IMG/VR virus record: IMGVR_UViG_3300023223_000768
Coordinates: 1-35,304 of that record
DNA length: 35,304 nt
Direction: 5' to 3' (one strand)
Origin: a virus
Shown here: in pieces, positions 1 through 35,304 of the stretch
Layout of the letters: each line of letters begins with the position of its first letter
Numbering within the stretch: position 1 is the stretch's first letter
Notes under the pieces: model-generated
Seen by the model: the letters and a program-made list of their open reading frames with translations, nothing else
What the model was told of the DNA's origin: nothing
Databases searched by the model: none
Position numbers and translations under genes: made by a program

Positions 1-144
1 CAAACAATAGATTTGATGTGAATTCCGTGACAATCGGGGGAACACCTGGAGCAATCCCTTCTGTTGATAACGCTCTTAGATATAGAGATATGAATGTTGC
101 AAATGGAGGAATAGCGAGAGATGCCGCCGTATCAACTACTTTTA
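1..144. repeat. terminal overlap, left copy (circular join)
   Basis: These 144 bases are identical to 35161-35304. An open reading frame continues through the join in frame, so the simplest reading is a circular or concatemeric genome of 35,160 bp written with an overlap. A true direct terminal repeat of a packaged genome would look the same in an assembly, but it would cut a structural gene, which is less likely. Confidence 0.95.
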
Positions 145-482
145 CCGATGTTTATAATGAAAATGGAGACGGTCTATTGTTTGGATTTTTGGTTACATTA
201 GAAGCTGCAACAAAAGAATGGGAAGTTAAATTAATTGTGGATAGTGTAACAATATTCACACTAGACACTGAAGACATGGATTTACCTGTAAGGTACAATT
301 ATGATTCATCAAATCAACGGGAACCGCAATTTCTAGGATTAGAATTTAATGAAAATACATTTTATTGGGAGGGTCCGGTCGGTTATCCAATGACTTATGA
401 TTCTAATGTAACAGTACAAATCAGAAGAACAACGGGTTCAAAGAAGTTTAAAGCGGGTTTAGTAAGTATTTCAGGAGTATAA
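1..482 (+). CDS. virion structural protein, 3' part of a gene crossing the join
   Basis: The frame continues from an ATG at 35070, through the end of the window, into position 1; the codon phase puts full codons from base 3. The complete protein is 190 residues (36 before the GTG at 18, 154 after), so that GTG is an internal valine and not the start. The protein is rich in Thr, Asn, Val and Gly and predicted beta-rich, with no family I recognise. It sits in the run of small structural genes after the capsid gene, and the next ATG (483) follows its stop directly. A decoration or fibre-associated role is inferred from position only. Confidence 0.85.
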   Translation, partial: NNRFDVNSVTIGGTPGAIPSVDNALRYRDMNVANGGIARDAAVSTTFTDVYNENGDGLLFGFLVTLEAATKEWEVKLIVDSVTIFTLDTEDMDLPVRYNYDSSNQREPQFLGLEFNENTFYWEGPVGYPMTYDSNVTVQIRRTTGSKKFKAGLVSISGV

Positions 483-836
483 ATGGGTGCACAATACATA
501 ACATTATATAGAAGTAAAGAGGTTGCAGGATCAACAGAAGAAGCAAATACCTATACACCACCAACCGGAGCAAAAATAACAGTGGTTGAGTTTGAGGGTG
601 ACGCAGCATTTACTAGTAACAGCGTTGTGTCTATTCTTTGGGATTACAATACTGCAAACGAAGAACCCGTGTGGACGATTAAGGGATCAAGAATAACTAA
701 ACAAAAATTTACAACCGATGGGGCTGGTAATGCATTAACTGGTGATGGCACTAAAAAAATAGCTATTTGTTTGTCAAATGGTGAAGCAGGTTCTCTTTAT
801 ATGAGTGGATATGCAAAATTATTGGTGGAGACATAA
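483..836 (+). CDS. hypothetical virion protein, 117 aa
   Basis: An AGGAG site lies a few bases before the ATG, inside the end of the upstream gene, so translation is probably coupled. The 117-residue product is Thr/Ala/Gly-rich with alternating hydrophobic residues typical of beta-sandwich structural proteins. No signal peptide, membrane span or catalytic motif is visible. Its position between other small beta-rich genes suggests a capsid decoration, head-fibre or tail-fibre component. I do not recognise the family. Confidence 0.8.
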   Translation: MGAQYITLYRSKEVAGSTEEANTYTPPTGAKITVVEFEGDAAFTSNSVVSILWDYNTANEEPVWTIKGSRITKQKFTTDGAGNALTGDGTKKIAICLSNGEAGSLYMSGYAKLLVET

Positions 837-1157
837 ATGGCAGATGAAACAAGACCATCAGCAAGATCAAGTAACCCCACAAAACCCAGTAAAAAAAACG
901 GTCAAAAGATCAAAAGAAGTACAGTAACAACATCTGGAAAAACCTTTACGGTTCCCTTGGACGCTTCTTTTTTAGTGATTCAAAATGTAGGATCTAACAT
1001 TATGCGTTTTAATTTTTCTACTGATGCCGCAAGTGATTATTGGGTTTTACAGATTTCGGAAACATCTCCTGTTTTAATTTTAAGGCCAGGGGTTGAAATA
1101 AAACTACAATCACAAGGTGGGGATACAACAGCTCAGTATTTATTTTGGAGTGAATAG
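837..1157 (+). CDS. small beta-rich virion protein, 106 aa
   Basis: The gene starts directly after the previous stop with a GGAG site 8-10 bases upstream. The first 30 residues are basic, Ser/Pro/Asn-rich and probably disordered. The rest has the layout '..FLVIQNVGSN...', then a polar stretch, then '..LRPGVEIKLQ..'. The same layout (IQN-type strand, glycine turn, GE/GVEI strand, C-terminal strand) appears near the ends of the proteins at 33142-33567 and 33935-34801, so these may share a fold. Last gene before a 123-bp gap. Confidence 0.8.
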   Translation: MADETRPSARSSNPTKPSKKNGQKIKRSTVTTSGKTFTVPLDASFLVIQNVGSNIMRFNFSTDAASDYWVLQISETSPVLILRPGVEIKLQSQGGDTTAQYLFWSE

Positions 1158-1202
1158 TCTAATATTTGTGTCCATGACGCGCGATCCCTTAGAAGAATAA
1201 AA

Positions 1203-1236
1203 AAGAGATTGATAATCTTTAATTTTTATTTATACT
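1203..1236 (+). promoter_or_regulatory. candidate sigma70-type promoter overlapping a weak hairpin
   Basis: In the 123-bp gap 1158-1280, TTGATA (1209-1214) and TATACT (1231-1236) are separated by 16 bp and lie about 45 bp before the ATG at 1281. The same bases form an AT-rich hairpin (1203-1220; stem AGATT/AATCT) followed by a T-rich run, so this may instead be a weak terminator, or both. The GGGGAGAG site at 1270-1277 serves the next gene. Confidence 0.45.
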
Positions 1237-1280
1237 TTTAAGAGTACTACATAGATCCGACTTAAGTACGGGGAGAGAAC

Positions 1281-2792
1281 ATGCCAGGGATTTCAGGTTA
1301 TCCAAGTCAACATAAAGAAGATCGTTCTGATCTTGAGTTTTCAACCGTTTCCCCTACTGGTTTTCTCAAACACGCATTAGATGTAAGAGATTTAAGTTCT
1401 GTTCAGAATATCGCATCAGATCTCACTGAAGCAGGAACAACCGCTAAAATTATCACAGCAACTTCACACGTTGCGCAAAAAGGAGATCGGTTAAGATTTA
1501 CTTCTGGTACTCATGCAACTAAAGAGATTGATGTCATTGCTGTTGACACCAATACCATTACACTTGGCCAAGAATTAGACACTGCGCCAGGCATTGGTGA
1601 TGGATTCGACATACTGCGTCCTATCTCGCAAACCCTAACATCAAGTGGTGGTTTTTCTTCTGTTGTTACGTTCTTACGAGACGGATCTAATCAAAATGTT
1701 ATAGAAGACACAGGAACACCCGCAAACAACCGACCTCTGCCTGTAAAATTAACTGATTTTTCAGGAGATATGGTTTTAAATGCTGCGAATTTAAACCTTG
1801 AAGTTCAATTATCACATCTTGGAGCTAATCATGATGCTGTTAGGGTTGGAGATGGTACTGATTTATTAGCCATTTCTGGCTCTGGTGAAGCTTCAACTGC
1901 TGATAGCACTGTCAGAACAAATACGGGTACAATAGCGGGTGCTGTATCTGGTACTGAGATGCAAGTAGACATCGTTGATCCAGGTACTTTAATGCTTGAC
2001 GCAACAGGTGCAGCAATTGGCAGTGATACCTCCTCTATTGATGGGAAAACACCATCTTTAGGTGCAGCGGTAATTGCTGCGTCTGTTCCTGTTAATATTG
2101 CTTCTGATCAAACAGTCCCAGTATCAGCAGCTTCTTTACCTTTACCCGCTGGTGCCGCTACAGAAGCCACACTATCAACATTGAACACAAAGTTTACATC
2201 TGGTACTGATATCGGTGATGTCACAATTAATAACGCAGCTGGAGCTAGTGCCGTTAACATGCAAGACGGTGGGAATAGTATTACTGTTGACGATGGTGGT
2301 GGTAGCGTCACTGTTGACAATAGCGACTTGGCAAGCCTGGGAGGAACTGTTTCTGGGTCGGAGCAACAGGTGGATATTGTCGCATCACTCCCCGCTGGAG
2401 CTAATAATATTGGTGACGTTGACATTGCTTCTGCTTTGCCTGCTGGCTCTAATACTATTGGGAGCGTTGATCTTAACCGACTCGATGTCATTGATTTCTT
2501 AGATACTCCTTTAGTAGATGCAACAACCATTAATGGCTCGGCTGGAGCATTCGTTGAAGTGATTGCCTCCACAGCAGCAGCAACCGAGAAGGTTCAAGTA
2601 ATGGATACTTCTGGTGCTTTCATGGGAGTATATACAGGCCCTGCTGCATCTGAAGTGTTAGCTTTTATTTACGGACCAGGATCAGATAACACGGTTGAAG
2701 TTGCTATTGCAGCAGCAACAAGAATTAGTTTAAGATCATTGGAGGCAGCAGCACCCACGGCGGGTGATATTTCCATGAACTTTATGGGATAA
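1281..2792 (+). CDS. repeat-rich virion structural / tail-fibre-like protein, 503 aa
   Basis: A strong GGGGAG site precedes the ATG. The N-terminal quarter is ordinary beta-rich sequence. The middle (about residues 190-400) holds repeated short units: '.VSG.E.QVDIV' twice, 'LPAG.N.IG.VD' twice, and the phrase 'VNIASDQTVPVS' followed by 'LPLPAGAATEATL'. These phrases recur widely in phage structural proteins of unassigned function. The C-terminal part ends in a compact domain (about 430-503) with 'GVYTGPAASEVL' and 'GPGSDNTVEV'. Probable elongated fibre or head-fibre protein. No enzymatic motif is visible. Confidence 0.8.
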   Translation: MPGISGYPSQHKEDRSDLEFSTVSPTGFLKHALDVRDLSSVQNIASDLTEAGTTAKIITATSHVAQKGDRLRFTSGTHATKEIDVIAVDTNTITLGQELDTAPGIGDGFDILRPISQTLTSSGGFSSVVTFLRDGSNQNVIEDTGTPANNRPLPVKLTDFSGDMVLNAANLNLEVQLSHLGANHDAVRVGDGTDLLAISGSGEASTADSTVRTNTGTIAGAVSGTEMQVDIVDPGTLMLDATGAAIGSDTSSIDGKTPSLGAAVIAASVPVNIASDQTVPVSAASLPLPAGAATEATLSTLNTKFTSGTDIGDVTINNAAGASAVNMQDGGNSITVDDGGGSVTVDNSDLASLGGTVSGSEQQVDIVASLPAGANNIGDVDIASALPAGSNTIGSVDLNRLDVIDFLDTPLVDATTINGSAGAFVEVIASTAAATEKVQVMDTSGAFMGVYTGPAASEVLAFIYGPGSDNTVEVAIAAATRISLRSLEAAAPTAGDISMNFMG

Positions 2793-2819
2793 CTGGGGAA
2801 ACCCACTAGGAGACTACTT

Positions 2820-3977
2820 ATGCCAGCAGTAATATTTTCAGGAAATGAAGTTAAAGCACTTAAGCCAGCCTTAGATTTAAATGGTGTGGGGAAAGTATTA
2901 ACAAGCACAGATGATCCCACTTCTGTTGCAAAAGATGCACCAAGGGGTTCTATTCTCATAAGAGATGCCACAACCTTAGGAGAAGTCTATACAAAAGATG
3001 ACAACGGATCGACAACTAACTGGACTAGATTAGAAGCAGGAGTCTCTGCTAATGACACATTTACTGCAACAAATTTAAGTCTATCCACATCTATTTCAAC
3101 AGGAGCATTGACAATCGCTCTAAAAGATAGATCAGGAGCTGATCCCTCCCCCGGATCACCGGTAAGAGTTGCGATGAGAGATCCCGTGGCTACAGATGGA
3201 AGCTATATCATCAGAAGTATATCTGCTGCTTTAAGTATCACAATACCAAGCACAGCAGAGTTGGGATTTAGAGATTCTCAAGATCATTTTGTCTTTGTTT
3301 ATCTAGTTGATAACTCTGGAACCATTTCAATGGCTGTTACTTCATCAGGTCTTATTGATGATACTATTTTGCAAACTGTTGCGGCTATAGGAGTAGGATC
3401 AGATGATGATGGTCTTTATGGGACAGCTTTAGCTCCAAAGCCAGTTAGATTAATTGGAAGATTAAGAGTAAATAATCCAACAACTGGAACCTGGACCGAC
3501 CCAGATAAAATAACTGTCGGAAATTATTTAACAACGGGTGCTGAGGTTTTTCCAATGATAGATTATTCAGCAACAGGGACTACTTCAATTCCAAGTAGTC
3601 CTGATACTATATTGGATTTCGGTTCGCAAAACACTGATACTCATTCTGCTGTCACAACTGGTGTTAGTTGGGTTTGGGGATGTACTTTATCTGGACGCTA
3701 TCAATTTAGTTGTCATACAATTACGGAGTCTATTGCATGGGCTGTTGGCAATGTTTGGGTGAATCGTCTTTATAAAGATGGTTCAGTTATCCGTGAATTA
3801 GGAAGAAAGAGATGGGATGCCGCAAGAACTGACAGAGCAGACGCAGCGGGTAGTTGTACATTGGATGTAAAAACAGGAGAAGAATTTAATATAAGAATAG
3901 AACATAATAGATCAGGAAATGTAAGTAATGACACGGCTTTTTTTACAACTTATTTTATGATTGCAAGAATAGGATAA
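2820..3977 (+). CDS. probable receptor-binding / fibre protein with C1q-like C-terminal domain, 385 aa
   Basis: An AGGAGA site lies 7 bases before the ATG. Residues about 40-70 read 'GSILIRDATTLGEVYTKDD..STTNWTRL', a phrase common at the base of phage fibre proteins. The last 130 residues have the pattern of a C1q/TNF-type jelly roll: 'GRYQFSCH', 'RLYKDGSVIRELG', a 'LDVKTGEEFNIRI' strand and a terminal 'FFTTYFMIARIG'. Such domains are common trimeric tips of phage tail spikes and fibres. The neighbours are also fibre-like. Receptor binding is inferred from domain type and context. Confidence 0.72.
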   Translation: MPAVIFSGNEVKALKPALDLNGVGKVLTSTDDPTSVAKDAPRGSILIRDATTLGEVYTKDDNGSTTNWTRLEAGVSANDTFTATNLSLSTSISTGALTIALKDRSGADPSPGSPVRVAMRDPVATDGSYIIRSISAALSITIPSTAELGFRDSQDHFVFVYLVDNSGTISMAVTSSGLIDDTILQTVAAIGVGSDDDGLYGTALAPKPVRLIGRLRVNNPTTGTWTDPDKITVGNYLTTGAEVFPMIDYSATGTTSIPSSPDTILDFGSQNTDTHSAVTTGVSWVWGCTLSGRYQFSCHTITESIAWAVGNVWVNRLYKDGSVIRELGRKRWDAARTDRADAAGSCTLDVKTGEEFNIRIEHNRSGNVSNDTAFFTTYFMIARIG

Positions 3978-3980
3978 ACA

Positions 3981-4502
3981 ATGGCCTTTACTGTTTTAAA
4001 TCTAGGTCTTGAACTCACGATACCGACAAACGGTACTCGTAATTGGGGAACGACTGTATTTAATACAACCTGGACTAAAATATCTCAGCATAAACACACT
4101 GGGTCTGGAGATGGTAGTCAGATTCCAACGGCAGGACTTGAAGATAATGCAGTAACAACAGGAAAATTATCTAAAAACTATGGCGTAACTCAAGCCACAC
4201 AAGTAGTCCCAGGTGGAACAACTCAAACTCTTGATTTTGATTTAGGTAACACTCAAGACATTGATCTTGACTCAGCATCGGGTGATGTGACATTAACATT
4301 AAGTAACGCATCAACAGGAGCAAGTTATAAAATATTTGCAACTCAAGGCGCAACCCCTAGAAATTTAATCTGGCCCGGAAATGTGAAATGGCCACAGGGA
4401 CAGGCACCGATATTGTCTACAGCAAATAACGCAATAGACATAATTGATCTTTATTTTGATGGGACTAGTTTCTTTGGTGGATGGCAAGTAGATTTTAAAT
4501 AG
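3981..4502 (+). CDS. tail-fibre-like protein, 173 aa
   Basis: It starts 3 bases after the previous stop with an AGGAT site. The sequence opens with a hydrophobic strand, followed by 'HKHTGSGDGSQIP..GLEDNAVTTGKL', a phrase typical of phage fibre shafts and tips. A beta-rich C-terminal domain has 'YKIFATQ', 'NLIWPGNVKWPQG' and 'IIDLYFDGTSFFGGW', resembling fibre end domains. It probably works with the 2820-3977 protein. Placement just before the tail tube genes differs from T7, where the fibre gene follows the internal proteins. Confidence 0.75.
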   Translation: MAFTVLNLGLELTIPTNGTRNWGTTVFNTTWTKISQHKHTGSGDGSQIPTAGLEDNAVTTGKLSKNYGVTQATQVVPGGTTQTLDFDLGNTQDIDLDSASGDVTLTLSNASTGASYKIFATQGATPRNLIWPGNVKWPQGQAPILSTANNAIDIIDLYFDGTSFFGGWQVDFK

Positions 4503-4511
4503 GAGGATATC

Positions 4512-4733
4512 ATGGCATTTGATCCAATTGGGGCAGGAATAACAGCAGGTGTTGGTCTTATCGGTGGACTATTTGCCAGTGCTGAGGAATCAGAAAGACA
4601 AAAACGGCAATTCTTATTTGAAAGTCAACAACAAGGTTTTCAGCGTCAAGCCGCAGGAATCCAGGCTCTTCAAACTGGACAACAAACTGCGTTTAAAGAT
4701 CTTATCTCGGGTTTTCGGGGTGCATTATTATAG
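4512..4733 (+). CDS. small internal-virion-like protein, 73 aa
   Basis: A strong AGGAGG site precedes the ATG. The N-terminal 22 residues form a glycine-rich hydrophobic segment (IGAGITAGVGLIGGLFAS), and the rest is a Gln-rich amphipathic helix. This layout, a glycine-zipper head and Gln/Arg helical tail, resembles the starts of podovirus internal (ejection) proteins such as the gene at 9220-10032. Function is inferred only from composition and neighbourhood. Confidence 0.7.
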   Translation: MAFDPIGAGITAGVGLIGGLFASAEESERQKRQFLFESQQQGFQRQAAGIQALQTGQQTAFKDLISGFRGALL

Positions 4734-4742
4734 GAGATTGAT

Positions 4743-4958
4743 ATGGCAGGAATAAGTGAATCAGTGAAAGATGAAGCAATTGAAAAGCTAAATGAACTTA
4801 AAACGATGATCCAAAAAGAAGGGGGTAGCCCTATAGATTTTTTAAGGGAATTCGGATTAGGTGAACAAGGTGCTTTTGAAGCAGGAAGAGAATCACCAAG
4901 AAATGAAAAGCTTCCTCTTATCATCGCAACACTTAAGAGAAAAGCCCAAAGAGAATGA
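4743..4958 (+). CDS. hypothetical helical protein, 71 aa
   Basis: An AGGAG site lies 8 bases before the ATG. The product is charged and helical (SESVKDEAIEKLNELKTMIQKEGG), with a short glycine-rich middle and a basic end. It overlaps the next gene by 4 bases (ATGA), indicating coupled translation with the tail tube A-like protein. No family is recognised. A head-tail joining or chaperone-like role is possible but not shown. Confidence 0.75.
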   Translation: MAGISESVKDEAIEKLNELKTMIQKEGGSPIDFLREFGLGEQGAFEAGRESPRNEKLPLIIATLKRKAQRE

Positions 4959-5893
4959 GAAGAATTGATCTGCTCATCACTCAATCAAGAAGAGCAACAG
5001 AAAATGTAGAATTTAATGATGCTTCTGGATTAGGTGACGAAGAATTCCTTCAATATTCCAATGATGCGCAAGATAGATTACAAAGTCAAATTTATACTAT
5101 TTTCCCTGACATCTTCTTAGCAGAAAAAGAAATAACTGCAACACAAGGCGTGGAGGCGTTCCCTATTCCTGATGACGCTTTCTTAGGTTCTCGAATAAGG
5201 CTTATTGAATACACACATACAGGATTAACTAAAGATTATTATTCCCTTAAGAAAGGTGAATTATTTGAGAGAATTTCAGATATTAGATCCAACCCTAGTT
5301 TTTATATTAGAAGGGGAAACGAGTTTCTAATCGAGCCGACATCAGATACAACAAGTGCAAAATTAAGAATCACTTATCAAAAGAGACTTCCTAGACTTGA
5401 TGTTAGACGCGGAACTGTAAAAAGTGCTGTTTTAGATACTGGAACCAATAAAATAACATCTCTAACGCTAGATACTTCTGTCTTGTTGGATGACACCGCT
5501 CTATTAGAAGAAGATGAGATCACTATTATTGATAAATTCGGTTTTTGTCAGATGCGACGGATTCAGATTCTAGCTATCTCAACGAGTACTGGAGTTGTAA
5601 CGGTTGACCCGGATTTTACCTTTGAAACAGGGGAAACGATATCAGCAGGTAATTTTTCTGTACGCGGTCCTGAGTCAACGACGCACTCTCAACTTCCCAA
5701 TATAGCAGAAAGATACATCATTGCTTATATGAATTGGAAAATCTTAAAAAGAGATTCTTCAAATGATTCCATCGAGCAAACACAAGAATTACAAGTTATT
5801 GAACAAGATATTATAAATTCATTCAAACAACCCGATGGTGATGTTGCAAACATAACAATTTTAGATGATCAATTTTTATTGACAGACGATTAA
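4955..5893 (+). CDS. tail tubular protein A-like / head-tail adaptor, 312 aa
   Basis: The N-terminal half is helical: 'LLITQSRRATEN' is followed by 'EEFLQYSNDAQDRLQSQI..IFPDIFLAEKEI', the usual pattern of podovirus head-tail adaptors that dock on the portal (T7 gp11 class, P22 gp4 class). The middle is a beta domain, and the C-terminus is helical with acidic residues. The gene overlaps the upstream one (ATGA) and lies just before the nozzle gene, exactly as gp11 precedes gp12 in T7. The assignment rests on pattern and gene order. Confidence 0.72.
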   Translation: MRRIDLLITQSRRATENVEFNDASGLGDEEFLQYSNDAQDRLQSQIYTIFPDIFLAEKEITATQGVEAFPIPDDAFLGSRIRLIEYTHTGLTKDYYSLKKGELFERISDIRSNPSFYIRRGNEFLIEPTSDTTSAKLRITYQKRLPRLDVRRGTVKSAVLDTGTNKITSLTLDTSVLLDDTALLEEDEITIIDKFGFCQMRRIQILAISTSTGVVTVDPDFTFETGETISAGNFSVRGPESTTHSQLPNIAERYIIAYMNWKILKRDSSNDSIEQTQELQVIEQDIINSFKQPDGDVANITILDDQFLLTDD

Positions 5894-5905
5894 CTGTGAG
5901 AAGAA

Positions 5906-8419
5906 ATGGCAGAACATTTATTAGTAAAGAAATACATCAATCATTTCGGATTGGATTTAAAGTCATCCGACCTTACACGCTTAGGACAGTTTGCCAGTGG
6001 AATTACTAATGCTCAATATAGAAAATCTGGAACAATTGAAAAACGAGCCGGATTCCACGCTCATGCACCTGATGAGGGAGGGCACGGCCTATTTACCTAT
6101 TCAAGAATCGATCCTGATACAAATAAACAAGATTCCGAACTACTCAGTATCTCAGATAGATTACATAAGTCAAATGTGTCGGTACTTTCTGTAACTTATT
6201 CAGGTGGAGATCCGACTAGTTTTATCTCTATATTTTTTAATGTCTCAAGCTCTGAATATGTGTGTCAGATACAAGAGGGTTCGACTATTGTTTTAAATGA
6301 GGGACTAGGTAAGGGGTTTGATGAAGCATCTATTAAAACTATAGATGATTTAAAGATCGATATTGATGCGCTTACTGGATTTACGGCCACGGTAACAGGA
6401 GTTACAACAACACCGGCTGCTTTTCTTAAAACAGTGAGAAACTTTGATTTAACTTCTAGTTCGTTTTCAGATGAAGCGAGAAACTGGGAGGAGGTTAATA
6501 AAACAGTAACCGCTCCTTTCATAGGATCTGAAACAAATAAAAATGACTCAGATTTTGAAAATGTTTCATCTGTTCAGATTAATAACGTTATGTTTTTTTC
6601 AAATGGATATGATGAAGTTCAAAAATATGACGGACAGACTGTCTATAGGGCAGGGGTTCCAAGTGTTGCCTCTCTGACTGTGGCAAAGGTTGGCGCTGGG
6701 TCTATAACGGGAACAAAATATATACATAAGGCACAATATATTCAAATTGATGCGGTTGGGAATGTTACAGAGGGAAATGTTTTCACTTCTACATCAGGAG
6801 AGATAGATGTCACGGCTGAAGACTTTGATGTAACAGTGGCAAACATTTTAGCATCAAGTGGGTTCAATACAAATGCTGCAATTGTAGACGGTGCACAAGT
6901 CACAGTGACGACTATCACTGTTGATGATGGGTCGGGTGGATTACATACTTTAAAGGCAGGAGATAGTGCGTATTTTTTTGATGCCGTAACGAGTGATTTT
7001 GTCACACGGAATATTACATCAATCACTAGTACCTCTATCACAATAGCAGGTGCTGCTGTTACGGTTGCAGATAGCGCTGTTGTCTCAAACAATTTAAGAA
7101 TAGCTCTGTATAGATCAAAGTCATCTGGATCTACTCCCACAACCTTTTTTTTGATTGATGAAATTCCTAATGATTCATTTTCTGCAACGCAAGTCTTTAG
7201 AGATGATAATATCGATTCTGCCCTTGGTGCTCAACTCATCGAACCCTTAACAGATAGATCACCTCCAACGAAAGGCCGGTATATCTCTTCATTTAGAAAT
7301 CAGGCCATAATAGGTGGGAATCTTGAGAACCAAAATACAATATTTTTCTCAGATGTCCTTAGTCCTGAGTTTTTTCCGTTTGGAAATCAATTTGATGTTA
7401 ACTCTGTGGCAGGAGATGTAATTAGCGGAATAGCTCCGAACAATGAAGTATTTATAATTTTCAAAAAAAAATCCATACATTTATTAAGTGGAGACATTTC
7501 CAATGGAAATATTAGGGTTGACCAGGTGTCAAATGACATAGGATGTGTGGCCCATGCTTCTATTGATGAAGTTAGGGGATCTCTTTTCTTTTTGTCTGAT
7601 TTAGGGCCTAGAAAAATAACAGGTGGTCAATTACCACAACCCATAGGTGCTGCTCAAAATAACTCAACAGTGAGCAGGATAGATCCTGTCTTTGAAGAAA
7701 AGGGATTATCAGATGAGGAAAAACTACAGCTTAAAAGATCGGTTGCTATTAACAACAGATTGGATGAAAAATATATTTTATTTATACCCGCTGAATCGAC
7801 TACATCTGGAGACGTTCACCCTAATTCAAATTCTAGGATATTTACTCATGACTATTCTAGAGACGCATGGCTTGAGTGGGATACTCTTAATATGGCTGGA
7901 GGCATAACCGAGTTTGATGACGGGTTGTTTTGGACAGAAAGGAGATTTTCTTCATTTAACGTCGCAGTAGATCATGTCTTATTAAGAAAGATGAATTTAA
8001 ATGATTCCTTTGATTTTCAAGACAACACAGATCCTATTAATTTTGAATATAAAGCTCAATGGGAATTCTTAGGGGAAGCCTCTTTATTAAAGAGATTTTT
8101 AGTTTTACGTGTCTTCATATTAGAGGATAACCCAAATAATGAGGTAATGTTGGATGTTGAGACAGAGATTAATTTTATAGAGGACGCCGTACAATCATCG
8201 TTTACTTTATTGTTTGAGGGTGTTGGTTATGGAGTGGGACCTTATGGTGTTTCTGGTTATGGTGATCCGGTGGAACCTACCTTAAAACATAAATTAGCTA
8301 TTGGCAGAAATAGAGCTTTAAGAGTAATCTTTAAAAATTCAGAAGATCAACAAAATGTACTTTTAACCGGATGGGAGTTAGAAATGGCCTTACCATTTAG
8401 ACCGGAATTTAAGAGATGA
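5906..8419 (+). CDS. tail tubular protein B / tail nozzle protein, 837 aa
   Basis: The opening 'KKYINHFGLDLKSSDLTRL..FASGITNAQYRKSGTIEKRAG' is the hallmark start of T7 gp12-type nozzle proteins. The central part (about 470-570) has 'NQAIIGGNLENQNTIFFSD..SPEFFPFGNQFDV' followed by 'IFKKKSIHLLSG', the repeated propeller-like core of this family. The length of 837 residues is within the family's range (T7 gp12 is 794). Six copies would form the distal tail tube. The ribosome site is weak (GAGAAG), but the start agrees with the family N-terminus. The last 4 bases overlap the next gene (ATGA). Confidence 0.88.
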   Translation: MAEHLLVKKYINHFGLDLKSSDLTRLGQFASGITNAQYRKSGTIEKRAGFHAHAPDEGGHGLFTYSRIDPDTNKQDSELLSISDRLHKSNVSVLSVTYSGGDPTSFISIFFNVSSSEYVCQIQEGSTIVLNEGLGKGFDEASIKTIDDLKIDIDALTGFTATVTGVTTTPAAFLKTVRNFDLTSSSFSDEARNWEEVNKTVTAPFIGSETNKNDSDFENVSSVQINNVMFFSNGYDEVQKYDGQTVYRAGVPSVASLTVAKVGAGSITGTKYIHKAQYIQIDAVGNVTEGNVFTSTSGEIDVTAEDFDVTVANILASSGFNTNAAIVDGAQVTVTTITVDDGSGGLHTLKAGDSAYFFDAVTSDFVTRNITSITSTSITIAGAAVTVADSAVVSNNLRIALYRSKSSGSTPTTFFLIDEIPNDSFSATQVFRDDNIDSALGAQLIEPLTDRSPPTKGRYISSFRNQAIIGGNLENQNTIFFSDVLSPEFFPFGNQFDVNSVAGDVISGIAPNNEVFIIFKKKSIHLLSGDISNGNIRVDQVSNDIGCVAHASIDEVRGSLFFLSDLGPRKITGGQLPQPIGAAQNNSTVSRIDPVFEEKGLSDEEKLQLKRSVAINNRLDEKYILFIPAESTTSGDVHPNSNSRIFTHDYSRDAWLEWDTLNMAGGITEFDDGLFWTERRFSSFNVAVDHVLLRKMNLNDSFDFQDNTDPINFEYKAQWEFLGEASLLKRFLVLRVFILEDNPNNEVMLDVETEINFIEDAVQSSFTLLFEGVGYGVGPYGVSGYGDPVEPTLKHKLAIGRNRALRVIFKNSEDQQNVLLTGWELEMALPFRPEFKR

Positions 8420-8763
8420 AATTTACTAGTTTTAAAGAGTTTAAAGGTCTTGATCTTCAGATTCAAAACGTTATTGATTATTTAAGTATAGACCTTAGAA
8501 AGATATTAAGAGACTTGCAATTAGGTCTGACAAAGATGGAGTTTACAGACAACTTTGAATCATTCCAAACGACTGTGACAATTGCATCGGGGAGTGAGAT
8601 TGCAATAAGAAATGAACTCTCAATTGTCCCGACCCAAAGATTGATTGTAGCTGGTAATTCAAACGAAGTAGTAGATGGAGATACTGCATGGAACAACGAC
8701 TTTGTGTTTCTGAAGAATATAGGAGCAACAGAAGCGACTGTAACGGTGATCTTTCTAAAGTAG
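8416..8763 (+). CDS. hypothetical virion-associated protein, 115 aa
   Basis: It is coupled to the nozzle gene through ATGA. The first 45 residues are helical (FKEFKGLDLQIQNVIDYLSIDLRKILRD in shorter blocks). The second half is beta-rich and ends in 'GATEATVTVIFLK', resembling the small structural domains elsewhere in this genome. It may be a tail accessory or fibre-attachment protein. The 3' end overlaps the GNAT-like gene by 76 bases in another frame. Confidence 0.75.
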   Translation: MKFTSFKEFKGLDLQIQNVIDYLSIDLRKILRDLQLGLTKMEFTDNFESFQTTVTIASGSEIAIRNELSIVPTQRLIVAGNSNEVVDGDTAWNNDFVFLKNIGATEATVTVIFLK

Positions 8764-9251
8764 AATTTAGGCAATATAGGCATCCAGAGGATCAATTATT
8801 GTTAGCGCCTTTATTTTGGGAGTTTCATTATAATGTCAATGACCAGGACCTTTCGGGGGTTATGCTTATTAGTATTGATGGGATTGATATTCCATATACA
8901 AAAATACAGGTATTTCTGGGAGGTCTTGACTCTGAGCGGTGTAAAATCCAGATGTGCTTTGTAGGGGGTGAGCTTGTCGGATTTTTAATGTATCATGTAC
9001 TATGTAAATGTATCATGTATATTAGAGGACTATATATAGACCGGGTGCATAACAATCGTTTTTTAACGAGGAAAATTATAAACTCGGTAGGGGAACCAAT
9101 TCGGAAGATTATTTTTCAGACAAGAGCAGCAAAAGAGCCTATTTTGATCAAACACATGCCAAAACGCGGGAAGAAAATTTATCAAAATGATAAATTTATA
9201 ACCTGGGAGGTAAATTGGCATGGCTGTAAATCCATTAGCGGCAACATTTGA
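8688..9251 (+). CDS. GNAT-like protein in the T7 gp13 position, 187 aa
   Basis: The fold pattern is that of GCN5-related acetyltransferases: strand 'FRQYR', helix 'EDQLLLAPLFWEFHYN', strands around 'CFVGGELVGFLMY' and 'MYIRGLYID', then the 'R.HNNRFLTRKIINSV' helix where acetyl-CoA pyrophosphate normally binds. The usual Q/RxxGxG/A loop is degenerate, so activity is doubtful. T7-like phages carry GNAT-like internal virion proteins at this position. The ATG at 8688 has GGAG 7-9 bases upstream, which requires a 76-base overlap with the previous gene; the first 25 residues fall in this overlap and look non-conserved. It overlaps the next gene by 32 bases. Confidence 0.68.
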   Translation: MEQRLCVSEEYRSNRSDCNGDLSKVEFRQYRHPEDQLLLAPLFWEFHYNVNDQDLSGVMLISIDGIDIPYTKIQVFLGGLDSERCKIQMCFVGGELVGFLMYHVLCKCIMYIRGLYIDRVHNNRFLTRKIINSVGEPIRKIIFQTRAAKEPILIKHMPKRGKKIYQNDKFITWEVNWHGCKSISGNI

Positions 9252-10032
9252 CCCATTAATATTACCGAGCATTGCTCCACAAATGCCAGTAGATCCAAGG
9301 ACACCAGAACAGATTGCCGTTGATGAAAGCATCGAAAGAGGAAAAGCACTTGGAGAGGAATTCTTCGCTGAAGGCAGTTTTAGAAAGATTGCAGAAAGAG
9401 CCGGTGCAGAAGAACTGGGACAAGTTACAACGCGTGAACAACAGGCCGCTGTAGCAGGGAGAAGATCACAAGACATTGCTGATATCGTAGCTAGACGCCG
9501 CGCACAACTTGGTGGATTCTCACCAGAAGAACAGCAAGCCTTAAGAGAACAAACACTCGGAGCAATAGGTGGAACCGAACAAACAGCCTTAAGACAACTT
9601 AGGGGCGTTTTAGGTGCTCAAGGGGTACGTGGTGGATTAGCAGCAGCACAACAAGCTGATGTTATCACTCAAGCTCAACAGGCTAGAACTCAACTGGAAA
9701 GAGATGTTTTTTTGCAACAGATCGCTGAAAGGCGGCGTGCTCTTGGTGCATTTGAACAAACAGTCACAGGAGCAGAGGCGGGCGAGTTTGGAAGAGAACA
9801 AACAGCACAAGCGGCCTTTGAAGCAATTAGTCAGCAAGTTCGGGGAGAAACACAAGATAAGGTTTTGTTTAATATTCAACAAGAGCAAAGAGAACAATTC
9901 GGACGGCTTGCCACAACGTTTGGCTTTGCTGGATTGGATACAGCGGAAAGAGCATCAGCAGCACAACAGGCATTAGGTGAAAAACAGATCGAAGCAGGTA
10001 TTTCAGCAGCAGAACAGGCTGGTAAAAAGTAA
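9220..10032 (+). CDS. internal virion protein (gp14-like position), 270 aa
   Basis: A GGGAGG site lies about 10 bases before the ATG, inside the end of the GNAT-like gene. After a Pro-rich start, the protein is almost wholly helical and Gln/Ala/Arg-rich, with glycine-containing turns (GAIGGTEQTALRQLRGVLGAQG). This composition is typical of ejection proteins that form the trans-envelope channel in podoviruses. No enzymatic motif is visible. It is followed by an overlapping TAATG start, giving a coupled run of three internal protein genes. Confidence 0.72.
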   Translation: MAVNPLAATFDPLILPSIAPQMPVDPRTPEQIAVDESIERGKALGEEFFAEGSFRKIAERAGAEELGQVTTREQQAAVAGRRSQDIADIVARRRAQLGGFSPEEQQALREQTLGAIGGTEQTALRQLRGVLGAQGVRGGLAAAQQADVITQAQQARTQLERDVFLQQIAERRRALGAFEQTVTGAEAGEFGREQTAQAAFEAISQQVRGETQDKVLFNIQQEQREQFGRLATTFGFAGLDTAERASAAQQALGEKQIEAGISAAEQAGKK

Positions 10033-11216
10033 TGGCAAGAGCAGAAGAAGAAGTATCTGAAACACCAAGAATGGGTGATGTTGCGGCTAGAATTGAAGCT
10101 CTTGGTATACCTCAAGTTAAGTCTGAATTGGAAAAGGCATCAAGAACAAAGTTGACTCCTGAGAGATTAGCTGGCGCAAATGAGATCATCAGAGGCGCCA
10201 CCCTTCTCACTGAAAGAGGTGAAGACCCAACACAATCAACTGGAAGACAGTTGATAATGGCTTCAACCGGAAGAGAACCGAAAATAACAGCAGAAGAAGA
10301 ATCAAATCAGTCAAATCTAGCTAAAGCTTTGATCGGTTTTGGATCAACGATCTTAGGTGCTGCTTTTGGAGGTGCTGCTGGTGGGGCAGTAGGGGCACGG
10401 GCTGGTCTTTCAGGAATTGAGAATATAGAACAACAACAAGAGGCATTAATAATACAAGAACGCGCCGATAAAAAGCTTGAGATATTAGAAAAAGATGCAG
10501 AACAAAAGGCTGCAGAAAAAGCTCAAGAATTCGGATTAAAAAAAGAAGCCTTAGATATTAAAGATAGAGGACTGGCGCTTAAAGAAAAAAAACAGGCTCA
10601 AGATTTTTCATTAGAATTTGTAAAAGCAAGCAAGCAAGCAAGCGGAAGGCAGTTATCTGTTAAAGATGTGTTACTAATACAGCAAGGATCACAAATCCCA
10701 AGAACATTGGATTTTGTTGAAGATACAATTTTAGGTAGCGGTGATATTTTCGGTCCAGTAACGGGACTACTTGCAATCAGTCCATTCGCAACAAAAACCA
10801 AAACCATTCAAGCTGACTTAAAAGCATCAATGCAGCAATTTGGTCGATATATGGAGGCTGGAGTTTTAAGAAAAGAAGACGAGATTAAATATGAAAAAAT
10901 GTTTCCACAAGTCACAGATACACAAGATCTAGCAATAAATAAACTAGCCGTTGTCAGAAGGCTTTTAGTTGCAAAACAAAAAGGTGATTTAGCGGCATTA
11001 AAAAAGGCTGGTTTTGATGTTACTCCTTTTAGGAAATTTGAGGGAGAAGTTATTATTCCTGCTTTTCAAGAACAACCAAGTGGGGGTGGTATTTTAGGTG
11101 GTCAACCTGCTGCCGCTGATGAACCCGATTTAACAACTGTTGATCCAGCACAATTATCCACTGAACAGTTAAATCTCTTAGAGCAACAGTTAGATTCCGA
11201 ATTAGGCGGTAGATAA
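10032..11216 (+). CDS. internal virion / ejection protein, 394 aa
   Basis: It starts by TAATG overlap. A glycine zipper spans about residues 105-130 (GFGSTILGAAFGGAAGG), followed by a long charged coiled coil (about 135-200, QQEALIIQERADKKLEILEKD in part). A central helical domain follows, and the C-terminus is Pro/Ala/Gln-rich. Glycine-zipper membrane segments in otherwise soluble helical proteins are the mark of phage ejection proteins that insert into the host envelope. It has the gp15 position, but sequence similarity to gp15 cannot be judged by eye. Confidence 0.72.
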   Translation: MARAEEEVSETPRMGDVAARIEALGIPQVKSELEKASRTKLTPERLAGANEIIRGATLLTERGEDPTQSTGRQLIMASTGREPKITAEEESNQSNLAKALIGFGSTILGAAFGGAAGGAVGARAGLSGIENIEQQQEALIIQERADKKLEILEKDAEQKAAEKAQEFGLKKEALDIKDRGLALKEKKQAQDFSLEFVKASKQASGRQLSVKDVLLIQQGSQIPRTLDFVEDTILGSGDIFGPVTGLLAISPFATKTKTIQADLKASMQQFGRYMEAGVLRKEDEIKYEKMFPQVTDTQDLAINKLAVVRRLLVAKQKGDLAALKKAGFDVTPFRKFEGEVIIPAFQEQPSGGGILGGQPAAADEPDLTTVDPAQLSTEQLNLLEQQLDSELGGR

Positions 11217-13387
11217 TGGCCAATGGTAATCAGCTAGAACGAATCACACAAAAACAACAGGTTTTAAGAGTCAGGCAAAAACAAGCACAATTAGCCCAAC
11301 CGCCATCTACTACTGCTCAAGATATAGGAGAAGCTGCGATAGCAGGTGTGCGGGGAGCAGTATCTGGAGCTACCTTCGGGCTCTCTCTTGAGGCAGAAGC
11401 AGATATCAGAGCAAGACAAAGAGCAGGCGAAGAAGGTTTGCAACCTGGGTCCCCAAGATTCGGGCCTAACCCCGCATTTGAACAAAGAGTTGCAGAATTA
11501 ACCCCTGCTTTTAGACAAGTAATTGAAGAAGAACAAGCGCGTGCTCCTATTGCTGCAACGGTTGGTGAAATAGCAGGTCTTGTTACACCAGCAGGACCCG
11601 CTGGAGCACTTGCAAGAGCAGGGGGGGCTGCTGTTAGAGCAACAAGAGCGGGAAGGGCAGCAGCAGAGCTTCCAGTAGTAGGCAGAGTGGCAGGACCCGC
11701 TGTTCAGGCTGTAGGAGAAGAGGCGGCGTTAAGTGCAGCAGAAGTTGCAACAGGTAAGGTGACACCAGAGGAGGCGATTACAAGACTCCCTTTAGCTGCG
11801 GGTGCGGGTGCGATTCTTCCAGCAGCAGGTATAGCATTTCGAGGAGTTACAAGAGGAATAAAAGAGATCGGAATCGGGACTTTAGCGACTATTACTGGAA
11901 CTAGAAGAAAATCAATCAAGGAACTCTTTAAAAGAGCAGATGAAGTAGTGGATGTCGAGGACATTGACATCATCAAAGAAAAAGCAAAAAATGCAATTGA
12001 AAAACTAAGGTCTTCAAAAGAAGAAACCATACAAGAAATAGCAGTGGAGGTTTCGGAATCAATCGATCAAGCCTCTCAAGCACTCAGTAATCAAAGCTCA
12101 GAAGCTTTTGACATTCTTTCAAAGAGTGGGAAGACATTTAAGCTCCAAGATGTCTTGTCCTCAATGAATCGAGCATCAAAAGCCCTAACCGGAAGAAGTG
12201 GGCTTGCTGTATCTAATGCCAGAAGTAAACTTAAAAACTTCGTTGATGACGTTCAAGCAACTAAGGCCGTTGATGATAATGGTGAGATTACAGCAGTACA
12301 ACTAAAAGAAATCATACAAGACCTTGATTCTGAAATAGGGGAGGTTAGTATAGCGATGGGTGGAAAGCCCACAAGAACCGAAAGCACACTCTTTGCTGCC
12401 AGGAAAAACATTGATAATTTCCTAAAGAGTCCAAAAACAGGTGTACCTAAATACGCGGAAATAATGTCCTCTGTTTCTTCTCAAACCAGATGGATAAAAG
12501 AAATCTCAAAAGAATTGGGAACCCCTAAAAAAGTACTCAGTGCTGTCGAGCGCGCTGGTAAACCCATAAAATCAGAAGCAGATAGAAAGCTTCTAGACAT
12601 TGCAGCTAAAAATAATATCAGTCTTGACAGAGTACAAAAAGCAAAAGAAGTCACTGATTTTTTCCAGAGTTGGAATGATCTTAATTTTTCTGATCGTTTC
12701 GGAAGACTTGTAAGTAGAACCACAGAACAGAACAAAAAAATACTACTCACATTGGAAAATGTTAGCGACACAAAGTTTGCAGCAATGGCTGATCGCTTAA
12801 GACTATTGTCTGAATTCGACCAGGAACTTTTAAGAGCATCATCTGAGAATGTAAACCTTTGGACATTTTTAACAGCCGGAAGTTTGCTTGGCTTAGGAGG
12901 AGGAGCAACCGGTGTTGGATTCGGTGGTGCAGGTGGTGCGATGTTGGGGATTATGATTAGACGTTTCGGGCCAAGGACTGCTAAGAATATGATATTAGGA
13001 GTTGCAAAAATAAAAGGGATTCCAACGGTTAGAAAAATAAACAATCTTATTGACATTCCTCCTGAAGGAAGGAAGTTTTTAGCTGATAGCTTCAAACGAT
13101 CTTTTACAAGAGAAGATGAAAACCCAGTAGAAATACCGCTAGAAAAACGAGCCGAGATGAGAAGGGAAATTGAAATATCAGATAGCATTACTAATATTGA
13201 AAAAGCACAAATGCTAAGAGATTTAAATGACACGAGCAGAGTAAAAAACATTGACAAATTAATATTTAGTGGAGAAAAAATAGAACCAAAAACACCGGAA
13301 AGGTTTTTCAGGAAAAAAAGCACACCCGTTAGACGAATGGATGAGGTTACTGACTTTGTTGAAAATAGAAGGGAATCAGAGATTTAA
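11216..13387 (+). CDS. large internal virion / ejection protein, 723 aa
   Basis: It starts by TAATG overlap and ends by TAATG overlap with the endolysin. Residues about 30-50 and 115-210 are Ala/Gly-rich hydrophobic stretches with zipper spacing; a second zipper lies at about 545-580 (LLGLGGGATGVGFGGAGG). The rest is charged helix. It resembles the DNA-ejection motor protein class (T7 gp16 position), but no lytic transglycosylase domain is seen at the N-terminus. The separate NlpC/P60 gene next door may supply the peptidoglycan-cutting activity. Confidence 0.72.
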   Translation: MANGNQLERITQKQQVLRVRQKQAQLAQPPSTTAQDIGEAAIAGVRGAVSGATFGLSLEAEADIRARQRAGEEGLQPGSPRFGPNPAFEQRVAELTPAFRQVIEEEQARAPIAATVGEIAGLVTPAGPAGALARAGGAAVRATRAGRAAAELPVVGRVAGPAVQAVGEEAALSAAEVATGKVTPEEAITRLPLAAGAGAILPAAGIAFRGVTRGIKEIGIGTLATITGTRRKSIKELFKRADEVVDVEDIDIIKEKAKNAIEKLRSSKEETIQEIAVEVSESIDQASQALSNQSSEAFDILSKSGKTFKLQDVLSSMNRASKALTGRSGLAVSNARSKLKNFVDDVQATKAVDDNGEITAVQLKEIIQDLDSEIGEVSIAMGGKPTRTESTLFAARKNIDNFLKSPKTGVPKYAEIMSSVSSQTRWIKEISKELGTPKKVLSAVERAGKPIKSEADRKLLDIAAKNNISLDRVQKAKEVTDFFQSWNDLNFSDRFGRLVSRTTEQNKKILLTLENVSDTKFAAMADRLRLLSEFDQELLRASSENVNLWTFLTAGSLLGLGGGATGVGFGGAGGAMLGIMIRRFGPRTAKNMILGVAKIKGIPTVRKINNLIDIPPEGRKFLADSFKRSFTREDENPVEIPLEKRAEMRREIEISDSITNIEKAQMLRDLNDTSRVKNIDKLIFSGEKIEPKTPERFFRKKSTPVRRMDEVTDFVENRRESEI

Positions 13388-13836
13388 TGAGTCTTGTAGA
13401 TGTAAAAGAAGCCTCATTTCATTATCTAGGCATCCCTTACATATGGGGAGGCAACAATGCTTTACAGGGTTTTGATTGTTCTGGTTTTGTTCAATGTATC
13501 TTAGACATGGCAGGAGCAGACCCAAGGGGAGATCAAACAGCACAAGCTCTTTTTGATTATTTCTCTAAAAATGGATCATGGAACGCACATGGTCTTGGTG
13601 CATTGGCTTTTTATGGCGCAGCAACTCCTAAGATCACACATGTGGGATGGTGTATCAATAAAAGTCAAATGATTGAAGCAGGAGGAGGAGACTCCACAAC
13701 TAAAACAAAAAAAGATGCTGCAAAACGCGGCGCTATGGTTAGAATTAAGCTAATAAAGGCGAGATCAGATTTACAGGCAATAATCATGCCTAGTTATGTA
13801 AAACTAGGCCATTTTGGAGGTGTTCAATGGACGTAA
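13387..13836 (+). CDS. NlpC/P60 family cysteine peptidase, probable endolysin, 149 aa
   Basis: NlpC/P60 enzymes cut gamma-D-Glu/diamino-acid bonds in peptidoglycan stems. The motif 'GFDCSGFVQ' places the catalytic Cys at residue 31, and 'ITHVGW' gives the catalytic His at residue 85. The usual 'MIEA' strand follows at about 95-98, near where the third polar residue lies. The 'YLGIPYIWGGNN' lead-in is standard for the family. The protein is a bare catalytic domain with no signal peptide or cell-wall-binding part, as in Gram-negative phage endolysins that need a holin. It could instead be virion-borne, given its coupling to the ejection protein gene. Confidence 0.9.
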   Translation: MSLVDVKEASFHYLGIPYIWGGNNALQGFDCSGFVQCILDMAGADPRGDQTAQALFDYFSKNGSWNAHGLGALAFYGAATPKITHVGWCINKSQMIEAGGGDSTTKTKKDAAKRGAMVRIKLIKARSDLQAIIMPSYVKLGHFGGVQWT

Positions 13837-13991
13837 TTAATTGGATTCTAGCGAATTGGATGGAGATGTTGGGGGCTTTCCAGGCTACAATGCTTGCAGT
13901 CATTGCAGTATCCGCATTGATTCCTGGTAAAGAACCTGAGAAAACATTGCAGAAAATAGTAGATTTTGTGAAACAATTCTCTAAAAAATGA
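13827..13991 (+). CDS. candidate holin, single-span membrane protein, 54 aa
   Basis: This short gene starts with ATG at 13827, 6 bases after GGAGG, overlapping the endolysin end by 10 bases and the next gene by ATGA. The product has a polar N-terminus with two Trp, a hydrophobic stretch at about residues 15-33 (LGAFQATMLAVIAVSALIP), then a Lys-rich tail. Size, single span, charged tail and position right after the endolysin fit a small holin. A structural membrane peptide is the alternative. Confidence 0.65.
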   Translation: MDVINWILANWMEMLGAFQATMLAVIAVSALIPGKEPEKTLQKIVDFVKQFSKK

Positions 13992-14200
13992 AGATGATAG
14001 CTGATTTTATCTTAAAGATCCCTCTTCTATATGAATTGTTTAAAGCAGTTTCTAGGTTCATTTCAGAGGCGACAAAGGGATCGACAAAAAAATACCTTGA
14101 GGATGCGACAAAAGTATTCAATGATTTAAATAATGCAGAAACAAAAACAGCCAAAAAGAAAGCCGCTAAAAAAATTAGAGATCTTATTAAGCGTCTTTAG
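13988..14200 (+). CDS. small basic amphipathic protein, 70 aa, lysis cassette
   Basis: It overlaps the candidate holin by ATGA. Residues 5-22 (ADFILKIPLLYELFKAVS) form an amphipathic to weakly hydrophobic helix; the rest is strongly basic with 'KTAKKKAAKKIRDLIKRL' at the end. The last 68 bases are shared, in another frame, with the lipoprotein gene. Membrane association in the lysis cassette is likely, but the precise role is unknown. Confidence 0.65.
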   Translation: MKMIADFILKIPLLYELFKAVSRFISEATKGSTKKYLEDATKVFNDLNNAETKTAKKKAAKKIRDLIKRL

Positions 14201-14387
14201 TATGTTCTTTGTGACTGCGTGCGCAACAACAAAAGGGCCGCCTCCTGATGTGCCTCTGTGCATACATTCCTTTCAGGATGGCGGCTTTATTTGTGATAGT
14301 AAGTTCTTGTTGCCTCATGAAGCTGATGGTGTGGTCTGTTTAGAAGCTCAACATTTTCATACTTTGCTGCAATACTGCAAACAATGA
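14133..14387 (+). CDS. candidate outer-membrane spanin (Rz1-like lipoprotein), 84 aa
   Basis: The N-terminus is a lipoprotein signal: a basic n-region (KQPKRKPLKK), a hydrophobic core (ILLSVFSMFFVT), and a lipobox VTAC with Cys at residue 30, followed by ATTKG and a short Pro run (PPPDVP). No later start codon keeps the signal peptide, so the 68-base overlap with the upstream gene is accepted, much as Rz1 genes lie within Rz. The mature part is short with four more Cys, unusual for Rz1. The next gene is a membrane coiled-coil protein, giving a plausible pair in reversed order. Confidence 0.6.
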   Translation: MQKQKQPKRKPLKKLEILLSVFSMFFVTACATTKGPPPDVPLCIHSFQDGGFICDSKFLLPHEADGVVCLEAQHFHTLLQYCKQ

Positions 14388-14644
14388 AAGGCGAGAAGCC
14401 AATGCAAAAACGGGTGAGTACAATTTTAATCATTGGCATAGCGGTAAATTCTGCTATTTTTACAGCGCTTGTTTATGCTCATTCTAATTTTATAACTATT
14501 AGGGAAAAAGAAGACATCATTAGGAGATTAGACCGCATTGAAAACAAACTTGATAAAGTCATTGGGAATAGTCAAAGAATCTCAGATTCAAAATCAAATA
14601 TTAGAGTATCTAGCTTTAAAAAAGATCTACTGTTGGAGAACTAA
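14384..14644 (+). CDS. candidate inner-membrane spanin, 86 aa
   Basis: One membrane span near the N-terminus (STILIIGIAVNSAIFTALVYA) is followed by a charged coiled coil (EKEDIIRRLDRIENKLDKVI), the layout of an i-spanin anchored in the inner membrane with a periplasmic coiled coil. Two starts are possible: ATG at 14384 overlapping the lipoprotein stop, or ATG at 14402, giving 80 residues. The last 107 bases overlap the nuclease gene. Function is inferred from topology and the neighbouring endolysin and lipoprotein. Confidence 0.6.
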   Translation: MKGEKPMQKRVSTILIIGIAVNSAIFTALVYAHSNFITIREKEDIIRRLDRIENKLDKVIGNSQRISDSKSNIRVSSFKKDLLLEN

Positions 14645-14903
14645 CAATACACCTATTTACGATAAAAGCCGAGGCCGATATAGAGCAATGCCTAAGTTTT
14701 GTAAAAAGGGTGTTGCTGATATCTTGGGTTGCTTGGACGATGGAGCATGGTTAGCAATAGAAGTTAAAAAACCAAAGAGTTATCCAACAAAAGATCAACG
14801 CGAGTTTTTGACACAAATCAGAAAAAGAGGAGGAGTAGCCTTTGTGGCTCGTTCTCTTGAGGAAGTCATGCAGTGGTGGGCTTCTTACCAAAACCAGCCT
14901 TAA
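14538..14903 (+). CDS. VRR-NUC domain nuclease, 121 aa
   Basis: This is a small stand-alone VRR-NUC (PD-(D/E)XK superfamily) protein. An N-terminal helix begins at Glu14 (ESQIQNQI), and the catalytic core is 'GVADILG' with Asp61 followed by 'AIEVKKP' with Glu75 and Lys77. 'TKDQREFLTQIRKRGGVAFVA' segments and a final helix are also family features. The start is TTG at 14538, about 10 bases after AGGAGA, and is needed to keep the Glu14 helix, so the gene overlaps the candidate spanin by 107 bases. Phage VRR-NUC proteins act in DNA processing or junction resolution; the exact substrate is unknown. Its 3' end overlaps the convergent gene by 38 bases. Confidence 0.88.
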   Translation: MKTNLIKSLGIVKESQIQNQILEYLALKKIYCWRTNNTPIYDKSRGRYRAMPKFCKKGVADILGCLDDGAWLAIEVKKPKSYPTKDQREFLTQIRKRGGVAFVARSLEEVMQWWASYQNQP

Positions 14904-15078
14904 AGGCCATGACAGCCGCATCTATCGCCTTTTTTGGCTGTTCTGTGTCTATATACCCTGACCCGTGACAAAGAGTACATGTTTTAAACTTACTTTGTGT
15001 GTCGGTTCTAATGACCCTTAATTCACTTGATATTTTCTTACTGAGTCTGCAACTAGGGCAGGGCGTTCTATTTGTCAT
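14866..15078 (-). CDS. small zinc-ribbon protein, 70 aa
   Basis: The sequence 'CPSC' is followed about 25 residues later by 'CTLCHGSGYID', a pair of CxxC knuckles of DnaJ-cysteine-rich type that should bind zinc. The start chosen is ATG at 15078, which gives an 11-base overlap with the upstream gene; ATGs at 15090 and 15093 are alternatives and none has a clear ribosome site. A longer frame to 15201 adds a hydrophobic segment, but it lies wholly inside the upstream gene and is rejected. Last gene of the leftward block. Confidence 0.6.
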   Translation of the reverse strand: MTNRTPCPSCRLSKKISSELRVIRTDTQSKFKTCTLCHGSGYIDTEQPKKAIDAAVMAFKAGFGKKPTTA

Positions 15079-15322
15079 TTTTAACGTCATCATATTCAAA
15101 GCGTTGAAGGAAAGCGCAATAAACAGTAGTATTATTACCGTTATCGCTGTCGCTGTCATCCAGTGATACATTGGTATGAATAGAATAAACAGACCATCCA
15201 TCGAGACTTACGTCATTTATTTCTCTACATAAATCATCACTAGAAAAAGATTCTACTGAAGCAAATTTCATATGTCCAAATGGTCCAATCTGCACGCCTT
15301 TATCCATTGACTTGTCTGTCAT
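15068..15322 (-). CDS. DUF4177-like small protein, 84 aa
   Basis: The layout 'MKFASVESFSSDDLCREINDVSLDGWSVYSIH' in short blocks, then an acidic loop, then 'TVYCAFLQRFE', matches the DUF4177-type alpha/beta fold (helix, 'GW.V.S' strand, 'YCAFL.R' strand). AGAGGA precedes the ATG at a normal distance. No biochemical role is known for this family. It overlaps the upstream gene by 23 bases. Confidence 0.65.
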   Translation of the reverse strand: MTDKSMDKGVQIGPFGHMKFASVESFSSDDLCREINDVSLDGWSVYSIHTNVSLDDSDSDNGNNTTVYCAFLQRFEYDDVKNDK

Positions 15323-15614
15323 AAATAGATCCTCTTTTCCTTTTATTAGGTTTTGATTGAGGTACTGGGTCTGCCTGTACTTCTAGTCCGTTATTAGCAA
15401 AGAAGACTTCTTTATCAGGATGAGCCTCAAAGTTAGTATAGGCTCTTGCTTCTGAGGTGAACTTCTCTCTTAGCCTTCTTCTATTCTCGTTTGATTCTCT
15501 GTGATATTTCTCATAAAAAAGAGACTCAAGTCTAGCTGTTTTTATATTGGTGTCTCTGTCTTTAGTCCACCAATAATGGAGGTCTTTGACTGCATTCATA
15601 TATGGAATCGGCAT
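15300..15614 (-). CDS. hypothetical protein, 104 aa, directly after the SSAP gene
   Basis: A TAGGAG site lies before the ATG. The protein is charged, rich in Arg, Lys and Glu in its middle (NENRRRLREKFTSEARAY), with a tryptophan pair near the start and a basic C-terminus (KPNKRKRGSIYD). A nucleic-acid-binding role would suit the composition and the neighbouring recombination gene, but no motif proves it. Confidence 0.7.
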   Translation of the reverse strand: MPIPYMNAVKDLHYWWTKDRDTNIKTARLESLFYEKYHRESNENRRRLREKFTSEARAYTNFEAHPDKEVFFANNGLEVQADPVPQSKPNKRKRGSIYDRQVNG

Positions 15615-15622
15615 AATATCTC

Positions 15623-16441
15623 CTAATTTAATCCAAAATCATTCATTTCGGCATTGGCATCTTGTGGACTGCGATGAAGGATGACACCAGTGATTTCATC
15701 CAATTGATTAAGGCTAAGTTGATCTGTCCTAAGAAGACCAAATCTTTTTTTCATAAAATCTTTAACGTCTTTTGCTTCCCACTTGCTTTTTTTGACCATC
15801 TGAAAAAAATCAAAAAGTTGTGTCTTGGTTGGAATGGTTTCCTCTTTATCCTTAACTTCTTTGGTGTATCCCTTCCGGTCAAGAGGTGACGCAGTTTTTT
15901 TGTTAGATTTGGTTTTGGTTTTAGCAACCGGTTGGTCGCTTTTTGGTCTCTCAACCGGAAGGAACTTTTTATCCATTTTGGGCTTTAACCAATGAACCCA
16001 TTTATTGTCAATCTCGACAGAAGACGATGCTTCTTGTTTATTCTGTGTTATTTTAGCGAAAGTTCTAGGTACTTTATATAAATAACGGCCAATACCCCAA
16101 GAACTTCCAACTCTTACTTTTGATTTAGATTGAGCGCCTTTGAATCCTTCGATTTTAGTTTCAGAAGCACCGTCTGTTTTTTGGGCCATAGTTTTTGATT
16201 CTGGTTCTATAAGAACGAGATGACAAAGCATTCCGTTTGTGCATTCTGTTGAATTTGTAGATGATCCCCAAAGACCCACTACTTCATCTAAACGATCTTC
16301 AACGGCACGTGCATCAACATAAGGTACAACCTGAACCCAAGGCCCTTTAGCTGAAGATCCTGATCGCAACACTCTCCACAAGACATCTTCTTCTGGAAAT
16401 GGTGCCTTAAGTTTTGCTTCTGCTTCTCTACCAATTATCAT
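15623..16441 (-). CDS. Rad52-family single-strand annealing protein, 272 aa
   Basis: These proteins coat ssDNA and anneal complementary strands during phage recombination. The N-terminal domain carries the family signature: 'LKAPFPEEDVLWRV' (residues 11-24), 'YVDARAVEDRLDEV' (41-54) and 'DGASETKIEGFKG' then 'SSWGIGRYLYKVP' (about 90-125). The middle is a Lys/Ser-rich linker, and residues about 205-260 form a helical C-terminal module. AGGGG precedes the ATG. In other phages the expected partners are an exonuclease and SSB; SSB is present at 21990-22367. The gene lies downstream of a terminator, so it may have its own promoter. Confidence 0.88.
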   Translation of the reverse strand: MIIGREAEAKLKAPFPEEDVLWRVLRSGSSAKGPWVQVVPYVDARAVEDRLDEVVGLWGSSTNSTECTNGMLCHLVLIEPESKTMAQKTDGASETKIEGFKGAQSKSKVRVGSSWGIGRYLYKVPRTFAKITQNKQEASSSVEIDNKWVHWLKPKMDKKFLPVERPKSDQPVAKTKTKSNKKTASPLDRKGYTKEVKDKEETIPTKTQLFDFFQMVKKSKWEAKDVKDFMKKRFGLLRTDQLSLNQLDEITGVILHRSPQDANAEMNDFGLN

Positions 16442-16513
16442 GATTGTAACCCCTGCTTCACTAGAATTAATTGATCTTGAGATAGGGATTAATCAATAAA
16501 AAAAAAGCAGTCA

Positions 16514-16551
16514 ATAAAAAAAGACAGACCTCATCCCTGAAATCTGTCTTT
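16514..16551 (-). terminator. rho-independent terminator (leftward)
   Basis: A perfect 9-bp inverted repeat, AAAGACAGA at 16520-16528 and TCTGTCTTT at 16543-16551, has a 14-base loop. On the minus strand it is followed by a run of T (plus-strand A run to 16516). It lies between the 52-aa gene ending at 16601 and the SSAP gene, so it should reduce or separate leftward transcription into the recombination genes. Confidence 0.75.
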
Positions 16552-16600
16552 AAATGATATCGGTTTGAATCAATCTTTCGATCAATCCATGTGATTTATT

Positions 16601-16759
16601 TTACTCGCTTATGGGTTGCTTTTTCAAGTTGCCATACTGCGATGCATCCTTTGTCTTTACCTCTGGTGCTTGAGCAGAAAGACTTGAGCTTTTCCCAGCG
16701 CCCGGTAATGGTTCACCAGGAGCACCTTTGCTTTTGAGTGGTTGTTTAAGTTCAGCCAT
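16601..16759 (-). CDS. small Lys/Pro/Gly-rich protein, 52 aa
   Basis: ATG at 16759 lies 9 bases after GGAG; an in-frame ATG at 16768 sits too close to that site. The product begins 'MAELKQPLKSKGAPGEPLPG', is probably disordered and has no Cys or membrane span. It overlaps the preceding gene by 8 bases and is followed by the terminator at 16514-16551. No family is recognised, but the ribosome site and close packing make it a likely gene. Confidence 0.6.
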   Translation of the reverse strand: MAELKQPLKSKGAPGEPLPGAGKSSSLSAQAPEVKTKDASQYGNLKKQPISE

Positions 16760-16910
16760 TTTTGTCATCTCCTTTGTTTAATAGATATGCTCTAATTAAT
16801 TCGTCCTTGATTAACTGTATCATAGGTTGGTCATCGCTGTCAGGTTCACCTAATATTCTATTCCAAAGCTTTTTGGCCTTATCATAAAAAAAGGCATCAA
16901 CATTTTTCAA
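16752..16910 (-). CDS. small charged helical protein, 52 aa
   Basis: A TTG start at 16910 overlaps the upstream stop (TTGA), indicating coupled translation; no ATG in the frame gives a comparable protein. The product is acidic and helical, with 'AFFYDKAKKLWNRILGEP' and 'QPMIQLIKDELIRAYLL'. It fills the space between two genes exactly, overlapping the next by 8 bases. Function unknown. Confidence 0.5.
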   Translation of the reverse strand: MKNVDAFFYDKAKKLWNRILGEPDSDDQPMIQLIKDELIRAYLLNKGDDKNG

Positions 16911-17716
16911 TAAATTAAGCCTTTACTCATTAATGGAATTGCGTGCTCGGAGGGGAAATAGACATCATATATTTTTTCCATCCCCTTGCCATCTGTCAAA
17001 TTAAGAAGACGGATTAACCAGAACTTTTTCAATATTTTATACGCAGCAATAAAGATTCTATTTGTGATTCTTTTTTTGCTAATACGAAGATCAAGCGTTT
17101 TGAATCTCAAATAGGATAGCTTCAGATTAGAGGTTTTTGAGAACCTCATGTCAACGATGGCCGAATACAGGTTTGCCACAAAAAACCAAACATATTGAAG
17201 AATGTTAGGTTCAAGATATCTCATAGCAGATAAGATATAAAAAGCCTGTTCACTGGGATTGCGCCATCTTGTAGCATCTATTTTTTCAGTTGTATTATCT
17301 CCACGCACATTGTCATAAATCCAGTTATTAGCAGAACCATAGGCATAAATATCCAAAGGGAAATGTAGCGTTTCTCCATATTCCTCTTGCCTTAAGATTG
17401 ATCCGGCAATAATCCCCACATAATTGTCAAAAGCCTCAGGAACAGTATTTAGCCCGTGACGACGATTATAGAGTCCTTTAATGGTTTCAGTGGGACCTAT
17501 GTCAGAATCGCGCTCTAAGAGCTTAACAGCACGTTTAAAACGGATATTATCCTTATCATCTATTAAACCATGATGATGACAGACCCAATAGAACTCTGTG
17601 GCAAATAGAATACCATTGTCATTTTGTCCGAGTAATCCTTCTACAGTAAAATCATGATACAGCGCATTGCTTTTTACTTTCTTTAATAGCCATAAAGGAT
17701 CAGCGTTTTGTATCAT
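16907..17716 (-). CDS. hypothetical protein, 269 aa
   Basis: The start is ATG at 17716, preceded by AGGTG at 9 bases and by an extended -10 promoter. A longer frame to 17839 would run over this promoter and is not used. The protein is globular and aromatic-rich, with 'LWLLKKVKSNALYHDF', 'FATEFYWVCHHHGLID' and 'YAYGSANNWIYDN', and a basic C-terminal third (KKRITNRIFIAAYKIL). I do not recognise the family. The HHH and the Asn/Trp/Tyr cluster could be part of an active site, but that is speculation. It may be transcribed separately from the genes to its right. Confidence 0.75.
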   Translation of the reverse strand: MIQNADPLWLLKKVKSNALYHDFTVEGLLGQNDNGILFATEFYWVCHHHGLIDDKDNIRFKRAVKLLERDSDIGPTETIKGLYNRRHGLNTVPEAFDNYVGIIAGSILRQEEYGETLHFPLDIYAYGSANNWIYDNVRGDNTTEKIDATRWRNPSEQAFYILSAMRYLEPNILQYVWFFVANLYSAIVDMRFSKTSNLKLSYLRFKTLDLRISKKRITNRIFIAAYKILKKFWLIRLLNLTDGKGMEKIYDVYFPSEHAIPLMSKGLIY

Positions 17717-17745
17717 TTTATATACACCTTTTTTGAAAAATTTTA

Positions 17746-17754
17746 AGTATAGCA
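17746..17754 (-). promoter_or_regulatory. candidate extended -10 promoter (leftward)
   Basis: On the minus strand the sequence reads TGC followed by TATACT, an extended -10 element, 30 bp before the ATG at 17716. No good -35 hexamer is present, as expected for extended -10 promoters. The 182-bp gap 17717-17898 containing it holds no supported gene. Confidence 0.45.
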
Positions 17755-17898
17755 CACTCCAAAATAGTCTCTTTAGATTAAAAGACGTTAAAGACGCAAG
17801 GATAAAAGGAAGTAAAGCTGGCTGGGTTGATAAGCCCATTTAAATCACATAGCCGTCAAACCACACGTTCTCCCCGTGCCAACCATCCGATACCATTG

Positions 17899-18156
17899 TT
17901 AAACTTTTATACAACGAGCATAAAACTCAGGTCGCAATTCAATCCGAACGGAAAAAAGCCTGATTTTATTGTTCACCTTAACTTCTATTTTCAATGGTCC
18001 ACGACCAGAACTCTCCCATCCATCTCTACAATAAAAAAAATGGTCAGCGGCAATCTCAGCATCCGTATTCTCAGGCCCCTTTCTGTTCCAATCTTTTGAA
18101 TCATCAGCGAGAGTCCATTCTTTCTTGTTATGTTTAGGTATTCGATATTGAATCAT
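17899..18156 (-). CDS. hypothetical phage protein, 85 aa
   Basis: AAGGAAGG precedes the ATG. The middle 'AEIAADHFFYCRDGWESS' recalls a widespread type of small phage protein with 'A..A...Y...DGWE..WP' in its centre, whose function is not known. The C-terminal half is beta-rich and basic. It is the last gene of a leftward run before the gap at 17717-17898. Confidence 0.7.
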   Translation of the reverse strand: MIQYRIPKHNKKEWTLADDSKDWNRKGPENTDAEIAADHFFYCRDGWESSGRGPLKIEVKVNNKIRLFSVRIELRPEFYARCIKV

Positions 18157-18284
18157 TTTTCCTTCCTTTCAAACTTTTGTCTCACAGGTGACCGCCTTAT
18201 TTTCCTCACCATCAGTCACCGTAGGTGGGTACTGCATGTTGGTACTACCCTTGAACCAGGATTCCCTCCACGCCGCTGTGAGAC

Positions 18285-18300
18285 TTACTCCGAAGAGTAA
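18285..18300. other. small hairpin with UUCG tetraloop on the minus strand
   Basis: TTACTC at 18285-18290 and GAGTAA at 18295-18300 flank a 4-base loop that reads UUCG on the leftward transcript with a closing C-G pair, a very stable loop. It lies 5 bases after the stop codon of the Gly-Tyr repeat gene. There is no T run after it leftward. It may protect the 3' end of that transcript or mark an RNA processing point. Confidence 0.5.
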
Positions 18301-18304
18301 ATTT

Positions 18305-18499
18305 TTAATAGCCATAGCCAGAGCCAGAGCCATAGCCATTGCCATAGCCATTGCCATCGCCATAGCCATCGCCATAGCCATCGCCATAGCCATTGCCATA
18401 GCCATTGCCATCGCCATAGCCATTGCCATCGCCATAGCCATTGCCATCGCCATAGCCAAGGCTATTTTGAGATTCTTCTCCTATTTGGATTTGTTCCAC
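18305..18499 (-). CDS. Gly-Tyr-rich hexanucleotide-repeat peptide, 64 aa
   Basis: A GTG start at 18499 lies 7-8 bases after GAGG and overlaps the stop of the DUF6948-like gene by 19 bases, so translation is probably coupled. After a non-repeated N-terminus (MEQIQIGEESQNSL) come about 25 dipeptide pairs of the form Gly-Tyr-Gly-Asp/Asn, ending in GSGSGYGY. Such sequences are flexible and tend to self-associate. The other frames of the repeat give only Met-Ala or Ala-Ile polymers without start signals. Function unknown; a real product is supported by its start site and coupling. Confidence 0.55.
   Translation of the reverse strand: MEQIQIGEESQNSLGYGDGNGYGDGNGYGDGNGYGNGYGDGYGDGYGDGNGYGNGYGSGSGYGY
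18311..18458. repeat. hexanucleotide tandem repeat, about 25 units
   Basis: The plus strand repeats GCCATA, GCCATT or GCCATC units, with two GCCAGA units near the left end, for about 148 bp. Within the main array only the sixth base varies, and G is never used there. Units of six cannot shift the frame, so changes in copy number would only lengthen or shorten the encoded peptide. Confidence 0.95.
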
Positions 18500-18831
18500 T
18501 TTAAATCCTCACAAGACATTAAACAAATCACGGTTAATTCATGAAATTGAATGTCTGGGCATGTATCTAGCTTTGTGTTTGATGTGGGACCGTTTTGTGC
18601 TAATTCGCCTAGTCCTTTTGTTGTTCCCCAAGATCTAATACATGATGCGTTTGTCAATTTGCAAGACGTTCCCTGTTGGTGAAACCAACCAACATATACC
18701 CATCCCCGTTGTAAAATGGCAATTTGCCTTGTACCATTTCGATCTTCAAATGCTCCTGTGTGTTGTGTTGAACCTGAAAATAAACTTTTCAAGCTTTTAA
18801 ATTCGCCTACCGTCATATTGTCTATATCCAT
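18481..18831 (-). CDS. DUF6948-like phage protein, 116 aa
   Basis: The start is ATG at 18831, five to six bases after AGGAGG; an upstream in-frame ATG at 18852 precedes that ribosome site and is not used. Residues about 35-95 have 'RQIAILQRGWVYVGWF', 'LTNASCIRSWGTTKGLGELAQNG' (in parts) and 'ELTVICLMSCEDL', a layout I associate with the DUF6948 family of phage proteins. No biochemical function is known. The 3' end overlaps the start of the Gly-Tyr peptide gene. Confidence 0.7.
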   Translation of the reverse strand: MDIDNMTVGEFKSLKSLFSGSTQHTGAFEDRNGTRQIAILQRGWVYVGWFHQQGTSCKLTNASCIRSWGTTKGLGELAQNGPTSNTKLDTCPDIQFHELTVICLMSCEDLKWNKSK

Positions 18832-18848
18832 TTTTCCTCCTAAACTTT

Positions 18849-19157
18849 TCATTCTATTTCAACTTTCTTGTAAGTAATTTCAAATATTCGAGGTTTACAT
18901 GGATAAAATTCGTCTGCAATGCCTTTAATAATCCAATCTCCTGGACAAACAATATGTCCACCTTCCTCAGTGTCTATCCATCCATGATTATGAAAAATAT
19001 ATTCACACTTCTTGCATTTAGTAGGTCCACAAACATCGGGACGCCTAAAATACCTTACTAAATCATTCTCGGGTTCTTCTAAATCATGTGCAAACCATTG
19101 AAAGGCTACTACTTGAACAGGCAACTTTGCGTAAAACGCTCGCTTACTTCTTTTCAT
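18849..19157 (-). CDS. conserved phage protein with PGDWIIKG motif, 102 aa
   Basis: The N-terminus 'KLPVQVVAFQWF' and C-terminus 'GGHIVCPGDWIIKGIADEFYPCKPRIFEITY' (read in parts) match a very common small phage protein whose hallmark is 'PGDWIIKG..GEFYPCKPDIFE.TY'. The function is unknown. A CKKC motif (about residues 46-50) and other Cys/His may bind a metal. AAGGAG lies upstream. It follows the ABA-sandwich gene with a 4-base overlap. Confidence 0.75.
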   Translation of the reverse strand: MKRSKRAFYAKLPVQVVAFQWFAHDLEEPENDLVRYFRRPDVCGPTKCKKCEYIFHNHGWIDTEEGGHIVCPGDWIIKGIADEFYPCKPRIFEITYKKVEIE

Positions 19158-19537
19158 TCTATTTCAACTCCTTTTGCTTTCAGAGATGCTAGGCAGATTG
19201 CATGTGGGGCTGACTTATTCATAGGTTCAGATACAAATTTATCATTTAGCCAGCCTTTGAAATGAAAACTGTGTGAATTCCTTTGTATAACAAACTGATC
19301 AAACTTCTCCACCACTTCCCATGCTGCTGCGATGTCGGTGGAGTAATTTTTATAGAATATCCATTCTTGTAGCGTGTAGTCTGTAGTGGAGTTAACCCAA
19401 TCTTCGACCTTTTTCTTGTCTAAACAGGACATTGCACAACTTTTACCCCCATCAGATGTGGCAATATAATATTTTGTGCCCTTATGCCCCATCACCTTCT
19501 CAGCTACCAATGCGTCTAATTCTATTCCTGGTTTCAT
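19154..19537 (-). CDS. phage ABA-sandwich domain protein, 127 aa
   Basis: The protein opens 'GIELDALVAEKVMG', has 'YSTDIAAAWEVVEKF' in the middle and ends 'APHAICLASLKAKGVE', the signature of the phage ABA sandwich domain family, common in siphovirus and podovirus early regions and of unknown function. GAGG precedes the ATG. An insertion with Cys residues (SCAMSCLDKKK) between the first two motifs is longer than usual. Confidence 0.82.
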   Translation of the reverse strand: MKPGIELDALVAEKVMGHKGTKYYIATSDGGKSCAMSCLDKKKVEDWVNSTTDYTLQEWIFYKNYSTDIAAAWEVVEKFDQFVIQRNSHSFHFKGWLNDKFVSEPMNKSAPHAICLASLKAKGVEIE

Positions 19538-19538
19538 T

Positions 19539-19904
19539 TTAAACCTCTATCCAATCATTTTCGCGTTTTTCTTTATTCATCGTATCCCAGGATTTATGAT
19601 ACCCACACCCCATTGTATCTTTACCTGCTTCATTAAGATAACTATTAGACTGCACATATATTCCACCAGAAAGACACACGGCCCATATCCAATATCGCTC
19701 TTTCTTTTTAGGGAGAGTAAGATGAAATTCTGAAATTTCATCCTTGTTAGATATTCTGATTGTTTCTATTATAGAATTCTTATTTTGTATTTGAACTCTA
19801 AACCAGTGATCAACTATTTGAAGATAATTTATAAAACACTCATCACCCTCAAAATAAACCTTATCCCCAATTCTAAGCTTATAAAAATCTTCACGTGTGA
19901 TCAT
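19539..19904 (-). CDS. hypothetical protein, 121 aa
   Basis: A strong AGGAGG site, located inside the tiny membrane-peptide gene upstream, precedes the ATG, and the two overlap by ATGA. The first 60 residues look like a small beta barrel (FYKLRIGDKVYFEGDE, WFRVQIQNK), similar in feel to phage translation- or RNA-related SH3-like domains. The C-terminal half has 'RYWIWAVCLSGGIYVQ' and two more Cys. No family is recognised. Confidence 0.7.
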   Translation of the reverse strand: MITREDFYKLRIGDKVYFEGDECFINYLQIVDHWFRVQIQNKNSIIETIRISNKDEISEFHLTLPKKKERYWIWAVCLSGGIYVQSNSYLNEAGKDTMGCGYHKSWDTMNKEKRENDWIEV

Positions 19905-19990
19905 TCAAACATCCCTCCTATTAAATTCATCAAGCGATCTACTACTAAATAATGAGCACTAAGCATGAGGATGATTGCAAGTGTTGTCAT
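19901..19990 (-). CDS. micro-membrane peptide, 29 aa
   Basis: The frame starts at an ATG overlapping the methyltransferase stop (ATGA) and ends in a TGA overlapping the next start (ATGA), so it is tightly coupled on both sides. The product is one hydrophobic helix (TLAIILMLSAHYLVV) with a few polar residues. The next gene's ribosome site lies inside it. Size and fit suggest a real gene; a purely translational linker is the alternative. Confidence 0.45.
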   Translation of the reverse strand: MTTLAIILMLSAHYLVVDRLMNLIGGMFE

Positions 19991-20499
19991 TTCTCAACCG
20001 GTATTTTTTGTTCTGAAATACAGATTGTGTCATGTCTATTACCACCATGCGCCACTAATAAAATTTCCTTTTTCATAAATCCTCGTTTTTTCCCCATACC
20101 CGAACTATTCCACCCAAAAGATAAAATATACCCTTCCGGTTTTACTATTTGAGAAAGCTTGTCTTTAATTTTTGGAAAGTTTCCCGATTGATTGCCGTGT
20201 TCTTTTTGCCAATATTTTAACCCGCATGAATTATATGATCGTTTCACCTGTTCCATCGAATAGGGAGGATCAAAAAAAGCTCCATCAAATTGGTAATCTT
20301 TAAATGTATCTAGCCATATATGGGAATCTTCAGCTGATGGATCACATAAATCATTTCTAATTGCTGCCAATTTAGAATTGCCACAGAAGGGATCAATCCA
20401 ATAAGCATTTTGAATCAAATATCTAGCAATAAATTTTTTAATCGGTTCAATTTCAAATGTCCATTTATTCGGCATCGCCCATGTGTATTCCATCTTCAT
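19987..20499 (-). CDS. DNA adenine-N6 methyltransferase, 170 aa
   Basis: Motif I is 'IDPFCGNS' (residues 35-42), which binds S-adenosylmethionine, and the catalytic motif IV is 'FDPPYS' with DPPY at residues 77-80. 'EGYILSFGW' and 'EILLVAHGG' form the later strands. The enzyme should transfer a methyl group to adenine in DNA. The protein is short with little room for a target-recognition domain, as in other small phage methyltransferases. No nuclease partner is adjacent, so protection of phage DNA from restriction, or replication control, is more likely than a restriction system. GGAGGGGAAGG precedes the ATG. Confidence 0.88.
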   Translation of the reverse strand: MKMEYTWAMPNKWTFEIEPIKKFIARYLIQNAYWIDPFCGNSKLAAIRNDLCDPSAEDSHIWLDTFKDYQFDGAFFDPPYSMEQVKRSYNSCGLKYWQKEHGNQSGNFPKIKDKLSQIVKPEGYILSFGWNSSGMGKKRGFMKKEILLVAHGGNRHDTICISEQKIPVEK

Positions 20500-20801
20500 C
20501 CCTTCCCCTCCAGTGCTTCACGTGCTGTTTCCCCCATGTCATCCATTACGTCATTAAAAAATGAAACATCGGGATCTTCCGGGCCACCTACCAAACGACT
20601 TTCTCCATAGCTAGCTTTATCAGAATAAAACTCTAAAGCCTCTCTCAACCGTTCATTCTCAGGCAAAAGAATTTCTGCACAGGCATAAAAGCCCTGCTTG
20701 AAATTACCTTTGTCTCTCAATCCCGAGTAATGCTCCATTGCATCTTTATAAACCTGTCTAGCCAACACATCCAGGCGTTTGTTTAATTCGTCTTTAGTCA
20801 T
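20496..20801 (-). CDS. hypothetical phage protein with 'ENERLREALEFY' motif, 101 aa
   Basis: The helical protein contains 'LLPENERLREALEFYSDK' (about residues 48-65) and ends 'MGETAREALEGKG'. This arrangement, helix, 'LREAL.FYAD', then 'D.G..AREAL', is frequent in phage and prophage proteins of unknown function. It overlaps both neighbours by ATGA, so it is part of one translational unit with the methyltransferase. Confidence 0.72.
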   Translation of the reverse strand: MTKDELNKRLDVLARQVYKDAMEHYSGLRDKGNFKQGFYACAEILLPENERLREALEFYSDKASYGESRLVGGPEDPDVSFFNDVMDDMGETAREALEGKG

Positions 20802-21187
20802 TTATCAATTTCCGGCAATGGCATCCAATGTGAAGGATATTCACTCGGATCATCCATAATATAAAGATCATTGTCGATAAACCAGTCATAGAAAGAATCG
20901 TAAAGTTCATGGCCATCTAGTGTTTCAGCATCGTGTAATTCCCACAATCCCGATACAGCTATATCATGTTTTGATAGCCACAAAAGTATTCTAGTTCCAT
21001 CCCGTGGAGCAGTGTCAATCGATTTCCAAGAGTTCAACCGTCTCACCTCAGCAATCAGCTTAGGCATTGCAGCACGAGAGTGTTTAGAAAATATTGCTAT
21101 TTCAAGAGGGGACCTATCATATAGTCTTGGTTCCTTATTGAACTCATCACACAGCTTTTGCAGTCGAGTTAGTTCTTCGTTATCCAT
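20798..21187 (-). CDS. DUF551-type phage protein, 129 aa
   Basis: Residues about 53-70 read 'WKSIDTAPRDGTRILLW' and the protein ends with 'YPSHWMPLPEIDK', the two ends of the DUF551 domain. The family is common in phage accessory regions and has no proven function. The N-terminal 50 residues are a separate helical part (EELTRLQKLCDEFNKEP). GGAGGGG lies before the ATG, inside the upstream membrane-peptide gene. Confidence 0.85.
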   Translation of the reverse strand: MDNEELTRLQKLCDEFNKEPRLYDRSPLEIAIFSKHSRAAMPKLIAEVRRLNSWKSIDTAPRDGTRILLWLSKHDIAVSGLWELHDAETLDGHELYDSFYDWFIDNDLYIMDDPSEYPSHWMPLPEIDK

Positions 21188-21297
21188 TTCCCCTCCAATT
21201 TATTCACTCTTTTATAAAGACGATAAATGGCAATCAGATTCACAAATGGAATGAAGAAGAAGATAACCAGAGCTATGAAAATCATTATCTCAATCAT
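21169..21297 (-). CDS. single-span membrane peptide, 42 aa
   Basis: ATG at 21297 lies 8-9 bases after AAGGA. The product is almost all hydrophobic at first (MIFIALVIFFFIPFVNLIAI), then basic (YRLYKRVNKLEGKW), giving a positive cytoplasmic tail. It overlaps the DUF551 gene by 19 bases and carries that gene's ribosome site. It could be an early inner-membrane effector or a superinfection-exclusion peptide. Confidence 0.55.
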   Translation of the reverse strand: MIEIMIFIALVIFFFIPFVNLIAIYRLYKRVNKLEGKWITKN

Positions 21298-21301
21298 ATT
21301 T

Positions 21302-21574
21302 TCATTCCTTATATTCTCTCCAAACCAAGGCAAAACCACAATCAGGACAATTGATTACATTTACTTCAACACTCCTTTTTTCGACTCTTGATTTGTGATA
21401 TGTTTTTCCTTTTATATCTTTGTAACGAGTACAAGAATCGGAAGTACAAAAAGCTCCATATTTTCTTCTTGAATCAGATATGAGATCAGAGAAATGAGGA
21501 GAATCATGGTTTGTTATCCCAGAGTTTCTTAATTGAAATGTCGTCGAATTACTAATTCCTGGTCTCCCACCCAT
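21302..21574 (-). CDS. probable zinc-binding protein, 90 aa
   Basis: The N-terminus 'MGGRPGISNSTTFQLRNSGI' looks like a disordered arm or small nucleic-acid-binding segment. Cysteines in 'FCTSDSC' and later 'NCPDCGF' form two potential CxxC-type metal knuckles, as in zinc ribbons. No enzymatic motif is visible. Positioned between another Cys-rich protein and a membrane peptide. Regulator or transcription-modifying function is possible. Confidence 0.65.
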   Translation of the reverse strand: MGGRPGISNSTTFQLRNSGITNHDSPHFSDLISDSRRKYGAFCTSDSCTRYKDIKGKTYHKSRVEKRSVEVNVINCPDCGFALVWREYKE

Positions 21575-21589
21575 AGATTTTTTTCCCTT

Positions 21590-21976
21590 TTATTGGAATG
21601 TCATTCCATTTAATTTATGTACCAAATATCTATTGAGGTGCTTGATATAATTCACCCGTTTCTCTCGATTCTTTTCAATCCTCTCTTTATTAAATTCCAT
21701 TGTTATATTCGGAATATCGCCTTGAGAAGTTAGGTAAACCAGAGTCTTCTCTACTCCATCTCTAGCCAGGCAATAGGCTTGCCATCTCCATTCTTTTTCT
21801 CTTTGTTTTGCAAAGTCAAATTCTCCGCCGACATCAAAGTTAACCCAATTGAAATAAGCGGTTAAGAATCGCTCTTCTTTACAGATAGGAGTACCCCTGC
21901 AATCAAAGCAGTACGCACTCTTATGACCGGTTAACTTCCCGCAAACCTGACAACACGTGTAATGTTCTTGTGACAT
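21590..21976 (-). CDS. zinc-finger protein, 128 aa
   Basis: The first 32 residues hold 'CCQVCGK', 'YCFDCRG' and a further 'CKE', giving four to six Cys able to bind zinc. The rest is a basic, aromatic helical domain (KEWRWQAYCLARDGVEKTL; KNREKRVNYIKHLNRYL). The combination suggests a nucleic-acid-binding protein. The ATG at 21976 lies 14 bases after the SSB stop, next to GGAG. Confidence 0.68.
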   Translation of the reverse strand: MSQEHYTCCQVCGKLTGHKSAYCFDCRGTPICKEERFLTAYFNWVNFDVGGEFDFAKQREKEWRWQAYCLARDGVEKTLVYLTSQGDIPNITMEFNKERIEKNREKRVNYIKHLNRYLVHKLNGMTFQ

Positions 21977-21989
21977 GTGATTCTCCTGG

Positions 21990-22367
21990 TTAAAATGGGA
22001 TGTCGTCTTCTGTGAACGCCGGTTCCGAAGAAGCTTCTTTTACTGGAGCGGTTTTCTTTGCTGGTTTTTTAACTTCTTTCATCTCAGGAGCAATCGCTTC
22101 AGCAATGACTTCTGTTGTATATTGATTAACACCTTGTTTATTGACCCATTTCCTTGTTTGGAGTCTTCCTCGAATACTGAATCTGTCTCCTTCTTTAGAC
22201 CCGCTTACGATTTCCGCAAGAGATTGCCAAGCAACGACCCTATGCCATTGTGAGTATTCCCCATCTCTGGTGCGAAGCGTGAAGTTAGTAACGCTTCCCA
22301 CCTTAGTTTCCCGGGTTACAGGATCTCTTCCAAGATCTCCAACTAACGTGACCATGTTTGTATCCAT
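21990..22367 (-). CDS. ssb: single-stranded DNA-binding protein, 125 aa
   Basis: The OB-fold of bacterial-type SSB is clear: 'MVTLVGDLGRDPVTR', 'VTNFTLRTRD', 'WHRVVAWQSLAEIVS' and 'KEGDRFSIRGRLQTRKWV', followed by a Lys/Pro/Ala-rich linker and an acidic tip (DDIPF at 121-125) that normally docks partner proteins. The protein is shorter than host SSBs (about 170 residues). GGGAGGG lies before the ATG. With the Rad52-like annealing protein it forms a recombination pair. Confidence 0.95.
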   Translation of the reverse strand: MDTNMVTLVGDLGRDPVTRETKVGSVTNFTLRTRDGEYSQWHRVVAWQSLAEIVSGSKEGDRFSIRGRLQTRKWVNKQGVNQYTTEVIAEAIAPEMKEVKKPAKKTAPVKEASSEPAFTEDDIPF

Positions 22368-22439
22368 AATTATTCCCTCCCTTTGATTGATTTATTTTAC
22401 TTACGGGGGGGAATTTAAATTAGCAAGAATTATTTTGGA

Positions 22440-22610
22440 TTATTTTAAATTTTGTTCGAGTATATCCAACACCTTGATGTTCTCTTCAGACTGTTCATTA
22501 AGATAATCGATAATCTCACACTGTGTTTTATGTAATCTAAGAATGGCAGTTTTATTCCCATAATTCTCTAGATCTTTTAATAAAGCCTCTCTATCTGTCT
22601 TCTGAATCAT
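22440..22610 (-). CDS. small coiled-coil protein, 56 aa (paralogue 2)
   Basis: The start is ATG at 22610 just after AAGGAGAAGG; a longer frame from 22655 lacks a ribosome site. The sequence contains 'LHKTQCEIIDYLNEQSEEN', closely related to 'LHKKLDEIIDYLNEQVKEK' in the gene upstream, and both are wholly helical and acidic. The pair look like a tandem duplication. They overlap by 20 bases. Function unknown. Confidence 0.7.
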   Translation of the reverse strand: MIQKTDREALLKDLENYGNKTAILRLHKTQCEIIDYLNEQSEENIKVLDILEQNLK

Positions 22611-22797
22611 TTTCCTTCTCCTTAACCTGTTCATTGAGATAGTCAATGATTTCATCTAATTTCTTGTGTAAAAGAAGTAATAAAGCAGCTTGAGCTGCGG
22701 ATTTGAGATTAGCATCAAACTCGTGCATTTCTGTTTCAAGACTTAAGATATGTTTTCTCACTTTATCAAACTCTTTACTTGTTGCCTTCTTAATCAT
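22591..22797 (-). CDS. small coiled-coil protein, 68 aa (paralogue 1)
   Basis: AAAGGAG precedes the ATG. A basic start (MIKKATSKEFDKVRKHI) leads to a long helix with an Ala/Leu-rich middle (AAQAALLLLLHKK) and the 'EIIDYLNEQ' segment shared with the following gene. The heptad-like spacing suggests dimer or higher oligomer formation, perhaps with its paralogue. Confidence 0.72.
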   Translation of the reverse strand: MIKKATSKEFDKVRKHILSLETEMHEFDANLKSAAQAALLLLLHKKLDEIIDYLNEQVKEKENDSEDR

Positions 22798-22840
22798 GAT
22801 CCACTCCTTTTGAATAAAACTTTCCCATTCCCCCTACCTA

Positions 22841-22867
22841 CCACAGATGCATGGTTTTGCAATGTGG
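22841..22867. other. inverted repeat in leader of the coiled-coil genes
   Basis: CCACA (22841-22845) and TGTGG (22863-22867) enclose a second pair TGCA/TGCA around a TGGTTT loop. It lies about 45-70 bp before the ATG at 22797 on the minus strand, in a 131-bp gap (22798-22928). It may be an operator or an RNA leader hairpin. A second GC-rich hairpin (about 22899-22916, CCCG...CGGG) lies just to the right. Confidence 0.4.
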
Positions 22868-22928
22868 TTATAGATCAGCGACTGCAACTAACACTCAAGC
22901 CCCGCTAAAGACGGGCGTTAACTTTTGT

Positions 22929-23195
22929 TTAGGTACTTAAGTCTCTAGGCGATGAGTCAGCGGATTCCCGCTCATCTCGGCCTTCAGCCTTTGTGTTAGC
23001 TTGTGAACCAAAGTTGTACAAATACGCTTGTTTCAACATTAATTTAATAGTTAGACGATCATTAATAATCTTGTTCTTATGTAATCTTCCAATCGTCGCT
23101 ATCTTTTGTACGTGTTCATCCCAATTCACTCGGATTTCTCCCCGCTTTCGTCCCTCTTGCACCCGGCTGGAAATGGTACTTCCCCCCGGACTCAC
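22929..23195 (-). CDS. possible small protein, 88 aa, or part of a structured RNA
   Basis: The frame begins with GTG at 23195 with only a weak AGG upstream. It encodes a basic protein-like sequence: 'EGRKRGEIRVNWDEHVQKI', 'RLHKNKIINDRLTIKLMLKQAYLYNFG' (in parts), then a polar 'AEGRDERESADSSP' end. The C-terminal codons also form a strong hairpin (GATGAGCGG/CCGC...TCATC), and the base composition is richer in GC than the neighbours. It lies downstream of the promoter at 23396-23425. It may be a genuine gene, the end of a decayed gene, or an incidental frame in an RNA; I cannot decide. Confidence 0.4.
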   Translation of the reverse strand: MSPGGSTISSRVQEGRKRGEIRVNWDEHVQKIATIGRLHKNKIINDRLTIKLMLKQAYLYNFGSQANTKAEGRDERESADSSPRDLST

Positions 23196-23214
23196 ATAAG
23201 CCTAAATGGTTTCT

Positions 23215-23382
23215 CTAAATTGAAAGCTTTAAGCTCAACATGAATCCATCCCAGTACGGTTCACCTTGGCAGTGCAAGTGAACGTGTTTCCAGAACTCTC
23301 TTTTTAGTCCCCTGTCAACGAGACCGCCTAGTCTTTCCCCTAAGCCCTTGCCTGAGTTATAGTGCTTTCAGGCTGATTCCAT
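23215..23382 (-). other. interrupted reading frame and hairpin-rich leader
   Basis: On the minus strand an ATG at 23382 is followed after three codons by TGA, then by 50 open codons to a TAG at 23215. That stretch is strongly protein-like, containing 'GKGLGERLGGLVDRGLKREFWKH' (in parts), 'HLHCQGEPYWDGF' and several Trp, His and Cys. No start codon lies between the TGA and this sequence. The same bases form hairpins, for example GTTCACTTG with CAAGGTGAAC (23258-23282) and GCCTGA with TCAGGC. This could be a broken gene, a recoded one or a structured RNA. Confidence 0.35.
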
Positions 23383-23395
23383 TCACTGAAGCTTG

Positions 23396-23425
23396 AGAAT
23401 AAACTAAAGCGGTCTTTTTTGTCAA
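23396..23425 (-). promoter_or_regulatory. candidate strong leftward sigma70 promoter
   Basis: On the minus strand a perfect TTGACA (23425-23420) is followed after 18 bp by TATTCT (23401-23396), or after 17 bp by TTATTC. A second TTGACA lies 18 bp upstream (23443-23438). The promoter would start RNA near 23388, directly into the hairpin-rich stretch rather than into a standard gene with a ribosome site. Confidence 0.55.
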
Positions 23426-23454
23426 TCAGTTTGAGGCTGTCAAGCTGATATATT

Positions 23455-23604
23455 TTATGAAGCCTCCTGTGTCTCTTCTCTTTCTTTCATCTCTTTTTCA
23501 ACTAACGCACTTAGGTAACTCTGCCAAGTTTGTCCGGTATCAAGGAAATGGAATTTTAGACTTCTCCAAGTGTCTTCTGGTAATTTGAAGCCGATTGTTT
23601 TCAT
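23455..23604 (-). CDS. ribbon-helix-helix-like small protein, 49 aa
   Basis: It starts at an ATG overlapping the lipoprotein stop (TAATG). The sequence 'MKTIGFKLPEDTWRSLKFH' gives the short strand plus first helix, and 'TGQTWQSYLSALVEKEMKE' the second helix, of a ribbon-helix-helix (CopG/Arc/ParG-type) DNA-binding dimer. The usual N-terminal strand alternation (K.I.FKLP) is present. It lies just upstream of the promoter at 23396-23425, so it may bind there. A regulator function is inferred. Confidence 0.6.
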   Translation of the reverse strand: MKTIGFKLPEDTWRSLKFHFLDTGQTWQSYLSALVEKEMKEREETQEAS

Positions 23605-24086
23605 TAGAAGCCTACTTTATAAAAGGTCTCTGGTTCCTCTTCACCATCACATGACAAATAAAGAAGATTCCCTTGACGACCATAGTTACAGTCATGCACT
23701 CCTTTTTCAAAACAACCCGCATCAACCGGTTCACTCATCACCTCAAGTTTAATCTCACCTGTCTTATCATTATTGTTTTGACTCATCAGGTAAGTATCCT
23801 GGCAATAAGCAGAGACAACAGAGCAATCCTCTTCAAACTCAAGATAATAAAATTGATCATAGTCGTCATAATTGACCCAGGTGCCTATGAGTTTAGACTT
23901 ACGACAGGTCAGCTTGGATGTGTCTGTACCGCCTTCAGAACCGATGTCCGCCGTGTCACCAGCATCCTCTGAGGTTTCGTCCTCAGTAACGAAGATGTCG
24001 CTTAGATCGATCTTCTTAGGTATCTTTAGTCCACAACCACCTATTAGTGGTATGATTATTGCAAGTATTAAATATTGTTTATTCAT
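23604..24086 (-). CDS. secreted lipoprotein, 160 aa
   Basis: The N-terminus is a lipoprotein signal: a short polar start, a hydrophobic core (LILAIIIPLI) and a lipobox IGGC with Cys at residue 18. A basic then acidic linker (SEDAGDTADIGSEGG) leads to a beta-rich domain with 'LIGTWVNYDDYDQFYYLEFEED' (in parts), resembling a lipocalin-like 'GTW' start, and six further Cys that could form disulfides in the periplasm. AAAGGAAA precedes the ATG. Early-region phage lipoproteins often block superinfection or receptor access; that is inference here. Confidence 0.8.
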   Translation of the reverse strand: MNKQYLILAIIIPLIGGCGLKIPKKIDLSDIFVTEDETSEDAGDTADIGSEGGTDTSKLTCRKSKLIGTWVNYDDYDQFYYLEFEEDCSVVSAYCQDTYLMSQNNNDKTGEIKLEVMSEPVDAGCFEKGVHDCNYGRQGNLLYLSCDGEEEPETFYKVGF

Positions 24087-24313
24087 TTCTTTTCCTTTTC
24101 TTCAGCTTTTTTGAAAATTGCATATTCTTCAAATGAACGAAATTTAATATGTGTGCCTGTTTTTTTGAATGTAGCACATACTTGCCATGGTCTAGGTTCA
24201 CCAATTTTATGATTTTTAGGTCGCAAAACATACATGTTGTTGATCGCCCATAAAATGTCTGTGCATTCTGATTTTATTATTTCTTTTAGTTCGCATGATT
24301 TTTTAAGGTTCAT
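24083..24313 (-). CDS. hypothetical protein, 76 aa
   Basis: AAGGAG precedes the ATG, which overlaps the upstream stop (TAATG). The small basic protein has 'ECTDILWAINNMYVLRP', 'PWQVCATFKKTGTHIKFRSFEEYAIF' (in parts) and a Lys/Glu end. It looks like a compact alpha/beta fold. No family is recognised. It overlaps the lipoprotein gene by 4 bases. Confidence 0.68.
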   Translation of the reverse strand: MNLKKSCELKEIIKSECTDILWAINNMYVLRPKNHKIGEPRPWQVCATFKKTGTHIKFRSFEEYAIFKKAEEKEKK

Positions 24314-24501
24314 TATGCCGCTCCTTTTTCAATTGGCGCTATATAGAAATAATTGCTCTCAAATGTCATGAATTGCATACCGATTAAATGAAATACAACC
24401 ACAATCTCTTGATGATCCAATTCATTGTAATGGAGACCTTTAGCTCCAGTGTTTAAGACCTTAATTAATACCTGTTTTTGTTCTTTATTTAGTTCAATCA
24501 T
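24313..24501 (-). CDS. hypothetical small protein, 62 aa, first gene of the leftward block
   Basis: ATG at 24501 is preceded by AAGGG at about 7-8 bases; an in-frame ATG at 24522 has no ribosome site. The sequence 'LNKEQKQVLIKVLNTGAKGLHYNELD' (in parts), followed by a beta-like 'FMTFESNYFYIAP', could be a winged-helix-like fold, which would suit a first early gene, but this is uncertain. Confidence 0.62.
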   Translation of the reverse strand: MIELNKEQKQVLIKVLNTGAKGLHYNELDHQEIVVVFHLIGMQFMTFESNYFYIAPIEKGAA

Positions 24502-24545
24502 TGCTGCACCCTTCCCTTTCATACTTAAAGACTACAGTACTTAAC

Positions 24546-24590
24546 ACATTAAATCAAGTAATACTTAATGCATTGCATATCATTTAATGT
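24546..24590. repeat. 9-bp perfect inverted repeat near leftward gene start
   Basis: ACATTAAAT at 24546-24554 and ATTTAATGT at 24582-24590 are exact reverse complements with a 27-bp centre that contains one TACTTAA copy and an internal AAGTAATACTT near-palindrome. The arms sit 45-90 bp before the ATG at 24501, a usual place for an operator over an early promoter. Confidence 0.6.
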
Positions 24591-24719
24591 CCTACAATAA
24601 AATAGAGTAAAAATGCCTAATTTATCTGTTTATTCAGCAAGATCAAATAGATAGCCAGAAAATCTATCTGGCAAAAAAAACAACATAGATTTTTGACATC
24701 TAAGAAATAGTCTGATCTG

Positions 24720-24739
24720 GGTACACTTCTGTACCTTTT
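24720..24739 (+). terminator. terminator-like or attenuator hairpin in rightward leader
   Basis: GGTACA and TGTACC form a perfect 6-bp stem around a CTTC loop and are followed by TTTT on the plus strand. It lies 190 bp before the first rightward gene. If a rightward promoter lies to its left, it would act as an attenuator; otherwise it may stop stray transcription. Confidence 0.45.
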
Positions 24740-24869
24740 ATGGCTGTTTTCTTGGAGTTAGACCCCCCCATTAACAATGATAGAGGTTGAATATGTGTCG
24801 TTGTTGACATTGTTAAAATTGTTTGAGATTGTAAATTACGGTAAGTGAATGATCCATAAATAAGCTCAG

Positions 24870-24911
24870 CTGGGCCAAGTGATACCTTCCTTAATCTGTT
24901 GCTTGGTCCAG
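24870..24911 (+). other. 10-bp stem in the 5' leader of the rightward block
   Basis: CTGGGCCAAG (24870-24879) pairs with CTTGGTCCAG (24902-24911); the single mismatch is a G-U pair in RNA, so pairing is complete. The loop is 22 bases. The stem ends 8 bases before the AAGGA ribosome site of the gene at 24928 and could affect its translation or mRNA stability. Confidence 0.5.
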
Positions 24912-24927
24912 TGTCTTTAAGGATGAG

Positions 24928-25119
24928 ATGGCTGGACATAATAACAAGTCAATGCGTTTAGTTGCTCAATCCTTTAGAGAGACTAAAGGAGAACGGTTTA
25001 AAGGTGGAGAGGCCCAAAGGATTAAAGTCTCTTTAAATAAGGCTGAAGCAAGAGGCGCTAAGATCCCCAAAAAGAAAAAGAATGCACTTCGCAAAACAAT
25101 GGATAAATTAAGATCATAA
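24928..25119 (+). CDS. small basic protein, 63 aa, first rightward gene
   Basis: AAGGA precedes the ATG at 24928 (another ATG at 24923 is out of frame). The product is strongly basic (GERFKGGEAQRIKVSLNKAEARG in parts; KIPKKKKNALRKTMDKLRS in parts) and probably binds nucleic acid. It heads the terminase cluster and overlaps the next gene through TAATG. No family is recognised. Confidence 0.7.
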   Translation: MAGHNNKSMRLVAQSFRETKGERFKGGEAQRIKVSLNKAEARGAKIPKKKKNALRKTMDKLRS

Positions 25120-25391
25120 TGGGTGAACAGATAAAAGAACAAGAATCAGATAAAGTCGTTCCTTTTAAGAGTAAGGCTGAACTCATCTATTGTGCCTTGG
25201 TAACGGGAATTAAAGAGTCTCATGGAGTTGATGTAAAAGATGACTACATTCATGAAGTCACAGTTAATATTATAGCCAATAAGATCGCGGAAGATGTCCA
25301 TGAAAGACTAAAAGACTTGAAAGTGAAAGACCTTACTTGTTTGGCCGGTCTTACTAAAAAGAATATGGAAACCAGTGGCAAGACCCACTAA
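25119..25391 (+). CDS. hypothetical protein, 90 aa, upstream of terminase
   Basis: It starts by overlap with the previous stop. The protein is acidic and helical, with 'KSKAELIYCALVTGIKESHG' (in parts), 'EVTVNIIANKIAEDVHERL' and 'LTCLAGLTKKN'. It overlaps the small terminase gene by 17 bases. It could be a terminase-associated factor. No motif is recognised. Confidence 0.7.
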   Translation: MGEQIKEQESDKVVPFKSKAELIYCALVTGIKESHGVDVKDDYIHEVTVNIIANKIAEDVHERLKDLKVKDLTCLAGLTKKNMETSGKTH

Positions 25392-25830
25392 ATATAAATC
25401 CGAGTATTGCAAACTGCTACTTGATCATATGACGGATGGCTATTCTCTTAAGTCTTTTGCTGGTAAAGTTGGTGTGACAACCAGCACCATACAGCAATGG
25501 GTTAAAAAGTATTCCGAGTTTTCACTTGCCAAAAAAAGAGGCGAAGCTTGTTCTGAATTCTTTTGGGAAGATATTGGACGTAAAATGGCTATGGAAGGCA
25601 ATGTTACTGCCTGGATCTTCAACATGAAGAACCGGTTTGGCTGGAAAGATAAACAGGATATAGAGATTGAGCAAAATGTGGAAATGAAAGAGGCTGTTTC
25701 TGTTCCAACTTACAAGGAACTTCTGGAGCTAGATCCATTTTATGACAAAACAAAGCTCGCTATTACTACAGGGGACTCTAACGGGTCTGCATTGGAAACC
25801 ACACCGGGGACAAGTAAGAACGGGGATTGA
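25375..25830 (+). CDS. terS: terminase small subunit, 151 aa
   Basis: The GTG at 25375 begins 'MARPTKYKSEYCKLLLDHMTDG' (in parts), the standard opening of many phage small terminases, followed by a helix-turn-helix: 'SLKSFAGKVGVTTSTIQQWVKKY'. 'GNVTAWIFNMKNRFGWKDK' is the usual oligomerisation region. It recognises packaging sites and recruits the large subunit. The last 89 bases overlap the large-subunit gene in another frame, longer than usual. Confidence 0.88.
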   Translation: MARPTKYKSEYCKLLLDHMTDGYSLKSFAGKVGVTTSTIQQWVKKYSEFSLAKKRGEACSEFFWEDIGRKMAMEGNVTAWIFNMKNRFGWKDKQDIEIEQNVEMKEAVSVPTYKELLELDPFYDKTKLAITTGDSNGSALETTPGTSKNGD

Positions 25831-27145
25831 GCTTTTTTATTCAGACACTAGGTCCTTTTTTATTCAATGTGGACGGAAGTGGGGAAAGACAGACCTGATT
25901 CTGTATTGTCTTTGGAGATGGGCACAGTCTTATCCAAACTCTTCTTGTTATTATATTTCTCCATTCTTCAAACAATCCAAAGAGATTATCTGGGCTAACC
26001 GTCGTGCTCAGAACTTCGGACCTAGAGAATGGATTACTTCTTTCAATAACTCAGAGCTTAGAATCAATTTTAAGAATGGTTCATTTATTAAGCTAGATGG
26101 ATCAGATAACCATGAAGCTTATCGTGGTGTAGAGCCACACATTCTTATCATGGAGGAATATAAAGACCATAAGCCTGAGTTCATGGAAGCCATGCGACCT
26201 AATCTTTCTGTCTATAATGCTCCTTGCTTTTTCATTGGTACTCCACCTGAAGAAGATGATCATTTCTTTTGGCAAGAAGCTGAAGAACACATAAGTAACG
26301 ATAAGAAGTTTTACTACCAAGCTCCCACTTCAGAAAATCCATACATTGATAAACAATGGCTTGAAGAAGAAAAGAAACGGTTATACGACAGAAATGAAGG
26401 AGATAGTTATGAACGAGAGTATGAAGCAAAGAAAGTTAAAGGAGGAGCAAGTAAAATATTTCCTATGCTTAACTCTGCAATGGTGCTCAATCATGATGAC
26501 CTTATTCGTATTATTTACAGAGACAAAAGAAAGCTTGACTGGTATTTATGCGCTGATCCTGCTGCTGCAACTTGCTTCGGTGTATTGTTTGCTGCGGTTA
26601 ATCCCTACACGAGAGAATGGTTTGTCCTAGATGAGATCTACGAGAAGTCTCAAGAGGACATGACTGTCAAACGCATTGGAAAGAAAATGTTCAAGATGCG
26701 TGATGATCTCTTTTACTACCGAAACAAACAATGGAATCAGATTTATGATGAAGCTGAAACATGGTTCAATAATGAAATCATAAGTGAGTTTGGTGAAAAC
26801 CTTCATCCAACGCATAAAGCCAAGTCCGACAAGATATCAGGACTCTCACAGATTAAAGATATAATGCTAGGCGGTAAGCTTTATATTTCAGATAGAGCTA
26901 AGAACTTTTACTGGGAGTTAGACCATTACCGGAAGGATAAGAATGGAAAGATCCCTAAGAAAAACGACCATTTAATTGATTGTTTCAGATATATCCTGGA
27001 CGCTTCATATTATGACTTGCAAGAAAAGAAAGAATATGTTGAAGCTAAAGATGACGATTTTAGAGGAGCAAGAATCAATGACGACTTCCCAGAATTCCAA
27101 GACGACGGATCATACTCAATCTCAGAATACGAACAAGTCGAATAA
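25742..27145 (+). CDS. terL: terminase large subunit, 467 aa
   Basis: This is the packaging ATPase-nuclease. Residues 20-24 'PHRGQ' form the adenine motif, the Walker A is 'GRKWGKT' (44-50), and the Walker B with catalytic Glu is 'HILIMEEY' (133-140). The nuclease domain has acidic residues in 'LCADPAA' (Asp272), 'IYDEAET' (Asp336) and 'HLIDCFRY' (Asp413). The ATG at 25742 is the only ATG that keeps the adenine motif, so the overlap with the small subunit is real even though the nearest GGAG lies 14 bases upstream. Confidence 0.93.
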   Translation: MTKQSSLLLQGTLTGLHWKPHRGQVRTGIELFYSDTRSFFIQCGRKWGKTDLILYCLWRWAQSYPNSSCYYISPFFKQSKEIIWANRRAQNFGPREWITSFNNSELRINFKNGSFIKLDGSDNHEAYRGVEPHILIMEEYKDHKPEFMEAMRPNLSVYNAPCFFIGTPPEEDDHFFWQEAEEHISNDKKFYYQAPTSENPYIDKQWLEEEKKRLYDRNEGDSYEREYEAKKVKGGASKIFPMLNSAMVLNHDDLIRIIYRDKRKLDWYLCADPAAATCFGVLFAAVNPYTREWFVLDEIYEKSQEDMTVKRIGKKMFKMRDDLFYYRNKQWNQIYDEAETWFNNEIISEFGENLHPTHKAKSDKISGLSQIKDIMLGGKLYISDRAKNFYWELDHYRKDKNGKIPKKNDHLIDCFRYILDASYYDLQEKKEYVEAKDDDFRGARINDDFPEFQDDGSYSISEYEQVE

Positions 27146-27320
27146 AGAAGAGTTGCATCTCCCTTTAAGTTCAGTATTTGAGCTATTAAAGGACTTGAGA
27201 CAAATGCAGCCCATGCCCTTCATTCTTCCGAAACACTGGAGGAATGACACAATAAAGTCATTCTGTGACGCACTAGTCAGTGAGAAGATTGCAGTATGGA
27301 GTAAGGTGGTTAGTAAGTGA
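27078..27320 (+). CDS. hypothetical protein, 80 aa
   Basis: ATG at 27078 lies about 9 bases after GAGGAG inside the terminase gene; a longer frame from 26976 has no ribosome site. The first 28 residues are Thr/Asn/Ser-rich and disordered. The rest is helical: 'LSSVFELLKDLRQMQPMPF' and 'HWRNDTIKSFCDALVSEKI'. The overlap with terL is 68 bases. Function unknown; it lies in the packaging cluster. Confidence 0.65.
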   Translation: MTTSQNSKTTDHTQSQNTNKSNKEELHLPLSSVFELLKDLRQMQPMPFILPKHWRNDTIKSFCDALVSEKIAVWSKVVSK

Positions 27321-27463
27321 TAGAGATCATAAACCAAGCTGAACCATTGTTATTCTTTCTATTGCCTATTTTCGGGGTTATTAGTTTTTTTATTGGTTAT
27401 TTCGGTGCTGCGACTATTCATTATATTGTTAGGTTTCTCTGTTGTCGGGATAAGAAACGATGA
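27317..27463 (+). CDS. small membrane protein, 48 aa
   Basis: A GTG start overlaps the previous stop (GTGA) and lies 8 bases after AGGTGG. The product is hydrophobic for most of its length (EPLLFFLLPIFGVISFFIG), with a small-residue second stretch, then a basic Cys-containing tail (RFLCCRDKKR). It is an alternative holin candidate. It overlaps the next gene by ATGA. Confidence 0.6.
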   Translation: MIEIINQAEPLLFFLLPIFGVISFFIGYFGAATIHYIVRFLCCRDKKR

Positions 27464-27660
27464 ATCTTGACATACTTAATTGGATATTGATTTTATTATT
27501 AATTGCGTCTAACTTCTTTATATGGATTGAAGTAAAGGCAGGACAAAAATCGACACATCGCTTTACTTATGTAGACCCTCTTAAAGGTAGGAAGCCTGAG
27601 GATCTTGACGAGAAAACGATTGATGAGCTTATGGAGGACCCTTTTGACAACATTCAATAG
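27460..27660 (+). CDS. membrane-anchored small protein, 66 aa
   Basis: The N-terminus (LNWILILLLIASNFFIWIEV) is a single membrane span, followed by a soluble acidic tail with 'YVDPLKGRKPEDLDEKTIDEL'. It is coupled to the previous membrane gene by ATGA. The location between terminase and portal genes is unusual for membrane proteins. Function unknown. Confidence 0.68.
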   Translation: MNLDILNWILILLLIASNFFIWIEVKAGQKSTHRFTYVDPLKGRKPEDLDEKTIDELMEDPFDNIQ

Positions 27661-27669
27661 GAGATTTCC

Positions 27670-29877
27670 ATGGTCGGTGGTCAATTATTTTTCGATGAAG
27701 ATCTTGATGATTTAGCACAAACTCAACCTACAAAGCCCATCTGGTCAATGGATCTTGATGATCCAAAGAATGAGAAAGAAGTTCTCAAATGGCTAACTGG
27801 TGAGTTAGCATTCATACAAGATGAAAATGACCAAAGATTCAGACAACTCGAAAGAAACCTCCAGCTATTCAAAGGAATACAGTATCAATCTCAGGAGACT
27901 CGAAGTGACCTCAGAGATCGTACAGAAAGCAGGTCCCGAGTTGTGGGTAAGGTGGTGGTCAATCACATCGCAGATCTCACACAAGCAAGAGTCGCAAGAC
28001 TCATCAAGTTCAAACCAGCACTAGCCATCCTCCCAACCAATGATGAATTCGGTGACAAGAACTCTGCTAAAATCACAGAGCTTCTTTTAAAGCATCTTTG
28101 GTATATCCATAACTTTGAAAACCAAAAGGTATTAGAGATCGTTAGAAATATGTCTGTAATGGGTGAAGGATATCTATTTATCACCTGGAATCCAGACAAA
28201 GGTGATCTCATTGAAGCGCTTAAGAAAGTAAAAGATAAGAACAATGGCAAGGCCCCACTTATGGATGAGAGTGGGAAACCACAAAAGGATGACCAAGGTA
28301 ATACTATCTTTTTGGATAGACCTCTTAGAACCGGTGAAGTTGATTATGAAACTGTTCTCAATACAGATTTATTACTAGAACGAAAGCAACGCTTTGAAGA
28401 TGTTGATTATATCTATAGAAGACATGTCACTCCTATTGAGGAGTTACGAGCTAAATTCCCTAAAAAAGCAGCGGAGATTAAAGCAACCAATGGTGTACAG
28501 ATTTATGACTTTGAGAAAATGGTTTTACGTCCAGCACAAAAGGAAGTCGTATGGTGGGAGTTCTATCATCGTAGGACAGATATGTTTGATTCTGGCCGTC
28601 ATATTATATTTACTCCAGATGTAATCATTTCAAATAAAGAATTCCCATATGATCACCATAATTTACCGTGTGTGAGAATTACCGATCTTGAGAATCCAGG
28701 AGAACTTCATGGTCATAGTTTCTTTGAAAGAGTAAAGGTATTAACTTCAACCTACAATAATCTAACCAACATCATTTTAAAGAATCAGATATTAGTTTCT
28801 CATCCTAAATGGATGTTTCCCGTTGGCACAGTTACCCATAGACAACTAGGAAATGACATCACCCTTGTTGAATATAAAGGACAAATCCCCCCCCAATTAG
28901 TCCAATCTAACCCGACCCCTAGAGAAGTGTTTGAATTCAGAGCACAGATTAAAGAAGAGTTCCAACAAATCTCTGGGATCTTTGGTGTCTCAAGAGGTCA
29001 ACCTCCTCCAGGCATCACCGCTGGCGTTGCGCTTCAATTCCTAAACGAACAGGAATCAGAACGATCAAATGAAGCCGTCCTCAAGTTCAATGAATTCATC
29101 AAACAAGTCGGCATTATGACTATCAGTGTCGCAGGAACCTACTATAACGCAGATGATAAAAGGATGATCCGTGTCATAGGTAAGGATGAACAGTGGAGAA
29201 CTGTATTCTTTGATGCAGCACACCTTAGTAAAGATTATGACATTAGGCTTCAGAACGCTTCTGCACTGTCCCAAACAAAGTCTGCCAGGGTTCAAAGCCT
29301 TTTAGACATCAATAGAGAATTCCCCGGCCAGCTTGATCCAGCACAGGTCTTGGATTTATTAGATCTTGCTCAATCAGATAAGTTTATATCCCAAGCAACC
29401 AAGGCCATCAGAAACGCTGAGGCTGAGAATGAACAGATTCTAAGCGGTCAATCGACAGCTGTGACTCCTCCTGAACAATATGAAAATCATCTTGTGCATT
29501 GGGACATTCATATGAAGGGCGTTCAGGACTGGTCGTTCAAAAATCAAATGCCTAAAAAGATACAAGAACAAATGATCAATCATGTCTTGGTGCATGAGAT
29601 GTTTTTAGTAAAGAAAGCTAGAACTAATCCGGCTCTTTTAGAGAAGCTTGGGACTCTTCCTATGTTTCCTGTCTTTTTCGTTATTGAAAACATTGAAAAA
29701 GAAGCAGCAGAAACTGAGGCTCAAGAGATTGCCACACAGCTCTTGGGCGGTGAAATAACTGAACAACCAGGGCTTCCAGTTAATCCAGAGCAAGGCGGCG
29801 AACTACAACAACCGGTGAATGTTCCGCCACCACCCATAGAAGCTCAAGCACCACCAGCCCTACCGACAGCAATTTAA
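27670..29877 (+). CDS. portal protein, 735 aa
   Basis: This protein would form the dodecameric ring through which DNA enters and leaves the head. It has 'VVVNHIADLTQARVARLIKFKPALAILP' (in parts), typical of podovirus portals, 'NMSVMGEGYLFITWNP', 'ENPGELHGHSFFERVKVLTSTYNN' (in parts) marking the wing and stem, 'GQPPPGITAGVALQFLNEQE' and a long helical C-terminal region with a Pro-rich tail. The length is close to P22-type portals (725). GGAG lies before the ATG. It is followed by scaffold and capsid genes in standard order. Confidence 0.9.
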   Translation: MVGGQLFFDEDLDDLAQTQPTKPIWSMDLDDPKNEKEVLKWLTGELAFIQDENDQRFRQLERNLQLFKGIQYQSQETRSDLRDRTESRSRVVGKVVVNHIADLTQARVARLIKFKPALAILPTNDEFGDKNSAKITELLLKHLWYIHNFENQKVLEIVRNMSVMGEGYLFITWNPDKGDLIEALKKVKDKNNGKAPLMDESGKPQKDDQGNTIFLDRPLRTGEVDYETVLNTDLLLERKQRFEDVDYIYRRHVTPIEELRAKFPKKAAEIKATNGVQIYDFEKMVLRPAQKEVVWWEFYHRRTDMFDSGRHIIFTPDVIISNKEFPYDHHNLPCVRITDLENPGELHGHSFFERVKVLTSTYNNLTNIILKNQILVSHPKWMFPVGTVTHRQLGNDITLVEYKGQIPPQLVQSNPTPREVFEFRAQIKEEFQQISGIFGVSRGQPPPGITAGVALQFLNEQESERSNEAVLKFNEFIKQVGIMTISVAGTYYNADDKRMIRVIGKDEQWRTVFFDAAHLSKDYDIRLQNASALSQTKSARVQSLLDINREFPGQLDPAQVLDLLDLAQSDKFISQATKAIRNAEAENEQILSGQSTAVTPPEQYENHLVHWDIHMKGVQDWSFKNQMPKKIQEQMINHVLVHEMFLVKKARTNPALLEKLGTLPMFPVFFVIENIEKEAAETEAQEIATQLLGGEITEQPGLPVNPEQGGELQQPVNVPPPPIEAQAPPALPTAI

Positions 29878-29897
29878 CCATAAACCAAGGAGGATAT

Positions 29898-31115
29898 ATG
29901 CCAGGTACAACATCTGTAACTACAGAAACAACTAATCCGATTGAAACAGCACAAATAATGGAACCCATTAAAATGGCAGGGGGTGAGTCTGCTATCTCAT
30001 TTGATGATCTTGAAGCCGTTGAAAATCATGCAGTACGGCAAAGAGTCCATGAACTAAAAGAAGAAAAGACCGCACAAGATCAATTCAAAGAAGAAGAAGC
30101 GCAAACTACTGAAACTAAAACAAAAAGCAAGAAAGAGGACGGTGATGGCGAAAAGAAAACCCAAACCACGGACGACAAAACCCAAGCCGACGACAAGCTA
30201 TTAGAAGATGCTGTTGCAAAACAAAAGGATGTAGCTAAACTAATTAAATTAAAGAGCGGTGATTCCGACGTTGAGTTGCAGGAAAATACTCTGGTTCCCG
30301 TTAAGATCAATGGGAAAATTGAGCAAGTTCAGATCAAAGAAATGCTCAAGAGTTATTCTGGCCAAACTCACTTAGATCGGCAAGTGACTGTTCTGCGTCA
30401 AGAACAAAAGAAGTTGCAGACAGAAAGACATTCGCTGCAACACATGGTTGACACGTCTTATAACTTGCTCGTTAAAGACCATGATCTTCGCGGTTTCTGC
30501 GATTATGTCGCTGGCGCTATGGGGACCGATGGAGAGACAATTTATAAAGACATGGTCTCCAAGTTCAGAGATGACGCGAAAGCATTTCTTGAACTTCCAG
30601 AAGATGAAAGAAAATTAAGAGATGCAAAAGAAGATGGCGAATACTGGCGTCGCAAACAAGAGCGTAACTTGGCAGATACCAAGACTCAGAAAGAACAAAC
30701 AGAGATGTTTGATCGGACTGAGAAAATTATGCAAGAGTTTGAAATAGACAAACCGGAATTCGTAAAAGTTTATGATGAGATATTAAAGTCAGGTAAGATA
30801 AAAGAAGAAGAAATCACACCTGAGTTAGTTGGCGATGTTTACAACATTCAAAAACAAACACAGCGGGTTGTTGATGTCCTTAAAAAAGTATCTCCTGATT
30901 TAGCCGACCAAGACAAAACTGTACTTGCTCTAAGAGAAGTCGTCGTTAGAGAAAAACTAAATAACGAAGACTTAGAGATATTAGCTACAGAAGTCTATGG
31001 AAATTCGGCAGAAAAAAAACTAGGACAAAAAATTAAAGAATCTGATGTCAAGGTTGAGTCAACGACAACGGCGGCTAACCCAGATAAAGACCCATTAACA
31101 TGGGATGACATTTGA
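29898..31115 (+). CDS. scaffolding protein, 405 aa
   Basis: AAGGAGG precedes the ATG. The protein is acidic, Lys/Glu/Gln/Thr-rich and mostly coiled coil or disordered (residues 1-110 especially). A central segment has 'LVPVKINGKIEQVQIKEMLKSYSG', a pattern often seen in phage scaffolds and capsid assembly proteins. The C-terminal helices are highly charged. It lies between portal and major capsid genes, where scaffolds are found. No protease motif is visible. Confidence 0.8.
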   Translation: MPGTTSVTTETTNPIETAQIMEPIKMAGGESAISFDDLEAVENHAVRQRVHELKEEKTAQDQFKEEEAQTTETKTKSKKEDGDGEKKTQTTDDKTQADDKLLEDAVAKQKDVAKLIKLKSGDSDVELQENTLVPVKINGKIEQVQIKEMLKSYSGQTHLDRQVTVLRQEQKKLQTERHSLQHMVDTSYNLLVKDHDLRGFCDYVAGAMGTDGETIYKDMVSKFRDDAKAFLELPEDERKLRDAKEDGEYWRRKQERNLADTKTQKEQTEMFDRTEKIMQEFEIDKPEFVKVYDEILKSGKIKEEEITPELVGDVYNIQKQTQRVVDVLKKVSPDLADQDKTVLALREVVVREKLNNEDLEILATEVYGNSAEKKLGQKIKESDVKVESTTTAANPDKDPLTWDDI

Positions 31116-31134
31116 TTAAACAAAGGAGATAGAA

Positions 31135-32349
31135 ATGGCTGAATTTAGTTTAACCAATGTCTCAAACTTGTTTAAAACCAAGTTTGGGAAATTGAGTGAC
31201 AACACTTATAACTCTGCGAATGTGTTGCTTGCGAGGGTAAAGAAATCCTTTACTTTCACAGGTAAAAGAATGGAATTCCCCGTACCTCTCAGTTTTGCTG
31301 GAGGCGTAGGTTCAGGGAGTATTCCAACTGCGAACTTCCAAAACGTTGAAGATGTCGTATTGACAGCTAAGAGAGTCTATGCACGCGTTCAGATTGAACG
31401 TGAAGCTATCAAAGCTGCAAGTAACGATGAGGGTGCGTTTGTTAGAATGACAAAACACACGGTCCAACGTGGTGTGGAATCTTGGATGCGGAACATGTCT
31501 AGAATCCTTTTTGGTGAGGGAGATGGTTCATTAGCAACAGGAGACAATAGCACAAACGTGAGTGGAGCAGGAACATCTGGAGACCCATTTATTGTCGTTT
31601 TGGCAACAGACCAAAAAGACGCAAACGTTGAAGAACGGGATTTCTGGAACTTTGAATCAGAAACAACCAACCTTGAAGTAACCGAATACGATGAAGTCAC
31701 TAACACCGTTAAGTTAGTGGGGACATCTGCTGGGTTGAGTTCAAAGTCTGGTGGTTCTCCTGTTACGGGTGCTGAACAGTTTTTCATGCAAGGGTCAAGT
31801 GGAAATGACCCCGAGGGACTGAAGAGTGCTCTTGACGCTAGTTCAGGTACTCTTTATACGGTTCCGGTTCAAAGACGTTGGCAAGCCACACAAAAAGCTG
31901 CGGGTGGATCTGGGATTACTCCCGATCTTCTCAATGAGGTAATGCTGGAGGTTGAAAGAAAATCGGGTAAGGTTCCAAACCTTATTTTGATGAGTTTTAT
32001 TCAACTTCGTAAAATTCTGAACTTACTAGAAGATCAGAAACAATACATCGTTGAACCACGCTCTGCTGAACTTAAAGGAAAAATCTCCTTTAAAGGTGTG
32101 GAATTTATGTCCACCGCCGGCCCGATTCCAATGTTCGCGGAGCGTTTTGTTGAAGATGACCGCGTGTACCTTCTCAATGATAATTGGATTGAGATATTTC
32201 ATCGACCCGATTTCGGTTGGTTTGATGATGACGGCACTGTCTTTTTGAGACTGGCTGATACCGATTCATTTGAGGCGCGTTACGGCGGGTACTTGGAGAT
32301 GTTTGTTACTCCAACCTTCCAAGGCGTGATCACAGGTCTATCGACTTAA
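31135..32349 (+). CDS. major capsid protein, 404 aa
   Basis: AAAGGAG precedes the ATG, the strongest site in the region. The layout fits an HK97-fold coat protein: an N-arm, the 'FTGKRMEFPVPLSFAGGVGSG' (in parts) E-loop-like part, 'RVYARVQIEREAIKAASND' spine helix region, and the C-terminal 'PNLILMSFIQLRKIL' and 'GVEFMSTAGPIPMFAERFV' A-domain. An insertion of about 90 residues near 120-210 is Gly/Ser/Thr-rich. It is followed by a strong terminator, as expected for the most abundant protein. Confidence 0.88.
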   Translation: MAEFSLTNVSNLFKTKFGKLSDNTYNSANVLLARVKKSFTFTGKRMEFPVPLSFAGGVGSGSIPTANFQNVEDVVLTAKRVYARVQIEREAIKAASNDEGAFVRMTKHTVQRGVESWMRNMSRILFGEGDGSLATGDNSTNVSGAGTSGDPFIVVLATDQKDANVEERDFWNFESETTNLEVTEYDEVTNTVKLVGTSAGLSSKSGGSPVTGAEQFFMQGSSGNDPEGLKSALDASSGTLYTVPVQRRWQATQKAAGGSGITPDLLNEVMLEVERKSGKVPNLILMSFIQLRKILNLLEDQKQYIVEPRSAELKGKISFKGVEFMSTAGPIPMFAERFVEDDRVYLLNDNWIEIFHRPDFGWFDDDGTVFLRLADTDSFEARYGGYLEMFVTPTFQGVITGLST

Positions 32350-32370
32350 AAAGTCTGTTTACGGAAATAG

Positions 32371-32404
32371 CCAAGGCTATGGATATATCCATAGCCTTGG
32401 TTTT
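32371..32404 (+). terminator. strong palindromic terminator after the capsid gene
   Basis: A perfect 30-bp palindrome (32371-32400) forms a stem of at least 12 bp with an ATATAT centre, followed by TTTT. Because it is symmetrical, it could act in both directions. It probably sets capsid mRNA apart from the lower-abundance genes downstream. Confidence 0.85.
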
Positions 32405-32408
32405 AACC

Positions 32409-32423
32409 ACGCACCTAGTGCGT
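32409..32423 (+). other. small hairpin before the post-capsid gene
   Basis: ACGCAC and GTGCGT form a perfect 6-bp stem with a CTA loop, ending a few bases before the AGAGGAG site of the next gene. It could stabilise the 5' end of read-through or processed RNA. No promoter hexamers are clear between it and the terminator. Confidence 0.45.
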
Positions 32424-32440
32424 AACTAGAGGAGAATGAA

Positions 32441-32800
32441 ATGGCAGATGGAAGAGGAACGCGGGGATTCTCGCGTAGTGTTAGAGGCAGGCAACGATTA
32501 GCACATCTTATTGCAATAAAATTTGATGGCACTGGAACAGCGGCATTTGTTGAAGGCGGAAACGAAATGACATTTGTTGATAATGGAACAGGTGATTATT
32601 CATTTACCTTTAATCAGGCATTTGAAAGAATCCCCTTGATATTGGCATTATCCAAAACTGCTGATTCCATATTGATTAGTGCCAATGAAGCCAAGACCGG
32701 ATTTGATATTCTTGGTTTTGATGCTACAGATGGCACAACGGCTAAAGATGTTGAGTTTGACATTTTAGTTTGGGGTTGGGATGATCCGAGTGTGGTGTAA
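32441..32800 (+). CDS. hypothetical virion protein, 119 aa
   Basis: AGAGGAG precedes the ATG. A basic start (GRGTRGFSRSVRGRQRLAH) is followed by a beta-sandwich-like domain with 'IAIKFDGTGTAAFVEGG', 'YSFTFNQAFERIPLIL' and 'DVEFDILVWGWDD'. This resembles small outer capsid or fibre-base proteins. Position right after the capsid gene supports capsid decoration. Family not recognised. Confidence 0.75.
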   Translation: MADGRGTRGFSRSVRGRQRLAHLIAIKFDGTGTAAFVEGGNEMTFVDNGTGDYSFTFNQAFERIPLILALSKTADSILISANEAKTGFDILGFDATDGTTAKDVEFDILVWGWDDPSVV

Positions 32801-32803
32801 AAC

Positions 32804-33142
32804 ATGGCTAGCGTTGCATTAATTCAATTATTCGATGCCACGGCTATAACGTCAACGACTACGGCCTCTAGTAAAACGCTAGAGGCCACACAAGTTGATT
32901 TTATAGCTTGGCTAGATATAAGCGTAAACGACGGAGCAACTACGGTCGATGTTGATATTGAACACTCAGCAGATAATTCCAGTTTTGTTGTCGCTGCAAG
33001 CTTTACACAGGTTGTAAATTCAACAGGTCAAGAAGCGATTAACATTTCAAAATTATTACCTTACGCAAGGGCAAAGATAACATTAGCTGGGACGCCTAGT
33101 GCTACCGTTAAAGTTTCGCTTTATTTTGATAAGCGGAAATAA
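32804..33142 (+). CDS. hypothetical virion protein, 112 aa
   Basis: It starts 3 bases after the previous stop with no clear ribosome site, so reinitiation is likely. The sequence is Thr/Ser/Ala/Val-rich with 'VDVDIEHSADNSSFVVAASF' and 'LLPYARAKITLAGTPSATVKVSLYF' (in parts), like the 'LPYARAKVT...' pattern of many phage beta-sandwich structural proteins. It overlaps the next gene by TAATG. Confidence 0.78.
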   Translation: MASVALIQLFDATAITSTTTASSKTLEATQVDFIAWLDISVNDGATTVDVDIEHSADNSSFVVAASFTQVVNSTGQEAINISKLLPYARAKITLAGTPSATVKVSLYFDKRK

Positions 33143-33567
33143 TGGCAAGAATAGATGGTTATTTAACCAAAAAATCCCCCCCCGCAGATGCGGATCTTAT
33201 AACGTCAACAGACATAACGGGAGACAAGCGTGCTCTTGATGTTGCCGTCAAAGAAGGTGAATTTACCCAGCAGGGATTAGACACAGGTAAAGTCACAACA
33301 TTGACGGTGACGACAACTGCCACCTTATTGCCAGCAACAGCCGCAACCAACCGAAACGCCATTGCCATTCAAAACTTTACTGGAGCGACTTTATTTATCG
33401 GATTTAATTCGTCAGTCACAGCGGATCGAATAGCAGGAACTACCTCAGGATATGAGTTAGCAGATGGTGGTGAGGCTCGCTTTGATGTAACTGATACAGC
33501 TACTATTTTCGGAATATTAGCTGCTGGGTCTGGTGTAATAAAAGTGGTGGAGTTAATTAGTGGCTAA
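33142..33567 (+). CDS. beta-rich virion protein, 141 aa
   Basis: It starts by TAATG overlap. The C-terminal 75 residues read 'NAIAIQNFTGATLFIGFNSSVT', 'GTTSGYELADGGEARFDV' and 'IFGILAAGSGVIKVVEL', a compact beta domain that also closes the protein at 33935-34801 and, more loosely, that at 837-1157. These domains may be repeated decoration or fibre modules. No other motif is visible. Confidence 0.78.
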   Translation: MARIDGYLTKKSPPADADLITSTDITGDKRALDVAVKEGEFTQQGLDTGKVTTLTVTTTATLLPATAATNRNAIAIQNFTGATLFIGFNSSVTADRIAGTTSGYELADGGEARFDVTDTATIFGILAAGSGVIKVVELISG

Positions 33568-33910
33568 CTGGTCAAGTTCTACTATATCCGGTGGTATTAC
33601 AGCCACATTGTCTGGCTCTACTACGGTTGATACTTCAATATTAACAGCACCAGGAGTTGCATTTGTTGAATTCGATACGGGTGTATTGCCAAGCAATTTA
33701 AAGCAGATTATTATTAGGGTCAGAAATATAAAAGGTGCGACACTGAGGATAGCATACGTTACTGGGGAGGTGGCTTCTTCAAGTGGTGATTTTATTACTG
33801 TCTGTCGTGGGGAAGTATATGCGAGACAGTTTTTAAGCTTCACGGGAAAAACGATCTTTATAGGATCTTCAGTGCCTAACATAACGGTTGAAGTTGAGAA
33901 ATTTAGCTAA
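33560..33910 (+). CDS. hypothetical virion protein, 116 aa
   Basis: GTG at 33560 lies 8 bases after GGTGGAG and overlaps the previous gene by 8 bases. The protein is wholly beta-type, with 'LKQIIIRVRNIKGATLRIAYV', 'SGDFITVCRGEVYARQFLSF' and a final 'NITVEVEKFS'. It belongs to the same run of small structural genes. Family not recognised. Confidence 0.75.
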   Translation: MANWSSSTISGGITATLSGSTTVDTSILTAPGVAFVEFDTGVLPSNLKQIIIRVRNIKGATLRIAYVTGEVASSSGDFITVCRGEVYARQFLSFTGKTIFIGSSVPNITVEVEKFS

Positions 33911-33934
33911 CAATAGTCATAGGAGGACGTAATC

Positions 33935-34801
33935 ATGTCAGGTTGGAAATCAAAACTTATATTCGATCCTACGGATGCGACAAGCATCAGTGAATCGGAT
34001 CAGGTAGGCGCACATATTACGGATGGAACCGATAATCTGGATATTAATACAGATGGTTCTTTAAATGCTCAGATCACTGATGGCACAGATACTTTAGCCA
34101 TTAATGGAGACGGGTCTATTAATGCCGTAGTAACTGCAACGGATCTTGATATCAGAGATCTTATTAACACTCAGGATTCTATTGCCGTAGGTGATGAGAC
34201 AAGCATTGTTGATATGGCCACAATGGATAGTGCCTTTGGTCTCACCTCCGTGGGTTTTCCGATCATGGGTGTTCGCCAAGATGCAGGAGGTTCTCCTGTA
34301 TCGGCTACGGGTGACTCACATCCTCTTGTCTTCAACGATGATGGTGAGCTTAAGGTGGCAGCCGATCTAACTTCTTCTATTGCAGATGATGCTGCTGATA
34401 GCGGTAACCCAATTAAAATCGGTGGTCGTGGAGTAAGCGGAGCATTGACCGCACTTTCTGCAACCAATGACCGTTATGACTTGCTTGGTGATCTTTACCG
34501 AAGAACTTGGATTAATGACTCTCCTAATATCGGCAGTCTTTTGTCTGATGAAACAGTCGGGACTACGTCAGCAGAATTAGTATCGTCTGCACTTGGTGGA
34601 AGACGAACAATCATGCTAGAGAACGCTTCAGCTAGGACAGTATATCTCGGTAATGCGGGCACTATCACGACATCGGGTGCTACCAGAGGATGGACCTTGC
34701 ACAAAGGTGAGAAGATTGAAATGAAATGGGGCGAGGATTTACCGATCTTTGCAATTGGGCCAGCCGTCTCACTTCAATTAAAAGTATGGGAGATTGCATA
34801 A
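33935..34801 (+). CDS. repeat-bearing virion structural protein, 288 aa
   Basis: AGGAGG precedes the ATG. The N-terminal part carries two copies of a short repeat: 'HITDGTDNLDINTDGSLNA' and 'QITDGTDTLAINGDGSINA', a form common in phage structural proteins. The C-terminal 70 residues (RRTIMLENASARTVYLGNAG, GWTLHKGEKIEM, SLQLKVWEIA) form the same type of beta domain as at 33142-33567. Probably a fibre or head-decoration protein built from repeats plus a cap domain. Confidence 0.78.
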   Translation: MSGWKSKLIFDPTDATSISESDQVGAHITDGTDNLDINTDGSLNAQITDGTDTLAINGDGSINAVVTATDLDIRDLINTQDSIAVGDETSIVDMATMDSAFGLTSVGFPIMGVRQDAGGSPVSATGDSHPLVFNDDGELKVAADLTSSIADDAADSGNPIKIGGRGVSGALTALSATNDRYDLLGDLYRRTWINDSPNIGSLLSDETVGTTSAELVSSALGGRRTIMLENASARTVYLGNAGTITTSGATRGWTLHKGEKIEMKWGEDLPIFAIGPAVSLQLKVWEIA

Positions 34802-34813
34802 CATAATCATTAG

Positions 34814-34836
34814 CGGGAGGTCTTTATGGCCTCCCG
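34814..34836 (+). terminator. hairpin, possible weak terminator
   Basis: CGGGAGG and CCTCCCG form a perfect 7-bp stem with a 9-base loop in the 53-bp gap between genes. The following TTATTAC is poor in T, so termination may be partial. Note that the left arm contains a GGGAGG ribosome-like sequence, which the stem would hide. Confidence 0.5.
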
Positions 34837-34854
34837 TTATTACATAGGAACAAC

Positions 34855-35070
34855 ATGAGAAACTGGACAGACAGAGATAAGAAATATCACGCGGCGATAG
34901 AAGCCTGCTTAAAGAAGTTTGAGGGAAAGTTAGTAGGAGAAGAACACTTGGCATTTGCTGCTGCATGGATATGGTTTAGAGAGATACCAACAAAGTTTGA
35001 TCCACCACCACCAATGCAACCTAAATTAATCTCAACACCGAAAAAGCCGCCAGGAAAGAAGAAGAGTTAA
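34855..35070 (+). CDS. hypothetical protein, 71 aa
   Basis: TAGGA precedes the ATG. The first 50 residues are helical (RDKKYHAAIEACLKKFEG; HLAFAAAWIWFREIP); the last 20 are Pro/Lys-rich (PPPPMQPKLISTPKKPPGKKK in parts) and disordered. It overlaps the next gene by TAATG. No family is recognised; a non-structural role is possible since it differs in composition from the genes around it. Confidence 0.72.
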   Translation: MRNWTDRDKKYHAAIEACLKKFEGKLVGEEHLAFAAAWIWFREIPTKFDPPPPMQPKLISTPKKPPGKKKS

Positions 35071-35304
35071 TGCCTTTTAGTGACAGCAATGCAACAACAG
35101 ACTCAACAGATCAGACGATAGTAACTGTAGGAAACGAGGGTGGGGATCTTGTTACAGTTACAAACAATAGATTTGATGTGAATTCCGTGACAATCGGGGG
35201 AACACCTGGAGCAATCCCTTCTGTTGATAACGCTCTTAGATATAGAGATATGAATGTTGCAAATGGAGGAATAGCGAGAGATGCCGCCGTATCAACTACT
35301 TTTA
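35070..35304 (+). CDS. virion structural protein, 5' part of the gene crossing the join
   Basis: ATG at 35070 overlaps the upstream stop (TAATG). The first residues are 'MPFSDSNATTDSTDQTIVTV', and the frame then matches the start of the window, giving a complete 190-residue protein ending at 482. See the entry at 1-482 for the description. An annotation made from the linear sequence alone would miss this true start and call a GTG at 18. Confidence 0.88.
   Translation, partial: MPFSDSNATTDSTDQTIVTVGNEGGDLVTVTNNRFDVNSVTIGGTPGAIPSVDNALRYRDMNVANGGIARDAAVSTTF
35161..35304. repeat. terminal overlap, right copy (circular join)
   Basis: Identical to bases 1-144. The overlap lies inside a coding region, which continues in frame. 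Confidence 0.95.

Follow-up and report, generated by a model that had tools for sequence, protein, structure and literature searches.

A candidate structured leader RNA with a proposed 5′ pseudoknot in the early operon of an uncultured tailed phage

A gene-free stretch in the leftward early block

The window analysed here is the whole virus record IMGVR_UViG_3300023223_000768 (positions 1–35,304; 35,304 bases), which carries a 144-base direct terminal repeat (window 1–144 and 35161–35304), so that the genome was probably assembled as a circle. Terminase and portal genes found in the window mark a tailed phage, with a terminase remotely similar (~23–33% identity) to those of HTVC010P-type Pelagibacter phages and Vibrio breoganii phages. 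The late genes are oriented rightward, and a leftward block running from ~24.5 kb to 15 kb holds small unknown proteins, a single-stranded DNA-binding protein (SSB; 22367–21990, minus strand), an Erf-like annealing protein (16441–15623) and others. A strong intrinsic-terminator-like hairpin within this block (16551–16520, minus strand; 14 pairs and a U run) probably closes the initial section of the leftward early transcript.

On our own gene map, the longest stretch of the window without a plausible gene is the 660 bp between 23457 and 22798 (minus strand), the runner-up being 405 bp between the divergent blocks; the first-pass annotation had found this part of the early block to be unlike anything else in it, which holds true of its length as noncoding sequence. 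The higher GC content noted at the same time is a modest rise (0.41–0.46 vs. 0.30–0.43 in the surroundings). A consensus scan also recovers the leftward promoter then described, a sigma-70-like TTGACA-18-TATTCT at 23425–23396 (minus strand) with 10 of 12 consensus bases, which would place the start of transcription near 23387–23390. Because such matches are no commoner in the window than in shuffled sequence (35, nine of them scoring 10/12, vs. 30.8 expected), we regard this promoter as plausible rather than proven. Just upstream of it lies a 48-residue gene (23604–23458, minus strand; MKTIGFKLPEDTWRSLKFHFLDTGQTWQSYLSALVEKEMKE...) whose product resembles a ribbon-helix-helix repressor by eye, a reading that drew no support from Pfam or PHROGs; an inverted repeat at 23449–23425 (ATCAGCTTGACAG..CTGAT) could be the operator of this protein.

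Downstream, the first gene encodes a 68-residue protein starting ATGATTAAGAAG (22797–22591, minus strand) behind a Shine–Dalgarno (SD) sequence AAAGGAG at 22810–22804. It overlaps a paralogous small gene at 22655–22440 (minus strand; 32% identity, E = 6e-8); both products contain EIIDYLNEQ, and the pair matched no known family. The SSB gene is the third gene downstream of the stretch.

Two protein-like frames had been described inside the stretch and both exist, yet their coding signal is at chance level. One, at 23382–23215 (minus strand), reads ATG GAA TCA GCC TGA ..., with its ATG at 23382 and the TGA as codon 5; the other (23195–22929, minus strand) is an 88-codon frame with a GTG start. 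Their codon log-odds (0.011 and 0.053, respectively) fall within the spread of spurious open reading frames (mean −0.071, s.d. 0.128; checked small genes scored 0.03–0.27), and ten spurious frames of at least 88 residues were found inside other genes of the window, so neither frame stands out from chance. For the 88-residue product, PHROGs and Pfam gave nothing convincing, and IMG/VR and phage records gave no match. We reject the first frame as a gene and regard the second as unsupported.

The several strong hairpins previously proposed here are reflected in a strand-specific folding excess. The 581 nt from 23400 to 22820 (minus strand) fold at −181.9 kcal/mol, with z-scores of −4.69 (100 shuffles) and −4.74 (24 shuffles), vs. 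only −1.09 for the opposite strand and a mean of −0.63 (s.d. 1.32) for 70 other 581-nt windows; 300-nt windows of the stretch score −2.5 to −3.1, on the minus strand only. A single sampled window folds more strongly (18101–18681, z = −5.15), and it overlaps a tandem hexanucleotide array (18308–18458; consensus ATAGCC, 25 copies, higher-order period 18), an unusual microsatellite for a small phage that sits within a minus-strand frame (18459–18169) reading (MA)n. The minimum-free-energy (MFE) structure of the whole stretch includes long-range pairing between its 5′ and 3′ parts.

A core shared with a related phage

To look for relatives, 37 related IMG/VR loci were fetched by terminase, and the stretch was compared with all of them by blastn. 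A single match was obtained, in locus L006 (IMGVR_UViG_3300023284_001574), where 38 of 45 bases agree (84%, E = 2.6e-7); the comparison with related phages proposed in the first-pass annotation thus returned a 45-nt core lying in the same place. The terminases of the two phages are 47% identical, and window proteins from 13.0–26.5 kb found no other convincing partner in L006 by tblastn, a relative of the SSB included. The element lies equally deep in the leftward block of both phages (~1,135 bp from the outermost gene start, 24522, in the window; ~1,110 bp from 3833 in L006) and in each directly precedes a small gene whose product starts ATGATTAAGAAG, while the gene upstream of it differs. Between the two downstream proteins, one short pair of similar stretches was found (KLDEIIDYLNE and KINELIDHLNQ, 11 residues, E = 0.006 for this one comparison), which is no more than a hint of orthology. 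No comparable promoter was seen upstream of the element in L006. As a separate observation, a protein of the L006 phage (L043, 16648–16259, minus strand) has paired cysteines, appears zinc-ribbon-like by eye, and ends in FTEDDIPF, an SSB-type tip identical to that of the window's SSB.

The sequence common to both phages is AGUnAAnGGAAUCnGCCUGAAAGnACUnUAAnUCAGGC, and an ungapped alignment of the core shows 37 of 48 columns to be identical. Within it, GCCUGA (stem b, 23373–23368) and UCAGGC (b′, 23355–23350; these and all core positions below on the minus strand) are invariant and form a 6-bp hairpin closing a 12-nt loop. One further helix of four Watson–Crick pairs was found, joining strand a (AGUG, 23387–23384) to a′ (CACU, 23364–23361) in the window and AGUC to GACU in L006, such that an inner pair is G–C in one phage and C–G in the other. 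Together, the two helices would make the core (23387–23350) an H-type pseudoknot in which loop 1 (AAUGGAAUCA, 23383–23374) separates a from b, AAG (23367–23365) lies between b and a′, and AUAAC (23360–23356) lies between a′ and b′. A helix of four Watson–Crick pairs with such a compensatory double change arose in 2.1% of column shuffles; given the helix and a change in both columns, complementarity by chance is expected about one time in three. Moreover, a rival 4-bp helix (AUGG/CUAU in the window, AAGG/CUUU in L006; columns 10–13 with 30–33, counted from 0) also carries a double change, with one G–U pair. The two helices are mutually exclusive, and one may be a chance pairing or both may alternate. 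In view of the weak single compensatory change and of this rival, the pseudoknot is put forward as a reasoned proposal only. A descriptor of it, run on all relatives, found GGAATC in loop 1 only in the window and L006; the remaining matches carry other loop letters, and a reversed control yielded some as well.

Beyond the core the two elements diverge. Directly 3′ of it, the MFE and centroid structures of 23387–23306 contain hairpin 2 (GCUUAG-GGGAAAGA-CUAGGC, 23345–23326) and hairpin 3 (GGUCUC-GUUGACAG-GGGACU, 23325–23306), both on the minus strand. At the place of hairpin 2, a CUAACC-CUAACA-GGUUAG hairpin can be drawn in L006, a possible counterpart, and the L006 minimum-energy fold pairs otherwise. 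The rest of the structured stretch (23305–22811, minus strand) cannot be aligned with L006, whose element is ~255 nt long vs. ~590 nt in the window and does not fold clearly above expectation on its own (z = −1.7 for 275 nt and −0.02 for the first 88 nt). The best global fold of the window sequence opens the 5′ hairpin for long-range pairing, and retaining the hairpin costs 4.7 kcal/mol; in the L006 minimum-energy fold, part of the element can pair over the SD region. Judged from these single-sequence folds, both features would suit a two-state switch.

Further members were sought widely. No Rfam 15 family matched the window at the gathering cut-off, so that the covariance-model check proposed earlier found no known family; a permissive search up to E = 10 returned insignificant matches only, the best weak one being raiA-hairpin (18.2 bits vs. 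a cut-off of 43.7). The L006 element likewise had no significant Rfam match, and ARAGORN found no tRNA or tmRNA gene. When IMG/VR was scanned with five DNA patterns, and with the 88-residue frame and the SSB as baits, L006 was the sole result beyond chance matches, most of which fell in coding DNA: other pattern matches (L040, L067–L089 and L090–L093) scored at most 20 bits, vs. 67–68 for the two members, or were coding by eye, and the SSB bait found no relatives. Among 84,980 prokaryote species, 23 matches were obtained, near chance for 17 fixed bases and none with both helices. The core found nothing above chance by BLAST against phage and plasmid records, and covariance model R1 recovered only L006 from 29 records of relatives. 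The element is thus rare in the records searched, from which close neighbours of the window may have been withheld, and with two known members it constitutes a lead rather than a family.

A cis-acting leader RNA and competing readings

We consider it somewhat probable that the stretch encodes a structured leader RNA that acts in cis on the leftward early operon. Its core lies at the expected start site, near the head of the early-gene run, and precedes a gene in cis; two phages with otherwise diverged surroundings share this arrangement, as would be expected of a control RNA in a leader. In favour of a leader, the core is conserved at 84% amid early genes that show no detectable relationship; against it stand the restriction to two members, the opening of the hairpin in the best global fold of the window sequence, the missing promoter match and weak folding in L006, and the slight similarity of the downstream proteins. 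Transcription from near 23387, as the promoter-like site would predict, would yield an RNA led by the core, whose first 38 nt would adopt the invariant hairpin and also, if the one compensatory double change is taken as evidence, the pseudoknot; ~500 nt of further structure would follow before the early gene at 22797. The loop letters GGAAUC, AAG and UAA are conserved, and the pseudoknot is most likely bound by a protein, of phage or host, or by RNA polymerase; such contact would set the level of transcription or translation of the downstream early genes. The start of transcription, the formation of the pseudoknot in vivo, its partner and its effect on expression are all inferred. By our reasoning, an operator bound by a protein and an RNA that targets RNA polymerase would be about equally likely, each holding a minor share of the whole.

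A free-standing large noncoding RNA of ~450–590 nt, processed or terminated before 22797 and acting in trans or packed with protein, appears rather unlikely. Strong folding along the full length, the promoter-like site of its own and the long-range 5′–3′ pairing in the MFE structure would all suit such an RNA; however, no intrinsic terminator was found before the next gene, the element of L006 does not reach half this length and is conserved in its first 45 nt only, and both elements run straight into an SD sequence and a gene. A cis-acting leader appears to us the more likely of the two.

It is unlikely, too, that the conserved feature is a DNA element, with the dyad GCCTGA-N12-TCAGGC serving as a repressor operator or origin-related site and the RNA folding being incidental. 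The perfect 6-bp inverted repeat is identical in both phages and lies just downstream of the window's expected transcription start, and the ribbon-helix-helix-like protein is encoded just upstream (23604–23458). Yet each genome has a single copy of the dyad, whereas some operators have several sites; the conserved letters are asymmetric around it and extend beyond its 5′ side, only one strand shows the folding excess, and L006 has another upstream gene and no promoter-like site. Moreover, an operator would have no use for the compensatory change.

It is improbable that the element is a riboswitch binding a metabolite and belonging to a small-pseudoknot class yet to be described. The proposed H-type pseudoknot, which has conserved letters in its loops and lies 5′ of a gene, resembles small-pseudoknot riboswitches in general appearance, but even the permissive Rfam search gave no significant match and no metabolic gene lies directly downstream. 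Riboswitches normally occur in bacterial genomes, and the element was not found in those scanned.

Of the three proposals in the first-pass annotation, structured RNA is upheld by the z-score, the conserved core and the compensatory change, and its suggestion to weigh compensatory against codon-type changes yielded the one double change in a/a′ and differences (core columns 8, 11, 18, 28, 32, 36 and 46) not spaced by threes. A decayed or recoded gene (an early stop, or TGA read as selenocysteine or tryptophan) is very improbable: the frame stays open for ~50 codons past the TGA with protein-like residues and ESA-stop-K is retained in L006, but L006 reads KESA-stop-KDFKSGKC-stop-P-stop, having lost the ATG and kept the TGA, with TAA stops 8 and 10 codons past it, so that the relative offers neither an uninterrupted frame nor one conserved apart from a recoded codon, the variable sites are out of codon register, codon usage is like that of spurious frames, and no convincing relatives of the larger frame's product were found.

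The preferred leader RNA is probably ordinary in kind and new in sequence. Whether its core founds a class of its own among phage RNA pseudoknots acting at early-operon starts, such as an antitermination RNA that works without protein or a novel operator for a binding protein, is doubtful, though possible. Both carriers are uncultured phages remotely related to HTVC010P podoviruses. Theirs is a lineage of small, podovirus-like phages in which the control of early genes seems to have received little study. If the reading is right, the element is an undescribed phage RNA motif, a compact and testable pseudoknot heading an early operon, for which AGUnAAnGGAAUCnGCCUGAAAGnACUnUAAnUCAGGC offers a short handle for finding members and testing binders, and AGTNAANGGAATCNNNNNNNAAGNNCTNTAA a search string.

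Comparison with known systems

Length, high structure and a phage origin are shared with GOLLD, ROOL and other large phage-associated noncoding RNAs of Rfam, families from which the window differs in having no match at the gathering cut-off, all matches up to E = 10 being insignificant. The put RNAs of HK022 are structured RNAs that act in processive antitermination, stand at the start of an early phage operon and are read in cis; put sites have two stem-loops each and are located in both early operons. The present element would similarly be a structured RNA heading an early operon in cis, a likeness of arrangement rather than of compared sequences. Unlike put, it occurs in one copy, and few strong terminators (one, 16551–16520) would need antitermination. 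A lambda-type nut site, composed of boxA and a boxB hairpin, does not fit: the lambda-type boxA GCTCTTWA is absent from the leader, its two matches in the window sitting elsewhere.

In T4 and RB69, the gene 32 operator is a short pseudoknot in the 5′ leader, located 5′ of the SD sequence, which nucleates a translation-repressing protein (PMC535899). The T4 pseudoknot spans ~28 nt, and between it and the SD of the SSB gene the leader continues for more than 40 nt that are UUAAA-rich and less structured (PMC535899). Such an arrangement, in which the SSB gene has its own leader with a weakly structured UUAAA-rich stretch, does not describe the window, where the SSB gene is third rather than first, ~500 nt of highly structured RNA intervene, and the SSB has no relative in L006 by tblastn. 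As in the T4 operator, however, the proposed pseudoknot (a/a′ being possible in both sequences, with the one compensatory change seen in 2.1% of column shuffles) would lie in the 5′-terminal part of a leader in a phage, and the operon that follows includes an SSB gene.
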